DNA of 64,000 bases from Gemmatimonadaceae bacterium (GTDB lineage: Bacteria > Gemmatimonadota > Gemmatimonadetes > Gemmatimonadales > Gemmatimonadaceae): positions 1 through 64,000 of the forward strand of contig JACDCY010000001.1 of assembly GCA_013817305.1 (NCBI GenBank). The letters are read 5' to 3'. Below, one piece after another: positions 1-64,000 of the stretch; within the stretch, counting starts at the first letter, position 1, and the number at the start of each line of letters is the position of its first letter. A program made the translations under genes and the position numbers. Under the pieces are notes generated by a model. That model saw only the letters and a program-made list of their open reading frames with translations. It searched no databases and was not told the DNA's origin.

Positions 1-229
1 CGTATCGGCGGCACTCTTCGCGGCCAGCCGCTCGCAGGTCAGGAGGCGGGATCTTCGGAAGTCCGAGATAGCCATTCACCCCGCGTGTCTCCCAGTTTCG
101 CGGATCTCCGAGATCGACAACGACCACCGACCGTTGATATCGCGCCAACCAGATGGCGGCGCTGAGCCCGGCGGGCCCGCCGCCGATTACAGCGACGTCA
201 TAACTGGCGTCGGCATCCGGTCGGGTCAT
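1..229 (-). CDS. FAD-dependent oxidoreductase, thioredoxin-reductase-like (5' part only)
   Basis: The N-terminal 76 residues are present and the rest lies off the left edge. They begin with a Rossmann FAD-binding segment, VAVIGGGPAGLSAA at about residues 12-25, followed by a basic stretch and VVVVDLGDPRN. This is typical of pyridine-nucleotide/disulfide oxidoreductases of the thioredoxin-reductase-like class. The ATG at 229..227 overlaps the stop of the upstream metalloprotease gene (ATGA), so the two are probably co-translated. The redox CxxC, if any, would lie outside the window, so a true thioredoxin reductase cannot be told from a single-domain flavoprotein. Confidence 0.75.
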   Translation of the reverse strand, partial: MTRPDADASYDVAVIGGGPAGLSAAIWLARYQRSVVVVDLGDPRNWETRGVNGYLGLPKIPPPDLRAAGREECRRY

Positions 230-816
230 GGGCGAGCCTGCAACGCGAATCTCTTTCGCAGCCGCGCGACGTCGCGCTCCGAGAGCTCGGCGCGACTCAC
301 GTAGTAGGACATGATGCTGTCCGGCTCGCGGCTGTGGCTGAAGCCGAGGAGGTGCCCGATCTCGTGCATTATCACCGCGCGCACGACCGGCGCATCGACG
401 CCCGGGTGCGCGGCGAGAGCGATCTCCACGTCGACGCGCCCGAGCCGGCCGTCCGCGGTCCACCAAGTGGACCGTCCCGTAACAGGCTCCGCGAAGCGAT
501 TCCTCCAGAAGATGCGGATCATCGCCCGCGTGGAATCACTCGTGAAATCGAAGATCACGGGCACGCCCGCATCCGACCACACGCCGAAGGCTTCCCGTGC
601 CTCGCCGACGAACGCCGGGTCGAACGCCCAGTGCCGCGACGAAGGCTCGACCCACACGATCATGTATTCCGGAACCATTCCGAAGCCAGAGCTGCGGTTG
701 GCGATTATCTCCACGCGCTGACAGCACGCGGTTTGCGGCGGCTCCACCGGAACCTGCGCCACCATGGGTGCCGGCGTTGCCGCGAGGATAATGGAAAAGA
801 TGACGCTTCGTTTCAC
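226..816 (-). CDS. Secreted matrixin-type (metzincin) zinc metalloprotease
   Basis: The 196-residue protein has a signal-like start (KRSVIFSIILAATPAPMVAQ) and a full metzincin zinc site, HEIGHLLGFSH at residues 151-161 (His151, Glu152, His155, His161). A Met-turn follows at SIMSYY, Met169. This fits the catalytic core of the M10/matrixin family, without an obvious propeptide or C-terminal domain. I chose the GTG at 816 because it gives a basic signal-peptide start; a longer frame reaches 960 but runs into the MocA-like gene and adds a non-signal-like leader. The stop overlaps the start of the flavoprotein gene. Role: extracytoplasmic peptide-bond hydrolysis, substrate unknown. Confidence 0.72.
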   Translation of the reverse strand: MKRSVIFSIILAATPAPMVAQVPVEPPQTACCQRVEIIANRSSGFGMVPEYMIVWVEPSSRHWAFDPAFVGEAREAFGVWSDAGVPVIFDFTSDSTRAMIRIFWRNRFAEPVTGRSTWWTADGRLGRVDVEIALAAHPGVDAPVVRAVIMHEIGHLLGFSHSREPDSIMSYYVSRAELSERDVARLRKRFALQARP

Positions 817-853
817 GATATGGACGCTAACGGAAGCCCTGACGCGCGGCCAG

Positions 854-1435
854 TCACTCCATGTCGGAAGGCATGTCGAAGTCGAGCAGCACCTCATCGA
901 AGGGGAGGACGTCGACCTGCAGGCGGCGCTCTCGTAGCCACGCACCGGCGCCGGCATCACCGGTCAGATTCAGCAGGCTCGCTACATGCTCGCGCCCGAA
1001 TAGTGCGGGAACTCCGGGGGCCCCCTGGTATCCGGCGGCGACGATCCGTGCCCCGCTCCGGAACCTCGCCACCAGCTGTTCGAGAATGCCGGCGCCAACA
1101 TGCGGCTGGTCGGCGAGTGTCACCAGCACGCCCTCGCATTGGGCGGCGAGTGCGGCGCGCAGTCCGGCCGTCAGGGACGACGCGAGCCCGGTGGCCCAGT
1201 CCGGATTCACGACGACCGTGATTCCGGCGAGATGCTTGAGCGCGGCCTGTACATCCGGCGCATGCGCGCCCAGCACGATGATCACGGGATCAGCTCCCGC
1301 TCCCAAGGCCGCCTCTGCCGCGCGTGCAACCAGGGGCATCCCGTCGTAAAGGATCAGCTGCTTCGGACGACCCATCCGTGATGAGCCACCCGCCGCCAGA
1401 ACTACGGCGGCAATCTGGTCGGGATGCCTCGTCAG
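854..1435 (-). CDS. MobA/MocA-like nucleotidyltransferase (molybdenum cofactor cytidylyltransferase type)
   Basis: NTP-transferase fold. The nucleotide-binding signature LAAGGSSRMGRPKQL lies at the N-terminus and LADQPHV in the middle, as in MobA, MocA and PucB. Such enzymes add a nucleotide to molybdopterin for xanthine-dehydrogenase-type enzymes. The first ATG (1375) falls inside the signature and would delete LAAGGSSR, so translation must start upstream. No ATG, GTG or TTG exists between that point and the in-frame stop; a CTG at 1435..1433 overlaps the DinB stop (CTGA) and gives a natural 193-residue protein. It sits in the xdhC operon, facing away from the xanthine dehydrogenase genes, like the pucA/pucB pair. 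Confidence 0.75.
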   Translation of the reverse strand: MTRHPDQIAAVVLAAGGSSRMGRPKQLILYDGMPLVARAAEAALGAGADPVIIVLGAHAPDVQAALKHLAGITVVVNPDWATGLASSLTAGLRAALAAQCEGVLVTLADQPHVGAGILEQLVARFRSGARIVAAGYQGAPGVPALFGREHVASLLNLTGDAGAGAWLRERRLQVDVLPFDEVLLDFDMPSDME

Positions 1436-1974
1436 CTGTCTCCCGCGTCAGGGCTCGGCCGCTTGCCCGGCGGCCCGGGCGGCAGGTCGGGTCTCCACCA
1501 GGAATCGGGTGCAGCCGGCTCTGCTTGCGCGGCGCTGACGTTATCGGCGTCGACGTGCGCGAAGATGAAGTTCTCCGACGCGACCGGCGAGCCCGCCATC
1601 CGCCGCAGCATGGCCAGCTGCCCCGCGTGGGTCATCGCGTCGGACAGCGGCCCCTGAAGAAACTGCTCATCGCTGATGGTAGCGGTAAGAGCGGTGCTGC
1701 CGAAATCGTCGCGCAGCGCTTGAAGCGTAGCGTGAAAGCGCTCGATCTCGTCAGCGAAGGTCGGCAGCCGCGGGGGTGTGAACGTTCCACCGTGCATCAT
1801 CGTGCGCGCGTAACCGATCACTCCGGTCATGTGCCAAACCAGCTCGAAGGGAGTCCGCAGATTATCGCCTGCGCTGAATTCGCCGAATCCGTCCGGCGCA
1901 CCGCGAAGGGCTTTCTGGGTGCGATAAGCGAGGGCGGCGAGAAAATGCTGTAGCAATCGCCGTGATTCCGTCAC
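1432..1974 (-). CDS. DinB-like (four-helix bundle) protein
   Basis: The 180-residue protein shows the DinB-like pattern: a helical N-terminus, ELVWHMTGV with a candidate metal-ligand His48, and the C-terminal THAGQLAMLRRMAG segment with His116. This superfamily includes metal-dependent thiol transferases and many uncharacterised proteins. The start is a GTG at 1974 overlapping the xdhC stop (GTGA), and the stop region overlaps the presumed CTG start of the MocA-like gene. It therefore sits inside the cofactor-maturation operon, which could mean a role there, but nothing in the sequence shows one. The C-terminal 30 residues are proline-rich and probably disordered. Confidence 0.72.
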   Translation of the reverse strand: MTESRRLLQHFLAALAYRTQKALRGAPDGFGEFSAGDNLRTPFELVWHMTGVIGYARTMMHGGTFTPPRLPTFADEIERFHATLQALRDDFGSTALTATISDEQFLQGPLSDAMTHAGQLAMLRRMAGSPVASENFIFAHVDADNVSAAQAEPAAPDSWWRPDLPPGPPGKRPSPDAGDS

Positions 1975-3146
1975 GTCGAGCTTCGGCGCCCGAGCGAATC
2001 AGCGCGAGTTGGCGGCGAGTCGCGGCTCGCGTCGTCGTGCATAGGCGCCTGACGGTCGCGCAGGTGTCTGGGAGCCCGATTGTTCATGACGGCCGAGATC
2101 TCTGCGACGACTGCCAGCGCGATGGCTTCGGGGCCTTCGCCCCCCAGGTCGAGTCCCACGGGGCCGTAAAGTGTTGCGGTGTCCGCCACGGCGTCTCCAC
2201 GCGCTGCAAGCTCCGCGAGCATTCGCTCGGAACGGGCGCGAGGGCCGAGCACGCCGACGTACGCGACGCCCGCGTCCATCAGAGCCTTCACGTATTCGAT
2301 GTCGCGCGCGAAGTGGTGTGACATCACCACAGCCGCGGTTCGTGAGCTCAGCGCGACCACGCCACCCAGAGAGATCGCCTCGTCGCACTCGATGGCACGC
2401 GCGCCCGAAAACCGCGCGGCATGCGATTCATGGATTGGTCGATGATCGACGAGGGACACGTCCCATCCCTGCTCGCGCGCGATCCGCGCGAGTGGAACCG
2501 CATCGGGGCCGCTCCCACAGATCACGAGGCGTATCGCCGGAATAATGACTTCCAGGGCGATCTGCGTATCGCGAACTTCGTAAAAGAGCCCGCGCCTGCC
2601 GGCGGCGAGAGTATCGTCGATGCGGACCGCGCTCGCGCTGAGCGCCGTACCGTCACCCCAGCCGCCGACGGTCATCTCCTCCGCGCCGACGAACAGCGCC
2701 TGAGCGCCGACCTCGGGCGCGCCAGCTTCTCCGGGCGAACGAACCACCGTCGCGATCACCGTCCGCGCCTCCGCGCCCAATGCCGCGCCGAGCATGTCCG
2801 CCGATGCTGCCGCGCGATCAGGAGTGAGCGGCTGGAGCAGCACGTCGATCAACCCGTTGCAGCCGAGTCCGAGTCCCCAGACCGCATCGTCGTCGGCACG
2901 GGTATCATACGTGACCATTCGCGCAATGCCGGTCGCGTGCACCTCGAGCGCGTGCGCGCAGAGATCCGATTCAACGCACCCGCCACTCACGAGCCCCACG
3001 GTGGACCCGTCGATTCGGATCACCATGCGCGTCCCGACCCCGCCATAGCTGGAGCCGACCACGCGCACCACTGTGGCGAGGACGACGGATTCGCTTGCTG
3101 CGGACGCCAGACGGAGCGATTCAGCGATCGCGATGTGGCTGCTCAT
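1971..3146 (-). CDS. xdhC: XdhC family protein (xanthine dehydrogenase cofactor maturation)
   Basis: XdhC-family proteins bind molybdenum cofactor and mediate its sulfuration before insertion into xanthine dehydrogenase. The N-terminal XdhC/CoxI domain carries VVGSSYGGVGTRMVI and GGCVESDL. The C-terminal Rossmann-like domain starts at VICGSGPDAVPLA and includes VDHRP. About 391 residues from the ATG at 3146 (MSSHIAIAES), which places the conserved domain at the N-terminus; an in-frame ATG at 3245 would add 33 unconserved residues. It is divergent from the dehydrogenase genes across about 150 bp (3147-3295), where the promoters for both directions should lie; I could not pick a convincing -35/-10 there. 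Confidence 0.88.
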   Translation of the reverse strand: MSSHIAIAESLRLASAASESVVLATVVRVVGSSYGGVGTRMVIRIDGSTVGLVSGGCVESDLCAHALEVHATGIARMVTYDTRADDDAVWGLGLGCNGLIDVLLQPLTPDRAAASADMLGAALGAEARTVIATVVRSPGEAGAPEVGAQALFVGAEEMTVGGWGDGTALSASAVRIDDTLAAGRRGLFYEVRDTQIALEVIIPAIRLVICGSGPDAVPLARIAREQGWDVSLVDHRPIHESHAARFSGARAIECDEAISLGGVVALSSRTAAVVMSHHFARDIEYVKALMDAGVAYVGVLGPRARSERMLAELAARGDAVADTATLYGPVGLDLGGEGPEAIALAVVAEISAVMNNRAPRHLRDRQAPMHDDASRDSPPTRADSLGRRSST

Positions 3147-3295
3147 GGTTTGAATGTGAATGGCGGCTGGTGTCCCGTCCAGCGTCCGGACGCCGTGCTT
3201 GTCCGCAGGCGTCGCGGTCGGCATCTTCCGGCTCGGGTCGATCATGCGGGGGAGCCCGAAGCGATGAGAACCAGCAACCGAGGCGGCCGATCCAG

Positions 3296-5401
3296 ATGCC
3301 AGCAGTAGGCAACAGCGTCGCCAGAAAGGACGGAATCGGGAAGGCTACGGGCGCCGCGAAATATGCCGACGACATCACGTTTCCCGGGATGCTGTTCGGA
3401 CGTACGATCCGCTCGACGATTCCCCGCGGACGGATTCGCTCTATTCGCTTCGATTTCGACACGGCGGGATTCACCATCGTCGACTACCGCGACGTACCTG
3501 CCACGAACGCGGTCGACCTCATGGCGCAGGATCAGCCTTTCCTGGTGGAGACCGAGGTTCGCCACATGGCGGAGCCCATCCTTCTGCTCGCCCACGAAGA
3601 TCGGGAGAAGCTGAACGCAGCGAGCGTCGAAATCGATTACGACGAAGAGGAGCCGCTGTTCGATCCCGAGCGATCGACGCAGGTTTTCAAGTCGATCGAC
3701 ATAGTGAAGGGCAACGTCTCGGCCGCGATCGAGAACGCCGATGTCATAGTCGAAGGGACGTACCGCACCGGGCATCAGGAGCACATCTACATCGAGCCAA
3801 ACGGCGTCATCGCCGTGCCCGAGGATGGAGGGATCACGATCCACGGCTCGGTGCAGTGTCCCTTTTACGTCATCAAGGCTTTGCGATGCCTGCTCGGCTC
3901 CGCGCATCCGAACGTGCGTGTTATCCAGACCGAGACGGGCGGCGGATTTGGCGGGAAGGAAGAGTACCCGTCGATGATCGCAGGGCACGCAGTCATGCTC
4001 GCGATCAAGTCCGGCAGGCCCGTGAAGATCATTTACGATCGCGTCGAGGACATGGTCGCCACGACGAAGCGGCATCCCGCGATCGTGCGGCACCGTACGG
4101 GACTCACGCGCGACGGCCGGCTCGTGGCGATGGATATCGACGTGCTCATGGACGGCGGCGCATACGTGACTCTCAGTCCGACAGTGCTTTCCCGCGGCTG
4201 CATCCACGCGGCCGGCCCATACCGCTGCGACGACATCCGCATTCAGGGACGCACGGTCTTCACCAACACGCCGCCGAACGGCGCGTTCCGCGGTTTTGGG
4301 GCGCCACAGACTGAATTCGCTGTCGAGGTCCACATGGACCGCATAGCGGAGCAGCTGGGGATCGACCCTGTCGAGCTTCGCCGGATCAACGCGCTCCGGC
4401 CGGGCGACAGGACGGCCACGGGACAGACGCTGCGCGATGACTGCAGCGCGCACATGGTGCTCGAGGAAGCCATCAAGCGCACGGATTTCTCGCGAAAGCG
4501 CAAAGAGTACAAGGGCACCAATCGTACGATCGGGCTTGCGCTGTTCTATCACGGCGCGGGCTTCACCGGCGCGGGCGAGAGGAACCTCAAGTCGAAAGCA
4601 CGGCTGGAGCTGACTCCGACCGGGGTCCGCATCGCTACCGGCAGCACGGAGATCGGCCAAGGAACGCGGACCATGCACGCGCAGATCGTGACCGATGCGC
4701 TGGGCATCCCGTATGAGGACGTGGAGGTCGCGCAGCCGGACACGTCGAAGGTTGCGGACAGCGGGCCCACGGTTGCGTCGCGGACGTGCATGGTCGTCGG
4801 CAAGATTCTCGAGGAGTGCGCGCACGAGATGAAGGAGAAGCTTGGCGGTCTCACGCCGGCGGAGTACTACAAGCGCAGCGGACCCTTCACGGTGGAGCGG
4901 ATGTACGAGCCGCCCGACTGGATTCAGTGGGACGACAAGACGTACCTGGGCGACGCGTACGCGACATACGGCTGGGGGTGTGACGTCGTCGAGCTGGAGC
5001 TGGATCCCGATACCTACGAAGTGCGGCCGCTGAAGGTCACCGCTGTGCAGGAGTTTGGGCGCCCAATCCATCCGGCGCTCGCGCGCGGGCAGATCGAAGG
5101 AGGCACGGCGCAGGGCATGGGCTACGCCCTGCTCGAGCGCGTGGTGATGCGCAACGGCGTGATGGCGAACTCGACGTTGACCAATTACACGATCCCGACC
5201 ACGCTCGACATGCCGGAGATGGACATCGTCATGCTGGAGAATCCGTATCCCGGCGGTCCGTTCGGGGCGAAAGGCCTCGGCGAGCTTCCGATGGACGGAC
5301 CGGCGCCGGCCGTTGTGAATGCGTTGCGGCACATGGGGCTCGACATCCGGGAGATACCGGCGACGCCGGAGCTGATCGCCAATTGTGTGGCGCGCGCATG
5401 A
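3296..5401 (+). CDS. pucD: Xanthine dehydrogenase, molybdopterin-binding large subunit
   Basis: Oxidises hypoxanthine/xanthine to urate at the Mo centre. The 701 residues begin with the a/b-hammerhead domain (GKATGAAKYADDI) and continue into the Mo-binding domain. Residues equivalent to bovine Glu802, Arg880, Arg912 and Glu1261 are present as Glu222 (GGGFGGKE), Arg300 (LSRGCIHAAGPY), Arg332 (FRGFGAPQ) and Glu663 (GAKGLGE). The 78-residue spacing Glu222-Arg300 equals the bovine spacing, supporting a purine substrate over an aldehyde or CO. The start at 3296 leads straight into conserved sequence. The stop overlaps the next start (ATGA). Subunit order Mo, Fe-S, FAD. Confidence 0.93.
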   Translation: MPAVGNSVARKDGIGKATGAAKYADDITFPGMLFGRTIRSTIPRGRIRSIRFDFDTAGFTIVDYRDVPATNAVDLMAQDQPFLVETEVRHMAEPILLLAHEDREKLNAASVEIDYDEEEPLFDPERSTQVFKSIDIVKGNVSAAIENADVIVEGTYRTGHQEHIYIEPNGVIAVPEDGGITIHGSVQCPFYVIKALRCLLGSAHPNVRVIQTETGGGFGGKEEYPSMIAGHAVMLAIKSGRPVKIIYDRVEDMVATTKRHPAIVRHRTGLTRDGRLVAMDIDVLMDGGAYVTLSPTVLSRGCIHAAGPYRCDDIRIQGRTVFTNTPPNGAFRGFGAPQTEFAVEVHMDRIAEQLGIDPVELRRINALRPGDRTATGQTLRDDCSAHMVLEEAIKRTDFSRKRKEYKGTNRTIGLALFYHGAGFTGAGERNLKSKARLELTPTGVRIATGSTEIGQGTRTMHAQIVTDALGIPYEDVEVAQPDTSKVADSGPTVASRTCMVVGKILEECAHEMKEKLGGLTPAEYYKRSGPFTVERMYEPPDWIQWDDKTYLGDAYATYGWGCDVVELELDPDTYEVRPLKVTAVQEFGRPIHPALARGQIEGGTAQGMGYALLERVVMRNGVMANSTLTNYTIPTTLDMPEMDIVMLENPYPGGPFGAKGLGELPMDGPAPAVVNALRHMGLDIREIPATPELIANCVARA

Positions 5402-5865
5402 GGTTCATGCTCAACGGCGCCGTGAAGGAAGTGGCGACGCACCCCGCTGCTCGCCTCATCGACGTGCTGCGCGAAGAGTGCGGTCTCACCGGTACCAAGG
5501 AAGGCTGCGGTGAAGGCGAGTGCGGCGCGTGCACCGTTCTGATCGACGGCGAGCCGGTCTGCTCGTGCATCATTCCGGTGGCGCAGGTTGCGGACGCGGA
5601 AGTCACGACCGTCGAGGGGCTGAATGGCGAGCATCCTCTGCAGAAGCTCTTCATGGATGAAGTGGGCGCGCAGTGCGGCATCTGCACGCCGGGGATGATC
5701 ATGGCGGCGCTATCGCTCGGCCCCGCTCCCACTCTGGACGAAGTGCGCACGGCGCTGGCCGGCAATCTCTGTCGGTGCACCGGCTACTCGGCCATATACC
5801 GGGCGGTCATGAAGTGGCGCGGGATGACTGCCGGCGATACGCCCGGATCGGCGGTCGTAGCGTGA
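5398..5865 (+). CDS. pucE: Xanthine dehydrogenase, 2x[2Fe-2S] small subunit
   Basis: The 155-residue protein carries electrons from the Mo centre to FAD. The plant-type [2Fe-2S] domain has Cys37, Cys42, Cys45 and Cys57 (GCGEGECGAC...CSC). The helical second domain has Cys93, Cys96, Cys125 and Cys127 (CGICTPGM and NLCRCTGY). This is the canonical small subunit of xanthine dehydrogenase and CO dehydrogenase-like enzymes, at full length. The ATG overlaps the large-subunit stop and its own stop overlaps the GTG start of the FAD subunit, so the three genes are translationally coupled. Confidence 0.93.
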   Translation: MRFMLNGAVKEVATHPAARLIDVLREECGLTGTKEGCGEGECGACTVLIDGEPVCSCIIPVAQVADAEVTTVEGLNGEHPLQKLFMDEVGAQCGICTPGMIMAALSLGPAPTLDEVRTALAGNLCRCTGYSAIYRAVMKWRGMTAGDTPGSAVVA

Positions 5866-6680
5866 GGACCGCGGTCTCGGAGCTGGACATGACCAGCGCG
5901 TCGTCACTTGACGAAGCGCTGCGAGCGCTTCGGGATGAAAAACGAACTCCCATTGCGGGCGCGACCGACCTGTATGTGGCGCTGAACTTTGGCACGCTCG
6001 AGCAGCGGAAGTTTCTGGATATCTGGGCCGTTGACGAGCTGCGCAACATCTCGGAGCGTGGCGACATGCTCGTCCTCGGCGCGCTGGCCACTTACACGTC
6101 GATGATCCGCTCGCCGCTGGTCGTGAAGCGATTGCCGATGCTTGTCGAAGCGGCGCGCCAGGTCGGCGGTGCCCAGATACAGAACCGGGGGACGATCGGC
6201 GGCAACATCGCGAACGGATCGCCGGCAGGGGACTCGCTCCCGGTGCTCGCTGCGGCCGACGCCGTCGTCGTGCTCCGGAGCGCGGACGCCGAGCGTCGCG
6301 TGCCGATCACCGAGTATTACACAAGCTACCGCGCGAGCGTGATGCGTCCGGACGAGCTGATCGTCGCCGTGGAGATCCCGCCGGTAGAAGGGAAACAGTG
6401 GTTCCGGAAGGTCGGGACGCGGGCCGCGCAGGCGATCTCGAAGATCGTCGTCGCCGGAGTGCGGTCGGCGGAGCCGCGCATCTCGTTCGGGAGCGTTGCC
6501 CCAACCGTAATGCGAGTGCCGCTGACCGAGCGTGCGCTGGCTTCCGGCGCAGGGATCGACGAAGCCGTCCGGGTGCTAGCGCAGGAAATCGCCCCGATCG
6601 ACGACATCAGATCCACGGCGGAGTATCGCCTCCGGGTAGCGACCAATCTTCTGCGCCGATTCTGGACGGAAACCGCGTGA
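5862..6680 (+). CDS. pucC: Xanthine dehydrogenase, FAD-binding subunit
   Basis: Medium subunit that passes electrons from the Fe-S clusters to the final acceptor. The 272-residue protein has both FAD-contact motifs of the family, PIAGATDLYVALN near the N-terminus and NRGTIGGNIANGSPAGDSLP in the middle, then the C-terminal CO-dehydrogenase flavoprotein domain. The GTG at 5862 is preferred because it forms GTGA with the preceding stop and places the domain immediately after; an ATG at 5889 is possible. A gap of 76 bases to allantoinase suggests the transcript continues. Confidence 0.92.
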   Translation: MRTAVSELDMTSASSLDEALRALRDEKRTPIAGATDLYVALNFGTLEQRKFLDIWAVDELRNISERGDMLVLGALATYTSMIRSPLVVKRLPMLVEAARQVGGAQIQNRGTIGGNIANGSPAGDSLPVLAAADAVVVLRSADAERRVPITEYYTSYRASVMRPDELIVAVEIPPVEGKQWFRKVGTRAAQAISKIVVAGVRSAEPRISFGSVAPTVMRVPLTERALASGAGIDEAVRVLAQEIAPIDDIRSTAEYRLRVATNLLRRFWTETA

Positions 6681-6756
6681 TCGCGGCGGCTGCCACGCGC
6701 GGTTGAACCGTGATGATGTTCGTTGCAAGCCGCGGGCGCGAGAAGTGACAGGGAAC

Positions 6757-8052
6757 ATGGACATGGTCCTCCGCAGCCGGCGGGTAGCGACCCTCGAAGG
6801 CGTGCGGCCCGCTTCGATTCACGTTAGCAGCGGTCGCATCGTGAGGGTTGAAGGGTGGGATGACGTGACCGCCGGCGCGGCGCTCGTCGACACGGGCGAC
6901 TTGCTGGTGATGCCCGGCATCGTCGATACCCACGTCCATGTCAACGAGCCCGGCCGTACGTCCTGGGAAGGATTCGAGACGGCGACCCGCGCGGCCGCCG
7001 CCGGGGGCGTGACGACCATTCTCGACATGCCTCTCAATTCCATTCCGGCTACGACGACCGTGAAGGCGCTCGAGGCGAAGCGTGCCGCGGCCAGCGGCAA
7101 ATGCGTGGTGAACGTGGAATTCATCGGGGGCGTTGTGCCCGGAAACACATCCGAGCTGGAAGGCCTCCGCGACGCAGGGGTGCGGGCGTTCAAGTGCTTC
7201 CTTTCACCGTCTGGCGTCGACGAGTTTTCGCACGTGACGGAGCGCGACCTGAGCAAGGCATTCCCTGTGCTGTCGCGGCTCGGCCTGCCCCTGATGGTGC
7301 ACGCCGAAGATCCCGCGCTGCTGCTCCCGAGTGCGAGCTCGCCTTTGTATGCGTCGTATCTCGCATCGCGCCCGATCGACGCGGAGCATTCGGCCATCGA
7401 GCTTCTCGTCGGGCTCATGAACAGGTCACCCGCGCCCGTGCACGTCGTGCACCTGTCATCGGCCACTTCGGTCGGCATCACTCGCGCGGCCAGGGTCCGC
7501 GGTTTACCGCTGTCCGTCGAGACATGTCCGCACTACCTCACTTTTGCCGCGGAGGAGATTGTTGACGGGGCTACCGAGTTCAAGTGCGCGCCTCCCATCC
7601 GCTCCGCGGAAGAGCGCGAAAACCTGTGGCAGGCGCTCCTCGCCGGCGAGATCGACCTTGTCGCGTCCGACCATTCGCCGTGCCCTCCGAGCATGAAGCG
7701 GACACACGGGGATTTTTCCTCCGCGTGGGGCGGGATCGCGTCGCTTCAGCTTTCGCTCTCGGCTGTCTGGACGGGAGCGCGGTCGCGCGGGATACCGCCC
7801 GAGCGACTGGCGCAGTGGATGAGCGCGGCCCCCGCGAGGCTCGCGGGATTGGATGGAAGCAAAGGTGCGCTTGCGCCAGGTTACGATGCCGATATCACCG
7901 TGTGGGATCCCGATGCGCGGTTCGTCGTCGACCCTGCGAGCCTGCTCCACAGGCACCAGGTCACCCCGTATGCGGGCCGCGAGCACTACGGAATCGTGCG
8001 AAGGACTTATGTTGGTGGACGACTGGTGTTCGGCGACGATCTGAGCTCATGA
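6757..8052 (+). CDS. allB: Allantoinase
   Basis: Hydrolyses allantoin to allantoate. The 431-residue amidohydrolase has the complete binuclear metal set: His59 and His61 (DTHVHVNEPG), candidate carboxylated Lys146 (FKCFLSPSG), His182 (MVHAEDP), His232 (VHLSS) and Asp305 (ASDHSPC). ETCPHYLTF and KCAPPIR are typical of allantoinases rather than dihydroorotases. The ATG at 6757 follows an AGGGA stretch; longer in-frame starts exist but add unconserved sequence. The stop overlaps the allantoicase start (ATGA). Confidence 0.93.
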   Translation: MDMVLRSRRVATLEGVRPASIHVSSGRIVRVEGWDDVTAGAALVDTGDLLVMPGIVDTHVHVNEPGRTSWEGFETATRAAAAGGVTTILDMPLNSIPATTTVKALEAKRAAASGKCVVNVEFIGGVVPGNTSELEGLRDAGVRAFKCFLSPSGVDEFSHVTERDLSKAFPVLSRLGLPLMVHAEDPALLLPSASSPLYASYLASRPIDAEHSAIELLVGLMNRSPAPVHVVHLSSATSVGITRAARVRGLPLSVETCPHYLTFAAEEIVDGATEFKCAPPIRSAEERENLWQALLAGEIDLVASDHSPCPPSMKRTHGDFSSAWGGIASLQLSLSAVWTGARSRGIPPERLAQWMSAAPARLAGLDGSKGALAPGYDADITVWDPDARFVVDPASLLHRHQVTPYAGREHYGIVRRTYVGGRLVFGDDLSS

Positions 8053-9047
8053 CCGCGATGAATGAACGCCCCGATTTCACGGACCTTCCGGACCTGGCTG
8101 CCGCGCGCTTTGGCGGCGAGGTCGTAGCGGCGAACGATGATTTTTTCGCCCCCAAGGAATCGCTCGTGAAGGCTGAAAAGCCCGAGTGGCGCGAGGGAGT
8201 ATACACCGATCGCGGCAAATGGATGGACGGCTGGGAGACGCGCCGCCGACGCACGCCCGGACACGACTGGGCGATCGTAAGACTGGGGATCGAGGGGATC
8301 GTCCGCGGGGTCGTGATAGACACGAGCTATTTCACCGGCAACTATCCCGAGCACGCGAGCATCGACGCTTGCGCAATGGAAGACGCCGTTTCCGGCGACC
8401 GCATGGCACGCGACGACATGCCCTGGCAGCCCTTGCTCACAAAGTCGCCGCTGAAAGGCGATGCGGTCAACGTTTTTGCTGTAGAGGGTCGATCGCGAGT
8501 CTCCCACCTGCGATTGAACATCTTTCCCGATGGCGGCGTCGCGCGCCTGCGCGTGCACGGGGAGGTTGTCCCCGACGAGCGGATCTTCCGCCAGAACGCC
8601 GAAGCCGATCTCGCCGCGATGGCCAACGGCGGCTTCGTGGTCTCATGCAGCGACATGCATTACGGGAACCGGCAAAACCTGATCATTCCCGGCCGCTCGA
8701 CCCACATGGGCGACGGCTGGGAGACGAAGCGGCGGCGGGGACCGGGACACGACTGGTCCGTTATTCGACTGGCGCGAAGAGGCGAGATAAATCGGATCGA
8801 GCTCGACACCGATCATTTCAAGGGAAACGCGCCCGGCAGCGCGATGCTCGAGTGCTGCGACGTAGGCAGTTCGTTCGATCCGAACAGCGCGCATTGGAAT
8901 GAGCTGCTGGCGCAGACTCCGCTTGAAGCCGATGCACAGCACCGGTGGGATGGCTTGCCCGGCAGAGCCGCGACGCACGTCAGATTGAACATCTATCCCG
9001 ATGGTGGGGTTGCGCGGCTCAGGCTCTTCGGCCGCGCCGTCGCATGA
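8049..9047 (+). CDS. alc: Allantoicase
   Basis: Converts allantoate to (S)-ureidoglycolate and urea. The 332-residue protein shows the two-repeat architecture of the family: GKWMDGWETRRRRTPGHDW in the first half and MGDGWETKRRRGPGHDW in the second, each followed by a jelly-roll strand ending in RLNI(F/Y)PDGGVARLR. Length is normal. The ATG overlaps the allantoinase stop, so dosage of the two consecutive enzymes is coupled. No ureidoglycolate lyase or amidohydrolase follows, so the next step must be encoded elsewhere. Confidence 0.93.
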   Translation: MTAMNERPDFTDLPDLAAARFGGEVVAANDDFFAPKESLVKAEKPEWREGVYTDRGKWMDGWETRRRRTPGHDWAIVRLGIEGIVRGVVIDTSYFTGNYPEHASIDACAMEDAVSGDRMARDDMPWQPLLTKSPLKGDAVNVFAVEGRSRVSHLRLNIFPDGGVARLRVHGEVVPDERIFRQNAEADLAAMANGGFVVSCSDMHYGNRQNLIIPGRSTHMGDGWETKRRRGPGHDWSVIRLARRGEINRIELDTDHFKGNAPGSAMLECCDVGSSFDPNSAHWNELLAQTPLEADAQHRWDGLPGRAATHVRLNIYPDGGVARLRLFGRAVA

Positions 9048-9063
9048 TCAGCCTCCGACGAGC

Positions 9064-9588
9064 GTGAATCCAACCGTCGCCGAGCTCGACCTGATGCCGG
9101 CGGACCGCGCATCGCTGCTTCTCAGCGACTGTTGCGGGTCGACGCACTGGGTATCCGGCATGGTGGCGCGTCGTCCGTTCGGATCGATTGAGCGCGTTCT
9201 ATCCATTGCGGACGACGTGTGGAACTCGTTGGGTCCGGACGATTGGCGGGAAGCATTCTCGCACCATCCCAGGATCGGCGAGCAGCGAGGCTCCGCGCGC
9301 CAGAGTGAGCGCGGCGCTGCGTGGGCGGCCGGCGAGCAGGCCGGCGTGGGAGGCGCGCCGGATTACACTCTCAAATCTCTCGCCAGCGTCAACCGCGAGT
9401 ACGAGCAGCGGTTCGGCTACATCTATATAGTGTGCGCGAGCGGCAAGGCCGCGGATGAGATGCTCGCCGGCGCCGAGCAGAGGTTGCGCAACGACGCCGG
9501 GACGGAGCTGTTGGTCGCGGCCGAAGAGCAGCGCAAGATCACCCGGCTCAGGCTGGAAAAACTGCTGGGACAAGGAGACAGACATTGA
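9064..9588 (+). CDS. uraD: OHCU decarboxylase (2-oxo-4-hydroxy-4-carboxy-5-ureidoimidazoline decarboxylase)
   Basis: Third enzyme of urate oxidation, giving (S)-allantoin. The 174-residue protein contains the diagnostic FSHHPRIGE (His67/His68 region; the His of HPRIG is catalytic in the family) and SVNREYEQRFGYIYIVCASGK. I took the GTG at 9064, 16 bases after the allantoicase stop; an ATG at 9094 would shorten the N-terminus by 10 residues. The stop overlaps the TTG of uraH. Confidence 0.92.
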   Translation: MNPTVAELDLMPADRASLLLSDCCGSTHWVSGMVARRPFGSIERVLSIADDVWNSLGPDDWREAFSHHPRIGEQRGSARQSERGAAWAAGEQAGVGGAPDYTLKSLASVNREYEQRFGYIYIVCASGKAADEMLAGAEQRLRNDAGTELLVAAEEQRKITRLRLEKLLGQGDRH

Positions 9589-9908
9589 GCACCCTCAGCA
9601 CGCACGTTCTCGATACGTCGCTCGGGCGCCCGGCCAAGGGAATCAGGGTCACCCTCGAGCAGGGTGCCGAGGTCATCGGAACTGGAGTTGCCGACGCCGA
9701 CGGCCGCGTCGCGGAGATTCAAAGCGGCCCTCCGCTGGCCGCGGGTATCTACCGTCTGAGATTCCTGGTGGAGGAGTACTTCGCGCAGGATGGGCGCGAA
9801 TCGTTTTACCCGGAGATTACGGTGAATTTCCGCGTGGAAGCGAATGAGCATTACCACGTTCCGCTGCTGCTCAGCCCCTTCGGCTACACGACATATAGGG
9901 GCAGCTGA
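9585..9908 (+). CDS. uraH: 5-hydroxyisourate hydrolase (transthyretin-like)
   Basis: Hydrolyses HIU, the product of urate oxidase, to OHCU. The 107-residue protein has the family's N-terminal STHVLDTSLGRPA, the central ADGRV Arg motif, the YHVPLLLSPFGYTTYR segment and the C-terminal YRGS tetrapeptide. No signal peptide, so it is cytoplasmic. The start codon is TTG in a TTGA overlap with uraD, preceded by an excellent AGGAGA site. The stop lies in the left arm of a perfect hairpin shared with puuD. Confidence 0.94.
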   Translation: MSTLSTHVLDTSLGRPAKGIRVTLEQGAEVIGTGVADADGRVAEIQSGPPLAAGIYRLRFLVEEYFAQDGRESFYPEITVNFRVEANEHYHVPLLLSPFGYTTYRGS

Positions 9909-9921
9909 CGGGAGCCGTCAG
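9905..9921. terminator. Symmetrical 7-bp hairpin between convergent uraH and puuD
   Basis: CTGACGG (9905-9911), loop GAG, CCGTCAG (9915-9921) forms a perfect stem. The uraH stop (9906-9908) lies in one arm and the puuD stop (9918-9920, minus strand) in the other, so one element can serve both transcripts. No T-tract follows on either side, so a role as an intrinsic terminator or an RNA 3'-end protector is inferred. Confidence 0.5.
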
Positions 9922-11108
9922 CGCTGCGTGGCCCAGCGGCGCAGCAGCTCGCGCTCTGATTCGGTAATCCCGGTCTTGTTGGCCGGCGGCATAGTGCGAC
10001 TCACCACCGCCCGGTCGTGGATGCGCGCTGCTCGCGATTCGATTTGCTCGGGCGTGTCGAACGGAACGCCCCCGGGCGCTGCGCCAAAGGACCTGTCACT
10101 GGGCAGCGCCGAATGACACGCGGTGCAGCGGCGGTCGATAACACTGCGCACGTCGGCGAAGCTCACGGGGTCCGGTGAACTGGCAGCTGCAACCGCGGCA
10201 GATGTGGATCCGAGACGGATCACCGAGTACAGCGAGATCAATCCCAGGACCATGGTCGCCGCGAGAAGCGCGGGCCAGGCGCGCAGCGTATAGCGAATGT
10301 TGAGGACGTGCCGCACCGCTACCCCTGCGGCGATCAGGATCAATAGAAGAGCCCAGCTCAGACGGTTTCCGTAGACCGTCGGAAAATGACTGCTGATCAT
10401 CAACACGATGACCGGGAATACGAAATAGTTGTTGTGAATCGAAACACGCTTCGCGCGGGCCGAGACGGCGGGATCCGGCGCTCGCCCTTCGGCGATCGAA
10501 GCGACGAGCTGTTTCTGCGAGGGAACAATGGTACTGGCGACATTCAGCGCCATGAGCGTGCCCAGCATCGCGCCGACGTGCAGAAACGCCGCGCGGCCGC
10601 TGAGCAGCTGTGTCAGCGCAACAGCAATTGCCGTAAGTCCGGCGACCCATACGGCTGTGGCGATGCGCGGTGCGCGCGGCGCGACAAGGCGTTGCATGGC
10701 CTCGTACAGCACACGGCCTCCGATGATCGCGCCGATGCCGACCATCACCGCTTGGTTGTGGCTCAGGAGCGCTACACCCGGGTCCGTCATGGCGGCGCGG
10801 CCTCCAGCCCAGTAGACCGCGATGAGAAGCACCACGCCGCTCCACCACGTCGTCATCGCTTGCACGACGAACCAGTGCAGCGGCTTCGGGAGTGGACGCC
10901 CTCCCAGCAGCGTCTTGTCCACGTAGTAAAACGCGCCGCTGTGCAGCAGCCAGATCTCGCCCAGCGATCCGGGCGCCGCATCCTTCGGGGGCTCGAGGTT
11001 TCGATCGAGCCAGTTGAACAACAGGGAGTTGCCGACCCACATGATGCTGGCGATTACGTGCACCCACCGAGCGAGGAGATCCACCAGCTCCCAGCCCGTG
11101 CCGCTCAT
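9918..11108 (-). CDS. puuD: Membrane urate oxidase with C-terminal cytochrome c (PuuD)
   Basis: Oxidises urate to 5-hydroxyisourate and passes electrons to the respiratory chain instead of directly to O2 in the cytosol. The 396 residues start with the hydrophobic ARWVHVIASIMWVGNSLLF and carry about eight to nine membrane segments. A periplasmic haem-c domain follows, with CTACH (Cys328, Cys331, His332) and a likely Met ligand in TMPPAN (Met373). It is the only urate oxidase in the cluster. The ATG at 11108 overlaps the upstream stop (ATGA). A longer in-frame reading to 11627 is antisense-like sequence within the neighbouring gene and was discarded. Confidence 0.92.
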   Translation of the reverse strand: MSGTGWELVDLLARWVHVIASIMWVGNSLLFNWLDRNLEPPKDAAPGSLGEIWLLHSGAFYYVDKTLLGGRPLPKPLHWFVVQAMTTWWSGVVLLIAVYWAGGRAAMTDPGVALLSHNQAVMVGIGAIIGGRVLYEAMQRLVAPRAPRIATAVWVAGLTAIAVALTQLLSGRAAFLHVGAMLGTLMALNVASTIVPSQKQLVASIAEGRAPDPAVSARAKRVSIHNNYFVFPVIVLMISSHFPTVYGNRLSWALLLILIAAGVAVRHVLNIRYTLRAWPALLAATMVLGLISLYSVIRLGSTSAAVAAASSPDPVSFADVRSVIDRRCTACHSALPSDRSFGAAPGGVPFDTPEQIESRAARIHDRAVVSRTMPPANKTGITESERELLRRWATQR

Positions 11109-12448
11109 CGCTTTGCCCGCATGATCTTCACGAACGACCGTCCCCGGAAATCTTCCTCGGTAAGGCTCGTCATCTTCAGTGCCTCTTCCTCGGTGATCGC
11201 CCCGGAGTTGATGCCGCGCAGGAAGAAGTTCAGCAGTCCCTGGCCGGTCGCAGCATCGTCGAACACGTCGCCGACGAGCGTCGCCTGCGCGGCCTTGCCG
11301 ACGAAGTTCCTGAGACGAACGCCCGCGGCGTCGATGCCGTCCAGAAAGAAGCTGTACAGCGCCGCGTACCGCGTCACCAGCTGCGCGGGATGAAGGTCCC
11401 ATCCCTGATAGAATCCGCCGGCGAGCGAGTGCCGGACATCGTCGAAGTGGAGCCGCCACGCGGCGTGCACGCTGCCAGCGTTCTCCGCCTGCTGCTGCTT
11501 CGTGAGCGCGGGGCCGCCCTTCGCCTCCCTGTGCACGGGAACGGGCATGACGGTCGTCGAGCCATCGGACAGCCACACGTCGGTGCCGGCGAATGCCACC
11601 TGCATGAAATGCTTGGCGAACTCGCACGCCGGATGCTGCATGCGCTGGTACGCCGCTGTGATGTTGATGCCCGCGGTGTAGTCGTACGTGCCGAAATGCG
11701 CCCCACGGAGCCGCCCGTCCGATACTTCGAGCAACCTTGGCAGAAGCGATCTGCCACTGGCGTCCAGGATGATCTGAGGGGTCTCGACCATCGCCTCGAA
11801 CTTCAGAGTGCCGTCAGCCAGGCCAAGCTTGCGCTCGAGATGGCGAAGCGCTGAAACGGCGAACTCGACTTGCTCGATGATCGTGATCTTGGGAACCGTC
11901 ACGATCCATCGATCCGGCATCCCGCCGGATTCGGCGAGCGCAGTGTAGACGAGGTCGAGCGTTCGGATGCTGCGACCGCGCAGCTCTTCGTTGAGCGGCT
12001 TGATTCGCATCCCGATGAAGGGGGACAGCGAGCCGTCGCGCATGCCCTTCGCCAGCCCGGTGGCCACCGCTGCGGCGTGGCCGTCCTCTTCGGCGTCAGG
12101 CCGGTGTCCGTATCCGTCCTCGAAATCGATCCGGAAGTCCTCGAGGGGCTCGCGTGAAAGCTTGTCGCGAACGCGCTTGTCGATCGTCGCCAGCGCGGGA
12201 TGGTCGGAGATGCCGAGGGCCTTTCCGAGCGTCGCAGGGTCGGGTGCGTATGTATTGAGCGCGCGCAGCGCCACAGAGCCGAGCTTCGCTACCGTGTCAG
12301 CGGCGAACAGTTGCGCGCCGCCGTACACGGTATGCACCGGCTGCCGTCCCGGACTCTCGCCAGGGTGCGCCGCAGCGAAGGCGAGGTTCGCTTCGCGCAA
12401 GGCGGCCACTGCTTCCACGAGGATGCTGGTGTCCATTGGTTTCGTCAT
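11105..12448 (-). CDS. CitE/HpcH-fold aldolase-like protein (DUF6986 type) in purine operon
   Basis: The 447-residue protein resembles uncharacterised DUF6986 proteins, which belong to the HpcH/CitE/malate-synthase superfamily. Visible motifs: DFEDGYG (109-115), FIGMRIKPL with Arg148, RWIVTVPKI, EAMVETPQ with Glu222, and GAHFGTYDYTAGI with Asp256. The Arg and the Glu/Asp pair match the 2-oxoacid and Mg-binding positions of that fold. The gene is locked by ATGA overlaps to guanine deaminase upstream and puuD downstream, so purine degradation is a strong contextual inference. A C-C lyase or condensing activity on glyoxylate is conjecture. Start ATG 12448; a second ATG lies four codons later. 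Confidence 0.85.
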   Translation of the reverse strand: MTKPMDTSILVEAVAALREANLAFAAAHPGESPGRQPVHTVYGGAQLFAADTVAKLGSVALRALNTYAPDPATLGKALGISDHPALATIDKRVRDKLSREPLEDFRIDFEDGYGHRPDAEEDGHAAAVATGLAKGMRDGSLSPFIGMRIKPLNEELRGRSIRTLDLVYTALAESGGMPDRWIVTVPKITIIEQVEFAVSALRHLERKLGLADGTLKFEAMVETPQIILDASGRSLLPRLLEVSDGRLRGAHFGTYDYTAGINITAAYQRMQHPACEFAKHFMQVAFAGTDVWLSDGSTTVMPVPVHREAKGGPALTKQQQAENAGSVHAAWRLHFDDVRHSLAGGFYQGWDLHPAQLVTRYAALYSFFLDGIDAAGVRLRNFVGKAAQATLVGDVFDDAATGQGLLNFFLRGINSGAITEEEALKMTSLTEEDFRGRSFVKIMRAKR

Positions 12449-13026
12449 CCGTTGTACACCTTGCCGCCCCTGGCGCGATACATCTCGAGCACTTCGCGCG
12501 CCTCGTTCCTGAGCATGTTGCGTTCGATCACGATCCCCCGGTCTTCCAGGTACTTGTACGACTCGGCAAACACCGGCCCCTCCTCGAAATTGAGCTGCGA
12601 GGCATCCTCCCGCGCGGCTCCATAAACGACGCGGCGGACACCGCTCCAGAGCGTGGCTCCCAGGCACATCGCGCACGGCTCGCACGACGTGAACAGTTCG
12701 TGTGGCGAAAGTGCGGGGGAGTTGAGCGTAAAAGATCCCACCCTCTGCTGCGCGAACATGAATGCCATGACCTCGGCGTGCAGAGCGCAGTTGTTGTATC
12801 GCACCACGCTGTTCATCCCCACGGAAATGAGCTTTCCGCTCGCCTGGTCGAAGATGGCCGCGCCGAACGGGCCACCCGTTCCGCGCTCCACGTTCTCTCG
12901 CGAGACCGCGATCGCCAGCGACATCCGCTCGCTGTCCGATCCATACGTCCGGCGCCAGTCCACGACCGAATTCACCCATTCGGGATATTCGACGTGGATC
13001 ACGGGGTGGTTGCGTTCCTGTCTCAC
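12445..13026 (-). CDS. guaD: Guanine-deaminase-like nucleoside/nucleobase deaminase
   Basis: Cytidine-deaminase-fold zinc enzyme, predicted to convert guanine to xanthine and so feed the xanthine dehydrogenase. Zinc site: HAE (His83, Glu85 counted from the GTG) and PCAMC (Cys118, Cys121), with GGPFGAAIFD ahead. The frame has no ATG; I took the GTG at 13026, while a TTG at 13080 would add 18 residues (MVAWAAFRGG...). The stop overlaps the aldolase-like gene. Substrate is inferred from family and operon; adenosine- or cytosine-type substrates are not excluded. Confidence 0.87.
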   Translation of the reverse strand: MRQERNHPVIHVEYPEWVNSVVDWRRTYGSDSERMSLAIAVSRENVERGTGGPFGAAIFDQASGKLISVGMNSVVRYNNCALHAEVMAFMFAQQRVGSFTLNSPALSPHELFTSCEPCAMCLGATLWSGVRRVVYGAAREDASQLNFEEGPVFAESYKYLEDRGIVIERNMLRNEAREVLEMYRARGGKVYNG

Positions 13027-13113
13027 AGCGGGAATGTTGCCGCCTTGCCGACCGCCGCGAAAGGCGGCCCAGGCCACCAATTTCCGGGAACGGAAAAAGC
13101 ACTCATCCTAGCC

Positions 13114-14172
13114 ATGCCGAACACTCCAGCGTACGCCGCGCCGTCCAAGACGGCTCCTCTCGGTCCGCACACCATCGACCGGCGCGAGCCGGGCCCCCAT
13201 GACGTGCTGATCGACATAGCCTTCTGCGGGGTGTGCCACTCCGACATCCACCAGGTGCGCGACGAGTGGGGAGGATCGATCTACCCCATGGTGCCCGGGC
13301 ACGAGATCGTCGGGACCGTCGCGGGCACGGGAAATCGCGTCACCCGCTGGAAGGCGGGCGACGTGGTTGGCGTAGGCTGCTTCGTCGATTCCTGCCGCGA
13401 CTGCGCGGCGTGCAAGTCCGGCGAGGAGCAGTACTGCGAGAACGGAATGACCCCGACGTACAACGGCCGCGAGCGCGACGGGAAGACGCCAACGTTCGGC
13501 GGGTACTCCACGCGAATCACCGTCAACGAGGATTACGTGGTCAGGATTCCCGGCGGCATTCCGCTGGACGGAGCGGCCCCGCTTCTGTGCGCAGGCATCA
13601 CGACGTATTCGCCGCTCCGGCATTTCGGAGTGAAGCCGGGGGACAAAGTCGCGATCGTCGGGCTCGGCGGGCTCGGCCACATGGGCGTCAAGATCGCGAA
13701 AGCGATGGAGGCGCATGTGACGGTGCTGAGCCACTCACCGGGCAAGCGCGGTGATGCCATCGCACTCGGAGCCGACGATTTCATCTCGACCGCGGATGCC
13801 GCGGTGTTCGCGCAACACAAGAGCCGGTTCGATTTCATTCTCGACACGGTTTCCGCCGTGCACGACTACAACGCGTACCTGCGCATGCTCCGGCTGGACG
13901 GGACGATGGTGTTGGTCGGCATACCGGATCCGACGCCAGTATCAGCTGGTCCGCTGGTGTCCCGTCGCCGGCGGCTTGCGGGGTCTTCCATCGGCGGGAT
14001 ACGCGAGACCCAGGAGATGCTGGACTTCTGCGCGGAGCATCGCATTCAGGCGGACGTCGAGGTCATCTCGATCGACAAGATCAACGAAGCGTACGAGCGG
14101 ATGCTGCGGAGCGATGTGCGCTATCGGTTCGTGATCGACGTGTCCACGCTTCACGCCGCTGCCGCGAGATGA
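13114..14172 (+). CDS. Zinc-dependent NAD(P) alcohol dehydrogenase (cinnamyl/YahK type)
   Basis: Medium-chain dehydrogenase, 352 residues. Catalytic zinc ligands are in FCGVCHSDIH (Cys41) and PGHE (His63, Glu64). The structural zinc Cys are 94, 97, 100 and 108. The cofactor site is VGLGGLGHMGVKIAK. The residue after the second beta strand is Ser (TVLSHSPGKR) rather than acidic, suggesting NADPH preference. It reduces aldehydes or oxidises alcohols; substrate unknown. Divergent from the guanine deaminase gene over a short gap and coupled to csaA by ATGA. Confidence 0.9.
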   Translation: MPNTPAYAAPSKTAPLGPHTIDRREPGPHDVLIDIAFCGVCHSDIHQVRDEWGGSIYPMVPGHEIVGTVAGTGNRVTRWKAGDVVGVGCFVDSCRDCAACKSGEEQYCENGMTPTYNGRERDGKTPTFGGYSTRITVNEDYVVRIPGGIPLDGAAPLLCAGITTYSPLRHFGVKPGDKVAIVGLGGLGHMGVKIAKAMEAHVTVLSHSPGKRGDAIALGADDFISTADAAVFAQHKSRFDFILDTVSAVHDYNAYLRMLRLDGTMVLVGIPDPTPVSAGPLVSRRRRLAGSSIGGIRETQEMLDFCAEHRIQADVEVISIDKINEAYERMLRSDVRYRFVIDVSTLHAAAAR

Positions 14173-14507
14173 CCGCGACCGTCACGCCGGATCAGTTCTT
14201 CGCGGTGGACATACGAGTCGGCCGTGTGCTATCCGCCGAGCCGTTTCCCGAGGCGAGGAAGCCAGCGATCAAGCTGACCATCGATTTCGGCGAGATAGGA
14301 GTCAAGCGTTCGAGCGCTCAGCTCACGCTGCACTACAAGCCCGAGGACCTTGTGGGAAAGCTCGTCGTCGGAGTAGTGAATTTTCCGCCGCGCCAGATCG
14401 GTCCGTTCATCTCGGAGGTACTCGTGCTCGGTGCGTGTTCCGCGCCGGGCAACGTCGTTCTCCTCAGCCCCGATTCAGACGTCGCGCCGGGAACTCCCAT
14501 CGCATGA
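14169..14507 (+). CDS. csaA: CsaA-like tRNA-binding-domain protein
   Basis: The 112-residue protein consists of one OB-fold tRNA-binding domain of the EMAP/CsaA type: FFAVDIRVGRVLSAEPFPEARKP at the start, LVGKLVVGVVNFPPRQIG in the middle and SEVLVLGA near the end. CsaA has been described as an export-related chaperone with tRNA-binding ability. Length and motif order match the family. The ATG overlaps the alcohol dehydrogenase stop, and a GC-rich hairpin follows. Confidence 0.9.
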   Translation: MTATVTPDQFFAVDIRVGRVLSAEPFPEARKPAIKLTIDFGEIGVKRSSAQLTLHYKPEDLVGKLVVGVVNFPPRQIGPFISEVLVLGACSAPGNVVLLSPDSDVAPGTPIA

Positions 14508-14562
14508 TGAAGGCGCTCCGCTCCACGGGCGTGCACGAGCCCTAGCCCGTCAGCTTGGGCAT

Positions 14563-14578
14563 GCCGCGCTTGCGCGGC
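14563..14578. terminator. GC-rich perfect hairpin downstream of csaA
   Basis: GCCGCGC (14563-14569), loop TT, GCGCGGC (14572-14578): a perfect 7-bp stem 56 bases after the csaA stop. There is no T-run, so it may be a pause or end-protection hairpin rather than a strict intrinsic terminator. It overlaps the proposed -35 of the next operon. Confidence 0.35.
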
Positions 14579-14598
14579 GCGAGGGGCCGATGTAGTGT
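14570..14598 (+). promoter_or_regulatory. Candidate promoter of the GntR-ABC operon
   Basis: TTGCGC (14570-14575) and TAGTGT (14593-14598) are separated by 17 bases and fit sigma-70-type -35/-10 boxes (3 of 6 or more matches each). The -10 box is inside the palindromic operator, as expected for repression by the GntR protein encoded just downstream. Confidence 0.4.
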
Positions 14599-14613
14599 AG
14601 TACACACACTGCA
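14591..14613. promoter_or_regulatory. Palindromic operator for the YtrA-type GntR regulator
   Basis: TGTAGTGT (14591-14598) and ACACTGCA (14606-14613) form an inverted repeat with 7 of 8 arm matches around a 7-base spacer. It lies 14 bases before the regulator's start codon and overlaps the likely -10. GntR/YtrA repressors typically autoregulate through such GTGT...ACAC palindromes; binding here is inferred. Confidence 0.6.
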
Positions 14614-14626
14614 ACACTGAGCACTG

Positions 14627-15058
14627 ATGCTTGTCACCCTGGACTCCCGCGACGACCGGCCGCTGTACCTGCAGATCGTGGATCAAGTCCGGCGCGCGCT
14701 CCTCGATGGCACGCTCCGGGCCGAGGACCCCCTGCCTTCGGTCCGGGAGCTTGCCGGCGAGCTGGTGGTGAATCCGCGCACGGTGTCGCAGGCCTACCGG
14801 GAGTTGGAGGGCGAGGGCGTGATCTACATACGGCGGGGACAGGGCACCTTCGTGGCGCCCAACATTCACCCGGACCGACGGGAGCGGCGCCCCCTTGTTC
14901 GCGGGGTGGCCGAGCGCGCCCTGATCGAGGCGCGGCGCAACGGGCTCGGGGTGGAGGAGCTGGTCACGATGATCCGGGAATTGGCGGCCGAGGACGGGGG
15001 GGAGCGCTCCCCGTCGACGACCGCCGTGAGATCGGGCGAGGAGGGAGGAGCCGCGTGA
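14627..15058 (+). CDS. GntR-family transcriptional regulator, YtrA subfamily
   Basis: The 143-residue protein has an N-terminal winged helix: PLYLQIVDQVRRALLDGTL, then PSVRELAGELVVNPRTVSQAYRELE. Only a short C-terminal helical tail follows, the hallmark of YtrA-type GntR proteins that lack a large effector domain. These usually repress adjacent ABC transporter genes. Here the stop overlaps the ABC ATPase start (GTGA), and a palindrome sits just upstream, so autorepression of the whole operon is likely. Confidence 0.9.
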   Translation: MLVTLDSRDDRPLYLQIVDQVRRALLDGTLRAEDPLPSVRELAGELVVNPRTVSQAYRELEGEGVIYIRRGQGTFVAPNIHPDRRERRPLVRGVAERALIEARRNGLGVEELVTMIRELAAEDGGERSPSTTAVRSGEEGGAA

Positions 15059-15969
15059 CCCACACCAACGCATCAGCGAGCGACTACGCGGTCTCCACCC
15101 ACGGGCTGTGCAAGCGGTACGGCCGCGACACGGCTCTCGATCAAGTGGGCCTGCGAGTGCCCGACGGGGCGGTGTACGTCCTCGTCGGCGTCAACGGCGC
15201 CGGCAAGAGCACCCTGTTCAAGCTGCTGATGAACCTGGAGCGGCCGGACGCCGGCACCGCGGAGGTCTTCGGGCTCGACACCGGGCGGGCGGGGTCCGAG
15301 GTGAGGGCGCAGGTGGGCTACGTGCCCGACCGCCAGGATGCCCCCTACCGGTCGATGACGTCCGCCCGTCTGCTCCGGCACGCGGCGGCCTTCTATCCAA
15401 AGTGGGACCACGCCTACGCCGACCACCTCACTCACGCTCTCGGCGTCCCGCCACAGCAGCGGGTCGGCGGGCTGTCGAAGGGGGAGACGAGACGCCTCCA
15501 ACTCGTGCTGGCGCTCGCGCACCGCCCTCCGCTTCTGCTGCTCGACGAGCCGACGGACGGCCTCGATCCGGTGGTCCGGAGGCGCGCGCTGGCGCTGCTG
15601 GCCGAGCACCTGGCCGACGCGCCTACCACCGTCCTGATGTCGACGCATCACGTCCACGAGGTCGAGAGTCTGGCGGACCACGTCGGCGTGCTCCGGGACG
15701 GGCGCCTGGTGGCGCAGATGACGCGCGAGGAGCTGCGGCGCACGGTGCGGAGCTATCAGCTGGAAGTACCCGACGGCTGGGCGCCGGGTGAGCTGCACGC
15801 AGTCGAATTGCGACGCTCCAGCGCTGGGCGCGATGTCCGATGCACCCTGGTGGGCGAGGAACAGCAGGTCACGCAGCGTCTCACCGCTTCCGGCGCGCGC
15901 GTGCGCCAGGTGAGCACATTGGCGCTCGAAGACGCGGCGCTCGCCTTCCTTTCGGAGGACGCGTCATGA
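15055..15969 (+). CDS. ABC transporter ATP-binding protein (export type)
   Basis: The 304-residue ATPase has Walker A GVNGAGKST, signature LSKGE (in place of LSGGQ) and Walker B LLLLDEPTDGLD, with a switch His in STHHVHE. A C-terminal extension of about 90 residues resembles those of YtrB/CcmA-like exporters. The GTG start overlaps the regulator stop and is preceded by a very strong purine-rich ribosome site (GGAGGGAGGAG). It works with the permease that follows; the exported compound is unknown, though such regulator-transporter pairs often respond to envelope stress or peptide antibiotics. Confidence 0.9.
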   Translation: MTHTNASASDYAVSTHGLCKRYGRDTALDQVGLRVPDGAVYVLVGVNGAGKSTLFKLLMNLERPDAGTAEVFGLDTGRAGSEVRAQVGYVPDRQDAPYRSMTSARLLRHAAAFYPKWDHAYADHLTHALGVPPQQRVGGLSKGETRRLQLVLALAHRPPLLLLDEPTDGLDPVVRRRALALLAEHLADAPTTVLMSTHHVHEVESLADHVGVLRDGRLVAQMTREELRRTVRSYQLEVPDGWAPGELHAVELRRSSAGRDVRCTLVGEEQQVTQRLTASGARVRQVSTLALEDAALAFLSEDAS

Positions 15970-16913
15970 CGACGACCCAGGAGTTACAGGGCGCCGATGG
16001 GCGCACGCAGCGTGAGAGGCCGCCCGTGCCGCGGCTCCGCGACGTGCTCCGAGCGCAGCTCCGCGCGACCGGCTTCGCGCTACGCGTGCCGGTCGTCCTC
16101 GCGGCCGCGTTTGCGGTGCTTGCCACGTTGAACGTCGTGCTCGGGGTCATCAGCCGAGACGGAGTGACCAATATTCATGCTGAGCCATCACCCCTGCCCG
16201 GCTTTATCGGTGCGCTGCTGCCCCTTGCCGTGTGGGCGCGAGAGGAGCACTTCGGGGCAGGCTTCCTCTGGACGCTCCCTGTCGACCGCCGCCGGCATGC
16301 CTTGATCAAGGTTCTCGCCGGGTGGCTGTGGATGATGGGAGGCGTAGCGCTCTACGCGCTCTGGCTGCTCGTGCTAGCCCTCGTGTCCGGCGGGGAGGTG
16401 CTGCCGGTTGAGTCGCTCATGATCCTCAGCGCACCCGGCCGCCCTTCGAGCCCGGTCGACCCGGCGTTGCTTCAGACCGTACAGTGGGCCCCCGGACTGC
16501 TGATCTGGGCTGTCCCGTTCGCAATGGCGACCGCAACCTACCTCTGCGGCAGCGCATTGGTGCTGGGAATTCACCGCCCGCTCCGCTGGGTCGTCGGCGC
16601 CGTGATCGTGTTCGCAGTCGCGTCCACTGCGGCTCACCTCGCGAGCCCGCTGCTTGGCTTGGGTTGGCTGGAGGGCGCGCCAGAGAGCGTCGTATCGCGG
16701 CTGTTCGAAGGCCGCTACGGACTCGAGGCGCTGATCACCCTGCGGACTTGGTCGCTCGACACCAGGGCGACCCTGACCACCGGGGAGGTAGTGCAGATCT
16801 GGTCGGCGGTCCCGGACCTCCACGAATGGGTCATTGCCGCCGCGCTCTGGACCGGCGCCGGCCTGCTCGCCCTCTGGGCCGCGGCCTCCCGACATCGCGA
16901 GCGACGCGCCTGA
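15966..16913 (+). CDS. ABC transporter permease-like membrane protein
   Basis: The 315-residue protein has about six hydrophobic segments: VPVVLAAAFAVLATLNVVLG, GFIGALLPLAVWA, WLWMMGGVALYALWLLVLAL, LLIWAVPFAMATATYLCGSA, WVVGAVIVFAVASTAAHL and the C-terminal VIAAALWTGAGLLALWAAAS. It resembles ABC-2-type permeases but has no motif that fixes the family. The ATG at 15966 overlaps the ATPase stop (ATGA), indicating the two form one transporter. Confidence 0.8.
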   Translation: MTTTQELQGADGRTQRERPPVPRLRDVLRAQLRATGFALRVPVVLAAAFAVLATLNVVLGVISRDGVTNIHAEPSPLPGFIGALLPLAVWAREEHFGAGFLWTLPVDRRRHALIKVLAGWLWMMGGVALYALWLLVLALVSGGEVLPVESLMILSAPGRPSSPVDPALLQTVQWAPGLLIWAVPFAMATATYLCGSALVLGIHRPLRWVVGAVIVFAVASTAAHLASPLLGLGWLEGAPESVVSRLFEGRYGLEALITLRTWSLDTRATLTTGEVVQIWSAVPDLHEWVIAAALWTGAGLLALWAAASRHRERRA

Positions 16914-16976
16914 GCGCGACATCGCTTCCTCTTCCGACATCGACTCCATCACAACCACCGACTTCTGCCAACCATC

Positions 16977-18395
16977 ATGTCATACACGTCTCGCGTTCTC
17001 ATCATCGCTGCAATCGCTGCAATCTCTGCACTCCCGCTACGCGCGGCGGCCGCCCAGCTCCCTGCCGGAACGACGCCGCCAACGGCAGAGGTACTGGCGG
17101 CGCGGATCGATTCCGTCGTGAGAGCGGACATCCTTCCGCGCGGATTTCCGAGCGTCTCTATCATGATCACGCGGGGTGGCCGACCGGTGCTCGAGCGCAC
17201 GTGGGGAGTCGCGAACGTCACCACGGGCGAGAAGGCAGGCCCGACGACGACCTACAACATCGGATCGGTGGCCAAGCAGTTCACCGCCGCGCTGGTCCTC
17301 AAGCTCGTCGATGGCGGAAAGCTGTCACTGACGGATTCCGTCGGCCGTCATCTGCAGGGGCTCCCGCCGGAGTGGAATGCCATCCGCATCGAGCAGCTGC
17401 TCAATCACACGTCAGGCCTTGCCGGTGGCATTCTGGTCCCGGGTGGGGATACCGCCAACGTGCCTGGCGATTCGCTCATCGCGCTGGCTGCGGGGGCGAT
17501 GCTCAATTCGCAGCCGGGGACGGTGCACGCGTACTCCAACACCGGGTACATGCTGCTCGGCGTCCTGATCGAGAAGATGCACGGCAAGCCATACGGCGTG
17601 GTGCTGCGCAACGAGATCACGCGACCGCTTGGCCTCACCTCACTCGGCTGGTGCGGAGGCATGGCAGGGGACCGTGCAGCGGCTGGATACATCCGCACGA
17701 GCGATGGCAAGGCGATGCCACGCGGCGACGTGCACCCATCGCAGGGCCTCGGCGCATCGGCCATCTGCTCGACAGCGGGCGACATCGAGCGGTGGAACCA
17801 GGCGCTGCACGGGGGCAGTGTGCTTTCCGCTGCGTCCTACGCGGCGATGACGACCCCACGCGGCGCCGCGACGGGCAAGTACGGATTCGGGCTCGTTCCG
17901 CGCAAGTCGCCGTGGGGCACTCCAGCCATCGTGCACGATGGAGAGGACGATGGCTTCTCATCGCACAACGCCTGGTTTCCGGCGGATTCACTCTCGGTGA
18001 CGCTGCTGTACAACGCGCTCCCGCGACACGAGGTGGGAATGGCAGAGTTCATCGGGACCATCGCGGCAGGCGGAACGCCACGCCCCATTCGTCCGATGCC
18101 CGTCATCGAGCTTCCCGTTGCCGCCACGCAGGGCCCAGGGCGACCGAAGTTCGTCGGGGCGTACGAGATCGGGGTCGGTCGCGTGATCATGGTGACCTTC
18201 GAGGAGGGGAAGCTGTACGTCACGCTCCCGGGAGGTGACCCGCAGCAGCTGTTCCTCCAGTCGGGCACGACGTACGGGATGGGCAAACCCGAGTCGGCCA
18301 CGACCATCACGTTTCGGGAAGACGCGAATGGCGTGGTGACGGGATTCACGGTGCGGTCGGATGAGGGCGATAGGGAGCTGAGGAAGGTGAAGTAG
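16977..18395 (+). CDS. Secreted serine hydrolase, beta-lactamase/penicillin-binding family
   Basis: The 472-residue protein starts with a signal peptide (residues 1-27, ending AAAAQ). It carries the class C-type active site: SVAK (Ser97-Lys100), YSN (Tyr186) and HDG in VHDGEDDG. Typical flanking motifs are LLNHTSGL and TPGT-like QPGTVHAYSNTGY. A C-terminal domain after about residue 370 resembles the DUF3471-type tail of such esterases/DD-peptidases. Likely periplasmic or extracellular hydrolase; true beta-lactamase activity cannot be asserted. It lies 63 bases after the ABC operon. Confidence 0.88.
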   Translation: MSYTSRVLIIAAIAAISALPLRAAAAQLPAGTTPPTAEVLAARIDSVVRADILPRGFPSVSIMITRGGRPVLERTWGVANVTTGEKAGPTTTYNIGSVAKQFTAALVLKLVDGGKLSLTDSVGRHLQGLPPEWNAIRIEQLLNHTSGLAGGILVPGGDTANVPGDSLIALAAGAMLNSQPGTVHAYSNTGYMLLGVLIEKMHGKPYGVVLRNEITRPLGLTSLGWCGGMAGDRAAAGYIRTSDGKAMPRGDVHPSQGLGASAICSTAGDIERWNQALHGGSVLSAASYAAMTTPRGAATGKYGFGLVPRKSPWGTPAIVHDGEDDGFSSHNAWFPADSLSVTLLYNALPRHEVGMAEFIGTIAAGGTPRPIRPMPVIELPVAATQGPGRPKFVGAYEIGVGRVIMVTFEEGKLYVTLPGGDPQQLFLQSGTTYGMGKPESATTITFREDANGVVTGFTVRSDEGDRELRKVK

Positions 18396-18429
18396 TGAAA
18401 GCGGAACACGTCGCACACACCCGTCAAGG

Positions 18430-20742
18430 ATGACTCGCATGCAGAACCAGATCGCCAGCCGCTTCTTCGCCGCCGCGCTGCTCGCCGCCGTTGTGATGCC
18501 GGCAACGGCGGGTGCCCAGTCGGTTGCTCGGCAGCCGGCCGCCGTCGCGCGCGCGACTGGCAGCCAGCCGGTCGAGATCGAGCTCCGGAGCGCCGCCCGG
18601 ACCGTGGCGCCGGGCGACACCATCCCGGTGGCGATCCGGCTGCGCCCGAACCCGGGGTGGCACACGTACTGGCGTTATGCGGGGGACGTCGGCAGCCCGC
18701 CGATGATCTCCTGGCGCCTGCCGGACGGCTTTACCGCCGCCCCGCTGCGCTGGCCGGCGCCGGTACGGATCGAGGCGCCAGCGGTCGCGTCGTACGGCTA
18801 CAAGCGCGAGGTGCACCTCCTGGGCGCGGTGCACGTGCCGCCGTCGGCGCGCGTGGGTTCGACCGCGAGGCTCGAGGCGACGCTTACGTGGGTGGTGTGC
18901 GACGTGGAGTGCATCGCCGGTGACGTCGACGTCGCGCTCGCCGTGCCCGTGGCCGCCAGGACGGTGGCCGATGCGGAAGTCGCGAGCGCGCTGGCCGCAG
19001 AGGCCGCGCACATTCCGGAGCGGCGTGACGGCTGGACGTTCCGCGCGGCCGTGGATTCCGCGAACGTGCTGCTGCACGCGTACCCGCCCGGTGACGCCGC
19101 CATGACGTCGGGGCTTGCTACGCCGCGCGTGCAGTTCTTCATCGACTCCTCGGGGGTGATCGACCACGCGGCGCAGCCACAGGTTCGCACCCTGCCGGTC
19201 GGCGTCGAGCTGCAGGTCGGTCGCTCCGCATACGCGGGCGGAACACCATCCCGGATCACCGGGGTGCTCGTGATCGACACCGCAGCCGCAGCGGGCGGTG
19301 ACGCGCCCCGCATGCTGCTCGAGGTCGATGCGCCGGTCGTCGCCATGGCGCAGCTCGCCGCCGTGGCGCCACCCGCTCCTGGCCTCGCCGGGGGATTGGT
19401 CGCGCTCGCGACCGCGGCCCTGCTCGCCCTGCTCGGCGGGACGCTGCTCAACCTGATGCCCTGCGTGCTGCCCGTGCTGTCGATCAAAACGCTCGGCATC
19501 GCGGAAGCGGCCGCCCACGACTCGCGTACGGCGCGACGGCACGTGCTGCTGTTCGGGGCCGGCGTGCTCGTGTCGATGTGGGCACTCGTGGGCGTACTGC
19601 TCGCCCTCCGCGCTGCGGGCACGGAAGTGGGATGGGGCTACCAGCTGCAGAATCCGGTGGTGGTCGGCGCGCTCGCCCTGCTCATCTTCGCGGCGGGACT
19701 CAACATGGCCGGCGTGTTCGACCTCAGGCCGGTCGGCGGGAGTCTCTCCGCCGCGACGCGCAGCGCGCCCCGCAGCACCGAAGCCTTCCTGAGCGGCGTG
19801 CTCGTCACTGCGCTGGCGACGCCGTGCTCGGCGCCGTTCCTCGCCGCGGCGGTGGCGTACGCGGTCACGGGAGGGGCGGCCGAGTCGTTCGTCGTGTTCA
19901 CGGCGCTGGGGCTCGGCCTCGTCTGGCCGCTGGCGATGGTCGCCGCGGTACCACGGCTGCGCGCATGGGTGCCGAAGCCGGGCGCGTGGATGGTCACGCT
20001 CCGCCAGGTGCTCGCCTTCCCGCTCTTCGCCACCGTGGTGTGGCTCGCCTGGGTGCTCGGCCGGCAGGCCGGAGTGAACGCGCTCGTCGCGCTGCTCGGC
20101 GCGTGCACCCTGCTCGCCTTCGGGCTGTGGGTGCTCGGCCGGTTCGGCACCATCGCGGAGACTAAGGGCCGTCGCCGCTTCGCACAGGGCCTCGCAATCG
20201 CGACAGCTGCCGGCGCGCTGGCGCTGGTCTCCGGTGCATCCGCGCAGGGCGCGGCCACGCCTGGCGTCGTGCAGGCGGGGGGCGCGACCTCGCCGGGCGC
20301 GGATGAGGGCTCCCTCGCATGGACGCCGTACAGCACGGTAGCGCTGGAGGCACAGCGCGACAGCGGCCGCATCGTCCTGGTGGACTTCACGGCCGACTGG
20401 TGCCTCACGTGCAAGGTCAACGATCGCGTCGCGTTCGGATCGGAGGCCGTGCGCGCGGCGGTTCGTAATCGCGACGTCGTGCTGCTGCGTGCCGACTGGA
20501 CCACGCGCGACCCCGTCGTGACGCGCGCACTCGCCGCCTTCGGGCGCAACAGCGTGCCGTTCGTCGTCATCTACCCCCAGGCGCGCGATGCTGCGCCCAT
20601 CATCCTGCCCACGCTGCTGACCTCCGGCATCGTGACCAGCGCGCTCGAGCGCGCCGTTGCAGCTCCATCGGAAGTTCTCACCTCGGCCGCGTTGACGAGC
20701 GGCCGGATCGCACTGTCACCCTCACTCCAGGCAAAGCCATGA
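18430..20742 (+). CDS. DsbD-type transmembrane thiol:disulfide interchange protein
   Basis: Moves reducing power from cytoplasmic thioredoxin to periplasmic partners. The 770 residues show the three-part relay: signal peptide and periplasmic N-terminal domain with Cys157/Cys161 (VCDVECIAG), an eight-helix CcdA-like membrane domain with Cys345 (LMPCVLP) and Cys466 (ATPCSAPFLAA), and a C-terminal thioredoxin domain with Cys658/Cys661 (ADWCLTCK). All relay cysteines are present, so it should be functional. The stop overlaps the start of a redoxin-like gene, a likely client. Start ATG 18430; ATG 18439 also possible. Confidence 0.9.
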   Translation: MTRMQNQIASRFFAAALLAAVVMPATAGAQSVARQPAAVARATGSQPVEIELRSAARTVAPGDTIPVAIRLRPNPGWHTYWRYAGDVGSPPMISWRLPDGFTAAPLRWPAPVRIEAPAVASYGYKREVHLLGAVHVPPSARVGSTARLEATLTWVVCDVECIAGDVDVALAVPVAARTVADAEVASALAAEAAHIPERRDGWTFRAAVDSANVLLHAYPPGDAAMTSGLATPRVQFFIDSSGVIDHAAQPQVRTLPVGVELQVGRSAYAGGTPSRITGVLVIDTAAAAGGDAPRMLLEVDAPVVAMAQLAAVAPPAPGLAGGLVALATAALLALLGGTLLNLMPCVLPVLSIKTLGIAEAAAHDSRTARRHVLLFGAGVLVSMWALVGVLLALRAAGTEVGWGYQLQNPVVVGALALLIFAAGLNMAGVFDLRPVGGSLSAATRSAPRSTEAFLSGVLVTALATPCSAPFLAAAVAYAVTGGAAESFVVFTALGLGLVWPLAMVAAVPRLRAWVPKPGAWMVTLRQVLAFPLFATVVWLAWVLGRQAGVNALVALLGACTLLAFGLWVLGRFGTIAETKGRRRFAQGLAIATAAGALALVSGASAQGAATPGVVQAGGATSPGADEGSLAWTPYSTVALEAQRDSGRIVLVDFTADWCLTCKVNDRVAFGSEAVRAAVRNRDVVLLRADWTTRDPVVTRALAAFGRNSVPFVVIYPQARDAAPIILPTLLTSGIVTSALERAVAAPSEVLTSAALTSGRIALSPSLQAKP

Positions 20743-21434
20743 CCGACACGACCAGGCCCCCGCGCCGCTCCCGCAGGATCCGTATCATCGCCGCAGTTGC
20801 CGGCGCCACACTGCTGCTCGTCGGCGGTGTCGCCGCCGCTGGTGTGCTAATCGACGAGGGCCCTGCGGTCCCGCGGCCGGCCCTCCTGCCGGTCGGCGAC
20901 CCCGCACCGGCGTTCACGGCCACCGACACGCGCGGCGGATCGCACTCGCTCACCGGCTACGCCGGCAAGTGGCTCGTGCTCGAGTGGGTGAACCATGAAT
21001 GCCCGTACACGAAGAAGCACTACGCGCTGGTGGACGGCGTCGGCAACACGCAGGCGATGCAGAAGGAGTACACGAAGCGCGGAGTCGCCTGGCTCTCGGT
21101 GGTGTCATCGGGCCCGGGAAAGCAGGGGTACACGACCGCGGCGGAAGCCGATGAGCTGACTCGCGAGAAGGGAGCGGCACCGACTGCCGTCATCCGCGAC
21201 ACGGCGGGCGTGCTCGGACGGCTCTACGGGGCCCGCAACACCCCGCAGTACGCGATCGTGGATCCGGACGGCATCCTGCGCTACGTGGGTGCGATCGACG
21301 ACAAGCGGACGGCACGCTCCAAGGACATCGCGGGAGCCACGAACTACGTTCGCGCCGCGCTCGACTCCGGCCTCGCTGGCAAGCCGATCGCGATTGCGCA
21401 GACACAGCCCTACGGCTGTGACGTGAAGTACTGA
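20739..21434 (+). CDS. Membrane-anchored redoxin/thioredoxin-fold protein
   Basis: The 231-residue protein has one N-terminal membrane anchor (IRIIAAVAGATLLLVGGVAAAG) and a periplasmic AhpC/TSA-like domain beginning VGDPAPAFTATDTRGG. At the usual redox site it has NHECPYTKKHY, a single Cys88 rather than CxxC, like peroxiredoxin-like family members. Only one other Cys (227) exists, in the conserved C-terminal PYGCDVKY. It overlaps dsbD by ATGA and so may be reduced by it. Peroxidase versus thiol-shuttle function is undecided. Confidence 0.82.
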   Translation: MTDTTRPPRRSRRIRIIAAVAGATLLLVGGVAAAGVLIDEGPAVPRPALLPVGDPAPAFTATDTRGGSHSLTGYAGKWLVLEWVNHECPYTKKHYALVDGVGNTQAMQKEYTKRGVAWLSVVSSGPGKQGYTTAAEADELTREKGAAPTAVIRDTAGVLGRLYGARNTPQYAIVDPDGILRYVGAIDDKRTARSKDIAGATNYVRAALDSGLAGKPIAIAQTQPYGCDVKY

Positions 21435-21513
21435 TGTGCATGACGCCCGACGGCGTCGTCTCCAGCGATCCGTCGGGCGGAGCGCGGCGGACCATCATCA
21501 ACGGAGCTGGCAG

Positions 21514-23685
21514 ATGAAGACGACGAAGACGAAGACACTCTTCGCGGTTGCGACCGTGGCGGCTTCCATGCTGCTGTGGGCCTGCACACACCTCGCCCCC
21601 GGCGGCACGGCGATCGACGACGACGACATCGCCGGTGTGGTGACGGGGCCGGGCGGCCCCGAGGCAGGGGTGTGGGTGATCGCCGAGACCTCCGACCTCC
21701 CGACGAAGTTCGCCAAGATCGTGGTGACCGACGACCAGGGGCGGTACCTCCTCCCCGACCTCCCGGAGGCGAGCTACGACGTCTGGGTGCGTGGGTACGG
21801 GCTGGTGGACTCGCCGAAGCAGCGGGCGGTGCCCGGGAGGACGCTGAACCTGCAGGCGACCCCCGCGCCGAATCCGCGCGCCGCAGCGGAGTACTACCCG
21901 GCCGGGTACTGGTACTCGCTGCTCAAGGTCCCGGCCGAGAGCGAGTTCCCCGGCACCGGCCCGGAGGGGAACGGGATCAACCCGAACATCAAGAGCCAGC
22001 CGGAGTACGTCCGGTTGGTGAAGAATAACGCCTGCATGGGCTGCCACCAGATGGGGAGCAAGGGGACGCGCGAACTGCAGCCCGCGCTCGGCACATTTGC
22101 GTCCTCCGAGCACGCGTGGGCGCAGCGGCTGCTGGCCGGCCAGGCGGGCGGGGCGATGATGGGCTCACTGCAGGGGATGGGAGCACCGCGCACGCTGCGG
22201 ATGTTCGCCGAATGGACCGATCGGATCGCCGCGGGCGCCGTCCCGCCGACGCCGCCCCGCCCGCAGGGGATCGAGCGGAACGTGGTCATTACGACGTGGG
22301 ACTGGGCGGACCCGAAGGCGTACCTGCACGACCTGGTCTCGACCGACCGGCGCAACCCGACGGTCAACGCCAACGGTCCGGTGTACGCCGTGCTCGAGGC
22401 GAGCGCCGACTACCTCCCGGTGCTCGACCCGAAGACCCATACGGCGACCCGGGTTCCCGTCACGCTCCGCGACGCGAGCGCCCCGCCGGTGGCGCCCCAG
22501 CAGGTCGCGGCCCCCTCCCCCTACTGGGGCACTGAGCCGATCTGGAACAGCCGGGCGAACGTGCACAACCCGATGCTCGACGAGCAGGGGCGCGTCTGGA
22601 TCACCTCCAGGGTGCGTCCGCCGCCCAACCCGGACTTCTGCAAGGAGGGATCGAGCCATCCGTCGGCGCGCCTCTTCCCGCTCAACGCCTCGGGACGCCA
22701 CCTGGCGGTGTACGACCCGAAGACGAAGGAGATGAAGCACGTCTCCACCTGCTTCGGCACGCACCATCTTATGTTCGCCGAGGACACCAACAGCACCCTC
22801 TGGATGAGCGGCGGCGGGCCGGTGGTAGGGTGGTTCAACACCAGGCTGTGGGACGAGACGGGGGACGAGGAGCGGGCGCAGGGCTGGACCGCGCTGATCG
22901 TGGACATCAACGGGAACGGCCGCCGCGACGAGCACGTAGAGCCGAACGCGCCCGTGGATCCCACCAAGGACAGGCGCATCAACACCGGGCAGTACGGCTC
23001 GGTGTACGCGCTGGCGCCGGCGCCGGACGGATCGGTGTGGGGGACGACGTTCGGGTTCCCCGGGGCGATCATCCGGCTGAGCCCCGGTTTGAACCCGCCG
23101 CACACCGCGCTGACCGAGATCTTCGAGGTGCCGTGGAACAACCCGGCCGTCGCGAACCAGGGCTTCTCCCCGCGCGGCGGCGACGTGGACCGGAACGGCG
23201 TGTACTGGTCCGCTCTGGCGAGCGGGCACATGGCCAGCTTCGACCGGCGCAAGTGCCGCGGTCCGCTGAACGGACCCACCGCCACCGGCCAGCACTGCCC
23301 GGAAGGGTGGACCTTCTACGCCGAGCCCCTCCCGCAGCTCGGCAACGTCACCAGCGCCGGGAGTGGGGAGGGGAGCTACTACACCTGGGTGGACCAGTTC
23401 AACACGCTCGGGTTGGGGGCGAACGTGCCGATCAACACGGGGAACCAGTCCGAGGGGCTCCTTGTCCTCAAGGACGGGAAGTGGGTCGTCCTGCGCGTCC
23501 CGTACCCGATGGGGTTCTACACCAAGTGGCTGGATGGCCGGATCGACGACCCGGACGCCGGCTGGAAGGGGCGCGGTCTCTGGGCCTCCATCAGCACCCG
23601 CGCGCCCTTTCACATGGAGGGGGGCAAGGGCGTCACGAGCAAGGCGATCAAGTTCCAGCTCCGGCCGCACCCGCTGGCGCGCTAG
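21514..23685 (+). CDS. Lipoprotein with carboxypeptidase-regulatory-like domain, haem-c site and propeller-like C-terminus
   Basis: The 723-residue protein has a lipobox (LLWAC, Cys24). A carboxypeptidase-regulatory-like beta domain follows (IAGVVTGPGGPEAGVWVIAE... YLLPDLPEASYDVWVRGYG, about 38-115). Next is a c-type haem motif CMGCH (Cys174, Cys177, His178). From about residue 270 a long region holds repeated GxVW and FSPRGGDVDRNGVYW segments, suggesting a beta-propeller of the Vgb/PQQ-like type. This architecture recurs in soil bacteria, but its substrate is unknown to me. ATG 21514 follows GGAG. It lies downstream of the DsbD/redoxin pair, which could supply reduced haem-site thiols. Confidence 0.83.
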   Translation: MKTTKTKTLFAVATVAASMLLWACTHLAPGGTAIDDDDIAGVVTGPGGPEAGVWVIAETSDLPTKFAKIVVTDDQGRYLLPDLPEASYDVWVRGYGLVDSPKQRAVPGRTLNLQATPAPNPRAAAEYYPAGYWYSLLKVPAESEFPGTGPEGNGINPNIKSQPEYVRLVKNNACMGCHQMGSKGTRELQPALGTFASSEHAWAQRLLAGQAGGAMMGSLQGMGAPRTLRMFAEWTDRIAAGAVPPTPPRPQGIERNVVITTWDWADPKAYLHDLVSTDRRNPTVNANGPVYAVLEASADYLPVLDPKTHTATRVPVTLRDASAPPVAPQQVAAPSPYWGTEPIWNSRANVHNPMLDEQGRVWITSRVRPPPNPDFCKEGSSHPSARLFPLNASGRHLAVYDPKTKEMKHVSTCFGTHHLMFAEDTNSTLWMSGGGPVVGWFNTRLWDETGDEERAQGWTALIVDINGNGRRDEHVEPNAPVDPTKDRRINTGQYGSVYALAPAPDGSVWGTTFGFPGAIIRLSPGLNPPHTALTEIFEVPWNNPAVANQGFSPRGGDVDRNGVYWSALASGHMASFDRRKCRGPLNGPTATGQHCPEGWTFYAEPLPQLGNVTSAGSGEGSYYTWVDQFNTLGLGANVPINTGNQSEGLLVLKDGKWVVLRVPYPMGFYTKWLDGRIDDPDAGWKGRGLWASISTRAPFHMEGGKGVTSKAIKFQLRPHPLAR

Positions 23686-23687
23686 GA

Positions 23688-24566
23688 ATGCTAAGCCTCC
23701 AGGACGTCAGCCACGTTTACGCCAACGGCACGCGCGCCCTCGATCATGTGACGCTGTCCATTCCGCGGGGCATGTACGGGCTGCTCGGTCCGAACGGCGC
23801 TGGTAAGTCCACGCTGATGCGGACGATCGCCACGCTGCAGGCCCCGACGGAGGGGAACATCCGCTTTGGCGACATCGATGTTATTGCCGAGCCCGACCGG
23901 CTGCGGCGCACCCTCGGGTACCTTCCCCAGGACTTTGGCGTCTACCCGCGCATCTCCGCGGAAGACATGCTCGACCACATGGCGGTGCTTAAGGGAATCG
24001 CCTCGAAGCCCGACCGCAGGTCGACCGTCGAGACGCTCCTGAATCAGACCAACCTGTGGAGCGTGCGAAAGAAGGCGCTCGCAGGGTACTCAGGGGGTAT
24101 GCGCCAGCGATTCGGTATCGCGCAGGCACTGATCGGAAACCCCGGGCTGATCATTGTGGACGAGCCAACGGCGGGTCTCGACCCTGAGGAGCGGAACCGG
24201 TTCCTGAACCTGCTCGCCGAGATTGGCGAGAACGTCGTCGTGATCCTCTCTACTCATATAGTCGAGGACGTGTCCGATCTCTGTCCGCGGATGGCAGTGA
24301 TGGTCGACGGGCGTATCCAGCTCGAGGGATCCCCGCTCGAGTTGCTCCAGGCCACTCGCGGCAGGATCTGGATGAAGACGATCGACCGCAGCACGCTCCC
24401 GCTATACCGCGAACGGTACGAGATCATCTCCACGCGCCTCTTCGCGGGGCAAACGATTCTCCACGTTCTGTCCGACGCCGATCCGGGCGACGGCTTTGCG
24501 CTCGCCGACGCCGGCCTCGAGGACGTTTACTTCTCGACGCTGGCGCGTGCCCGTCGTGCGGCCTGA
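23688..24566 (+). CDS. ABC transporter ATP-binding protein
   Basis: The 292-residue ATPase has Walker A GPNGAGKST, signature YSGGM, Walker B LIIVDEPTAGLDP and switch His in LSTHIVEDV. Only two bases separate the ATG from the preceding stop, and eight bases lie before the permease/peptidase fusion, so it is the ATPase of that fused membrane protein. Substrate unknown. Confidence 0.92.
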   Translation: MLSLQDVSHVYANGTRALDHVTLSIPRGMYGLLGPNGAGKSTLMRTIATLQAPTEGNIRFGDIDVIAEPDRLRRTLGYLPQDFGVYPRISAEDMLDHMAVLKGIASKPDRRSTVETLLNQTNLWSVRKKALAGYSGGMRQRFGIAQALIGNPGLIIVDEPTAGLDPEERNRFLNLLAEIGENVVVILSTHIVEDVSDLCPRMAVMVDGRIQLEGSPLELLQATRGRIWMKTIDRSTLPLYRERYEIISTRLFAGQTILHVLSDADPGDGFALADAGLEDVYFSTLARARRAA

Positions 24567-24574
24567 GGCAAGCG

Positions 24575-27500
24575 ATGCTGCTTGACGTCGCACGCTTCGA
24601 GTTTCGCTACCTGCTTCGCAATCCGCTGTTGTGGCTCACTACGGCGGCGATGTTCGCGATGTTCTTTGTCGGCGCGAGTGTAGAGGGCTTCGACCTTGGC
24701 AACGAGGGGGGGCTCGTCAAGAACGCAGCTTACGCAACGCTGCGGAACTACGTGATGATCTCGGTTTTTCTCATGTTCGTGACGACGTCGTTCGTCGCGA
24801 ACGCTGTCCTCCGGGACGACGAGACAGGCTACGGCCCGATCATCCGCTCAACGGGGATCACCGGGTTCGAGTACGTGATGGGCCGCTTCCTCGGAGCTTT
24901 TGCTGTGGCCGCCGCCATCCTGCCCGCCGTGTCCTTCGCAACCCTGCTCGGCTCCGTGATGCCGTGGGCTCCCGCGGAACAGATCGGCCCCAACCGGCTC
25001 GTGGACCACCTGTACGGTTACTTCCTCGTCGGGCTTCCGAACCTGTTGATCCACGCGTCCGTTTTCTTCGCCTTGGCGACGATCACGCGCTCGATGATGG
25101 CGACGTACCTGGGCGTCGTCTTCTTCGTCTCCAGTTTTTTCGTTTTCCAGACCGGGTTCGTGGGCAGTGTCGGAATCGCGGTGGCCGAGCCGTTCGCGGG
25201 ACGCGCCCTCACCAATGCAGTGCGGTACTGGACAGTTGCCGAACGCAACGTGAATCTCCCCGAGCTCACCGGAGCGTTGCTCTACAACCGATTGCTATGG
25301 GTCGGCATCGCGCTCTCTTGCGTGACACTCGCGTGCGTCATTTACCGCTTCGCCGATCAGGGGATGTCGAGGCGCGAGCGAAAGCGGCTGAAGCTTGCGC
25401 AGTCGTCGGCCGTGGACGCGGAGGCGGGTCGCGCAGTGAATACCACCGCCCTCGCTTCTCCCGATCATGGATCGGGAGCGCTGCGCGCGCTGCTCCTGAT
25501 GCGTACCCGGTTCGAGATCACGCAGGTCGTACTGAGCCCGGCCATCGTGATCCTGATGGCGTGGGGCCTGTTCACCACGTTCTACGTCCTGGCGACGCGG
25601 GACGCTGCAGGGAGGCCGACCTACCCGACGACGTTGACGCTGATTCCGTATATCAAGGACGCCTTTGCACAGCTGCTGCCAATAATCGCGATCTACTATG
25701 CGGGCGAGCTCGTGTGGCGTGAGCGCGACCGGAAAGTGCATGAGATCGTCGACGCCACCCCGCTTCCGAACTGGGCGTACGTGGTGCCGAAGGCGCTCGC
25801 GATGGCCGTCGTGCTTTTTGGGATTGTGCTGATCAGCGTTGCCGCGGCTGTCAGCTTCCAGCTCTTCGCCGGCTTTACGGACGTTGAGCTCGGCAAGTAT
25901 GTGCTCTGGTACGTGCTGCCGGCGACATGGGACGTAATGCTCCTGGCCGCGCTTGCGATCTTCGTTCAGGCGGTCAGCCCGCACAAGACTATCGGCTGGG
26001 GAGTCATGGTGGTCTTCCTCGTATGGCAGGCGTTCAACACGGCCATCGATCACAGCCTGCTGAATTACGGAGCGAGCCCAGGCATGCCGTTGAGCGACAT
26101 GAACGGCGCGGGCTCATTCTGGAAGGGCGCGTGGACGGTTCGCGTTTACTGGGGAGCGTTTTCGGTCCTGCTGCTGCTTGCCGCACACTTACTCTGGAGG
26201 CGCGGTACCGAGATCCGGCTGCGGCCGAGGCTCGCCGGTGCGCGCCGGCGTCTGACGGGTACAGCGGGGTTGGTTGCTGCCGCGGCGCTCCTGATCTTCA
26301 TCGGCACCGGTGTTTATTCGTTTTACAACATCAACATCCTTAACGGTTACAGGTCTCCTGTTGCCGAAGGGATGAAGCAGGCGCTGCTCGAGAAAAAATA
26401 CTGGAAGTACGTTGACCTGCCCCAGCCGGCGGTCGCGAATATGACGCTGAGCGTCGACTTGTATCCCGAGGAGCTGCGGGCTGTGACGAAGGGGCGCTAT
26501 CTGCTCCGCAACGAAATGTCCCAGCCGATCACAGACATCCATGTCAGACTGATGGAAGACGACCTGGAGCTGACCAGCGCAGCTATCGCGGGTGCGCGAC
26601 TGGTCGTGGATGATGACGAGCTCGACTATCGCATCTTCCGTCTGGATTCGCCGATGCGAGCGGGCGAAGAGCGCATCATGAGCTTCGAGACGCGGCGCTG
26701 GCATCGAGGGTTTCGCAACGGGGCTCCGAATACTCGGCTCGTCGAGAATGGCACCTTTCTGAACAAGGACGAACTCACGCCCGTCATCGGGATGAGCCGC
26801 AACGGAACCCTCGAAGACGCAACAGCGCGAAAATATTTCGGCCTTCCAAAACGGGGTGGAAGAGCAAAGCTGGGGGATCTCGCCGCGACCGCTAAGGCCT
26901 CCGATCACGGTGGATGGACGACGGCGGACATCACCCTGTCGACGGCGGCAGGCCAGACGCCGATCGCCCCCGGCCGGAAAGTCTCGGACGTAACACGCGG
27001 CGCCAGGCGTATCGCCCGTTTCGTGTCGGAGGCGCCGATCCGCGAGAATTTCTCAGTCCAGTCTGCGCGTTACGCCGAAAAGCATCGCCGGCACGCTGGT
27101 GTCGATCTCACCGTCTACTATCATCCTGCGCGCGCGTGGAACGTCGACCGGATGCTCGACGCAATGGCGCCAGCGCTCGACTATTACCAGGCGAACTTCG
27201 GCCCGTACCAGTTCGACCACGTGCGGATCCTCGAGTACCCGGGGTACACGAACTTCGCGCAGGCCTTTGCGGGCACCATTCCATATTCGGAGACGTACGG
27301 GTTCATCGCCGATTTCCGGAAGCCGGAGACCATCGACCACGTGACGGCCACCACCGCGCACGAGCTGGCGCATCAGTACTGGGCGCATCAGGTGTACCCA
27401 GCCGACATGGAGGGGTCGCTCCTGCTGGTCGAGGGGCTCGCGCAGTACTCCGCGATGATGACTGTGAGGAGTCAGCGCGGCGAGCATCGCATGCGTCCCT

Positions 27501-28159
27501 ACCTGCGGTACTCCCTCGTCCGCTACCTTGGCGGTCGTGGTGGATTTGGACCCGCAGGAGAGCCGCCTCTCATCCGTGCCGAGACCCAGAACTGGGTCTA
27601 CTCTCATAAGGGAGTGCTCGCCATGTACCTGCTTCAGCAACGCATGGGCGAGGACAGGTTCAACGGGGCGCTTAGGAATCTGATACAGCGCTACAGGTTC
27701 AAAGGTGCGCCGTATCCCCGCTCGATCGACCTCGTCGAAGCCCTGCGCGCGGAGGCGAGGACGAAGGAAGAGCAGGATTTGATCACTGACCTCTTCGAGC
27801 GAGTTGTACTTTACGACTTGAGGGCCACAGTGCCGACCGCTGTCCAGCGCGCCGATGGAAAGTGGGATGTCACGGTGCCTGTCGAGGCGAAGAAGTACAA
27901 CGTCGACAAACGCGGCGGGGAAAAAGAGACGACGCTCTCCGAAGGCATCGAAGTGGGTCTGTTCACCGCGGAGCCGGGCCACGCTGCATTCGACGAGAAG
28001 CACGTGATCGTCATGGAGCGCCGGCAAATGCGATCCGGAGCGCAGGTGCTGACGTTCGTTACGGATCGAAAGCCGACGCACGCCGGTATTGATCCCTACA
28101 ATTATTATATTGACCGAAACTCGAGGGATAACGTGCAGCCGCTTGCTGATGCCCCGTAA
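24575..28159 (+). CDS. ABC-2 permease fused to M1-family aminopeptidase
   Basis: The 1194-residue fusion has an N-terminal ABC-2 permease (many hydrophobic segments up to about residue 590, starting LLDVARFEFRYLLRNPLLW). A C-terminal extracytoplasmic gluzincin domain follows, with HELAH at residues 929-933 and Glu953 in LLVEGLAQY; GTIPYSETYGFIADF lies upstream. The second-His-to-Glu spacing is one residue longer than in classic M1 enzymes. Next to a dedicated ATPase this suggests coupling of peptide trimming to transport. The last 44 residues (RSGAQVLTFVTDRKPTHAG...) recur in degraded form near 38.0 kb, and residues about 808-868 near 36.1 kb. Confidence 0.9.
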   Translation: MLLDVARFEFRYLLRNPLLWLTTAAMFAMFFVGASVEGFDLGNEGGLVKNAAYATLRNYVMISVFLMFVTTSFVANAVLRDDETGYGPIIRSTGITGFEYVMGRFLGAFAVAAAILPAVSFATLLGSVMPWAPAEQIGPNRLVDHLYGYFLVGLPNLLIHASVFFALATITRSMMATYLGVVFFVSSFFVFQTGFVGSVGIAVAEPFAGRALTNAVRYWTVAERNVNLPELTGALLYNRLLWVGIALSCVTLACVIYRFADQGMSRRERKRLKLAQSSAVDAEAGRAVNTTALASPDHGSGALRALLLMRTRFEITQVVLSPAIVILMAWGLFTTFYVLATRDAAGRPTYPTTLTLIPYIKDAFAQLLPIIAIYYAGELVWRERDRKVHEIVDATPLPNWAYVVPKALAMAVVLFGIVLISVAAAVSFQLFAGFTDVELGKYVLWYVLPATWDVMLLAALAIFVQAVSPHKTIGWGVMVVFLVWQAFNTAIDHSLLNYGASPGMPLSDMNGAGSFWKGAWTVRVYWGAFSVLLLLAAHLLWRRGTEIRLRPRLAGARRRLTGTAGLVAAAALLIFIGTGVYSFYNINILNGYRSPVAEGMKQALLEKKYWKYVDLPQPAVANMTLSVDLYPEELRAVTKGRYLLRNEMSQPITDIHVRLMEDDLELTSAAIAGARLVVDDDELDYRIFRLDSPMRAGEERIMSFETRRWHRGFRNGAPNTRLVENGTFLNKDELTPVIGMSRNGTLEDATARKYFGLPKRGGRAKLGDLAATAKASDHGGWTTADITLSTAAGQTPIAPGRKVSDVTRGARRIARFVSEAPIRENFSVQSARYAEKHRRHAGVDLTVYYHPARAWNVDRMLDAMAPALDYYQANFGPYQFDHVRILEYPGYTNFAQAFAGTIPYSETYGFIADFRKPETIDHVTATTAHELAHQYWAHQVYPADMEGSLLLVEGLAQYSAMMTVRSQRGEHRMRPYLRYSLVRYLGGRGGFGPAGEPPLIRAETQNWVYSHKGVLAMYLLQQRMGEDRFNGALRNLIQRYRFKGAPYPRSIDLVEALRAEARTKEEQDLITDLFERVVLYDLRATVPTAVQRADGKWDVTVPVEAKKYNVDKRGGEKETTLSEGIEVGLFTAEPGHAAFDEKHVIVMERRQMRSGAQVLTFVTDRKPTHAGIDPYNYYIDRNSRDNVQPLADAP

Positions 28160-28216
28160 GTTCGCTGCGCCATCGCGTCCCCACCTCTCACATGCGACCC
28201 CTCACCTGACCTTCAT

Positions 28217-28771
28217 ATGACACTGCTTCGTTCTGCCGCATTGTTCACGTTCCTTGTTTTCGGGTTCGCGCCGACTGTTTCGGCGCAGCGGCTTGCGCCT
28301 GTCGGGATTGTCGCTCAGCCGACGCTGACTTTTGCACCTCTCACCTCCGGCCCGACGAGCAGCACCGAGGGGAGCGCGGCCCGCGCACTCGTCGGTGGCG
28401 TTCTGGGCGGCGCCATCGGTGCTGTGGCATTGGGCTTCGCCGCGGCGCTCATCAATTCATCCGGCCCGGAATGCAGTCGCAACCCGGATGCGTGCTCCGG
28501 GGGGCTCGTCGAGAGCCTCCTCACCGGCGGCATGGTCGGTCATGCGATCGGCATCCCGGTCGGTGCGCATCTCGCGAATGGGCGGCGCGGGAAGGTCGCC
28601 ACTTCACTGGCGGTGTCGGGGGCCGTGCTGCTGGTGGAGTTGATCGCTGTGAACGCGCTGGTCGACGAAAGGGATTTGATCCGGAGCAAGCCCACGCTGT
28701 TGGGCGTGCTCGTGGTGTCGCCGATCGTGCAGCTGGTCTCGAGCGTGATGATCGAGAGTCGCAATCGGTAG
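28217..28771 (+). CDS. Hypothetical membrane protein with signal peptide
   Basis: The 184-residue protein is not recognised. A signal peptide (LLRSAALFTFLVFGFAPTVSAQ) is followed by three glycine/alanine-rich hydrophobic segments (LVGGVLGGAIGAVALGFAAALI, LLTGGMVGHAIGIPVGAHLA, SLAVSGAVLLVELIAVNALV). The first two have the repeated small-residue pattern of glycine-zipper membrane proteins. Two Cys at 75-82 (ECSRNPDAC) could form a disulfide. It stands alone, 57 bases after the permease/peptidase gene. Confidence 0.7.
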   Translation: MTLLRSAALFTFLVFGFAPTVSAQRLAPVGIVAQPTLTFAPLTSGPTSSTEGSAARALVGGVLGGAIGAVALGFAAALINSSGPECSRNPDACSGGLVESLLTGGMVGHAIGIPVGAHLANGRRGKVATSLAVSGAVLLVELIAVNALVDERDLIRSKPTLLGVLVVSPIVQLVSSVMIESRNR

Positions 28772-29659
28772 TTATGCAGTTGACATCGTCTGCCGCCCAG
28801 TAACCCAGGCACTGGGTGCCATCCCGTACTCTGCCCGGAACGCCGCGGTGAAGTGGCTGTGCGAGGCGAACCCCGCTTCCAGTGCCACCCAGGACAGGTC
28901 CCGGGGTCGCTGCTGCATCAACTCGAGCGCAACGCGAAGTCGAACCCGCACCAGGTACCGGTGAATCGGCATGCCCGCTTGTGCGCCGAAGACCCGAGTC
29001 AGGTGAAAGGGCGAGGCACCCACGGTGCGCGCGATGCGAGACAACGTCAGACGGGTTCTATACTCGCGGACGAGCAGGTGCTGCACACGTTCAGTGAGCT
29101 CCTGATGACCCGGGATGCCATTGCCGGACGTCTCCACCGCCCTTCCGAACGCATCACGGAGAAGGGAACGGACGAAGGCAAGCGCGGTCTCCTCCGCCTG
29201 TGGTGCGGGCGCCCCCTCCTGGGCACCGGAGCGGAGCAAGACGTTGTGGAGCATCGATGTCTCAGCGGACACCCGCGCAGTGGTCGCCGGGAAGCGGGGC
29301 ACCTCGTCGTCCACAGTATCCGCAGTCAGCTCGCTGAGCAATGCGCGGAGGGCATCGGCCTGAATCAGGACCGCAGTGCTCCGTTGTCGCTCGGCCGCCT
29401 GATAGGAAGGCCGAACCGGATCGCCAGCATTAATGAACACCGCCGTCGCGGGATCGGCGACTGTGCGCCTGCCGTCCACATGCAGGCCATGAGAGCTGGT
29501 CCGTTGAAGCCAGATCTCATGCTGCCGTGCACGCTCTTCGGGGCCGACACCGGCAACCGTCTTCGGGCAGGTCCAATCGCCGATCAGGACCCCTCCGATC
29601 GCGACGCGATGCCGCAAGGGGAACCCTGGCTCCCAGGCGTGCGCTTTCGAGTCGTTCAT
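28772..29659 (-). CDS. AraC-family transcriptional regulator
   Basis: The 295-residue protein has a C-terminal AraC/XylS double helix-turn-helix: LTLSRIARTVGASPFHLTRVFGAQAG, then SWVALEAGFASHSHFTAAFRAEYGMAPSAW. An N-terminal cupin-like sensor domain precedes it (HGLHVDGRRTVADPATAVFINAGDPVRPS). The ATG at 29659 (MNDSKAHAW) is preferred; longer in-frame starts add an arginine-rich leader. It is divergent from the epimerase-like gene across about 156 bases, its likely target region. Confidence 0.88.
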   Translation of the reverse strand: MNDSKAHAWEPGFPLRHRVAIGGVLIGDWTCPKTVAGVGPEERARQHEIWLQRTSSHGLHVDGRRTVADPATAVFINAGDPVRPSYQAAERQRSTAVLIQADALRALLSELTADTVDDEVPRFPATTARVSAETSMLHNVLLRSGAQEGAPAPQAEETALAFVRSLLRDAFGRAVETSGNGIPGHQELTERVQHLLVREYRTRLTLSRIARTVGASPFHLTRVFGAQAGMPIHRYLVRVRLRVALELMQQRPRDLSWVALEAGFASHSHFTAAFRAEYGMAPSAWVTGRQTMSTA

Positions 29660-29815
29660 TCGGAATCGTGCCGCCTCCGGAGGATGGTGACGAGAGTGTC
29701 GCGACCGAGCAAGATTTCGAAAGCCCAACGCCACGTCGCCGGATAATCTACATCACAGCGTTGACTCGCACGCTGGGAGAGAAGCGTCACGAAACCATAC
29801 ACCACACGAGGGTTG

Positions 29816-30733
29816 ATGCTGCGGATTTTCATGACAGGTGCAACGGGACACGTCGGCCGCGCAGTCGCCGAAGCATTGCGGGACGCCGGCCATTCGCTCA
29901 CAGCGTTGGTTCGCACACCCCAGGGGGCGAACGAGATCACCGCGCTTGGGGGAACACCCATTCTTGGCACACTCGGCGATCCCGGCACCTTTGCCGCAAC
30001 CGCGGCCGGGCACGATGCGCTAATCCACACCGCGTTCGAGTACGATGCGAGCGGAGCCGAATCGCGTTCTACCGACCAGATCGCCACCCGAGCCCTGCTG
30101 GATGTCGCTTCCCGCAGTTCTACGGTTGCTCAGGTCATCTATACCTCGAGCGCTTATCTGTTGGGCGATCTCGGGGAGGCACCGGTGGACGAAGATATCG
30201 ACATGGCGATGACGTCAGCAGCGGGCGGATGGCGTCTTGACCTGGAGAAGGAGGTGCTGGCTCGGAGTGCCGGAGCCGGTTTCAGCGGCGCGGTGGTGCG
30301 TCCAGGACTGGTTTACGGGGGTCGAGGGGGTACGATGCCGCAGTGGTTCGGGGATGCGGGGCGCGATCGGCTGGTTCAATACTACGGAGCGGGGACGAAC
30401 CGTTGGACCCTCATCTATCGCCGGGACCTGGCGGCGCTGTACTGGCGACTTGCTGAATCAGGTATGGGCGGGACTTTCCACGGTGTGGACGGCACACCGA
30501 TGCCTGTGCGCGCAGTGGCGGAAGCAGCGAGCCGCGCCGCCGGGTGGGAAGGTCGGACGCGCAGCATCCCATTCGAAGAGCTTCCAATCGCTGAGCGCGA
30601 ACATGCGCGTCGAGCACTCGGTAGAGATGTGGCCGTTACTTCGAGCCGCACCTCCACCCTCGGGTGGAAGCCAACGTACCCATCGTTTCAGGAGGGCGCT
30701 GCTCAGGCCTACCGTGAGTGGTCCGAGGCATGA
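29816..30733 (+). CDS. NAD-dependent epimerase/dehydratase family protein
   Basis: Atypical/extended SDR fold, 305 residues. The N-terminal cofactor motif is TGATGHVG, followed by TALVRTPQGAN, the strand IYTSSAYLLGD and GAVVRPGLVYGGRGG. No clear YxxxK pair follows the SSA motif, so it may be an atypical member without dehydrogenase chemistry. ATG 29816 is used, directly after a TTG. Divergently arranged with the AraC regulator, which probably controls it. Confidence 0.85.
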   Translation: MLRIFMTGATGHVGRAVAEALRDAGHSLTALVRTPQGANEITALGGTPILGTLGDPGTFAATAAGHDALIHTAFEYDASGAESRSTDQIATRALLDVASRSSTVAQVIYTSSAYLLGDLGEAPVDEDIDMAMTSAAGGWRLDLEKEVLARSAGAGFSGAVVRPGLVYGGRGGTMPQWFGDAGRDRLVQYYGAGTNRWTLIYRRDLAALYWRLAESGMGGTFHGVDGTPMPVRAVAEAASRAAGWEGRTRSIPFEELPIAEREHARRALGRDVAVTSSRTSTLGWKPTYPSFQEGAAQAYREWSEA

Positions 30734-30791
30734 CGATGCTCAGCTCTGCAAGCGCAATTCCGGGGATTTTAGAGCGAGCTGTTTGCTTCAC

Positions 30792-30820
30792 TTGCAGGCT
30801 TCGCGATCCGTCCGCATTAT
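30792..30820 (+). promoter_or_regulatory. Candidate promoter of the secreted alpha/beta hydrolase
   Basis: TTGCAG (30792-30797) and CATTAT (30815-30820), 17 bases apart, lie in a locally AT-rich stretch 54 bases before the next start codon. Each box matches consensus at four of six positions. This is weak but the best candidate in the gap. Confidence 0.3.
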
Positions 30821-30873
30821 AAAACGGCAGTACAATTAGTTAGAGCGCTACCTTCACCTTTGATCCCGGATCC

Positions 30874-31827
30874 ATGCATTACCGACTCTGCGGAATTCGC
30901 GCCGCGCTGGTCTTGTTCTTCTCCAGCACTCCGCTACTCGCGCAGACTGCTCCGGCTGCGGCCCCGAGTCCGCGCGAACAGTACCGGGTCTATGCGCCAA
31001 AGGGAGAGGTCAAGGGCGCTCTCGTCCTGCTGCCCGGCTACGGAGGTGACCGCGACAGCTTCGATCCCGCGTCCATGGTCACGCCCTCGACGCTTCCGGC
31101 CCGTCTTGCGAAGCACGGGATCCTCACGTTGATCGCAGTCCCTGTACGAGAGACGCAGTTCGAGAGCGAGGCGGTACTCCGGACGCTCGACTCAATGCTC
31201 ACCAGCGTCGTGCGGCAGTACGGAATCCCGCGCGCGCGCGTCGCGATCGGCGGCTTTTCCGCTGGCGGTACCGGTGCAGTCCGGTATGCGCAGTTCTGCG
31301 CGCAGCGGAAGTGCCGAGCAGTGCCCCAGTTGGCAGCTGTATTCGCTGTCGATCCGCCACTGGATTTCGAGCGCCTCTATCGCACGTCGGAAGTGATTGT
31401 GAAGCGCAATGCCCCGCGTAGCAACATCGAGGAGGAGAGCCGGCTTCTGCAGACCATGCAGCACGCGTTCGGCGGCCCGCCCGACGAAGCGCGCGAAGCC
31501 TACAGGCTTCACTCTGCCGTGCTTGCCTCTGCGCCAGACGGTGGTAATGCTCGACTCCTTCGGCACACCCCCATTCGCCTGTACACGGAGCCAGACGTGC
31601 ATTGGTGGATGGAGGAGCGCAACCTTGACTACCACGGAATGAATTCTGTGGACCACGCGGCGCTGATCAACTTGCTGCGCGTGGCGGGCAATACCGGTGC
31701 GGAACTCATCACCACGAGCGGGAAGGGCCTACGACCCGACGGTCGACGCCACCCACACTCGTGGTCGATCGTCGATGAACCAGAGTTGGTCCGCTGGCTA
31801 CTCGTCGCCCTCTTGCCGGCAGCTTGA
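30874..31827 (+). CDS. Secreted alpha/beta hydrolase
   Basis: The 317-residue protein has a signal peptide (ALVLFFSSTPLLAQ, cleavage near residue 24) and an alpha/beta-hydrolase core. LVLLPGYGGDRDSF forms the oxyanion region, Ser129 in GGFSAGGTG is the nucleophile, and a candidate His lies in RRHPHSW near the C-terminus. The length fits a stand-alone extracytoplasmic esterase or acyl hydrolase. No operon partner. Confidence 0.83.
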   Translation: MHYRLCGIRAALVLFFSSTPLLAQTAPAAAPSPREQYRVYAPKGEVKGALVLLPGYGGDRDSFDPASMVTPSTLPARLAKHGILTLIAVPVRETQFESEAVLRTLDSMLTSVVRQYGIPRARVAIGGFSAGGTGAVRYAQFCAQRKCRAVPQLAAVFAVDPPLDFERLYRTSEVIVKRNAPRSNIEEESRLLQTMQHAFGGPPDEAREAYRLHSAVLASAPDGGNARLLRHTPIRLYTEPDVHWWMEERNLDYHGMNSVDHAALINLLRVAGNTGAELITTSGKGLRPDGRRHPHSWSIVDEPELVRWLLVALLPAA

Positions 31828-31999
31828 CGAGAGCGCTGCAGGCGACAGCGGTCTGGCCATCCTTTGCTACAGAGATGACGAGTAGGGCGGCATGCGTCGC
31901 GCGCCGACTTGGTCAGGCCGATCTGAAGAAGTGAAATCGATAAGGTCGAGTGCGTCGCCTAGCTCGGACGTTGGACCGCTCCCATCATCGCGGCAGGGC

Positions 32000-32341
32000 A
32001 TGCATCGTTGGCTCCGCACCATAGTCGGCGTCGTACTCGCCATCGGATGTCGGGGAATCCCAGCCACCAGTCCGCATCACGTGGGCACGATCGGCTCCAG
32101 GAGCTCCTCGGGGTACATGATCCAGAATCCCGCAGGCTGCGACTGGCTACGTCCAGCATGCGAGGCGGCGGAGGTTGATGTGCCCTCGTCTGCACGTATC
32201 CTTTGGCGAGGGGGAGGTAACGGGGTCTTGCGCGACCTCGTTCCCGGTCGGCGCATTTCGATATGGACAACCGGAACGACGCAGGACCGGCTGCCGGTCA
32301 TCGTCACTGCACGAACGGTTGTTATCGAAGGTGATCGTTAG
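32000..32341 (+). CDS. Small hypothetical lipoprotein
   Basis: The 113-residue protein starts with a short basic leader and lipobox (MHRWLRTIVGVVLAIGC, Cys17). The mature part has SARILWRGGGNGVLRDLVPGRR and ISIWTTG...LPVIVTARTVVIEGDR, a beta-rich pattern like small OB-like lipoproteins (DUF3221 type is possible). The ATG at 32000 follows GGCAGGGC; a longer frame from 31892 lacks a signal-like start. Function unknown. Confidence 0.6.
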   Translation: MHRWLRTIVGVVLAIGCRGIPATSPHHVGTIGSRSSSGYMIQNPAGCDWLRPACEAAEVDVPSSARILWRGGGNGVLRDLVPGRRISIWTTGTTQDRLPVIVTARTVVIEGDR

Positions 32342-32381
32342 GGTACCCGACTCTGCCCCCGCACCACCCGCCGAGGTTCTG

Positions 32382-32447
32382 ATGCGCCTTCTCTCCCTTC
32401 TGGCGTCGCTGCTACTGTTAAGTGCGGCAGTTCCATCCGTAGGCTGA
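32382..32447 (+). other. Orphan signal-peptide-like mini-ORF (21 residues)
   Basis: An ATG with a GAGG ribosome site encodes MRLLSLLASLLLLSAAVPSVG and then stops. It looks like a bare Sec signal peptide with no mature protein. Most likely it is the 5' stub of a lost secreted-protein gene, in keeping with the decayed surroundings; a small membrane peptide is the alternative. Confidence 0.4.
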
Positions 32448-32592
32448 ACGCCGACGGAGGGCACACCATGTTTTTGTCCTGTTTGGTTCTGACTTGCTGT
32501 ATCTGCAAGCGGGATCACGTCGACCCTCCGCGGGTTAGCCTGTGTGCGTTAGCCAGCAATCCAATATTCTTCTGCCCTCAAGCTGTTTTGCG

Positions 32593-33798
32593 ATGATGTC
32601 ATGGATCCAGTACTCGCGCCCGGTGCTCCGCACCGCTGTGACGCGGGCCGCCAGATGGGTGCGCGTCTGCATCTTCGCCAGTGCTTCCCATGGGATGGCG
32701 GCCGCCTGCGCCACCTCAGCGCAGCAGGCAGGCGGTCTCGCTCCAGCAGTGGTCGAGGCCGCTGTCTTGACGGGACGTGCCGGTGCGCGCCTGGACTCCG
32801 TCGCAAGTGCGGCCGCCGACTCGGGCTTTCGCGGCGTCGTGCTCGTCGCGATCGGTGACACCGTGGTGCTCGCGCGTGGCTACGGGTGGGCCGACTCGGC
32901 GCGCGGGCGACCCAACGTGCCGTCCACCATCTTCGACATCGGCTCGCTCACGAAGCCGCTCACCGCGACGCTTGTCTTGGCCCTCGAGGCCCAAGGACGG
33001 ATTGCGCGCACTGACTCCCTACACCGCTTCTATCCCGCTGCACCCGCCGACAAGCGCGGCATTACCATCCACCAGCTCCTTACGCATACTGCGGGGTTAC
33101 CCGAGTACTCGGGGCGCGACACCGCGGTTATCGACCGCGCGACGCTTGAGAGGCGTGCGCTCACCGCGCCGTTGTTGTCGGCGCCCGGAGCGCGCTACCG
33201 CTACTCCAACGTGGGCTATTCCTTGCTCGCGGCAATTGTTGAGCGAGCCAGCGGCGAGGAGTACGAGGCAGCGTTGCGACGGCTGGTCCTCGCGCCGGCA
33301 GGGATGCGCACGACGGGCTACATCGCGATCGGGCCGCCACTGCACGATCGCATCGCGCGCCGCTACAAGGGTGACGTGGACACCGGCATCAACCCCAGAC
33401 GAGTCTGGGGTGCGGCTGGCCCCTCGTGGAACGTCGTTGGCAACGGCGGCCTGCATGCCACCGCGTGGGACCTGCACCGCTGGATAGCCACGCTCGACGG
33501 AGGACGGCTGCTTCCCGCCATCGCGCGTGCGGCGCAGGAAGCTCCGTACGCGTGCATGGGCGTGGACGATAGCGGAACGTGCAGCGACCACTACGGCTAC
33601 GGCTGGCATCTTTGGTCGCTTCCGAACGAGACGCGCGTCATGATGCACAACGGGAGCGATGGGGGTTACTACGCCGAGGTGCGGCGAGTCCCCGGGCGCC
33701 GAGTCAACCTGATCGTCATGTCGAACCGCGCGTCGCCGCTGGCTGAGCGGATAGCGGCACGGCTCATGGCGCACGCGCTCCGCTTCGCCCCGCCCTGA
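32593..33798 (+). CDS. Serine hydrolase, beta-lactamase/penicillin-binding family
   Basis: The protein is 401 residues from the ATG at 32593; an upstream ATG at 32542 adds 17. Active-site motifs: SLTK (Ser118-Lys121), YSN in RYRYSNVGYS, and HNGSDGG near the C-terminus, with LLTHTAGLPEY between. The N-terminus is hydrophobic with cysteines (CIFASASHGMAAACATSAQQ) and may be a signal or lipoprotein leader. Probably periplasmic esterase or D-amino-acid peptidase. Confidence 0.86.
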   Translation: MMSWIQYSRPVLRTAVTRAARWVRVCIFASASHGMAAACATSAQQAGGLAPAVVEAAVLTGRAGARLDSVASAAADSGFRGVVLVAIGDTVVLARGYGWADSARGRPNVPSTIFDIGSLTKPLTATLVLALEAQGRIARTDSLHRFYPAAPADKRGITIHQLLTHTAGLPEYSGRDTAVIDRATLERRALTAPLLSAPGARYRYSNVGYSLLAAIVERASGEEYEAALRRLVLAPAGMRTTGYIAIGPPLHDRIARRYKGDVDTGINPRRVWGAAGPSWNVVGNGGLHATAWDLHRWIATLDGGRLLPAIARAAQEAPYACMGVDDSGTCSDHYGYGWHLWSLPNETRVMMHNGSDGGYYAEVRRVPGRRVNLIVMSNRASPLAERIAARLMAHALRFAPP

Positions 33799-33889
33799 CC
33801 GACGCTCGTACCACAGGCAACGCTTGAACAAGCGGGACGGTGGTCACGTCCGACGTCGTCTGCCGAGCACTTTCTCCCCGTTCAACCGC

Positions 33890-34681
33890 CTACCCCCGCT
33901 CGAAGCGATACCCGGCCTTCCGCACGGTGTGAAAGTGGCGCGGGTTCGCCGGGTCGACCTCGAGCTTCCGGCGAAGCTCCATGATGTGCATGTCGACGGT
34001 GCGTGACATTACGTCCGAGGAATATCCCCAGATCTCGCGCAGCAGCTGCGAGCGCGTGATGACCTCACCCGGCCTCGTGACCAGCGTCGCGAGGAGCGCG
34101 TACCCGCGGGGAGACAGCGCGATGGCGACGCCGTTGCGATGCACCGTGTGGGCGCGCAGGTCGACGACGACATCGGCGAAGGTGACGATGCCGCGCGGCG
34201 CGGGAGCGCGTTCCGGTGAGGACGCCGCGAGCGACGCTACGGCGGTTTCGCCGAGCATCGTTTGGACCGTCTCCAGCAGCGCGCGAAGGTTGCCGTGCAG
34301 CGCCGGATCCGTCGCCCGGCGCCGCTCGGCGGCGCGTTGTAGCGCGCGGGCGAGCTGCGCCGCCTGAACGGGCTTAAGGAGGTAGTCGACGGCGCTGACG
34401 TCGAAGGCACGGAGCGCGAATTGGTCGTACGCGGTGACGAAGACCACCGGTGGCATGCGGTCCGCGCCGACGGCGTCGACAAGCGCGAAGCCTCCCATCC
34501 GACGCATCTGAACGTCGAGGAGGACGACGTCGGGCGCAAGGTCCTCGATCCCCCTGGCCGCGTCTGCGCCGTCGTCACATTCGCCGACGACCTCTGTCCC
34601 CGGGATCTCGGCGAGGAGGTGCCGGAGCCTCTGTCGCGCGAGTGGCTCGTCGTCCACGATCAGCACGCGCATGGCCGTCAT
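33890..34681 (-). CDS. Response regulator, receiver + OmpR-type winged helix
   Basis: The 263-residue protein has a receiver domain with phospho-acceptor Asp56 (VVLLDVQM), Asp10/Asp11, Thr83 and Lys103 (YLLKPV). The receiver resembles LytR/AlgR types. The output domain (about 165-263), however, is an OmpR/PhoB winged helix: RGYALLATLVTRPGEVITRSQLLREIWG...RTVDMHIMELRRKLE, ending GYRFERG. The ATG at 34681 overlaps the kinase stop in the restored frame, so the pair formed an operon. Confidence 0.9.
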   Translation of the reverse strand: MTAMRVLIVDDEPLARQRLRHLLAEIPGTEVVGECDDGADAARGIEDLAPDVVLLDVQMRRMGGFALVDAVGADRMPPVVFVTAYDQFALRAFDVSAVDYLLKPVQAAQLARALQRAAERRRATDPALHGNLRALLETVQTMLGETAVASLAASSPERAPAPRGIVTFADVVVDLRAHTVHRNGVAIALSPRGYALLATLVTRPGEVITRSQLLREIWGYSSDVMSRTVDMHIMELRRKLEVDPANPRHFHTVRKAGYRFERG

Positions 34682-35777
34682 CCGACAGCAGGAGCCGGGG
34701 TCAGGTCGGAGGTGCAGACCCGGTACGGGATGCGTATCGTCGCGGCCGTGCCTTGCGGGGTCGATGGCTCGAGCGTGAGGGTACCGTCGGTACCGTACAG
34801 CTGGGCAAGGCGCGCGCGGCGTTCTGCAGCCCGATGCCAAGCGACGACCCCCCGGATTCGGCGCCGATCCCCACGCCATCGTCGGACACGGAGAGCTCCA
34901 GCCAGCCGTCGTCGACGCGAGCCGCGATGAGCACGCGACCCGGCGTGCGGCGCGGGGCCAGCCCGTGACGGATCGCGTTCTCCACCAGCAACTGCAGCAC
35001 GAACGCCGGAACACAAGCCGAGCGCAGCGCGTCCGGCACGTCGAGATCCACCGTCAGCCACTCGAAGCGCAACACCTCGATCTCCAGATAGGCATCGACG
35101 AGCCGGAGCTCATTCTCCAGCGTCGTCTCCTCGCCGCGCGTGACGGCGAGCGAGGCGCGAAGGAAGGATGAAAGCGCCGCGATCGCGGTGTCCGCCTTCG
35201 CGGCGTCGGAATGCACGAGGCTCGCGATCGAATTCAGCGCGTTGAACAGGAAGTGCGGGTTCAGCTGAAGCTGCAGCGTCTGAAGCCGCGCGGACGCGAG
35301 CTCCGCCTGCAGCGTCGCGTGAAGGACGGCGTTGTCGCGCTCGCGCTGCATGTACACGACGAGGAGACCCAGCGCCGCCGCGGCCATCAGCGGGAACAGC
35401 TGTAACGGGCCCGCGAACCAGAGCACGCTAAGGTTCGACCGCGCAGGCCAGGCTAGCGCAAACGCCCAGAACCTGAGCACCATGAGCGGGGCGGCGAGCA
35501 CGCCGAGGACCGCCAGCACCTGGCGCAGCGGCTCACGCCGGGCGCGCAGCGCGAGGCGGAACATCACGTACGTCGCGAGGGCCCACAACGTGTGGTCCAG
35601 GATCAGCCTCGCGACCGGTCCGATGTAGCCGGGCGGGCGCCGGGGATCGAGAATCATGCCGACGAGCCGGATCGGCACGGCCGCATTCCAGGCGCATAGC
35701 CACCAGGCGAAGTGCACCCAACCGCGTCCGCGGACGAGCGCCGTCGGGCCGTCGACTCGTCCGGAGGTCTCGGTCAC
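34678..35777 (-). pseudogene. LytS/YehU-type sensor histidine kinase with apparent single-base frameshift
   Basis: The GTG start at 35777 opens a kinase with about four membrane segments, His175 in QLNPHFLFNALNSIASL and an ATPase N-box LLVENAIRHGL. After GIGLQNA the frame runs into unrelated sequence and ends at 34701. The next frame restores a perfect continuation, RLAQLYGTDGTLTLEPS...GTAATIRIPYR, and its stop overlaps the regulator start. One missing base in the alternating CG tract at about 34811-34821 explains this. Either the kinase is inactivated at the end of its ATPase domain or the read is an assembly error. Confidence 0.8.
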
Positions 35778-36037
35778 TGCGTCGATAGAGCGGCGACTTC
35801 ACCGGCGGGGGTGTGGGCCCCGGCGGGTCGACTCAAGCATACCCGCAACGCATTCACTTTCCGCATGCGTCACAATACCTTGGCGTGTGTCGGTCGAGAA
35901 GAGGTCTCCGCCGTTCGTTGACGGAACGTGAACGAGACGCTGACCTACTTCGGTTGCGCGAAACTGCGGCATATCACCATGCGTGTCTCGCCGGCGCCGT
36001 GGTGTCGTGCAGCCCGGTCGGGACGGGCACATCGCGC

Positions 36038-36212
36038 AGGGAGGCGCATCGCGCGGTTTGTGTCGGACGTCCCGATCCGCGAGCAGTTCTCGATTCAGTC
36101 CGGGCGCTACGCCGAGAAGCGTCGTGTGCATAATGGAGTCGAGCTTGCCGTCTATCATCACCCAGCGCACGGTGTGAACGTCGACCGGATGCTCAACGCT
36201 CTCGCACCCTCG
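36038..36212 (+). pseudogene. Fragment A of an ABC-permease/M1-aminopeptidase paralogue
   Basis: Translated sequence RRIARFVSDVPIREQFSIQ, then SGRYAEKRRVHNGVELAVYHHP and NVDRMLNALAP, matches residues about 808-868 of the intact fusion at 24575-28159, with many substitutions. Nothing of the permease or the HELAH site is present. The 260 bases before it hold no gene; a faint resemblance (TYFG.AKL) may extend homology leftward. It ends exactly where an opposite-strand GntR fragment begins. Confidence 0.8.
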
Positions 36213-36395
36213 ATCGCGCCCGCCATCGCGTATATCTCGAGCGTCCGGTCTCGCTGCACCGGCGCAACGGCATCCCGTCCGCGCAGCCCCGATGCGCCAC
36301 CCACGACGAGCAGCAGTCCCTCCTGCCGTAAACGCTGCATCGTTCCGCGCATTGGTGTGCGAGCTGATGCCCCGGGTCGCGGTTTATTGATATAT
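36212..36395 (-). pseudogene. Fragment of a GntR/FCD regulator
   Basis: Minus-strand translation reads ARTPMRGTMQRLRQEGLLLV, then APVQRDRTLEIYAMAGAIEGA. It aligns with SRTPAREALRRLQQERLLVP...APVTADEARELYTAAGALEG of the intact regulator at 38624-39367. Both the helix-turn-helix start and the FCD domain are missing and there is no start codon in context. It butts against the M1 fragment at about 36212. Confidence 0.7.
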
Positions 36396-36731
36396 CAAGT
36401 ACCAAAAGGGCGCAGGGGCCGACCGGCTGCGGAGACGTCCGCAGGGAAGGTGGCTAAACGACGCCTCGTCCGTGTTACGTAAACGGCAGAGCGCAGGGTT
36501 CTTTACGCTGAGGAATGGTCAAGACACAAGGCCGACCTTTGCGGTCAGTCCTTTGTCACGCTGTTATCTTTCTTGGTCATGGAGAGCCGTGCAGCGCGCG
36601 CGCCCTCACCCGGGGCGATCAGGCAGCTGCTGCAACCATCTATTGAGCCGATGCGACAGCCTGTTACTCTCTCGGTTCGCGCGCGACACCGCGGCTGCCT
36701 GACGTACTCGCATTAGCCCTTGGAGACTGTT
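36396..36731. other. Gene-free stretch upstream of serine hydrolase
   Basis: No coding signal found. It contains a perfect 7-bp hairpin, CTGCGGA-GACG-TCCGCAG (36427-36444), and presumably the promoter of the following serine hydrolase. No recognisable fragment of another gene was seen here. Confidence 0.4.
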
Positions 36732-37859
36732 ATGCGGAAGCTAAGCCTACTCGTTCCGTGCCTCTTCAGTTTCGTCAGCCTCGAGCTTCGCGCGCAGCCC
36801 GCAACGCCTGTGGTAACGCCTGCGGTGTTGTCGGCAGCGGACATGAATACGCTCGGCGTATACGTCGACTCGCTGTCTCGCATGCATTTGTTCTCCGGTG
36901 TCGTGCTTGTCGCGAAGCGTGATAGCGTCATGTTCCAGCGCGCCTATGGGATCGCGCGTCGGGAGCTCGACATCCCTAATCGTCTGACGACACGTTTCGT
37001 GGGCGCGTCCATCGGCAAGGTGCTGACGGCGACGGCGATTCTTCAGCTGGTTCAAGATGGCAAAATGGCTCTCGATGATCCGATAGCGAAACATGCCCCC
37101 GAGCTGCTCCGGGATTCGGTTGGGCGACTTGTCCAGGTCCGACATCTGCTCTCGCATACCTCGGGTTTGGAGAACTCGCTGACGCTCCCGATGCAGGAAT
37201 GGCATCAGCTTCTTCCCTATTTGCGCTCGTTCAGCGTCCAGGCAACGCCAGGGAAGCGGTACGACTACAGCGACTGGGGATACGTCGCGCTCGGTGCCTT
37301 GGTGGAGATCGCATCCGGGGAGGATTACTTCGATTTCGTCAAACGCCGCATTCTCGTTCCCGCTGGGATGGTGGCATCGGACGCGATTCGGCGCGGCGGT
37401 GAACCCTTGCCGGCGAATGCCGCAGTCGGGTATCGATCCGTCACAGATAGCGCCGGTCTTAGATTCCTCACTGCCTGGCACGAGGTTCGTGGTGCGGATG
37501 TCCCGTATGGCATCGGGTACACCAGTGCAACCGATCTGCATCGACTATTGAGCGCGTTGCTCGACGGACGGCTATTATCGCCACCTCTCGTCCGTGAGAT
37601 GATCGGGCCGCGCCGCGAACTCTCCGCGGATCGCTATGGCCTCGGTATCATGCATTTTCTGGACGGGCGCATGTTCGGGCACAGCGGGGGCGACGACGTA
37701 TTACCGATGGATGCTTGGATGTTGCAGTACGCTGGCACTGATTATCGGCTTGTGGTGCTCAGCAATCTTCGACCAGACAATCAGAACGCGGGCAGCCGCG
37801 TACTGCGCAAGATGCTCGAACTCATTGATGCTGCCCGCACTCGGGGCGCGCGCCAGTAA
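36732..37859 (+). CDS. Secreted serine hydrolase, beta-lactamase family, intact between M1 fragments
   Basis: The 375-residue protein has a signal peptide (RKLSLLVPCLFSFVSLELRAQ). Active-site motifs are SIGK (Ser93-Lys96), a YSD triad in YDYSDWGY where most relatives have YSN, and HSGGD near the C-terminus; LLSHTSGLENS lies between. GGAG at 36722-36725 precedes the ATG with good spacing. It lies exactly between two remnants of one M1-permease paralogue, so it looks inserted into that gene. Confidence 0.88.
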   Translation: MRKLSLLVPCLFSFVSLELRAQPATPVVTPAVLSAADMNTLGVYVDSLSRMHLFSGVVLVAKRDSVMFQRAYGIARRELDIPNRLTTRFVGASIGKVLTATAILQLVQDGKMALDDPIAKHAPELLRDSVGRLVQVRHLLSHTSGLENSLTLPMQEWHQLLPYLRSFSVQATPGKRYDYSDWGYVALGALVEIASGEDYFDFVKRRILVPAGMVASDAIRRGGEPLPANAAVGYRSVTDSAGLRFLTAWHEVRGADVPYGIGYTSATDLHRLLSALLDGRLLSPPLVREMIGPRRELSADRYGLGIMHFLDGRMFGHSGGDDVLPMDAWMLQYAGTDYRLVVLSNLRPDNQNAGSRVLRKMLELIDAARTRGARQ

Positions 37860-37908
37860 CGCGTAAGAGGCCGGCGGCAAGCTGTGCACCGGTGTCTCGC
37901 GGAGGGCG

Positions 37909-38003
37909 GACGTGATCGGCCTGGACGCGCTGGCGATCCGGAACAGCGCGTCGAGCTGCACCGGCGTCTTGCTCGCGACACCCGCGTAACCGAAGCTGCG
38001 CGC
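37909..38003 (-). pseudogene. N-terminal fragment of a beta-lactamase-family hydrolase
   Basis: Minus-strand reading SFGYAGVASKTPVQLDALFR, then IASASRPITS, closely matches GFGYAHVENKTPVQPDALFRIASVSKPIT of the intact hydrolase at 40953-42266. The nucleophile motif SVSK has become SASR, so the general-base Lys is lost. The rest of the gene is absent. Its right edge joins the M1 C-terminal fragment at about 38004. Confidence 0.78.
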
Positions 38004-38135
38004 GTCCGCTCGGGTGCGCAGGTCCTGAAGTTCGTGACGGACAGGAAGCCGACGCATGCCGGCATCGACCCCTACAACTACTACATCGACCGGATTTCCG
38101 CCGACAACGTGAGGGTCATTGTAAGCCCTGAGTAA
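38004..38135 (+). pseudogene. Fragment B of the ABC-permease/M1-aminopeptidase paralogue (C-terminus)
   Basis: The reading RSGAQVLKFVTDRKPTHAG, then IDPYNYYIDRISADNV up to a stop at 38135, matches the last 44 residues of the intact fusion protein. With fragment A it brackets the serine hydrolase at 36732-37859. About 283 residues of the parent between the two fragments are missing. Confidence 0.82.
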
Positions 38136-38162
38136 GTTCGTCCCGTTGGTTGGCGGAAGTCC

Positions 38163-38342
38163 TCAGCGGTTCTCGATTTCTTCGATGCGAACCCCGCAAA
38201 TGACGCCGGTGATCTTTCTCGCATTGGGATGAAGCGATGGTGCTTCGTTGAAGAACGTCTCGAAGTCCGTGTTCTGCTCGATTTGCGTGGCTAGTGCCTC
38301 AGGGCTGTAACGCGTTAGCCAGCGGATGACCTCGTCGACTTC
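38163..38342 (-). pseudogene. C-terminal remnant of a DUF2200 family protein
   Basis: Minus-strand translation from 38342 reads EVDEVIRWLTRYSPEAL...IEQNTDFETFFNEAPSL...ITGVICGVRIEEIENR and stops. This is the recognisable C-terminal two-thirds of DUF2200 proteins. The N-terminal third is absent, and an in-frame stop lies directly upstream of EVDE. The end after EEIE is also earlier than usual. Confidence 0.7.
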
Positions 38343-38623
38343 TCATCGCCCCGCTCGACCACACGGAGTCGCGGAATTATTGACTGTGAACCGCATCGGA
38401 TGCAGACAGGAGATCGGACATTAGCTGTTCCTCGGCTAGGACCTGGCGAGAGAGGTGCTCGAAGCTGGTATGCCGACCGCAAAATTTTAACGCAGGTAGT
38501 CGCCGAATCTGTCGACTAAGAAAGCTGCTTGACGCGAGCTGAGGTAGCCGAGCGGCAGTATGGCGGGTAGCGTTCGCCGCCCATAATTTTCCGGTTGAGT
38601 TCACACCCCCTCCCCCGAGCCGA
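38343..38623. other. Gene-free, lower-GC intergenic stretch
   Basis: No supported gene. Base composition is visibly richer in A/T than the surroundings (for example AAAATTTTAA near 38482). An 87-residue minus-strand reading exists but shows no family resemblance and no ribosome site. The promoter of the GntR/FCD gene should lie at its right end. Confidence 0.4.
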
Positions 38624-39367
38624 ATGGCCCTACGGCGCACCTCCGCCTTCCCCCCGGCTCCCGCAACCGTCTCACTTGCGATTTACGACCAGCTCCGCGC
38701 CTTGATTGTGCGCGGTCGCCTCCTCCCTGGTACGCGAGTCACTGAAGTGGATGTTGCGAAGGAGCTGCGGGTCAGTCGTACACCCGCCCGCGAAGCGCTG
38801 CGGCGTCTCCAACAGGAACGGCTGCTTGTGCCGACGGGGACGAGTGATGGCGCGAAGGTGCGACTCGCGGTGGCTCCGGTGACGGCCGACGAGGCCCGCG
38901 AGCTGTACACCGCGGCGGGCGCGCTCGAGGGCGTCATCGTACGCAACGTGGCGAATTGCGACGCCGACGATCGACTTGCGCTCGCGGCGGAGTTGGCCAG
39001 GGCGCACGCGGCATTCCGGCGCGAGGCGACGAAACGCAAGCCTGACTGGGACCGTCTGTTCGAGCTGCACCACGCGTTTCACGAGCTACTGCGGAGCAGG
39101 CTCGCCGGGCCGCGCCTGCGCTTGCTGCTCGACGGGCTGCGTCCGCACCTCGACCGGTACGAGTATTTTTACGGCCGGCTCCACGAATCGGGCTTCGAGG
39201 CGACGTTGGAGGAGCACGACGCGATCGTTGCGGCGATTAAGTCCGGGCGCGCAGAGGTCGCGGAGCGGGCAGTGCGTGCCAATTGGTTCAATGGCGCCAA
39301 CCGGCTGGCGAAGGTCGTGCAACGAGCGGGGGAAGCCGGGTTCCTCAGCGGATTTGCATCGACGTGA
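38624..39367 (+). CDS. GntR-family regulator with FCD domain
   Basis: The 247-residue protein has an N-terminal winged helix (LAIYDQLRALIVRGRLLPGTRVTEVDVAKELRVSRTPAREALRRL) and an FCD ligand domain. The FCD metal ligands are recognisable: His in LHHAFHELLRSR and LEEHDAIVAAIKSG, with Asp/Glu in between. FadR/FCD regulators respond to organic acids and usually control adjacent catabolic genes, but here both neighbours are gene fragments, so its targets are not evident. A degraded copy of its central part lies at 36212-36395. Confidence 0.88.
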   Translation: MALRRTSAFPPAPATVSLAIYDQLRALIVRGRLLPGTRVTEVDVAKELRVSRTPAREALRRLQQERLLVPTGTSDGAKVRLAVAPVTADEARELYTAAGALEGVIVRNVANCDADDRLALAAELARAHAAFRREATKRKPDWDRLFELHHAFHELLRSRLAGPRLRLLLDGLRPHLDRYEYFYGRLHESGFEATLEEHDAIVAAIKSGRAEVAERAVRANWFNGANRLAKVVQRAGEAGFLSGFAST

Positions 39368-39610
39368 GGGCGGGCAAGCGGATCAGGATGAAGCCCGCCA
39401 TCTGCCACGCGGCAGGCGGGTCGAAGTTCGACAGAACGACGACCACATAGCCGCCGTTCGGCTCGAACGCGAGCTCTCCGTTCATCCCTGGCGCGCCCCC
39501 GCCATGCCCCACGAATCGCCGGCCGGCCACGACGCGGTCGAAGAACCCATATGCGTATCGCTCCCCCTGAAACATCGTCGCGACCTTTTCCTCGAGGACG
39601 GTTCAGGGTG
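39345..39610 (-). pseudogene. C-terminal fragment of a beta-lactamase-family hydrolase
   Basis: Minus-strand reading GERYAYGFFD...RFVGHGGGAPGMNGELAFEP...GYVVVVLSNFDPPAA matches the third active-site motif (HGGG) and C-terminus of secreted serine hydrolases. The SxxK and YxN parts are absent and no ribosome site precedes it. The fragment's tail runs over the last bases of the GntR gene on the opposite strand. The remaining bases up to 39701 show nothing convincing. Confidence 0.75.
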
Positions 39611-39701
39611 CCTTTCCGGCTGGAGAGTAAGCAAGCCGATCTCCGCTCATCCACCGCGCGGTGGGTTGCGGTGCCGGACCTATCGCTGTTAGTCGGAATG
39701 C

Positions 39702-40907
39702 TTATGCAGGCTGCCTGGGGTCGATACCAATCTTTTCGACCAGCCAATCATGTCTATCGAACACAGCCTGTTGATTGAGGTTGTGTCCCGCGGCATACCA
39801 CAGAATCGTTTTTGGCTGGGCCGCGGCTGAGTGTAACTCCGCCGCTTCGTAACCGGGTATCAGGCTGTCCAACGTCCCGTTTTGCAGCAACAGCGGGATG
39901 TTAGCATGCCCAACGAATCGAATCGGCTCAATGGGTGCCATTGCTCGAATCCAGGCGACACGTGTGGCACACGGGAAACTGGAAATGTTTTTGAAACCGT
40001 GCGGACCGGTGGCGTGCGAGACTTGACCGCCGTGTCCGACTACGAGCGCCGCCGCTTTAAGGCGCCGTTCGATGCCGACGAACAGCGCACCCGTCGCGCC
40101 GCCCCAGCTGAAGCCGGCAAACGCTATTCGGTCATCGTCGACGTTGGGACGTGAACGCAATACGTCCACGGCGCGTTGCAGGTCCTTGATCACCTGGATC
40201 TGCTCGGCCCGATCCTGATCGGTAATCCTCAGGGGCGATCCTGCGCGGTGATTCCATGGCGCATCGATCGCAATTACTACTGCACCGTACTGTGCGTAGT
40301 TCTGCGCCTGGCCCATCAGGCTGCTCGCACTGCCAGGCAGGCCGTGCATGAGCAGAATGCCGGGGCGCAGACTCGAGCGCGTGACCGGGTCCCACATCTT
40401 TCCGGTCACCACACCGCCGTCCGGACTGCTGAAGGAAATGCTGCTGACCTCCACGCCATTGTTCGTCAATTCGACCGTCTTCTGCAGATTCAGTGGTGCA
40501 TTGACGTCGTAAGTGAACAGGTTTCGGTCTTCTGCGGTGGCCATACCGTTGAAATCGGGACGTGCACCTCCACAGGAATCGCTGTAAACGCGCACGCGAA
40601 CTGAGTCACGCGCGTCCGGGTAGCTCGAGAGCGCAGCGACTACATAAGTCGAGCCTATTGCGACGCCGGTGACCGCGCCAAGCGCGTTCACGGTAGCCAC
40701 ATTCTGGTCGCGGGAGACGTACTGCAATGCGTCGAGGGTGTTGCGCGTCACCGCGCCAACCGACGCTGAAGTGAAGATGTTCACGGTAACGCTTTCCGCG
40801 ACAATGTTGAGTTGCGGATCAGCGTTCACTCCGACCGGGTCTTTGTCGCACGCGACGAATGACGCAGTCACCAACAATCCTGTCGTCAACGCTTTTGCGC
40901 GTTTCAT
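39702..40907 (-). CDS. Lipoprotein: Ig-like (Big2-type) domain plus alpha/beta hydrolase
   Basis: The 401-residue protein has a lipobox (LLVTASFVAC). A bacterial Ig-like segment follows (SRDQNVATVNALGAVTGVAIGSTYVVA, about 65-110). The alpha/beta-hydrolase domain has GILLMHGLPGSASS, nucleophile Ser in AGFSWGGATG, Asp in NGTLDSLIP and His in AAGHNLNQQ. It probably acts on a surface-exposed ester or peptide substrate. Its first codons are nearly identical to those of the serine hydrolase at 40953-42266. A C-terminal copy fragment lies at 43425-43616. Confidence 0.86.
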   Translation of the reverse strand: MKRAKALTTGLLVTASFVACDKDPVGVNADPQLNIVAESVTVNIFTSASVGAVTRNTLDALQYVSRDQNVATVNALGAVTGVAIGSTYVVAALSSYPDARDSVRVRVYSDSCGGARPDFNGMATAEDRNLFTYDVNAPLNLQKTVELTNNGVEVSSISFSSPDGGVVTGKMWDPVTRSSLRPGILLMHGLPGSASSLMGQAQNYAQYGAVVIAIDAPWNHRAGSPLRITDQDRAEQIQVIKDLQRAVDVLRSRPNVDDDRIAFAGFSWGGATGALFVGIERRLKAAALVVGHGGQVSHATGPHGFKNISSFPCATRVAWIRAMAPIEPIRFVGHANIPLLLQNGTLDSLIPGYEAAELHSAAAQPKTILWYAAGHNLNQQAVFDRHDWLVEKIGIDPRQPA

Positions 40908-40908
40908 A
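40887..40908 (-). repeat. Leader repeat, copy 1
   Basis: A 22-base block spanning the start codon (MKRAKAL) and one upstream base of the alpha/beta hydrolase gene is identical to 42246-42267 at the start of the beta-lactamase-family gene. Sequence identity stops on both sides. Confidence 0.75.
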
Positions 40909-40952
40909 ACACCCTCCGATCGGAGTTGCAGCGCGGAACTCTGCGGTTCATG

Positions 40953-42266
40953 TCATGGGAAGGTCGAAAACAGGTCGTGCGTCGGAAATGATGTGACGCT
41001 CGCAAGCGCATCCCATAGCGCGGCTTCGAGCTCGCCGCCGAAGCTTGGCGGGTTCCGGGCGTTAAACAGCGCGACCCACGAGAAGTTGTGATACGAGCGC
41101 ACGAGGATGCTCGTCGTGCCGGGCAGCGATCCCGTGTGCCACCAGGTTGCGTCCCCCTGGGTTGGACGAACCAGCCATCCAGCTGCGTAATAGCACCCAC
41201 TACTGATACATACTGTGGGGCCGTTGCTGGTCATCTCCGCAACGAGGTCAGCCGTGAGGATGTCCGGACGATTGGCGCGGCCATCGACGCCGGCCATGAA
41301 TCGCAAGAGATCGACAGTCGACGAGACCCAGGCGCCGCTTGCATCCATCGCTTCGAGGTGGAAGCCCCCGTAGTTGATGGGCACCGTGCCTTCGCCCGCG
41401 AAAACGGATGGCACCATGGGCGCGGTCATGCCCAGCCCGGGCTCCCCCGGCAAATAGTACTTCACCTCGTCTGGCAGCGCGTCGCGCATGCGCGACTTAC
41501 CCGACCGCGTGCGATTGGCGCCCACGGGCTGGAGCACGCGGGCGCGCACGTACTCCTCGTACCGCATGCCGCTCACACGCTCGATCACGCGACCGAGAAT
41601 GGCATAACCAAAGTTCGAGTAGACGTACTTCTCGCCGGGAGTGAAATCCAACGGCATTCCCTTCATGTAGCGGATGACCGTTTCGGCGGACGCCGGTGCG
41701 GGCGCGTTGACCGCGGTTGCGGCGATCGCCGGCCGATCCATTGGATCGAATCCGCCATTCGGTTTGTTACGATCCCAGCCCCCGGTGTGGTTGAGCAACT
41801 GCCGAATGGTGATCTGCTCCCACCGCGGATCGACGGTCGCTCCCTGTGCAGGGGCGAGGTGCGCGATGAACGGCGCGACGCGATCGTCGAGCTTGAGCTT
41901 GCCTTCTTCGACGAGCTTCATGATGGCGACGCCGGTGATGGGCTTGGACACGCTGGCGATCCGGAACAGCGCGTCAGGCTGCACCGGCGTCTTGTTCTCG
42001 ACATGCGCGTAACCAAAGCCGCGCGCGTAGATCAGCTTGCCGTCGCGCAGCACAGCAACCGCGCCACCGGGAATGGCGTACTTCCGCATCAAATCGGAGA
42101 TGCTCTGATCGTAGTATCCCATTCCCGGCACAGCAGCACCGCTGATCGGAATTTCCTGTTGCGCAGGAGGCGTAACCGGAGGAGACACAGGCGGGGTAGT
42201 CGGCTCTCCGCCGCAGGAAAGCAGAACCGCGAGACAAGCGCTCAGCAACGCTTTTGCGCGTTTCAT
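40953..42266 (-). CDS. Lipoprotein serine hydrolase, beta-lactamase family
   Basis: The 437-residue protein has a lipobox in LLSACLAVLLSCGG (Cys18) and a proline-rich linker. The beta-lactamase-type fold has SVSK (Ser105-Lys108), YSN in KYVYSNFGY and HTGS in WWHTGSLPGT; LLNHTGGWDR lies between. Two Cys in VCISSGCYYAAG may form a disulfide. ATG 42266 chosen; an in-frame ATG at 42272 adds two residues. A mutated copy of its N-terminal part lies at 37909-38003. Confidence 0.88.
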   Translation of the reverse strand: MKRAKALLSACLAVLLSCGGEPTTPPVSPPVTPPAQQEIPISGAAVPGMGYYDQSISDLMRKYAIPGGAVAVLRDGKLIYARGFGYAHVENKTPVQPDALFRIASVSKPITGVAIMKLVEEGKLKLDDRVAPFIAHLAPAQGATVDPRWEQITIRQLLNHTGGWDRNKPNGGFDPMDRPAIAATAVNAPAPASAETVIRYMKGMPLDFTPGEKYVYSNFGYAILGRVIERVSGMRYEEYVRARVLQPVGANRTRSGKSRMRDALPDEVKYYLPGEPGLGMTAPMVPSVFAGEGTVPINYGGFHLEAMDASGAWVSSTVDLLRFMAGVDGRANRPDILTADLVAEMTSNGPTVCISSGCYYAAGWLVRPTQGDATWWHTGSLPGTTSILVRSYHNFSWVALFNARNPPSFGGELEAALWDALASVTSFPTHDLFSTFP

Positions 42267-42267
42267 A
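42246..42267 (-). repeat. Leader repeat, copy 2
   Basis: A 22-base block identical to 40887-40908, covering the start and the MKRAKAL codons of the serine hydrolase lipoprotein. It suggests gene duplication or leader swapping between two otherwise unrelated genes. Confidence 0.75.
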
Positions 42268-42372
42268 GACACGGTGGCGTGCGTCAGGAGCAGCGACCCT
42301 TCTTCATACTCTCCTCCTCAATCTTCAGTGATGAATGATTTTCTTCAGCCGCTGCGTGCAGCGGAAACGGCC

Positions 42373-43377
42373 TCACTCGCAACTCACTGTCGGCCGGAAG
42401 ACCTGGTTGTGATGGCTGGCGTGGGCGCCGCCAATGCCGGTGCCGCCACCGACGACCCAGATCAGGCCGTCCTTGAAAACCGAGCCGTTGATGCCGTGTA
42501 TGGGTATCGGCATGTCGCGAAGGCGGGTCCACTGGCCCGAGCGAGGATCGTAGTACTCATGGTTGGGGGTCATGCCGGTCACGTCCTCGCCGCCCCAGAC
42601 GTGGAAGCAACCCCGGGCCAAAACCCCGTTCATGCCGCTGCGGCCGCTCAGCATCGGCGTTGATGTCGTCCAGGTCTTTGTTTGTGGGTCGAAGACCTCA
42701 TGCGCTGTCGTTTTGAGAGGCGACAATCCGGGGCCGAGGCGCCCTCCGACAACGTGGATGCGGCCGTTGATGACCGCGCCGGTCATGTGATTGCGCTGCG
42801 AGGGTAGATTCGGCAGCACATCCCAGCGATCGGCCGTCGGGTCATAGACGGCGAAATCGTTTCCGCGCGGCGGGCGTCCACCGGCGACGTAGATTTTGCC
42901 CTCGTGCACAAGGGCGACGCCGGCGCTGCGCGCCGTGGGCATCCGCGCCTTCGCGACCCATTCGCCCCTCGCGGGATCCAGTTCGTAGACCGTGTCCACG
43001 TAGGGATCCCCATCAGCCGCAGTTTGGCCGCCGATCAGGTAGATCTTTCCGTTGACGCTGGCCGCCATTCCGTGGTTGTTGAGCTGCGGCAACGGCGGGC
43101 CGAGCTCCCAGCGGTCGCTCGCGAGGTCGTAGATCTGGACGGTACGGACCGTCAGCCGACTCCCCGGATAGCCGCCGAGGAGGTACAGCTTGCCGTTCAA
43201 GTCGGCCACCGGCAACTCTGAGTTGGGTTCGACCAAATTGGCCCGAACACCCCATTCGCCTCCGTCGACAATGGGCGAGGGAGGGGGTGGGGGCGGGTGC
43301 AGGTTCACCGGCGCCTCGGCCGGGGACCCTCCGCATGCGGAAATGAACAAAGCGAGCAGTGCCACTGCGTATTTCAT
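42373..43377 (-). CDS. Kelch-repeat lipoprotein
   Basis: The 334-residue protein has a lipobox (LLALFISACGG) followed by a proline-rich linker and six Kelch blades. Typical blade ends are LNGKLYLLGGY, VNGKIYLIGGQ, HEGKIYVAGGR, INGRIHVVGGR, ARGCFHVWGGE and KDGLIWVVGGG, each followed by a YDP/FDP...W strand. It forms a surface beta-propeller, probably for binding. It is in line with the two upstream-lying lipoprotein hydrolases and could be co-transcribed with them. ATG 43377; an ATG two codons earlier is possible. Confidence 0.88.
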   Translation of the reverse strand: MKYAVALLALFISACGGSPAEAPVNLHPPPPPPSPIVDGGEWGVRANLVEPNSELPVADLNGKLYLLGGYPGSRLTVRTVQIYDLASDRWELGPPLPQLNNHGMAASVNGKIYLIGGQTAADGDPYVDTVYELDPARGEWVAKARMPTARSAGVALVHEGKIYVAGGRPPRGNDFAVYDPTADRWDVLPNLPSQRNHMTGAVINGRIHVVGGRLGPGLSPLKTTAHEVFDPQTKTWTTSTPMLSGRSGMNGVLARGCFHVWGGEDVTGMTPNHEYYDPRSGQWTRLRDMPIPIHGINGSVFKDGLIWVVGGGTGIGGAHASHHNQVFRPTVSCE

Positions 43378-43424
43378 TGACATTCTCCAGGAGGTTCACC
43401 ACGCTTGCCTGTACAGCGACAACG

Positions 43425-43616
43425 CTACTGGCGGGTGTCGATACCAATCTGCTGATGCAGCCAATTCAGTCGATCGAACATTGCCTGTTGATTCAATCCG
43501 TGTCCCGCGTCATACCAGCGGATCGTCCTGGGCTCCGGCGCGGCTGCCTGCAGATCCTCCGCATCGTGCATGGGCACCAGGGTGTCGAACCGTCCGTTTT
43601 GCAGCAACAACGCGGT
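43425..43616 (-). pseudogene. C-terminal fragment of an alpha/beta hydrolase
   Basis: Minus-strand reading LLLQNGRFDTLVPMHDAEDL...RTIRWYDAGHGLNQQAMFD...IGIDTRQ matches the last 65 residues of the intact lipoprotein hydrolase at 39702-40907, which has LLLQNGTLDSLIP and AGHNLNQQAVFD. The nucleophile half is absent. It lies between the Kelch gene and the DUF3500 gene. The divergence suggests an old paralogue, not a fresh copy. Confidence 0.8.
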
Positions 43617-43679
43617 GGGTTCCAATGTATACTTTCGTCTGGTTGGTGCAGTGATGACCCGGCGCTCTGCCGCGTCGTT

Positions 43680-44705
43680 TCAGTGAGCGTGAGGCTGCCG
43701 TGCATAGTGCTTCCTGAGCAGGTCACCTCCGAAATCATTCTCCAGGTCGCGCCAGACAGTGTGGATGTGGTTCGCGCCACTCTGTGAGTTGTCGTATTCG
43801 ACCAGCAGGGTAGGGCCGTGGATGCGGTAGTAGTGCGGCTGGCCAGGCTGGTTCGCACCAGCCCAGGCAAAGTGCAGGCGCTCGAACCCGGCCTCCTCGA
43901 TGCGCCGCAACTGCCGAGATGCGGAGGAGTCTGCCATCCGTCCGGCGTATAGTTCGAGCAGCCGACGCAACCGCCGCTGCTGGTCGACCGTCATCTCGCC
44001 AGCGGGCAGGCCGGCGAACGCCATCGATCGTACAGCGGGATCGTTGCCGGTGACGATGTCCCCGAATGTCTGCGCGGCGATGGTGGCGCGGGCGCGTTGC
44101 CGAGGATCGAGCATCCGGAGCAGCTCGAAGCCGAGGTCCTCTTCCCCAGCGAGCAGTCGATATCCCTGCTGCGGACCGGTGGGGACGCGCGCCGGGTTGG
44201 CGCCCATGAAGAGCGGCGCGATGACCTGCCCATGCGGGCCGAGATCCGTGACGTTGACCGAGAGGTGATGGCCCTCGAAGCGCCACCCCCTCGGCTGTGT
44301 TTCACCTGATCCAACGAAGAGCGAAAAAAAATAGAGCCTCGGATCACGGCGAGGCACCCAGGGAAATCCTTCGAGCTCGCCAAGCGTGCCTTCCAGCTCG
44401 ATGACGCCCCGCGCGAGTTTGGTGCCGCGCTCGCTCAACCCGGTGCCGAGCAATCCGAACGCTGCTGCACGTTGCTCGGCATTCATGTCCCGCAGGGGGA
44501 AACCAGCCCGCCGTTGCGGCACGTACGCCCAGTTGGTGCGTTCCGGATCGTCGAAGCGAAACGATGCGGTGGCACGCTCCCTCCCACTCAGGGTGGAGAG
44601 GAACATCCGTGCGGGCGCGGCCAATGCCGCTGTGTCAGCGCCGGATGCCCCGTCCGAGCGGGCGGGCGACTGGGCGCCGCACCCCGTGAGGGCAAGGGTG
44701 AGCAC
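43680..44705 (-). CDS. DUF3500 domain lipoprotein-like protein
   Basis: The protein is about 341 residues from a GTG at 44705. Family hallmarks are RFDDPERTNWAYVPQRRAG, FEGHHLSVNVT and EYDNSQSGANHIHTVWRD. The leader LTLALTGC has a lipobox but is too short for a normal signal peptide. Extending the frame upstream gives LRPAGVVATVLTLALTGC, a proper leader, but without a start codon. An ATG at 44740 (overlapping the esterase stop) would supply it after a one-base shift. So either a weak GTG start or a 5' frameshift. Confidence 0.8.
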   Translation of the reverse strand: MLTLALTGCGAQSPARSDGASGADTAALAAPARMFLSTLSGRERATASFRFDDPERTNWAYVPQRRAGFPLRDMNAEQRAAAFGLLGTGLSERGTKLARGVIELEGTLGELEGFPWVPRRDPRLYFFSLFVGSGETQPRGWRFEGHHLSVNVTDLGPHGQVIAPLFMGANPARVPTGPQQGYRLLAGEEDLGFELLRMLDPRQRARATIAAQTFGDIVTGNDPAVRSMAFAGLPAGEMTVDQQRRLRRLLELYAGRMADSSASRQLRRIEEAGFERLHFAWAGANQPGQPHYYRIHGPTLLVEYDNSQSGANHIHTVWRDLENDFGGDLLRKHYARQPHAH

Positions 44706-44736
44706 GGTGGCGACTACGCCTGCGGGTCTGAGCTAG

Positions 44737-45195
44737 TCATTGGGCTAACACGCCGTTGTTTTGCAGCCATTTCTTGACGATCCCCGGCCATTCTCTGGTG
44801 ATGGGAGCAGGCGTCGTGCGTATCCCGAACGCGTGACCGCCCTTGGCATTGAAGCGCATGTCGACCCGAAACCCCCGCGTCATTCAAAGCCCGACCATAA
44901 GCCATTGAATGTCTTACATCGTCGGTGGGGTCGTCCATGGCGTGGATCAACAATGTTGGCGGAGCCTTGCCGCTGATTTCAACCCACGGAGAAAGCTGAA
45001 GATCCCGCTTAGGGCTGCTCTCATCCCAGAGATGTCCCGGATATAGCAGGATCGCGAATTCAGGTCGCAAAGACTCACGATCAGCAGCGTCTACCGGTCC
45101 ATAGGTGCGCCTCTCCGCGTTGCTCACGGCCGCGGTGAGGTGCCCGCCGGCAGAAAAACCGATAACGCCGATCTGCCTGGGAGAGAGCCGACTGA
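44737..45195 (-). pseudogene. Truncated and frameshifted alpha/beta hydrolase (acetyl-esterase-like)
   Basis: The remnant begins at the queG end with SPRQIGVIGFSAGGHLTA (nucleophile Ser) and continues to APPTLLIHAMDDPTDDV (Asp). After LNDAGV the frame is lost. One extra base in the CCC at 44865-44867 explains this, because the next frame reads VDMRFNAKGGHAFGIRT...EWPGIVKKWLQNN to a stop. The N-terminal half is replaced by the 3' end of queG, placing a deletion junction at about 45195. Confidence 0.8.
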
Positions 45196-46227
45196 CTAGC
45201 GTCGAGCGGAGAGCACGTCGAGCGCCCATGCGGCGTGCTCGCGCACGAGCGGTTCCTCATCGTCAAGTGCGCGCGTGAGCACCTCGACGTCGTCCGCTGT
45301 GCCGACGTTTCCGAGCACCACGGCCGCGTTGCGCTTGAGCCCCCGCAGCTTGGCGCGCTTCATGGGCGAGCCCTTGAACTCCGCCGAGAAATCGTCCGGC
45401 GAGCGCGCGAGCATCTCGAGCGCGAGCTGACGCGAATCCTTCCCCGCAATCGCCGGGCGGGACGCATACGGTGAATCGTCCGGAAGCGCGCGGGAAAAGC
45501 GGATGTTCCACGGGCAGACATCCTGACAGATGTCGCAGCCGTAAACGTTCTCTCCGACGGCATTGTGCCACGCCTTCGGAATGTCTCCCTTCAGCTCGAT
45601 GGTGAGATACGAAATGCAGCGAGTGGCATCGAGCACCCGAGGCGCGACGAATGCTTCGGTCGGGCAGGCGTCCAGGCAGCGCGTACACGTGCCGCACCGA
45701 TCCGCCTCGAACGGGGCGTCCGGCTCCAACTCGAGATCGATCAGCAGCGCTCCGATGAAAAAGAAGGAACCGAGCTCCGGGTTCACCAGCATTGTGTTCT
45801 TGCCGAACCAGCCGAGCCCCGCCTTCCGGGCGAGATCCCGCTCGAGGATCGGGCCCGTGTCCACGTACGCTTTCCCGCCGATGTCGCGCCCGGTCTCGCT
45901 GCTCAGCCACGCGTGCAGCGTGCGAAGGCGTTGAGTCATGACGTCGTGGTAGTCGTCGCCACGCGCGTACCTCGCGACGGGCCCGGCAGGGGCGGTCCCC
46001 CCGTAATTCATCCCGACCACCACGGCGGACTTCACGTTCACGTACACACTGCTGGGATCTGCGCGTTTCCCGGCGCCGCGCGCGAGGTACGTCATCCCGC
46101 CCGCGAAGCCCTTGGCGAGCCATTGCTCGAACAACGGGGCCGACTCGGCAGGTCCCAGTCGCGCAATTCCGGAAAGCTCGAATCCAAGCGCACTCGCTTG
46201 CGACTTGATCCTGTCTTCGAGGCTCAT
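45196..46227 (-). CDS. queG: Epoxyqueuosine reductase
   Basis: Last step of queuosine tRNA modification, a cobalamin and two-[4Fe-4S] enzyme. The 343-residue protein has DDYHDVM, then the ferredoxin cysteines CGTCTRCLDACP and CISYLT...CDICQDVCPWN. The C-terminal HEAT-like segment KLRGLKRNAAVVLGNVG is also typical. Length matches the short QueG form. The start overlap (ATGA) couples it to a small upstream gene. The 3' end is a junction with decayed DNA, yet the reading frame and C-terminus look complete. Confidence 0.93.
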   Translation of the reverse strand: MSLEDRIKSQASALGFELSGIARLGPAESAPLFEQWLAKGFAGGMTYLARGAGKRADPSSVYVNVKSAVVVGMNYGGTAPAGPVARYARGDDYHDVMTQRLRTLHAWLSSETGRDIGGKAYVDTGPILERDLARKAGLGWFGKNTMLVNPELGSFFFIGALLIDLELEPDAPFEADRCGTCTRCLDACPTEAFVAPRVLDATRCISYLTIELKGDIPKAWHNAVGENVYGCDICQDVCPWNIRFSRALPDDSPYASRPAIAGKDSRQLALEMLARSPDDFSAEFKGSPMKRAKLRGLKRNAAVVLGNVGTADDVEVLTRALDDEEPLVREHAAWALDVLSARR

Positions 46228-46472
46228 GTGTCGGACACCGACCAGAGGGCGTAACGCTCCACGTCACGCGCTGGCGGCACGGTGTCGTGTTCGCCGTAAG
46301 CGGTGTGCATCCGCCATCGAAGGTAGGTGCGGTCCGGGAGGGGAAGGAACGGGAATCGCTTATACCAATGCCGATTCCGGAAACGCCACGCGACGCGGGT
46401 GAGCGCGATGGCGAGACGGGGACGGCGAAGCGATCGGGCGGCCAGGCTCCCGGTCAGGCGTAACCACTGCAT
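46224..46472 (-). CDS. Small conserved-looking hypothetical protein
   Basis: The 82-residue basic protein is rich in aromatic residues: ALTRVAWRFRNRHWYKRFPFLPLPDRTYLRWRMHTAYGE, then PPARDVERYALW. I do not assign it a family, but the ordered pattern and the ATGA overlap with queG support a real gene. No signal peptide or membrane segment. Confidence 0.55.
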   Translation of the reverse strand: MQWLRLTGSLAARSLRRPRLAIALTRVAWRFRNRHWYKRFPFLPLPDRTYLRWRMHTAYGEHDTVPPARDVERYALWSVSDT

Positions 46473-46489
46473 GTTTGAACTTAAGTGAT

Positions 46490-46972
46490 ATGGCTTCCGA
46501 ACATCTGATCGGCCTCATCTCCGATACTCACGGGCTGCTCCGCCCCGACGTGCATGACGCGCTGAAGGGGGTGGAGCTCATCCTGCACGCCGGGGACGTG
46601 GGCGGCGAGGAAATCCTGCACGAGCTCCGGACGATCGCGCCGACGCTGGCGGTCGGGGGCAACACCGACGCTCCAGCGCCGTACCTGGAGAGCGAGATCG
46701 TGCGCGAGATTGGCGGGCTGACCGTGCATGTGAGTCACGGCCACGAGATCGGCCGGCTGACGCCGGATCGCCTGCTCGCGCGGTACCCGCAGGATATCGT
46801 CGTGTACGGGCACACTCACAGGCAGTTCCTGCTCGAGTGGGAAGGCCGGATCGTGGTGAATCCCGGCGCTGCCGGCCAGCGCCGATTCGATCTCGCTCCG
46901 AGCGTCGCGCGACTTACGATCGCGGACGGCGCGGCTCGCGTCGACTTCGCGGAGCTCGCTGCCGCGGACTGA
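46490..46972 (+). CDS. YfcE-type metallophosphoesterase
   Basis: The 160-residue phosphodiesterase has the full binuclear metal set: SDTHG at the N-terminus, HAGDVG, GGNTD, VSHGHE and GHTHRQ, then NPGAAGQRR. YfcE/MJ0936-like proteins hydrolyse phosphodiesters in the cytoplasm. The ATG at 46490 is preferred over a TTG at 46475. Convergent with the next gene, with only 16 bases between. Confidence 0.92.
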   Translation: MASEHLIGLISDTHGLLRPDVHDALKGVELILHAGDVGGEEILHELRTIAPTLAVGGNTDAPAPYLESEIVREIGGLTVHVSHGHEIGRLTPDRLLARYPQDIVVYGHTHRQFLLEWEGRIVVNPGAAGQRRFDLAPSVARLTIADGAARVDFAELAAAD

Positions 46973-46988
46973 GCGTCGATCCTCAGCT

Positions 46989-48389
46989 TTAAAGAAACGA
47001 GCTGCCTTCCAGTCCCCGGGGGTGTGGTATCGACAGCGCAGTGAGCGCGCTGGGCATCAGGTCGACGGTTCGCAATGGCGTCCGCGCCGGCGGCTTGCTC
47101 GCGAGCAGAGGCACCAGCATGTGGTCGCGGTGCAGCGCGCCGTGCGACGATACGTGGGGAATCGGCTCGAACCCGGCGCGCAGGTCCCAATCGCGAGCTG
47201 CGGACAGGATGATATCGCCGGTGCGCGGTGAGCTGGCGATGCGGGCGATCTGAACGAGCGCGTCAGGGTATTCGCTTCCGAGCGTCGCCGCATGAGACTC
47301 GTCACCGGTAATCGCCAGCCGCTCGCCGATGCCGAGTGGATCGCCGCTGCCGGGGCGATACGAGTAGCTGTTCGCGGTCCACTCGAGCAGCGCGGAGCCG
47401 GCGGCGCGCGAGCGTATCTCGCACTTCGTGCCGGCGTACGGCAACAGCAGTAGATCCGTTGAGTCCCGGGCGAGCAAGCTGGAAGCCAGCGCGCTCCATT
47501 CGGATGCGAGCGCCGGCCATCCCCGCTTGGTCCTGGACTCCAGGTCAACGTAGAGGTGCGCCATCGCGTTGCCGCTCACCATCACGGCGGTGCGCGGGTC
47601 GCGCGTAAAGATCCACGGATGCGCGACAGGACGATGTCCGAGCTGCTGCAGCACCCCCACCAGATCCTCGTGGGCTCTGATGGGAGTGTGGCCGTGATCG
47701 CTCACTACCCACAGATGCGTCGCCTCCCATGACCCCGACCGTTCGAGGTCGCGCCGCATCGCGGCTATGGTGTCGTCGACGATGCGAAGCGCGGCGACGA
47801 CGTCCTTCGATTCGTGGCCAAAAGCGTGCGAGACCTTGTCGACTCCGGTGAATGCGGCGAAGACGAAGTCCGGCTTGTGCTCACGCGCATCTTTCACCAG
47901 CCGGCGCGAGACGTACCTGTCGATCTCCAGCCACCCCGCAACGTCGCCGCGAAAGTGCGTCCAGGCGGTGCGTGCCGCGAACACCGGCCCGCGCGTGAAG
48001 CAACGAGAGGGATCGAGTCCACGTGTCACCACGCTCATGGCGCCAAGCGAATTGGGCGCCAGCTCGAACATCGTCTTCGATCCGGGATCCAGATCCTGGT
48101 CCACGAGCCGCATGTCGATCCCGACATAGCTGCGCGAATGTCCGGGAGTCGAACAGTCCTTGCGGGAGCGGTCGTACCATCGCAGACCGGGCATCCCCAC
48201 AGACCCCGGGTGCCTGCCCATCAGAAAAGGGATGTAGGCGGGACCCGTGACAGAGGGGAAGACGGACGTTATCTCGTGCAGCCCGCCTGCGCCCAGCAGG
48301 GCCGCCATGGCGGGGAGCGCGCCGGAGGCAATCGCGGTCCTCAGCGTGTCGGTGCGGACGCCGTCGGCGACGAGGATTATTATCGGCAA
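46989..48389 (-). CDS. Alkaline-phosphatase-superfamily phosphodiesterase/nucleotide pyrophosphatase
   Basis: The 466-residue protein starts with metal-binding VADGVRTD and a candidate nucleophile Thr/Ser in SVFPSVTGPAY. Further metal sites are TGVDKVSHAFGHE and VVSDHGHTPI, with a His near the C-terminus in SSHGALHRDHM. This is the nucleotide pyrophosphatase/phosphodiesterase arrangement. No signal peptide is evident, so the location is uncertain. Divergent from the LOG-family gene over 35 bases. Confidence 0.88.
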   Translation of the reverse strand: MPIIILVADGVRTDTLRTAIASGALPAMAALLGAGGLHEITSVFPSVTGPAYIPFLMGRHPGSVGMPGLRWYDRSRKDCSTPGHSRSYVGIDMRLVDQDLDPGSKTMFELAPNSLGAMSVVTRGLDPSRCFTRGPVFAARTAWTHFRGDVAGWLEIDRYVSRRLVKDAREHKPDFVFAAFTGVDKVSHAFGHESKDVVAALRIVDDTIAAMRRDLERSGSWEATHLWVVSDHGHTPIRAHEDLVGVLQQLGHRPVAHPWIFTRDPRTAVMVSGNAMAHLYVDLESRTKRGWPALASEWSALASSLLARDSTDLLLLPYAGTKCEIRSRAAGSALLEWTANSYSYRPGSGDPLGIGERLAITGDESHAATLGSEYPDALVQIARIASSPRTGDIILSAARDWDLRAGFEPIPHVSSHGALHRDHMLVPLLASKPPARTPLRTVDLMPSALTALSIPHPRGLEGSSFL

Positions 48390-48424
48390 TAGATTCCGGC
48401 GACGACCTTCAGCGTGGCAACGAC

Positions 48425-49354
48425 ATGAAGAAGAAGCAAAAAGATACTCCGAAGCCCAAGTCGCGCCGCAAGAAAAGCGCGCGCACCACCACGGGAAAGC
48501 CGATGAATTCCGCCGTGCTCGCGTCGGCGGAGGAGTCGTCGCTGGCCGCGTTGAAGGAGCGAACCGAGGTCGGCCACCGTAAGGCGGGCCGCACTCCGCC
48601 GTCGCAGGCGACTGATGTACGGCACGCGGGCGCGACCCGGGTAATCGACGAAGCTATCCGCGACCACGTGGTGGTCACGGAAGACGAAAAGCTCCTGCAG
48701 CACGGGCACGTCGAAGCCGACTTCATTCGGAGCGATCCGTGGCGGGTGCTCCGAATCATGAGCGAGTTCATCGAGGGGTTTGACGTTCTCGCAAAAACGG
48801 AAAAGGGGGTGTCGGTTTTCGGGTCGGCGCGCGTAGGGCCGGAAGATCCGCAGTACCAGAAGGCGGTCGAGGTGTCGCGGCTGCTCGCCGTGGCCGGATT
48901 CTCGATCCTCACGGGCGCCGGTCCGGGGATCATGGAGGCTGCGAACAAGGGCGCGCGCCTTGGTGGCGGACCGTCGATCGGATGCAACATCGAGCTGCCC
49001 TTCGAGCAGGGCGCGAACCCCTACGTCGATACGCTCGTGAACTTCCGCTACTTCTTCGTGCGGAAAACGATGTTCATCAAGTACTCGTCGGCATTCATAA
49101 TTTTCCCCGGCGGGTTCGGGACGCTGGACGAACTGTTCGAGGCGGTCACGCTGATTCAAACGGGCAAGATATACCAGTTTCCGGTGATTCTGATGGGACG
49201 ACGGTACTGGGCCGGTCTGCTCCGCTGGCTCAACACGCGCGTCCTCGTGGAGAAGAAAATCGCGGCGAGCGATCTGGACCTGCTGCTGTTGACGGACGAT
49301 CCCGAGGAAGCGGCGCAGGCGGTGATTACCGCCCACGATGCGTCGAACAAGTAG
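48425..49354 (+). CDS. LOG-family protein (TIGR00730, cytokinin-riboside monophosphate phosphoribohydrolase-like)
   Basis: The 309-residue protein has a Lys/Arg-rich N-terminal 50 residues, then the LOG Rossmann domain: VSVFGSARVG, GAGPGIMEAANKGA and the diagnostic PGGFGTLDE. Bacterial members hydrolyse the N-glycosidic bond of nucleoside monophosphates; the physiological substrate is unclear. The basic N-terminal tail is longer than in minimal LOG proteins. greA follows after 28 bases. Confidence 0.9.
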   Translation: MKKKQKDTPKPKSRRKKSARTTTGKPMNSAVLASAEESSLAALKERTEVGHRKAGRTPPSQATDVRHAGATRVIDEAIRDHVVVTEDEKLLQHGHVEADFIRSDPWRVLRIMSEFIEGFDVLAKTEKGVSVFGSARVGPEDPQYQKAVEVSRLLAVAGFSILTGAGPGIMEAANKGARLGGGPSIGCNIELPFEQGANPYVDTLVNFRYFFVRKTMFIKYSSAFIIFPGGFGTLDELFEAVTLIQTGKIYQFPVILMGRRYWAGLLRWLNTRVLVEKKIAASDLDLLLLTDDPEEAAQAVITAHDASNK

Positions 49355-49382
49355 CTTGTGAGAGTCACCAGTCCCCACGGAA

Positions 49383-49862
49383 ATGATTGAAGAGCTAAAA
49401 GCCAAGCTTGGCGAGGAAGTGGAGCGTCTCCAGCGCGAGCTGAGCATCACGCTCCCGCAGGAGATCAAGCGCGCGGTCGAGCACGGCGATCTGCGCGAGA
49501 ACAGCGAGTACAAGGCCGCGCTCGAGCGGCAGCAGTTCGTTCAGGCGCGTCTTGGCCAGCTTCGGCAGCGACTCAGCAAGCTTTCGCAGATCGACGTCGC
49601 GCAAATCCCCACCGACAAAGTCGGGCTGGGGTCGGAAGTCACGGTCCAGGACGAGAAGTCAGGAGAGCGCGAGACGTATCACCTGGTTTTCGGCGACGCG
49701 GTCGAGTTCGAGGAGGGACACGTCACGATGTCGTCTGCGATCGGTCTCGCGGTCGTAGGCAAGGCGCTCGGCGAGGTCGCGGTGCTCAAGCTTCCGGCCG
49801 GCGTGCGCCGTCTCAAAGTCGTGGAGCTCAAGACGATTCACGAGTCGAGTCCGGCTAAGTAG
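49383..49862 (+). CDS. greA: Transcription elongation factor GreA
   Basis: Rescues backtracked RNA polymerase by stimulating transcript cleavage. The 159-residue protein has the N-terminal coiled coil (LKAKLGEEVERLQRELSI) with acidic tip HGDLRENSEYKAALERQ. The FKBP-like C-terminal domain shows LGSEVTVQDEKSGERETY and SSAIGLAVVGKALGEV. Full length. It is followed by a large inverted repeat facing glpD. Confidence 0.92.
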   Translation: MIEELKAKLGEEVERLQRELSITLPQEIKRAVEHGDLRENSEYKAALERQQFVQARLGQLRQRLSKLSQIDVAQIPTDKVGLGSEVTVQDEKSGERETYHLVFGDAVEFEEGHVTMSSAIGLAVVGKALGEVAVLKLPAGVRRLKVVELKTIHESSPAK

Positions 49863-49875
49863 AGCTCCCTTCGGG

Positions 49876-49964
49876 GTGCGGGGCGGGGCCTCTGGCGTCC
49901 CGACCACCTACGCTCGCTTCGCTCGCTAAGACGGTGGTCTGGAGGCCAGAGGCCTGCCCCGCAC
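49876..49964. terminator. Large nested inverted repeat between convergent greA and glpD
   Basis: The outer arms (49876-49896 and 49945-49964) are about 20 bases long and nearly complementary. Inner arms GACCACC (49902-49908) and GGTGGTC (49933-49939) are perfect. The loop holds the self-complementary CGCTCGCTTCGCTCGCT block. It fills the gap between the two stop codons and is positioned as a bidirectional terminator; the structure also resembles a REP/MITE-like dispersed palindrome. Confidence 0.6.
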
Positions 49965-49980
49965 CAGCAATGGCACCCGT

Positions 49981-51492
49981 TCAGTCCGGATCGATCGTGA
50001 AGATCCTGGATATGTCCCGCCTGTAGTCCGCGATCGCGGCCTCCTTCAGTGCCGAGGACCAACCAAGCAGAGGCGCGACTACGTCCGCGGCCGGAGCGGC
50101 GAGCGACATGGCGTGGTCGCGCGCACGAAATGCGGCCAGAGTGCGGCGGATGAGGAGGTCGCTCAGGGTCAGGGCCATTTCGTGACGGACGGAGTAGGTC
50201 AGGTCTGCGGGGCGGAGCTGCGAGTTGCCGGTGAGGGGTTCGCCGGTCGTGGGTTCAGAGACGATCATCTCCGCGATCAAGCGTTCGCGATCGGCGCCTG
50301 GCAGGGCCTCGATCGCAGTACGCGAGCGGCTTGCGCGCATCCCGAGGGCTACCTGAACGAGATCGACTGTCTCCTCTGCGACCGCGCGGTAGGTAGTGAG
50401 CTTGCCGCCGGTGATCGTGATCGTCCCGGTCGCGTCGCGCGCGATCGAATGCTCCCGCGACGCGGATGTGAGATCACCAGGTGCAGGGCTCGCCAGAGGG
50501 CGAAGGCCCGCCCAGGCGCTGATCACGTCCGAGCGGGACAGGCGGGAATCGGCGAGGTAGGAATTGACGGAATCGACGAGGTAGGATATCTCGGGTTCCG
50601 ATGCACGAACCTCATCCGGGGATGCCCGCGTGAGAATTTCCGTCGTGCCGATGATCGTGTGCGCGCCGGACGGCAGCACGAACATCACCCGCCCATCGAG
50701 GGGTGACAGGAGCGCGATAGCTTCCCGGTTGCCCACGACCGCCCGGTCCACCAGGATGTGCGATCCCTTGCTGTGCGCGGCGGTCGAGCTCCACGGCCCG
50801 ACCGCGCGGACGATCACTCGACCGCAGATCGTGCGGTGTTCGCCGGTGATGTTGTTGGTGAGCTCCACCCGGTGCGGCGAGCTCTCCGACACGGTCGTTG
50901 CGGTCATGTGGTTGACTACGACGGCGTTCCAGTACGACGCGCTCAGCGCGTTGGCGAGAGTCAGGCGCCCGTCGTCGGTCGATGAGTCAAGGTAAGAGCC
51001 GCCCCCCGCGAGGCCGTCGCGCTTGAGCGCCGGCTCGCGCGCGAGCAGCTCGGCGGGTGACAAGGTCTCATGCCATTTGCCGGGGCGGGAAAGCGACAGC
51101 ATGTCGTAGAGCGTGAGGCCCGCGCCGAGCCTGGCTTTGGTCACGCGCGCGCCGCCGTAGACCGGCCAGGAGAAGCGGAGCGGCTGCACGAGATGCGGCG
51201 CGATCCGCATGAGTGCTGCTCGCTCGCGTCGGGACTCCCGAACCAGGCCCAAGCGGCCCTGCTCGAGGTATCGCAGCCCTCCGTGCACCAGTCGCGACGT
51301 TCGGCCGGATGTGCCGCTGCCGAAATCCTCCTTTTCGACCAGGGCGACGCTCAGCCCCCGCATGGCGGCGTCGCGAGCTACCCCGCAACCGTTTATGCCG
51401 CCGCCGATGACGACGACATCGAAAGATTCCCGTGACAACCGCGCGCGCTGCGGAGGAGAGATGCGACCCGACGGCGGAAGCGGTGCTGACAT
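49981..51492 (-). CDS. glpD: FAD-dependent glycerol-3-phosphate dehydrogenase
   Basis: Oxidises glycerol-3-phosphate to dihydroxyacetone phosphate at the membrane. The 503-residue protein starts with the FAD motif VVIGGGINGCGVARDAA. Family motifs GTSGRTSRLVHGGLRYLEQG, GLAGGSYLDSSTDDGRL, and ITGGKLTTYRAVAEETVD follow. Divergent from fadI across 37 bases; TATAAC at 51503-51508 is a possible -10 for fadI. Confidence 0.92.
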   Translation of the reverse strand: MSAPLPPSGRISPPQRARLSRESFDVVVIGGGINGCGVARDAAMRGLSVALVEKEDFGSGTSGRTSRLVHGGLRYLEQGRLGLVRESRRERAALMRIAPHLVQPLRFSWPVYGGARVTKARLGAGLTLYDMLSLSRPGKWHETLSPAELLAREPALKRDGLAGGGSYLDSSTDDGRLTLANALSASYWNAVVVNHMTATTVSESSPHRVELTNNITGEHRTICGRVIVRAVGPWSSTAAHSKGSHILVDRAVVGNREAIALLSPLDGRVMFVLPSGAHTIIGTTEILTRASPDEVRASEPEISYLVDSVNSYLADSRLSRSDVISAWAGLRPLASPAPGDLTSASREHSIARDATGTITITGGKLTTYRAVAEETVDLVQVALGMRASRSRTAIEALPGADRERLIAEMIVSEPTTGEPLTGNSQLRPADLTYSVRHEMALTLSDLLIRRTLAAFRARDHAMSLAAPAADVVAPLLGWSSALKEAAIADYRRDISRIFTIDPD

Positions 51493-51529
51493 CCTGGAAA
51501 CATATAACTCCCCGGTCTAACTTCCTTTC

Positions 51530-52828
51530 ATGACCTTCGGCAGCGAGACCGGCAGGCGCGTGGCCATTGTCGCCGGCGTGAGGACGCCCTTCACCAAGGC
51601 GGGGACCGCTCTCAAGTCGTTCAACGCAATCGAGCTTGGCAAGCTATGTGTCGCAGAGCTTCTGCAGCGCACCGAGCTCGACACGCGCGAGGTGCAGGCG
51701 ATCGTTTTCGGGACGGTGATTCCGAATGTCATCGCACCGAACATCGCGCGCGAGATTGCGTTGATGCCGATGCTGCCGAAAGGCGTCCAGGCATTCACCG
51801 TTAGCCGCGCGTGCACCTCCGCCAACCAGGCCATCACCGACGCGGCCGATCAGATTGTGCTCGGCCACATCGACGTTGCGATCGCGGGCGGCGCGGAGAC
51901 GCTGTCGAATATTCCGATGCTTCACGCACAGGGATTCTCGGACGCGGTAGTCAGGGCGTCGAAGTCAAAGTCGATGGGGGGCCGCGCGAGCGCGGTCGCG
52001 AAGATCCGCCCGCGCGATCTCGTTCCCATCACACCGGCCATAGCCGAGCCCTCGACCGGCGAAACTATGGGCCAGTCCGCGGAGAAGATGGCGAAGCTGA
52101 ACGGGATAACGCGTGAGGAGCAGGACCAGTTCGCCCTGCGCTCGCACCGCATGGCTGCCGCGGGCACGGCCGATGGAAGGCTGACCGCCGAGATAATGCC
52201 CGTGTACGTGCCGCCGAAGTACGACACGTTCGCCACGGCGGACAACGGGGTGCGCAGTGACACGAGCTTTGAGCAGCTCGCCGCGCTCAAGCCGGTGTTC
52301 GACAGGAAGTACGGAACCGTTACCGCCGGCAATGCGTCGCCTTTGACCGACGGTGGCGCGTGCGTGCTCCTCATGAGTGAGGAGAAGGCGCGCGCGCTCG
52401 GTTATCCGCCGCTCGGCTTCATACGGTCGTATGCGTACGCGGCGCTGGATCCGGGCGAGCAGCTCCTGCAGGGGCCGGTGCTGGCCGTACCCGTGGCGCT
52501 AAAGCGGGCGGGCCTCACGCTACGGGACATGGACCTGGTGGAGATGCACGAGGCGTTCGCGGCGCAGGTGCTCTCGAATCTGCGCGGACTCGAGTCCCAC
52601 GAGTGGGCCAAGCGCGCGGGATTCTCCGAGCCCGTCGGCGAAGTCGATCGCGCAAAGCTCAACGTCATGGGTGGATCCATCGCGATAGGACATCCCTTCG
52701 GTGCAACCGGCTCGCGAATCACGGTGACTCTGCTCAACGAGCTGGGTCGCCGCGGTGGGCAATTCGGGCTGATGACGGTATGCGCGGCAGGCGGGATGGG
52801 ATTCGCGATGGTAGTAGAGCGCGCCTGA
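51530..52828 (+). CDS. fadI: Acetyl-CoA C-acyltransferase (thiolase)
   Basis: Last step of fatty-acid beta-oxidation. The 432-residue thiolase has catalytic Cys in SRACTSANQAI, His in VEMHEAFAAQ and GHPFGATGSR, and the second Cys in TVCAAGGMG. Length and the SKSMGG region suit the FadI-type trifunctional-partner thiolases. The stop overlaps fadJ (TGATG), so the complex subunits are co-translated. Confidence 0.92.
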   Translation: MTFGSETGRRVAIVAGVRTPFTKAGTALKSFNAIELGKLCVAELLQRTELDTREVQAIVFGTVIPNVIAPNIAREIALMPMLPKGVQAFTVSRACTSANQAITDAADQIVLGHIDVAIAGGAETLSNIPMLHAQGFSDAVVRASKSKSMGGRASAVAKIRPRDLVPITPAIAEPSTGETMGQSAEKMAKLNGITREEQDQFALRSHRMAAAGTADGRLTAEIMPVYVPPKYDTFATADNGVRSDTSFEQLAALKPVFDRKYGTVTAGNASPLTDGGACVLLMSEEKARALGYPPLGFIRSYAYAALDPGEQLLQGPVLAVPVALKRAGLTLRDMDLVEMHEAFAAQVLSNLRGLESHEWAKRAGFSEPVGEVDRAKLNVMGGSIAIGHPFGATGSRITVTLLNELGRRGGQFGLMTVCAAGGMGFAMVVERA

Positions 52829-54981
52829 TGGACGCGATGCGCACAGTCGACAATCCAGAGCCGCGCGGTCCGTACGCTTTTAGCGTCGACGTCCAGGACG
52901 GCATTGCGATCGTCACGCTCGACATGCCGGGAGAACCGGTCAACAAGATCAGCCGCGCGGTGAAGGACGAATTTCTCCAGATCATCGATCGGCTCGAGCG
53001 TGACACCGAGGTCCGTGGCGCGGTGCTCATAAGCGGCAAACCCGATGTCTTCATCGCCGGCGCCGACATCGAGGAGTTTCTGCTTCTGGAGACCGCGGCA
53101 CAGGCCGAGCGCCTCAGCCGGGATGGCCAGCTGCTGATCGATTCAGTCGCGAAGATGCGGATCCCGATCGTCGCGGCCATTCATGGGGCGTGCCTCGGCG
53201 GCGGGCTCGAGGTGGCGCTGGCCTGCACGTATCGGATCGCGACCGAGCATCCCAAGACGGTGCTGGCCCTGCCGGAAGTTCAGCTCGGCATCATACCAGG
53301 CGCTGGTGGAACGCAGCGGCTGCCGCGAAAGATCGGACTGCGCGCCGCGCTCGACATGATTCTCACGGGCAAGAACGTCCGCGCGAAGAAGGCTTATCAG
53401 ATGGGACTGGTCGAGGAGCTCGTCCATCCCGCGATCCTGCTGCAGGTCGCCGTGAAGCGCGCTAAGGAGCTCGGCGAAGGCGGCAAGCGTCCGCAGACGC
53501 GCAAGGATCGGGGTTTCGTCGACACGCTTCTCGACGGAAACCCGCTGGGGCGAAGCGTCGTGCTGCGTAAGGCGCGCGAGGAGACGATCAAGAAGACGAA
53601 GGGACATTATCCGGCTCCGCTGGCGGCGCTGGATGCAGTGGCGGCCGGGCTCAGCGGGCGGGCGGCGCACGGGTACAGGGAGGAATCGCGTCTGTTCGGG
53701 GAGATGGCTGCCACGGATGTATCGCGGCAGCTGATCTATCTCTTCTTCGCGACGACGGCGCTCAAGAAGGACAGCGGCGTGGACGTACCCGTCGAGCCGC
53801 GCGATGTGGACAAGCTGGGCATCATCGGGGCCGGGTTCATGGGGTCCGGGATCGCGTCCGTCGCCGTGCAGCAGGGCACCGTCGTGCGGATGAAGGACGC
53901 GGATCATGCGCGGGTGGCCAAGGGATTCGCGGCGGTGCGTGGGGTGTTGAAGGACCGTCTCACGAAGAGGCAGATCACCCGAACGCAGCTCGACGATACG
54001 ATGTCGCTGCTCGGCGGCACGGTGGATTACAGCGGCTTCGGCAGCGTGGACCTGGTGATCGAGGCCGTGTTCGAAGATCTGGCGACGAAGCATCAGGTTC
54101 TTCGCGAGATCGAGCCGGTCATGAAGCCCGAGGCAATCTTCGCGACCAACACCAGTACCATTCCGATCGCGCGGGTCGCCGAAGTGGCTGTCCGGCCGGA
54201 CCGCGTGCTCGGAATGCATTTTTTCTCTCCCGTTCACAAGATGCCGCTCATCGAGGTCATCACGACGCCCGGGACGAGCCCCGAGTCGGTGGCTACCGCG
54301 GTATCGTATGGCAAGCGGCTCGGGAAGACTGTGATCGTCGTGAACGACGGCCCCGGATTTTACGTCAACCGAATCCTCTTTCCGTACATCAACGAGGCCG
54401 GGCGCCTGCTCGAGCAAGGCGCTTCCATCGAAGCAATTGACGACGCGATGGTCGCCTTCGGCTTTCCCGTGGGCCCGATAACGCTGCTGGACGAAGTCGG
54501 TATGGACGTCGGCGCCAAGGCGGCGAGCGTCATGCACGAAGCGTTCGGGGCTCGATTCGCGCCGTCGGCGGCAATAGAAAAGCTGGTGGCGGCGGGGAGG
54601 TACGGACGCAAGGTAAAGAAGGGTTTTTACCTGTACGACGAAGACGGCAAGAAGGGTGCAGTCGATCCCGAGGTTTATGCCGTCGCGGGGGCAGCCGCCG
54701 AGCGCACGGAGATTCCGCAACTCGAGATCCAGCAGCGGTGCGTGTTCGCAATGCTCAACGAAGCTGCCCGCTGCCTCGAAGACGGGATCATCCGCTCCGA
54801 GCGTGATGGAGACGTCGGGGCCGTGTTCGGAATCGGGTTTCCTCCGTTTCGCGGTGGTCCGTTTCGCTACATCGATTCGATGGGAGCGTCGGTCCTGGTG
54901 AGCCAGCTCGAAGAGCTTGACTCCCGTTTCCCCGGCAGGTTCGAGCCGGCGGAGCAGCTGCTGCGGCAGGCGAGGCGATAG
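52828..54981 (+). CDS. fadJ: Fatty-acid oxidation complex alpha subunit (enoyl-CoA hydratase/3-hydroxyacyl-CoA dehydrogenase)
   Basis: The 717-residue two-enzyme protein has an N-terminal crotonase domain with AGADIEEFL, GACLGGGLEVALAC and the catalytic Glu in GIIPGAGGTQRLPR. An NAD domain follows from about residue 330 (LGIIGAGFMGSGIAS), then the dehydrogenase His in GMHFFSPVHKMPLIEVI and paired C-terminal 3HCDH domains (VNRILFPYINEA; FGIGFPPFRGGPFRYID). The ATG at 52828 gives a direct overlap with fadI. Confidence 0.93.
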   Translation: MDAMRTVDNPEPRGPYAFSVDVQDGIAIVTLDMPGEPVNKISRAVKDEFLQIIDRLERDTEVRGAVLISGKPDVFIAGADIEEFLLLETAAQAERLSRDGQLLIDSVAKMRIPIVAAIHGACLGGGLEVALACTYRIATEHPKTVLALPEVQLGIIPGAGGTQRLPRKIGLRAALDMILTGKNVRAKKAYQMGLVEELVHPAILLQVAVKRAKELGEGGKRPQTRKDRGFVDTLLDGNPLGRSVVLRKAREETIKKTKGHYPAPLAALDAVAAGLSGRAAHGYREESRLFGEMAATDVSRQLIYLFFATTALKKDSGVDVPVEPRDVDKLGIIGAGFMGSGIASVAVQQGTVVRMKDADHARVAKGFAAVRGVLKDRLTKRQITRTQLDDTMSLLGGTVDYSGFGSVDLVIEAVFEDLATKHQVLREIEPVMKPEAIFATNTSTIPIARVAEVAVRPDRVLGMHFFSPVHKMPLIEVITTPGTSPESVATAVSYGKRLGKTVIVVNDGPGFYVNRILFPYINEAGRLLEQGASIEAIDDAMVAFGFPVGPITLLDEVGMDVGAKAASVMHEAFGARFAPSAAIEKLVAAGRYGRKVKKGFYLYDEDGKKGAVDPEVYAVAGAAAERTEIPQLEIQQRCVFAMLNEAARCLEDGIIRSERDGDVGAVFGIGFPPFRGGPFRYIDSMGASVLVSQLEELDSRFPGRFEPAEQLLRQARR

Positions 54982-54997
54982 CGGGTATTAAAGAACG

Positions 54998-55024
54998 GGT
55001 ATCAGGATCAGGTATCAGGTATCT
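54998..55024. repeat. Short tandem GGTATCA-like repeat
   Basis: Four consecutive units, GGTATCA, GGATCA, GGTATCA and GGTATCT, lie 17 bases after the fadJ stop and before the DPP-IV gene. No recognised function. The ATCAG core recalls the inverted repeat between rsgA and the OsmC gene. Confidence 0.45.
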
Positions 55025-55091
55025 CTGACCGGATCTACTTGGCGGTTCTGTGTTCTACTATTCATACCAACACTCCAACGGCAGGCACCGC

Positions 55092-57266
55092 ATGCGTCGC
55101 GTTCTCAAAATCTCTGCATTTTCCCTGGTATTCGCAGCATCGGGCGCTTCCGCGCAGACCACCGCTGCTCTGACAGTCGATCGGATCTTCAACTCGGCAG
55201 AGTTCAGGGCCGAGGCGTCGCCGACTCTGCACTGGCTCGGCAACGAGGCGAACTACGTGGACGTGCGTGACGGGAGCTTCTATACCGTCGACATCGGCAC
55301 GGGGCGAAGGACGCTGCTGGTGGACGCAGCAGCGTTCACGGACGGAAGTGGAAAGCGGCTCGACATCGAGGACCTCACATGGTCCGATGACCGAGCGAGA
55401 GCGCTTCTATTCCATAGGTCGGAGCGCGTGTGGCGCTCCAACACGCGCGGCCGCTTCCACGTGTTCGACGTCGCGACGCGCAGATTGATCCCGGTTACCA
55501 GCGTAGACACGGCGATCATGTTCGCGAAGCTGTCGCCCGATGGGCGGCATGCCGCCTTCGTCAGGAACAACAACATCTATGTCACCGATCTCGCGTCGGG
55601 CCAGGAGCGCGCTCTCACCCATGACGGGAGTCCCGAGATCATCAACGGCACTACCGATTGGGTGTACGAGGAAGAGTTCGGATTGCGCGACGCGTTCCGC
55701 TGGAGCCCGGACGGGAAGCGCATCGCGTTCTGGCGTTTCGATCAATCGGCCGTGCGGCCTTTTTCGCTGATCGACGAGACGACGCGGTATCCCGCGTTCA
55801 CGACGTTCAAGTATCCCAAGGCCGGCGAGCGAAACGCCGACGTCAAGATCGGAGTCATCGATGTCGGCAGCGGCGCGACGCGGTGGATCAATACCGGCGG
55901 CGATGCGTCGAGCTACGTCCCGCGAATGGAGTGGCTCGGCAGCGACAGCGTCGTGTTCCAGCGGCTCCCGCGCAAGCAGAACCGGGTCGATGTAATTGCC
56001 GCGAGCGTAACGTCCGACGGTTCCCGGCTGATTCTCACCGATTCCGATTCAGCGTACGTGGATGTGCAGGATCCCGTGTGGCTGAACGACAACGGCCAAT
56101 TCCTGTGGGAGAGCGACCGTACCGGATGGCGGCAGGTCTTCCTATACGACAGGTCCGGACGTCTGGTGCGCCAGGTGACGAATGACGGAAGCGATGTCAC
56201 CGGCGTCGTCGGCGTGGACGAGGCCCGCGGGGAGATCTATGTGCAGCACGCCGCGCCGACTCCGACGCAGCGGCAGATCTTCCGCTATTCGCTCAGCAGC
56301 GGGCGCGGCACGCAGGTCACGTCGGCGCGAGGCTGGCATTCGATGACCCTCTCGCCCAACGGCCGGTACGCGGTGATGACCCACTCGGACATAAACACGC
56401 CGTCGGTCGCGACGCTGGTCGAGATGCCGTCCATGCGCGCCGTGCGCGGGCTCGTCGCGAACGACAGCCTCAAGCAGCGCGTCGCCCGACTGCAGCTCAG
56501 CCCGGTGACTTTTTTCCGGGTCCCGGCCGCCGACGGCACGACCATGCTTGACGCCTACCGCATCGTCCCGCCACAGTTCGACAGCACGAAGAAGCATCCT
56601 GTTCTGATGTACGTGTACGGGGGGCCCGCGGCGCCAACCGTCGGCGACGCATGGGGGGGATCGAGATTCCTGTGGCATCAGATGCTGGCGCAGCAGGGCT
56701 ACGTCGTCGTCAGCGTCGACAATCGCGGCGCGGCAATGCGCGGCCGGAACTTCCGGAAGATGACCCAGTACCGCGTGGGCACGCTGGAGTCGGACGATCA
56801 AATCGCCGCCGCGCGATGGATCGGGCGGCAGAGCTGGGGCGACGCAAGCCGTATCGGAATCTGGGGCTGGAGCGGCGGAGGCACGATGACGCTGCTCTCG
56901 ACCACCCGCGGCGGGAACGTGTTTAAGGCGGGGCTGTCGGTGGCGCCCGTAACCGACTGGGGGCTGTACGACACGATTTACACCGAGCGGTACATGTGGA
57001 CGCCGGAAGGAAACCCGGAGGGTTATCGCGCGACCGCTGCGCTGAATCATGTCGACGGGCTGACGGCAAAGCTGCTCCTCGTGCACGGCACCGGCGACGA
57101 CAACGTGCATTCGCAGAACACCATCCAATTCGCCCAGAAGCTGCAGCTCGCGCGCAAGCCGTTCTACATGATGCTGTATCCCAATAAGACGCACTCGATA
57201 TCTGGCGCGGGGGCGACGCTTCACCTGTACGATACCTTTACCCGCTTCATTCTCGAGAGCCTGTGA
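55092..57266 (+). CDS. Dipeptidyl-peptidase IV-like S9 family serine peptidase
   Basis: Secreted protein of about 724 residues. After a signal peptide (VLKISAFSLVFAASGASAQ) comes an eight-blade DPP-IV-type propeller with the substrate-binding DWVYEEEFGLRDAFRWSPDG (double-Glu) motif. A C-terminal alpha/beta-hydrolase domain follows: nucleophile Ser in GIWGWSGGGTM, Asp in VHGTGDDNVH, His in NKTHSISG. It removes dipeptides, typically X-Pro, from N-termini. ATG 55092 is chosen for the signal peptide. It overlaps the next peptidase gene. Confidence 0.92.
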   Translation: MRRVLKISAFSLVFAASGASAQTTAALTVDRIFNSAEFRAEASPTLHWLGNEANYVDVRDGSFYTVDIGTGRRTLLVDAAAFTDGSGKRLDIEDLTWSDDRARALLFHRSERVWRSNTRGRFHVFDVATRRLIPVTSVDTAIMFAKLSPDGRHAAFVRNNNIYVTDLASGQERALTHDGSPEIINGTTDWVYEEEFGLRDAFRWSPDGKRIAFWRFDQSAVRPFSLIDETTRYPAFTTFKYPKAGERNADVKIGVIDVGSGATRWINTGGDASSYVPRMEWLGSDSVVFQRLPRKQNRVDVIAASVTSDGSRLILTDSDSAYVDVQDPVWLNDNGQFLWESDRTGWRQVFLYDRSGRLVRQVTNDGSDVTGVVGVDEARGEIYVQHAAPTPTQRQIFRYSLSSGRGTQVTSARGWHSMTLSPNGRYAVMTHSDINTPSVATLVEMPSMRAVRGLVANDSLKQRVARLQLSPVTFFRVPAADGTTMLDAYRIVPPQFDSTKKHPVLMYVYGGPAAPTVGDAWGGSRFLWHQMLAQQGYVVVSVDNRGAAMRGRNFRKMTQYRVGTLESDDQIAAARWIGRQSWGDASRIGIWGWSGGGTMTLLSTTRGGNVFKAGLSVAPVTDWGLYDTIYTERYMWTPEGNPEGYRATAALNHVDGLTAKLLLVHGTGDDNVHSQNTIQFAQKLQLARKPFYMMLYPNKTHSISGAGATLHLYDTFTRFILESL

Positions 57267-58924
57267 TGCGGTTGGGTCTGGCCGCGCTCGCAGCCGTAGC
57301 GGCTGCGGGTTGCGCGCCGCAGACACACACCAACCCTGCAGGCCGCGCGCTCCCGGCGGCCGTCGAGCGCGAGCGCCTGCCGAGGACACGCGCGGAGCGC
57401 AGCAACTACACCGAGACCTCGCGCTATGCGGACGTTCTGGCGTTCGTCGACTCACTGCAGAAGCTCGGTGCCCCGATCGTGGTCGGCAGCATAGGGGCGA
57501 CGACACAGGGGCGCGCCATTCCTTATGTGATCGCGTCGAGGCCGCTGGTACGAACGCCCGCGGAAGCGCGGCGGCTGGGCAGGCCAATCGTGTACGTGCA
57601 GGGGAACATCCACGCGGGCGAGGTGGAGGGAAAGGAAGTGCTCCAGGCGCTGCTGCGCGATCTCGTGTTCGAGCAGCGTCTCAACGTGCTGGACTCGGTG
57701 GTGTTCATCGCCGTCCCGATCTACAACGCGGACGGGAACGAGGCTGTCGCCACGCAGGAGAGAAACCGCCCGTCGCAGAACGGCCCGGAGATGGTGGGCG
57801 GACGCGCCAGCGCGCAGGAGTTGAATCTCAACCGCGACTACGTAAAAGCCGAGGCTCCGGAGACGCGCGCGTCGCTCGCGATGTTTCGTGAGTGGAACCC
57901 GGACGTGTTCGTCGATCTGCACACGACCAACGGGAGCTATCACGGCTATGCCCTGACCTACTCGCCCGCGCTGACGCCGGCGGCACCGCTCGCTGCCTAC
58001 ACCCAAGGCGTCTGGCTGCCGCTTCTGCGCGAGCGAATGCGCCAGCGGCACCGCTTCGAGACGTTCGATTACGGGAACTTCCTCAGCGATTTTCGCGACC
58101 TCGCTGCGCCTACCGCAGCAACGGAAGGATGGGCGACGTTCGATTGGCGCCCGCGGTATTCCACGAACTACTACGGGATGCGGAACGGAATCGCGATCCT
58201 GAGCGAAGCCTATTCGCACGATCCTTTCGACCGGCGGGTTTTCGCGACTGACGCTTTCGTGCGGGAAATACTGTCGCTCACCGCGGAGCGCGGCGACGAG
58301 ATACTCCGACTGCGCGCCACCGCGACAGGGCAGGGCGCCGGGCAGGTCGTGCCGATCCGCTCGCGGCTTACCCGCTCGCCGCTCGCTACCGATGTGATCG
58401 TGGAGGAAGTCGTGTCTACCGGTGATTCATCGAGAACGGAGCCTGGCGTTCCACGTGGACGAAGACGCACGGGCAACTTTCGCCCGGTGCGAATGCCGGT
58501 GTTCGACCGGTTCGACCCCATACTCAGCGTTCACGTCCGCAGGGGCTACGCGATCCTCGGCCGCCATCCGGCGATCATGGAGCTGCTAGCCGCCCACGGC
58601 ATCGTCGTCGAGCGCATCGACAGCCCGCGCATCGCCGCGCTCGAGCGATTTACCGTCGATTCGGTGATCCGGGCGGCACGCCCATTCGAGGGGCACAGCG
58701 AGGAGCGCGTGACCGGTCGGTGGTCGATCACGACTGAATCGATTCCTGCCGGCTCCTACTTCGTCTCCACTGACCAGCCCCTCGGCAGGCTTGTCGTCTA
58801 CTTGCTGGAGCCCGAGAGCGACGACGGCTTGGTCACATGGAATTATTTCCCGGGACTCGTGGAAGGGGCACTCTTCCCGATCGCGCGGCTCTCGCCGGGT
58901 GCGGGTTCCCCGACGCCACAATGA
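57266..58924 (+). CDS. Lipoprotein M14-family zinc carboxypeptidase
   Basis: The 552-residue protein has lipobox LAAVAAAGC (Cys15). The M14 zinc ligands appear as HAGEVEGKE and DLHTTNGSYHGY; LNLNRDYVKAE supplies the substrate-binding Asn-Arg. The C-terminal third is an added beta-rich domain. The start ATG at 57266 (or GTG 57263) overlaps the DPP-IV stop, so two extracytoplasmic peptidases are made together, followed by proline dehydrogenase. That suggests use of proline-containing peptides. Confidence 0.88.
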   Translation: MRLGLAALAAVAAAGCAPQTHTNPAGRALPAAVERERLPRTRAERSNYTETSRYADVLAFVDSLQKLGAPIVVGSIGATTQGRAIPYVIASRPLVRTPAEARRLGRPIVYVQGNIHAGEVEGKEVLQALLRDLVFEQRLNVLDSVVFIAVPIYNADGNEAVATQERNRPSQNGPEMVGGRASAQELNLNRDYVKAEAPETRASLAMFREWNPDVFVDLHTTNGSYHGYALTYSPALTPAAPLAAYTQGVWLPLLRERMRQRHRFETFDYGNFLSDFRDLAAPTAATEGWATFDWRPRYSTNYYGMRNGIAILSEAYSHDPFDRRVFATDAFVREILSLTAERGDEILRLRATATGQGAGQVVPIRSRLTRSPLATDVIVEEVVSTGDSSRTEPGVPRGRRRTGNFRPVRMPVFDRFDPILSVHVRRGYAILGRHPAIMELLAAHGIVVERIDSPRIAALERFTVDSVIRAARPFEGHSEERVTGRWSITTESIPAGSYFVSTDQPLGRLVVYLLEPESDDGLVTWNYFPGLVEGALFPIARLSPGAGSPTPQ

Positions 58925-58940
58925 TGCTTACACTCGTCTA

Positions 58941-59900
58941 ATGCTTCGTGGCGCCCTGCATTACCTCTCCGAACAACAGCAGATCTTCAACTTCGTTCGC
59001 AACAACCGCCTGGCGCGCGGCTTTGCGAACCGATTCGTCGCAGGCGAGACGGTAGACACCGCGATGGAGGCGGTGCGCGAGCTGAACGCCATGGGAATTA
59101 CCGCTTCGCTCGACCTACTGGGTGAGAGCGTCCACAACGAGGCGGAGGCCCGGGTCACCGCGAAGCAGTACGTGGACATGCTGGACCGGATCGCTGGCGA
59201 AGCGCTCGACGCCAATGTTTCGCTCAAGCTTACGGCCATGGGACTCGACGTCTCCGAGGACCTCTGCCTTCGACTCATGGATGAGGTGCTGGCGCGCGCG
59301 CGGGATCACGGGACCTTCGTGCGGATCGACATGGAGAGCAGCGCCTACACCCAGCGCACGCTCAACGTATTCGAGAACCGTCTGTATCCCGCGTTTCGCG
59401 ACCATGTGGGCATCGTGCTGCAGAGCTACCTCTACCGGACGATGGCCGACGTCGAGGACGCCATCCGGTTGCGCGCGCGGGTGCGGCTTTGCAAAGGCGC
59501 CTACAAGGAGCCCGACACTGTCGCATTCCCGGACAAGAAGGACGTGGACGACAGCTACGTCCGCGCGATGCGACTTCTGCTCACGCGCGGCAACTATCCG
59601 GGGATCGCCACGCACGACGAAGAGATAATCGACGAAGTGAGGCGGTTCGCCCTCGAGCAGGGCATATCGAGAGATCGCTTCGAATTTCAGATGCTGTACG
59701 GCGTTCGCCGCGATCTGCAGCAGCAGCTTGTCGAGGACGGTTACAGGATGCGCGTGTACGTGCCTTTCGGCACGCAGTGGTATCCGTATCTCATGCGGCG
59801 GCTCGCCGAGCGGCCCGCAAACGTCGCGTTCCTCACGGGCAGCATGGTGCGCGAGATGATGAGCGGAATGACGCGCCGCCGACGAAAGCTCCGGGCCTGA
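58941..59900 (+). CDS. Proline dehydrogenase (monofunctional)
   Basis: Oxidises proline to pyrroline-5-carboxylate with FAD. The 319-residue (beta-alpha)8 barrel has SLDLLGESV, the FVRIDMESSAYTQRTL strand, LCKGAYKEP and the C-terminal LYGVRRDLQQQL and YVPFGTQWYPYLMRRLAERPAN. The length equals the short bacterial PRODH form and there is no P5C dehydrogenase domain. It begins 16 bases after the M14 gene. Confidence 0.93.
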   Translation: MLRGALHYLSEQQQIFNFVRNNRLARGFANRFVAGETVDTAMEAVRELNAMGITASLDLLGESVHNEAEARVTAKQYVDMLDRIAGEALDANVSLKLTAMGLDVSEDLCLRLMDEVLARARDHGTFVRIDMESSAYTQRTLNVFENRLYPAFRDHVGIVLQSYLYRTMADVEDAIRLRARVRLCKGAYKEPDTVAFPDKKDVDDSYVRAMRLLLTRGNYPGIATHDEEIIDEVRRFALEQGISRDRFEFQMLYGVRRDLQQQLVEDGYRMRVYVPFGTQWYPYLMRRLAERPANVAFLTGSMVREMMSGMTRRRRKLRA

Positions 59901-59901
59901 G

Positions 59902-60285
59902 TTGGGACAGTTCCTACCCGCCGATCTCTCGAAGGGCGATCCGAACACGCTCGGCGGGTACATGGCAGTCCACGCCCGGCCGGCGGCGTTCGAGGGGACG
60001 GACGGGGCGTCGTATAGCGCGGAGATCGTCACCGATCCGGCGCCTGAGGCGGGTGATCAGGTAGTCGCCGGCTATATCCTGTTCGTGCGGTGGCGCGCGA
60101 GCGATCCCGTTGCCTCAGGGCACGTGGAGACGGAGTACCTCGCGACCGGAGCTGAGCCGGAGGTCCGCCGAAGGATCGGCACGCTCACCCTGCAGGAGGT
60201 CCGCGCGCTGTTGAATTCCGCTGTTGGCCGGACATCGCCTTCGCAGCCCTGGTGGGAAGTCATGCGCGAAGAGGGTGGCGCGTGA
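59902..60285 (+). CDS. Hypothetical protein
   Basis: 127 residues from a TTG, or about 107 from the ATG at 59962. Not recognised. It shows alternating beta strands (GDQVVAGYILFVRWRA, GHVETEYLATGA) and an amphipathic C-terminal helix (TLQEVRALLNSAV). The GTGA overlap with rsgA and tight spacing after proline dehydrogenase support a real gene. Confidence 0.6.
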   Translation: MGQFLPADLSKGDPNTLGGYMAVHARPAAFEGTDGASYSAEIVTDPAPEAGDQVVAGYILFVRWRASDPVASGHVETEYLATGAEPEVRRRIGTLTLQEVRALLNSAVGRTSPSQPWWEVMREEGGA

Positions 60286-61205
60286 CCGACGCATTTGTCG
60301 GAGACGTTCTCAGCGGCACCGGTGGCGTGTGGCATGTCAGGACGAAGGACGGACAGGTCCGCGAAGCTTCGCTCCGTGGGCGGCTGAAGAAGGCCACTGT
60401 GACGAAGATCGCCGTGGGCGACGAGGTCGATGTCGAGCAGGATCCGGCGAGCGGCGCGTGGACGATCTCGGCGATTCACGAGAGGAAATCGAAGCTGGCG
60501 CGGCGCGAGCCGAGCTCGGGATACGGCGAGCGCGTCGTCGCGGCGAATGTTGATCAAGTGGTAGTTGTATTCGCGGCAGCGAAGCCGGAACCCCACACGA
60601 GAATGCTCGACCGGTTCCTGGTTATTGCGGAGGCGAACGAGCTCGTGTCACGCGTCGTGGTCAACAAAGTCGATCTCGTTCCCGGCGCCGAAGCCGCGCA
60701 GACTTTCGCCGACTACGAGAAGGCCGGCTACGCCGTTCACTACACCAGCACGAAAACCCGCGCAGGGCTCGACGAGCTGCACGATTCGCTCGCCGGCCTG
60801 TCTTCGATTTTCAGCGGGCCGTCCGGCGTAGGCAAGTCGTCGCTTCTGAACGCCATGTTCCCCGGACTGAACCTGCGCATTGGCGAGATCAGCGAGTCCG
60901 TGAACAAGGGGAGGCACACCACCGTCGGCGCGGTCATGCACCCCTTGCCGGACGGTGGCTACGTCGTCGATTCGCCCGGTCTGCGCGAGGTGGGAATGTG
61001 GCATCTCGCGGGCGGAGAGCTTGGCGTCTGCTTCCCCGAGTTCCGGCCGTACCTCGACGACTGCAGGTTCGGCGACTGCTCACATCTGGTGGAGCCGGGC
61101 TGTGCCGTTCGCGAAGCGGTTGAATCGGGGGCGATCAGCGCGGCGAGGTACGACAGCTATTCCCGTCTGCGGGCGGACATCGCGACGCAGAAAAGCGAAT
61201 GGTGA
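60282..61205 (+). CDS. rsgA: Ribosome small-subunit GTPase RsgA
   Basis: Late 30S maturation factor. The 307-residue protein has an N-terminal OB fold, then a circularly permuted GTPase: G4 NKVD, G1 GPSGVGKSS, G2/G3 KGRHTT and DSPG. The C-terminal zinc-binding CRFGDCSHLVEPGC follows. GTG start at 60282 overlaps the previous stop. It ends just before a perfect 18-bp inverted repeat. Confidence 0.94.
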   Translation: MTDAFVGDVLSGTGGVWHVRTKDGQVREASLRGRLKKATVTKIAVGDEVDVEQDPASGAWTISAIHERKSKLARREPSSGYGERVVAANVDQVVVVFAAAKPEPHTRMLDRFLVIAEANELVSRVVVNKVDLVPGAEAAQTFADYEKAGYAVHYTSTKTRAGLDELHDSLAGLSSIFSGPSGVGKSSLLNAMFPGLNLRIGEISESVNKGRHTTVGAVMHPLPDGGYVVDSPGLREVGMWHLAGGELGVCFPEFRPYLDDCRFGDCSHLVEPGCAVREAVESGAISAARYDSYSRLRADIATQKSEW

Positions 61206-61224
61206 TTGGAGATGGTGGTCAGCT

Positions 61225-61274
61225 ATCAGTGATCAGTGATCAAAAAAAACAGTTGCTGATCACTGATCACTGAT
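61225..61274. terminator. Perfect 18-bp inverted repeat between convergent rsgA and OsmC gene
   Basis: Arms 61225-61242 and 61257-61274 are exactly complementary, each built of ATCAGTG/TGATCAC units. The 14-base loop contains seven A. The OsmC stop codon begins at the edge of the right arm. Position and strength suit a bidirectional terminator. Confidence 0.65.
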
Positions 61275-61786
61275 CACTCCCCCAGTTCCAGCGTCCACTC
61301 GACGGGGACGTCCTGCCTGATCGAGTCGCGCACGGAGCAGTACTTGTTCACCGCGAGGTCGATGGCCCGCTCGGCGTTCGCCCGGTCGATGCCGGCCCCC
61401 GCAATGTGAAAGTTGAGCGTAACGTGCTTGAGTCTTTTTGGGATCGTGGCGACGCGCTCGCCTACGACGTCGATCCGGATCGAGCTGGCGGGCGTGCGGC
61501 GCTTGGCGAGGATTTCGACCACGTCGATTCCGGCGCACGAAGCGAGCGATGCCAGCAATCCATCCACCGGACTGGGACCGGTCGATCCTGATCCATCCAG
61601 CCTGATCGCCGGCCTGTCGGGACGGGCGGCGTCGAACGTCTGCTCGCCGCTCCACGTCACCGCGATCGTGGCCGCCGGCTGTGGGGCGACGGGTTGTGTG
61701 CGGCCAGAATCTGTTGCGGCCGGCTTCGCGGCTGTTGTCGCGGCCGGTGCCGCGGAGTTGCCGTCGCTTTGTGGTTCTGCACCCAT
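61274..61786 (-). CDS. OsmC-family peroxiredoxin-like protein
   Basis: OsmC/Ohr fold reducing organic peroxides. The conserved Cys lies in LLASLASCAGIDVVEILAKRR and the second in VNKYCSVRDSI. From the ATG at 61786 the protein has 170 residues, of which the first 40 are Ala/Thr/Pro-rich and unlike the family; an in-frame start at 61867 is longer still. Divergent from the ferredoxin gene. Confidence 0.85.
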   Translation of the reverse strand: MGAEPQSDGNSAAPAATTAAKPAATDSGRTQPVAPQPAATIAVTWSGEQTFDAARPDRPAIRLDGSGSTGPSPVDGLLASLASCAGIDVVEILAKRRTPASSIRIDVVGERVATIPKRLKHVTLNFHIAGAGIDRANAERAIDLAVNKYCSVRDSIRQDVPVEWTLELGE

Positions 61787-61865
61787 TGAGCCCTCCCGGG
61801 CCGAGTCGGTATCGTTTGCTCGAAAGCTACATCCGTCCGGCCCCTCGCCCGGATAGTTTTGCACC

Positions 61866-62204
61866 ATGACCGCGCAAACACCGGCTATGGAGCCCTACTC
61901 CCGCCATGTGCTCATCTGCACCGGCGAATTCTGCTCTCCCGACCGCGGCGGTCGCGCGCTTTACGCCAGGCTTTCGATGCTCCTTCAGCGCGAGGGCCTG
62001 CTGTTCGGCCCTCGACGCGTAAAGCGCGGGGAGACCCCCTGCCTCGGCGTGTGCGTCGGCGGTCCGATCCTGGTCGTGTATCCCGAAGGCGTGTGGTACG
62101 CGGGGGTCACGGCCGAGCTGCTTGAGCGAATCGTCGTCGACCATCTCAAGAACGGGCAGGTGGTACAGGAAGCGGTCTTCCATCGGCTAGCTTTAGAGTC
62201 CTAA
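61866..62204 (+). CDS. Thioredoxin-like [2Fe-2S] ferredoxin
   Basis: The 112-residue protein has the cluster ligands of this class: CTGEFC near residue 18 and CLGVCVGGP near residue 60, with VVYPEGVWYAGV after them. Similar proteins resemble the NuoE cluster domain and act as electron carriers. Start 61866, or ATG 61887 seven codons later. Two bases of overlap with a longer OsmC frame argue for divergent promoters near 61790-61860. Confidence 0.85.
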   Translation: MTAQTPAMEPYSRHVLICTGEFCSPDRGGRALYARLSMLLQREGLLFGPRRVKRGETPCLGVCVGGPILVVYPEGVWYAGVTAELLERIVVDHLKNGQVVQEAVFHRLALES

Positions 62205-62217
62205 CCGGAGCCCAAAT

Positions 62218-62556
62218 TTGCAGCCGCCCAATCCTCGCCGTCTCGTCCTGAGCGCCGCCCGCAAGTACATCTTCGACAACAAGGACCCCGAGCGCTTCCT
62301 CGAGGACGTCGCATCGGGTCCTCATGAATCGGAAGCTCCAAGACTCACCCCCAACGCGATAGAGAGAAGCCGCATGCAGCGCACCCGAGACAAGATCCTG
62401 ACGAATCTGGAGGAGATGTATCGCGAGGCGTTCGAGAGAGCACGCACGTCCGGGGACCCTTCCCAGATGGCGACGCTCGACTTCGCGTACCGGCGCGAGC
62501 AACTGTATTTCGAAGTCCTACTCGACGTTCGGGACGCTCTCGATACGAAACGATAG
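62218..62556 (+). CDS. Hypothetical helical protein
   Basis: The 112-residue protein is not recognised. It is highly charged and predicted helical (RMQRTRDKILTNLEEMYREAFERA, then TLDFAYRREQLYFEVLLDVRDAL). The start is TTG with GGAG seven bases upstream, 13 bases after the ferredoxin gene, so it is probably in the same operon. Confidence 0.6.
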   Translation: MQPPNPRRLVLSAARKYIFDNKDPERFLEDVASGPHESEAPRLTPNAIERSRMQRTRDKILTNLEEMYREAFERARTSGDPSQMATLDFAYRREQLYFEVLLDVRDALDTKR

Positions 62557-62587
62557 GCTCGGCTTCCGGCAAGCGTAGGACGCAGCA

Positions 62588-63595
62588 TTGACGACCATGT
62601 GGGGCTGGATCGGCTTCAATGCCGTCGTGCTGGCTCTGATCGGGGTGGACCTGCTTGTCTTCCATCGGCGCGCGCGGCAAACGTCCCTAAAGGAGGCAGC
62701 CGTCTGGAGCGCGGTGTGGGTGGGGCTGTCGCTCACGTTCTCCCTGTTCGTTTTTCGCTTCATGGGGAAGAACTCCGGGCTCGAATTCCTGGCCGGATAC
62801 CTGATCGAGTACGCGTTGTCGGTCGACAACATCTTTGTGTTCGTCCTGATATTCGGCTACTTCAGGATTCCGATGGAGTATCAGCGCCGCGTGCTGCTGT
62901 GGGGGATCATGGGCGCCCTGATTCTGCGCGGCGCGATGATCGCTGCGGGCGCGGTGCTGGTGTCCCGGTTCGAGTGGATCTTGTATTTGTTCGGCGCGTT
63001 CCTCGTGTTCACCGGCGTGAGGATGGCGCTGCAGAAGGCGGGGGACCAGTACGATCCCGAGGACAACCCGGTGCTCCGGCTCGTGCGCAGGGTGATTCCG
63101 GTGACGTCCGAATATCATGGTCAGAAGTTTTTCGTGCGCTTGCCCGACGAGAGCGGGGTCGTGCGAATCATGGCGACGCCCCTGTTCATCGTCCTGATCC
63201 TGGTCGAAACCACCGACGTCATCTTCGCGACCGACTCCATTCCGGCCATCTTCGCGGTGACTCGGGATCCGTTCATCGTATATACGTCCAACGTGTGCGC
63301 CGTGCTCGGCCTCCGCGCGCTCTATTTCCTTCTTGCCGGCATCGTGGACAAGTTCCATTATCTCAAGGTCGGCCTCTCGATCGTGCTCATATTCATCGGC
63401 CTGAAGATGCTGGGCGAGAGTTTCGTGCACATCCCAATCGCCGTATCGCTGGGCGTGGTCGCTCTCATTCTCGTGTCGTCGGTGATTGCTTCCTTGCGGT
63501 GGCCGCGCCACGACCCGCCGTCGATTCCACCGCTTGCGAGCCTGGGGCAGCACCACGACTCCCATTCGGAGAAATCGGAGAAGAAGTCAGGCTAA
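62588..63595 (+). CDS. TerC/Alx-family integral membrane protein
   Basis: The 335-residue protein has about nine membrane segments. Family motifs in order: FNAVVLALIGVDLLVFHRRAR, EYALSVDNIFVFVLIF with the conserved membrane Asp/Asn, and TDVIFATDSIPAIFAV with the second acidic pair. TerC/Alx proteins are linked to manganese export or metal loading of secreted proteins. TTG 62588 or ATG 62597. The 31-base gap upstream leaves no room for a manganese riboswitch. Confidence 0.92.
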   Translation: MTTMWGWIGFNAVVLALIGVDLLVFHRRARQTSLKEAAVWSAVWVGLSLTFSLFVFRFMGKNSGLEFLAGYLIEYALSVDNIFVFVLIFGYFRIPMEYQRRVLLWGIMGALILRGAMIAAGAVLVSRFEWILYLFGAFLVFTGVRMALQKAGDQYDPEDNPVLRLVRRVIPVTSEYHGQKFFVRLPDESGVVRIMATPLFIVLILVETTDVIFATDSIPAIFAVTRDPFIVYTSNVCAVLGLRALYFLLAGIVDKFHYLKVGLSIVLIFIGLKMLGESFVHIPIAVSLGVVALILVSSVIASLRWPRHDPPSIPPLASLGQHHDSHSEKSEKKSG

Positions 63596-63674
63596 ACGCC
63601 CTTGTGACGCTGAAGTGACTGTACGGGGTGAGCGTGCGCGGGAAACAAGAACTGTCTTTAATGTCGAGGTAACG

Positions 63675-64000
63675 ATGAATCGATCCCGGACGTGGTGGCT
63701 GCTCGCGGCTGCTCAGTGCGTGCTGCTCGCGTTGTGTCCCACCCCCGCGTTTGCGCAGGACGTGTCGGGGCTCACCTTTGACGTGACGATTACGACCGGA
63801 GATTCTGCGGCCGCCACCGTCCAGAGTGGCAGCGGATGGATCGCCGGCAAGAGCTCGCGCCTGGATCTTCGCGGGCCCGGTAATGCTGCGCAGGCCATGC
63901 CTGGAATGCCAGGGCAGAACTTGTCCATCGTCGTTCGGGACTCGAGCGGCGCTCCCGTGATCGCGATGGTCGACCACGATGCGAAGAAAGTGATGTACCC
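63675..64000 (+). CDS. Secreted protein, 5' part only
   Basis: The ATG at 63675 follows GAGG. The first 28 residues are a signal peptide (RTWWLLAAAQCVLLALCPTPAFAQ). The mature part begins DVSGLTFDVTITTGDSAAATVQSG with WIAGKSSRLDLRG after it, a beta-rich pattern. The gene runs off the window after about 108 residues. Family not recognised. Confidence 0.65.
   Translation, partial: MNRSRTWWLLAAAQCVLLALCPTPAFAQDVSGLTFDVTITTGDSAAATVQSGSGWIAGKSSRLDLRGPGNAAQAMPGMPGQNLSIVVRDSSGAPVIAMVDHDAKKVMY

Follow-up and report, generated by a model that had tools for sequence, protein, structure and literature searches.

We analysed a window of 64,000 nucleotides from a Gemmatimonadaceae bacterium (the whole stretch from position 1 to 64,000 of contig JACDCY010000001.1, assembly GCA_013817305.1), which contains a cluster of purine catabolic genes and, within it, a gene for a protein of the DUF6986 family. 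The features, in window coordinates, are as follows.

854..1375, minus strand: MobA-like molybdenum cofactor nucleotidyltransferase (PF12804)
1971..3245, minus strand: XdhC-type maturation factor (PF13478, PF02625)
3305..5401, plus strand: xanthine dehydrogenase, molybdenum subunit (PF02738, PF20256)
5383..5865, plus strand: xanthine dehydrogenase, 2Fe-2S subunit (PF01799)
5853..6680, plus strand: xanthine dehydrogenase, FAD subunit (PF00941, PF03450)
6745..8052, plus strand: allantoinase AllB (TIGR03178, above cut-off)
8055..9047, plus strand: allantoicase Alc, product ureidoglycolate and urea (TIGR02961, above cut-off)
9001..9588, plus strand: OHCU decarboxylase UraD (PF09349, E=4.4e-42)
9585..9908, plus strand: 5-hydroxyisourate hydrolase UraH (TIGR02962, above cut-off)
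9918..11108, minus strand: urate hydroxylase PuuD with C-terminal CxxCH haem motif, downstream of the DUF6986 gene and ATGA-coupled to it (PF06181, E=1.2e-91)
11105..12448, minus strand: DUF6986 family protein of the malate synthase / malyl-CoA lyase superfamily, 447 aa (PF22484, E=5e-174; residues conserved in 97 sequences; AlphaFold pLDDT 90; top fold match malate synthase A)
DUF6986 catalytic set: D108, E110, D111, R148, E222, D256, W350, H353, P354, D397/D398
12445..13023, minus strand: guanine-deaminase-like gene with cytidine deaminase fold, upstream and ATGA-coupled (PF00383, E=1.1e-15; function suggested by its position in purine clusters)

AllB, Alc and the 5-hydroxyisourate hydrolase were called by NCBIfam equivalog cut-offs, and PuuD, UraD and the xanthine dehydrogenase subunits by Pfam. 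Jointly, the guanine-deaminase-like gene, puuD, xdh, allB, alc, uraD and uraH encode the route from guanine to ureidoglycolate. The haem-binding motif of PuuD reads CTACH (window 10127-10113). A zinc alcohol dehydrogenase gene (13108-14172, plus strand) lies divergent from the guaD-DUF6986-puuD operon, and three further genomes of the genus (L007, L008 and L011) have it in the same position.

The DUF6986 gene runs from an ATG at 12448-12446 to a TGA at 11107-11105. The first-pass annotation, made from the letters of the window, had it overlapping both neighbours by ATGA, and the open reading frame coordinates bear this out: at 12448-12445 its ATG shares four bases with the TGA of the guanine-deaminase-like gene, and at 11108-11105 its own TGA shares four with the ATG of puuD. 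As for the identity of the neighbours, Pfam agrees with the urate oxidase (PuuD), while the guanine deaminase rests on a cytidine-deaminase-type Pfam domain and position. The same annotation saw neither a malate synthase nor a ureidoglycolate lyase here, and searches of the assembly found no PF01274 (malate synthase; E<=0.001), PF03328 (HpcH/HpaI) or PF04115 (ureidoglycolate lyase AllA), an absence that is uncertain at 89% completeness.

Family, active site and predicted fold of the DUF6986 protein

The window protein matches PF22484 with 579 bits over residues 18-442 (E=5e-174; Pfam gathering threshold 27 bits). It is thus a full-length member of the family, and the open reading frame is more than chance. 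Pfam gives the family no function and a literature search for DUF6986 found no paper. The protein had no match to PF01274 at E<=1 (cut-off 26.4 bits) or to PF04115, and its scores against PF03328 (15.3 bits) and NF041626, the haloarchaeal malyl-CoA lyase (24.1 bits), fell under the cut-offs of 25 and 500 bits, respectively. Many DUF6986 homologues match PF01274, several above its cut-off and some at 27-36 bits. Profile comparison was strongest with malyl-CoA-lyase-like proteins (E about 1e-10), followed by a divergent malate synthase group (4e-9) and malate synthase A (2e-4). Because profile and fold comparisons split among these groups, we place DUF6986 between them and, by their models, in none. 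A single-sequence search against solved structures found nothing, and no homologue was found in phages. A divergent malate-synthase-like group of 630-730 aa was also seen (L127, L128 and L129); it is unlike the standard A and G forms, carries the motifs GKWV[AS]HW and ED[AM]ATGEIR, and reaches only 150-170 bits to PF01274.

The superfamily is marked by a catalytic Arg, a Mg-binding Glu and Asp, a water-holding Glu-Asp pair, an Asp that orients the Arg, and a lid Asp (PMC3832036). In 97 of 97 distinct DUF6986 sequences from several phyla, D108, E110, D111, R148, E222, D256 and D397 are invariant. R148 corresponds to the Arg, E222 and D256 to the Mg ligands, E110/D111 to the pair holding the Mg waters, and D108 to the residue orienting the Arg; D398, which aligns by profile with the catalytic lid Asp, is Asp in 92 sequences and Glu in five, all actinobacterial. 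The placement in the HpcH/CitE/malate synthase superfamily and the positions of Arg148, Glu222 and Asp256, both proposed in the first-pass annotation, are therefore upheld, and the loss of metal and oxoacid residues on alignment that would have spoken against them was seen in none of the 97 sequences. The residue preceding the Mg Asp is aromatic (Tyr in 96 sequences, Phe in one). This position holds Leu or Trp in malate synthases and a conserved Ala in malyl-CoA lyases (PMC3832036), so DUF6986 lacks the malyl-CoA lyase Ala and is bulky there, as are malate synthases. W350 and P354 have the W-x-x-x-P spacing of Trp257 and Pro261 of the Haloferax volcanii malate synthase, in which Pro261 stacks on adenine (PMC3112382).

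The fold is predicted. An AlphaFold model (pLDDT 90) searched with Foldseek gave malate synthase A at the top, followed by the H. volcanii malate synthase and malate synthase G, and then CLYBL. Global superposition on malate synthases was poor (rmsd about 15-25 A), and the placement of the lid in the model is untrustworthy for this reason.

Of the enzymes already known, malate synthase A (AceB, PF01274) is the best match to the predicted fold and shares with DUF6986 the catalytic Arg, the Mg Glu/Asp and the Glu-Asp pair, as well as a W..HP motif on the final strand of the barrel, the bulky residue before the Mg Asp and a DAAT-like lid motif (EDAAT versus DDAAT). Unlike it, the window protein does not reach PF01274, has 447 rather than about 530 aa with about 14% identity over the fold alignment, has QPVHTVY as first strand and carries an invariant Asp after the Trp. 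The haloarchaeal malate synthase H / malyl-CoA lyase group (NF041626; malyl-CoA lyases of R. sphaeroides and C. aurantiacus) has in common with it the HFGxxDYxAS motif, W-x-x-H-P, the lid Asp and the profile homology given above, but the window protein stays far below the NF041626 cut-off, has Tyr in place of Ala/Val before the Mg Asp and carries a long insertion that separates the last two strands of the barrel. HpcH/HpaI aldolases and CitE (PF03328) share the superfamily and the Mg-oxoacid site, although the window protein stays below their curated cut-off. AllA (PF04115), which is reported to be nickel-dependent (PMC3793230), may fill the same pathway slot beside alc but has no detected sequence relationship to DUF6986.

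Linkage to allantoicase and other purine genes across phyla

In the first phylum sampled (150 genomes), full-length DUF6986 was present in 27 genomes and alc in 19, with both in 17 (Fisher p=1.2e-13). Many genomes also gave weak PF22484 matches of 18-34 bits; these lie on other open reading frames and were left out of the counts. In the second phylum (396 genomes), 19 of the 23 genomes with alc had an intact DUF6986 and two more had fragments. Among 80 loci from other genomes (Gemmatimonadota, Acidobacteriota, Myxococcota, Cyanobacteriota, Planctomycetota, Chlorobiota and others), uraH lay in the fetched stretch, often a short one, at 49, allB at 46, alc at 45 and puuD at 36. The linkage extends to Actinomycetota, whose DUF6986 relatives have 37-43% identity: the gene adjoins alc in Nocardia, a PuuE-like allantoinase in Paenarthrobacter and urease in Gordonia, and forms a run guaD-DUF6986-ureidoglycine aminohydrolase gene in Tsukamurella. 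An absence of enrichment near purine genes elsewhere, named at the outset as the finding that would count against a purine role, was thus not observed. Clusters without puuD often hold an apparent classical uricase instead (identified by reading its sequence), so DUF6986 is tied to the ureide branch rather than to a particular urate-oxidising enzyme. No other recurring gene seen in these clusters lacks an assigned function, nor did we find in the clusters examined another gene able to supply the missing step.

Several loci depart from this pattern. One genus retains DUF6986 without alc or puuD. Fast-evolving copies outside purine clusters occur at L109 and L112 (one genus, family f7) and at L116 (G027); L109 and L112 lie near proline-racemase-type and N-methyltryptophan/sarcosine-oxidase-like genes, and L112 also near a BKACE gene. 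A shift of substrate in these copies is possible. We considered whether the non-purine genus retains an ancestral function and dropped the idea, since in a quick tree, which carries a long-branch warning, its members form long branches within the purine-linked ones. Two cyanobacterial loci (L081 and L084) read allB-uraD-uraH-DUF6986, with no allantoicase seen within the stretch. In G146, whose alc cluster lacks DUF6986, a short BKACE-family gene (PF05853; L104:7456-8178) lies directly upstream of the allantoinase; the cluster of G036 has the same layout, and there the BKACE gene was not seen.

Proposed reaction at the glyoxylate end of the pathway

We conclude that DUF6986 is probably the missing last enzyme of the purine-to-glyoxylate pathway in several soil phyla, its exact reaction being a prediction. 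With good confidence we predict that the protein is a TIM-barrel enzyme, dependent on Mg2+ and bearing a C-terminal lid, and that it acts where the ureide branch arrives at glyoxylate. For the reaction itself our tentative choice, at somewhat less than even prospects, is of malate synthase type, a condensation of glyoxylate with acetyl-CoA, and the proposed enzyme would then be a purine-dedicated malate synthase of neither A nor G form. D256 and E222, with waters held by E110/D111, would coordinate Mg2+ and glyoxylate; D108 would orient R148, which in turn would polarise the glyoxylate aldehyde; and the lid Asp (D397 or D398) would deprotonate acetyl-CoA. Attack of the enolate on glyoxylate would give malyl-CoA, and then malate if hydrolysis occurs. 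The substrate, the use of CoA, the direction and the hydrolysis step are all presumed in this scheme.

Support for a malate synthase comes from the superfamily residues, the bulky residue before the Mg Asp, the W-x-x-x-P spacing, the order of Foldseek matches and the PF01274 matches of homologues, and likewise from the linkage to alc and the distribution of canonical malate synthase. A canonical malate synthase is missing in about half of the genomes with both DUF6986 and alc, the window's genome included; weak PF01274 matches in DUF6986-positive genomes mostly hit DUF6986 and were not scored as malate synthase. Among alc-positive genomes with a full cluster, PF01274 was present in five of five without intact DUF6986 and in 17 of 36 of the rest (one-sided p=0.035; p=0.11 with an orphan-alc genome included), a comparison that draws on few informative exceptions and on draft genomes with some fragmented MAG genes, and whose statistics ignore shared ancestry. 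Four of the five exceptions lacked PF04115 as well, which together with their PF01274 tips the balance weakly to malate synthase. A Streptomyces alc locus with neither DUF6986 nor PF04115 has malate synthase A about 6 kb away. CoA-type neighbours of divergent members found away from purine clusters add to this: in Gordonia a hotdog thioesterase is ATGA-coupled to a divergent DUF6986, and in Nonomuraea a very divergent one, 1.3 Mb from alc, has a pyridine-nucleotide oxidoreductase and two AMP-binding acyl ligases directly upstream (L101:7890-11957). Against the malate synthase, the other half of the DUF6986- and alc-positive genomes do hold a canonical enzyme, the two genes are uncorrelated over the whole sample of the first phylum (p=0.81), Gordonia has malate synthase G about 9 kb from DUF6986, the window protein has no match to PF01274 and only a sub-threshold one to PF03328, and almost all of these genomes would still lack an enzyme to cleave ureidoglycolate. 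An apparent anticorrelation between DUF6986 and malate synthase among puuD-positive genomes was dropped, as three of the five DUF6986-negative cases lacked alc.

On a possible, somewhat less probable reading, the malate synthase fold of DUF6986 would serve a ureidoglycolate lyase that needs no CoA and that has taken the place of AllA, as a non-orthologous enzyme, in several phyla. Here the Mg site and Arg already described would serve to free glyoxylate, with the lid Asp as proton donor to the urea nitrogen that leaves. Cleavage of a C-N bond by such aldol-like chemistry would be natural for this active site, and ureidoglycolate is shaped like malyl-CoA: (S)-ureidoglycolate is HO-CH(COO-)-NH-CO-NH2 and malyl-CoA is HO-CH(COO-)-CH2-CO-SCoA, the breaking bond leading to NH in one and to CH2 in the other. 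The distribution resembles that of a replacement lyase, because PF04115 is mostly absent (from 19 of 19 alc-positive genomes of the first phylum, 37 of 40 DUF6986-positive genomes of other groups and 20 of 23 alc-positive genomes of the second phylum) and is found in G340, the single genome where it comes directly after alc, with DUF6986 not seen, and in proteobacterial plasmids, which commonly pair alc with PF04115 and among which none with DUF6986 was found. The neighbours in Nocardia, Tsukamurella and Gordonia, the retention of DUF6986 with or without malate synthase, and its standing as the sole recurring gene without assignment point the same way. However, two genomes with a complete alc cluster (G036 and G146) lack PF04115 as well as DUF6986, G401 carries both, the non-purine genus has DUF6986 without alc or puuD, and lid-bearing members of the superfamily in the cited literature act on CoA or related thioesters. 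Nor is a lyase strictly required, since ureidoglycolate decays spontaneously (PMC3793230). The case for malate synthase over lyase is accordingly a lean, by a modest margin, with the lyase nearly as good.

It is unlikely that DUF6986 is instead a malyl-CoA lyase, a malyl-CoA thioesterase or another 2-oxoacid/acyl-CoA aldolase whose oxoacid is not glyoxylate and whose link to purines runs through, for example, acetyl-CoA or nitrogen balance. Its strongest profile match is to malyl-CoA-lyase-like proteins rather than malate synthase A, the Glu of the five actinobacterial members at the lid position recalls the malyl-CoA thioesterase group (PMC3832036), and non-purine contexts hold proline-racemase, amine-oxidase and BKACE genes, but both the strong linkage to allantoicase, whose carbon product ends as glyoxylate, and the aromatic residue preceding the Mg Asp, a position at which malyl-CoA lyases differ, argue otherwise. 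A hitchhiker of the operon that plays no part in purine breakdown, or a relic that does not catalyse a reaction, would suit the few genomes that carry DUF6986 without purine genes or lack it in intact alc clusters; this is very improbable, and refuted in the main by the linkage in seven phyla (Gemmatimonadota, Acidobacteriota, Myxococcota, Cyanobacteriota, Planctomycetota, Chlorobiota and Actinomycetota) and the fully invariant active site. Of the earlier proposal of a C-C lyase or condensing enzyme, the gap at ureidoglycolate and glyoxylate stands and the condensing, malate-synthase-type form fits best, with a C-N lyase close to it; for a carboxylated ureido intermediate as substrate we found no supporting evidence.

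In many soil bacteria the ureide pathway ends blind: a PF04115 lyase is lacking, and in many cases a malate synthase too. With a function for DUF6986, the carbon and nitrogen of purine use could be fully accounted for in Gemmatimonadota, Acidobacteriota, Myxococcota and other groups, and the outcome would be either another isoform of malate synthase or a reaction new to a textbook fold. If the lyase reading is true, an active site for condensing and cleaving C-C bonds would have been turned to C-N cleavage, and AllA would have been replaced across several phyla.
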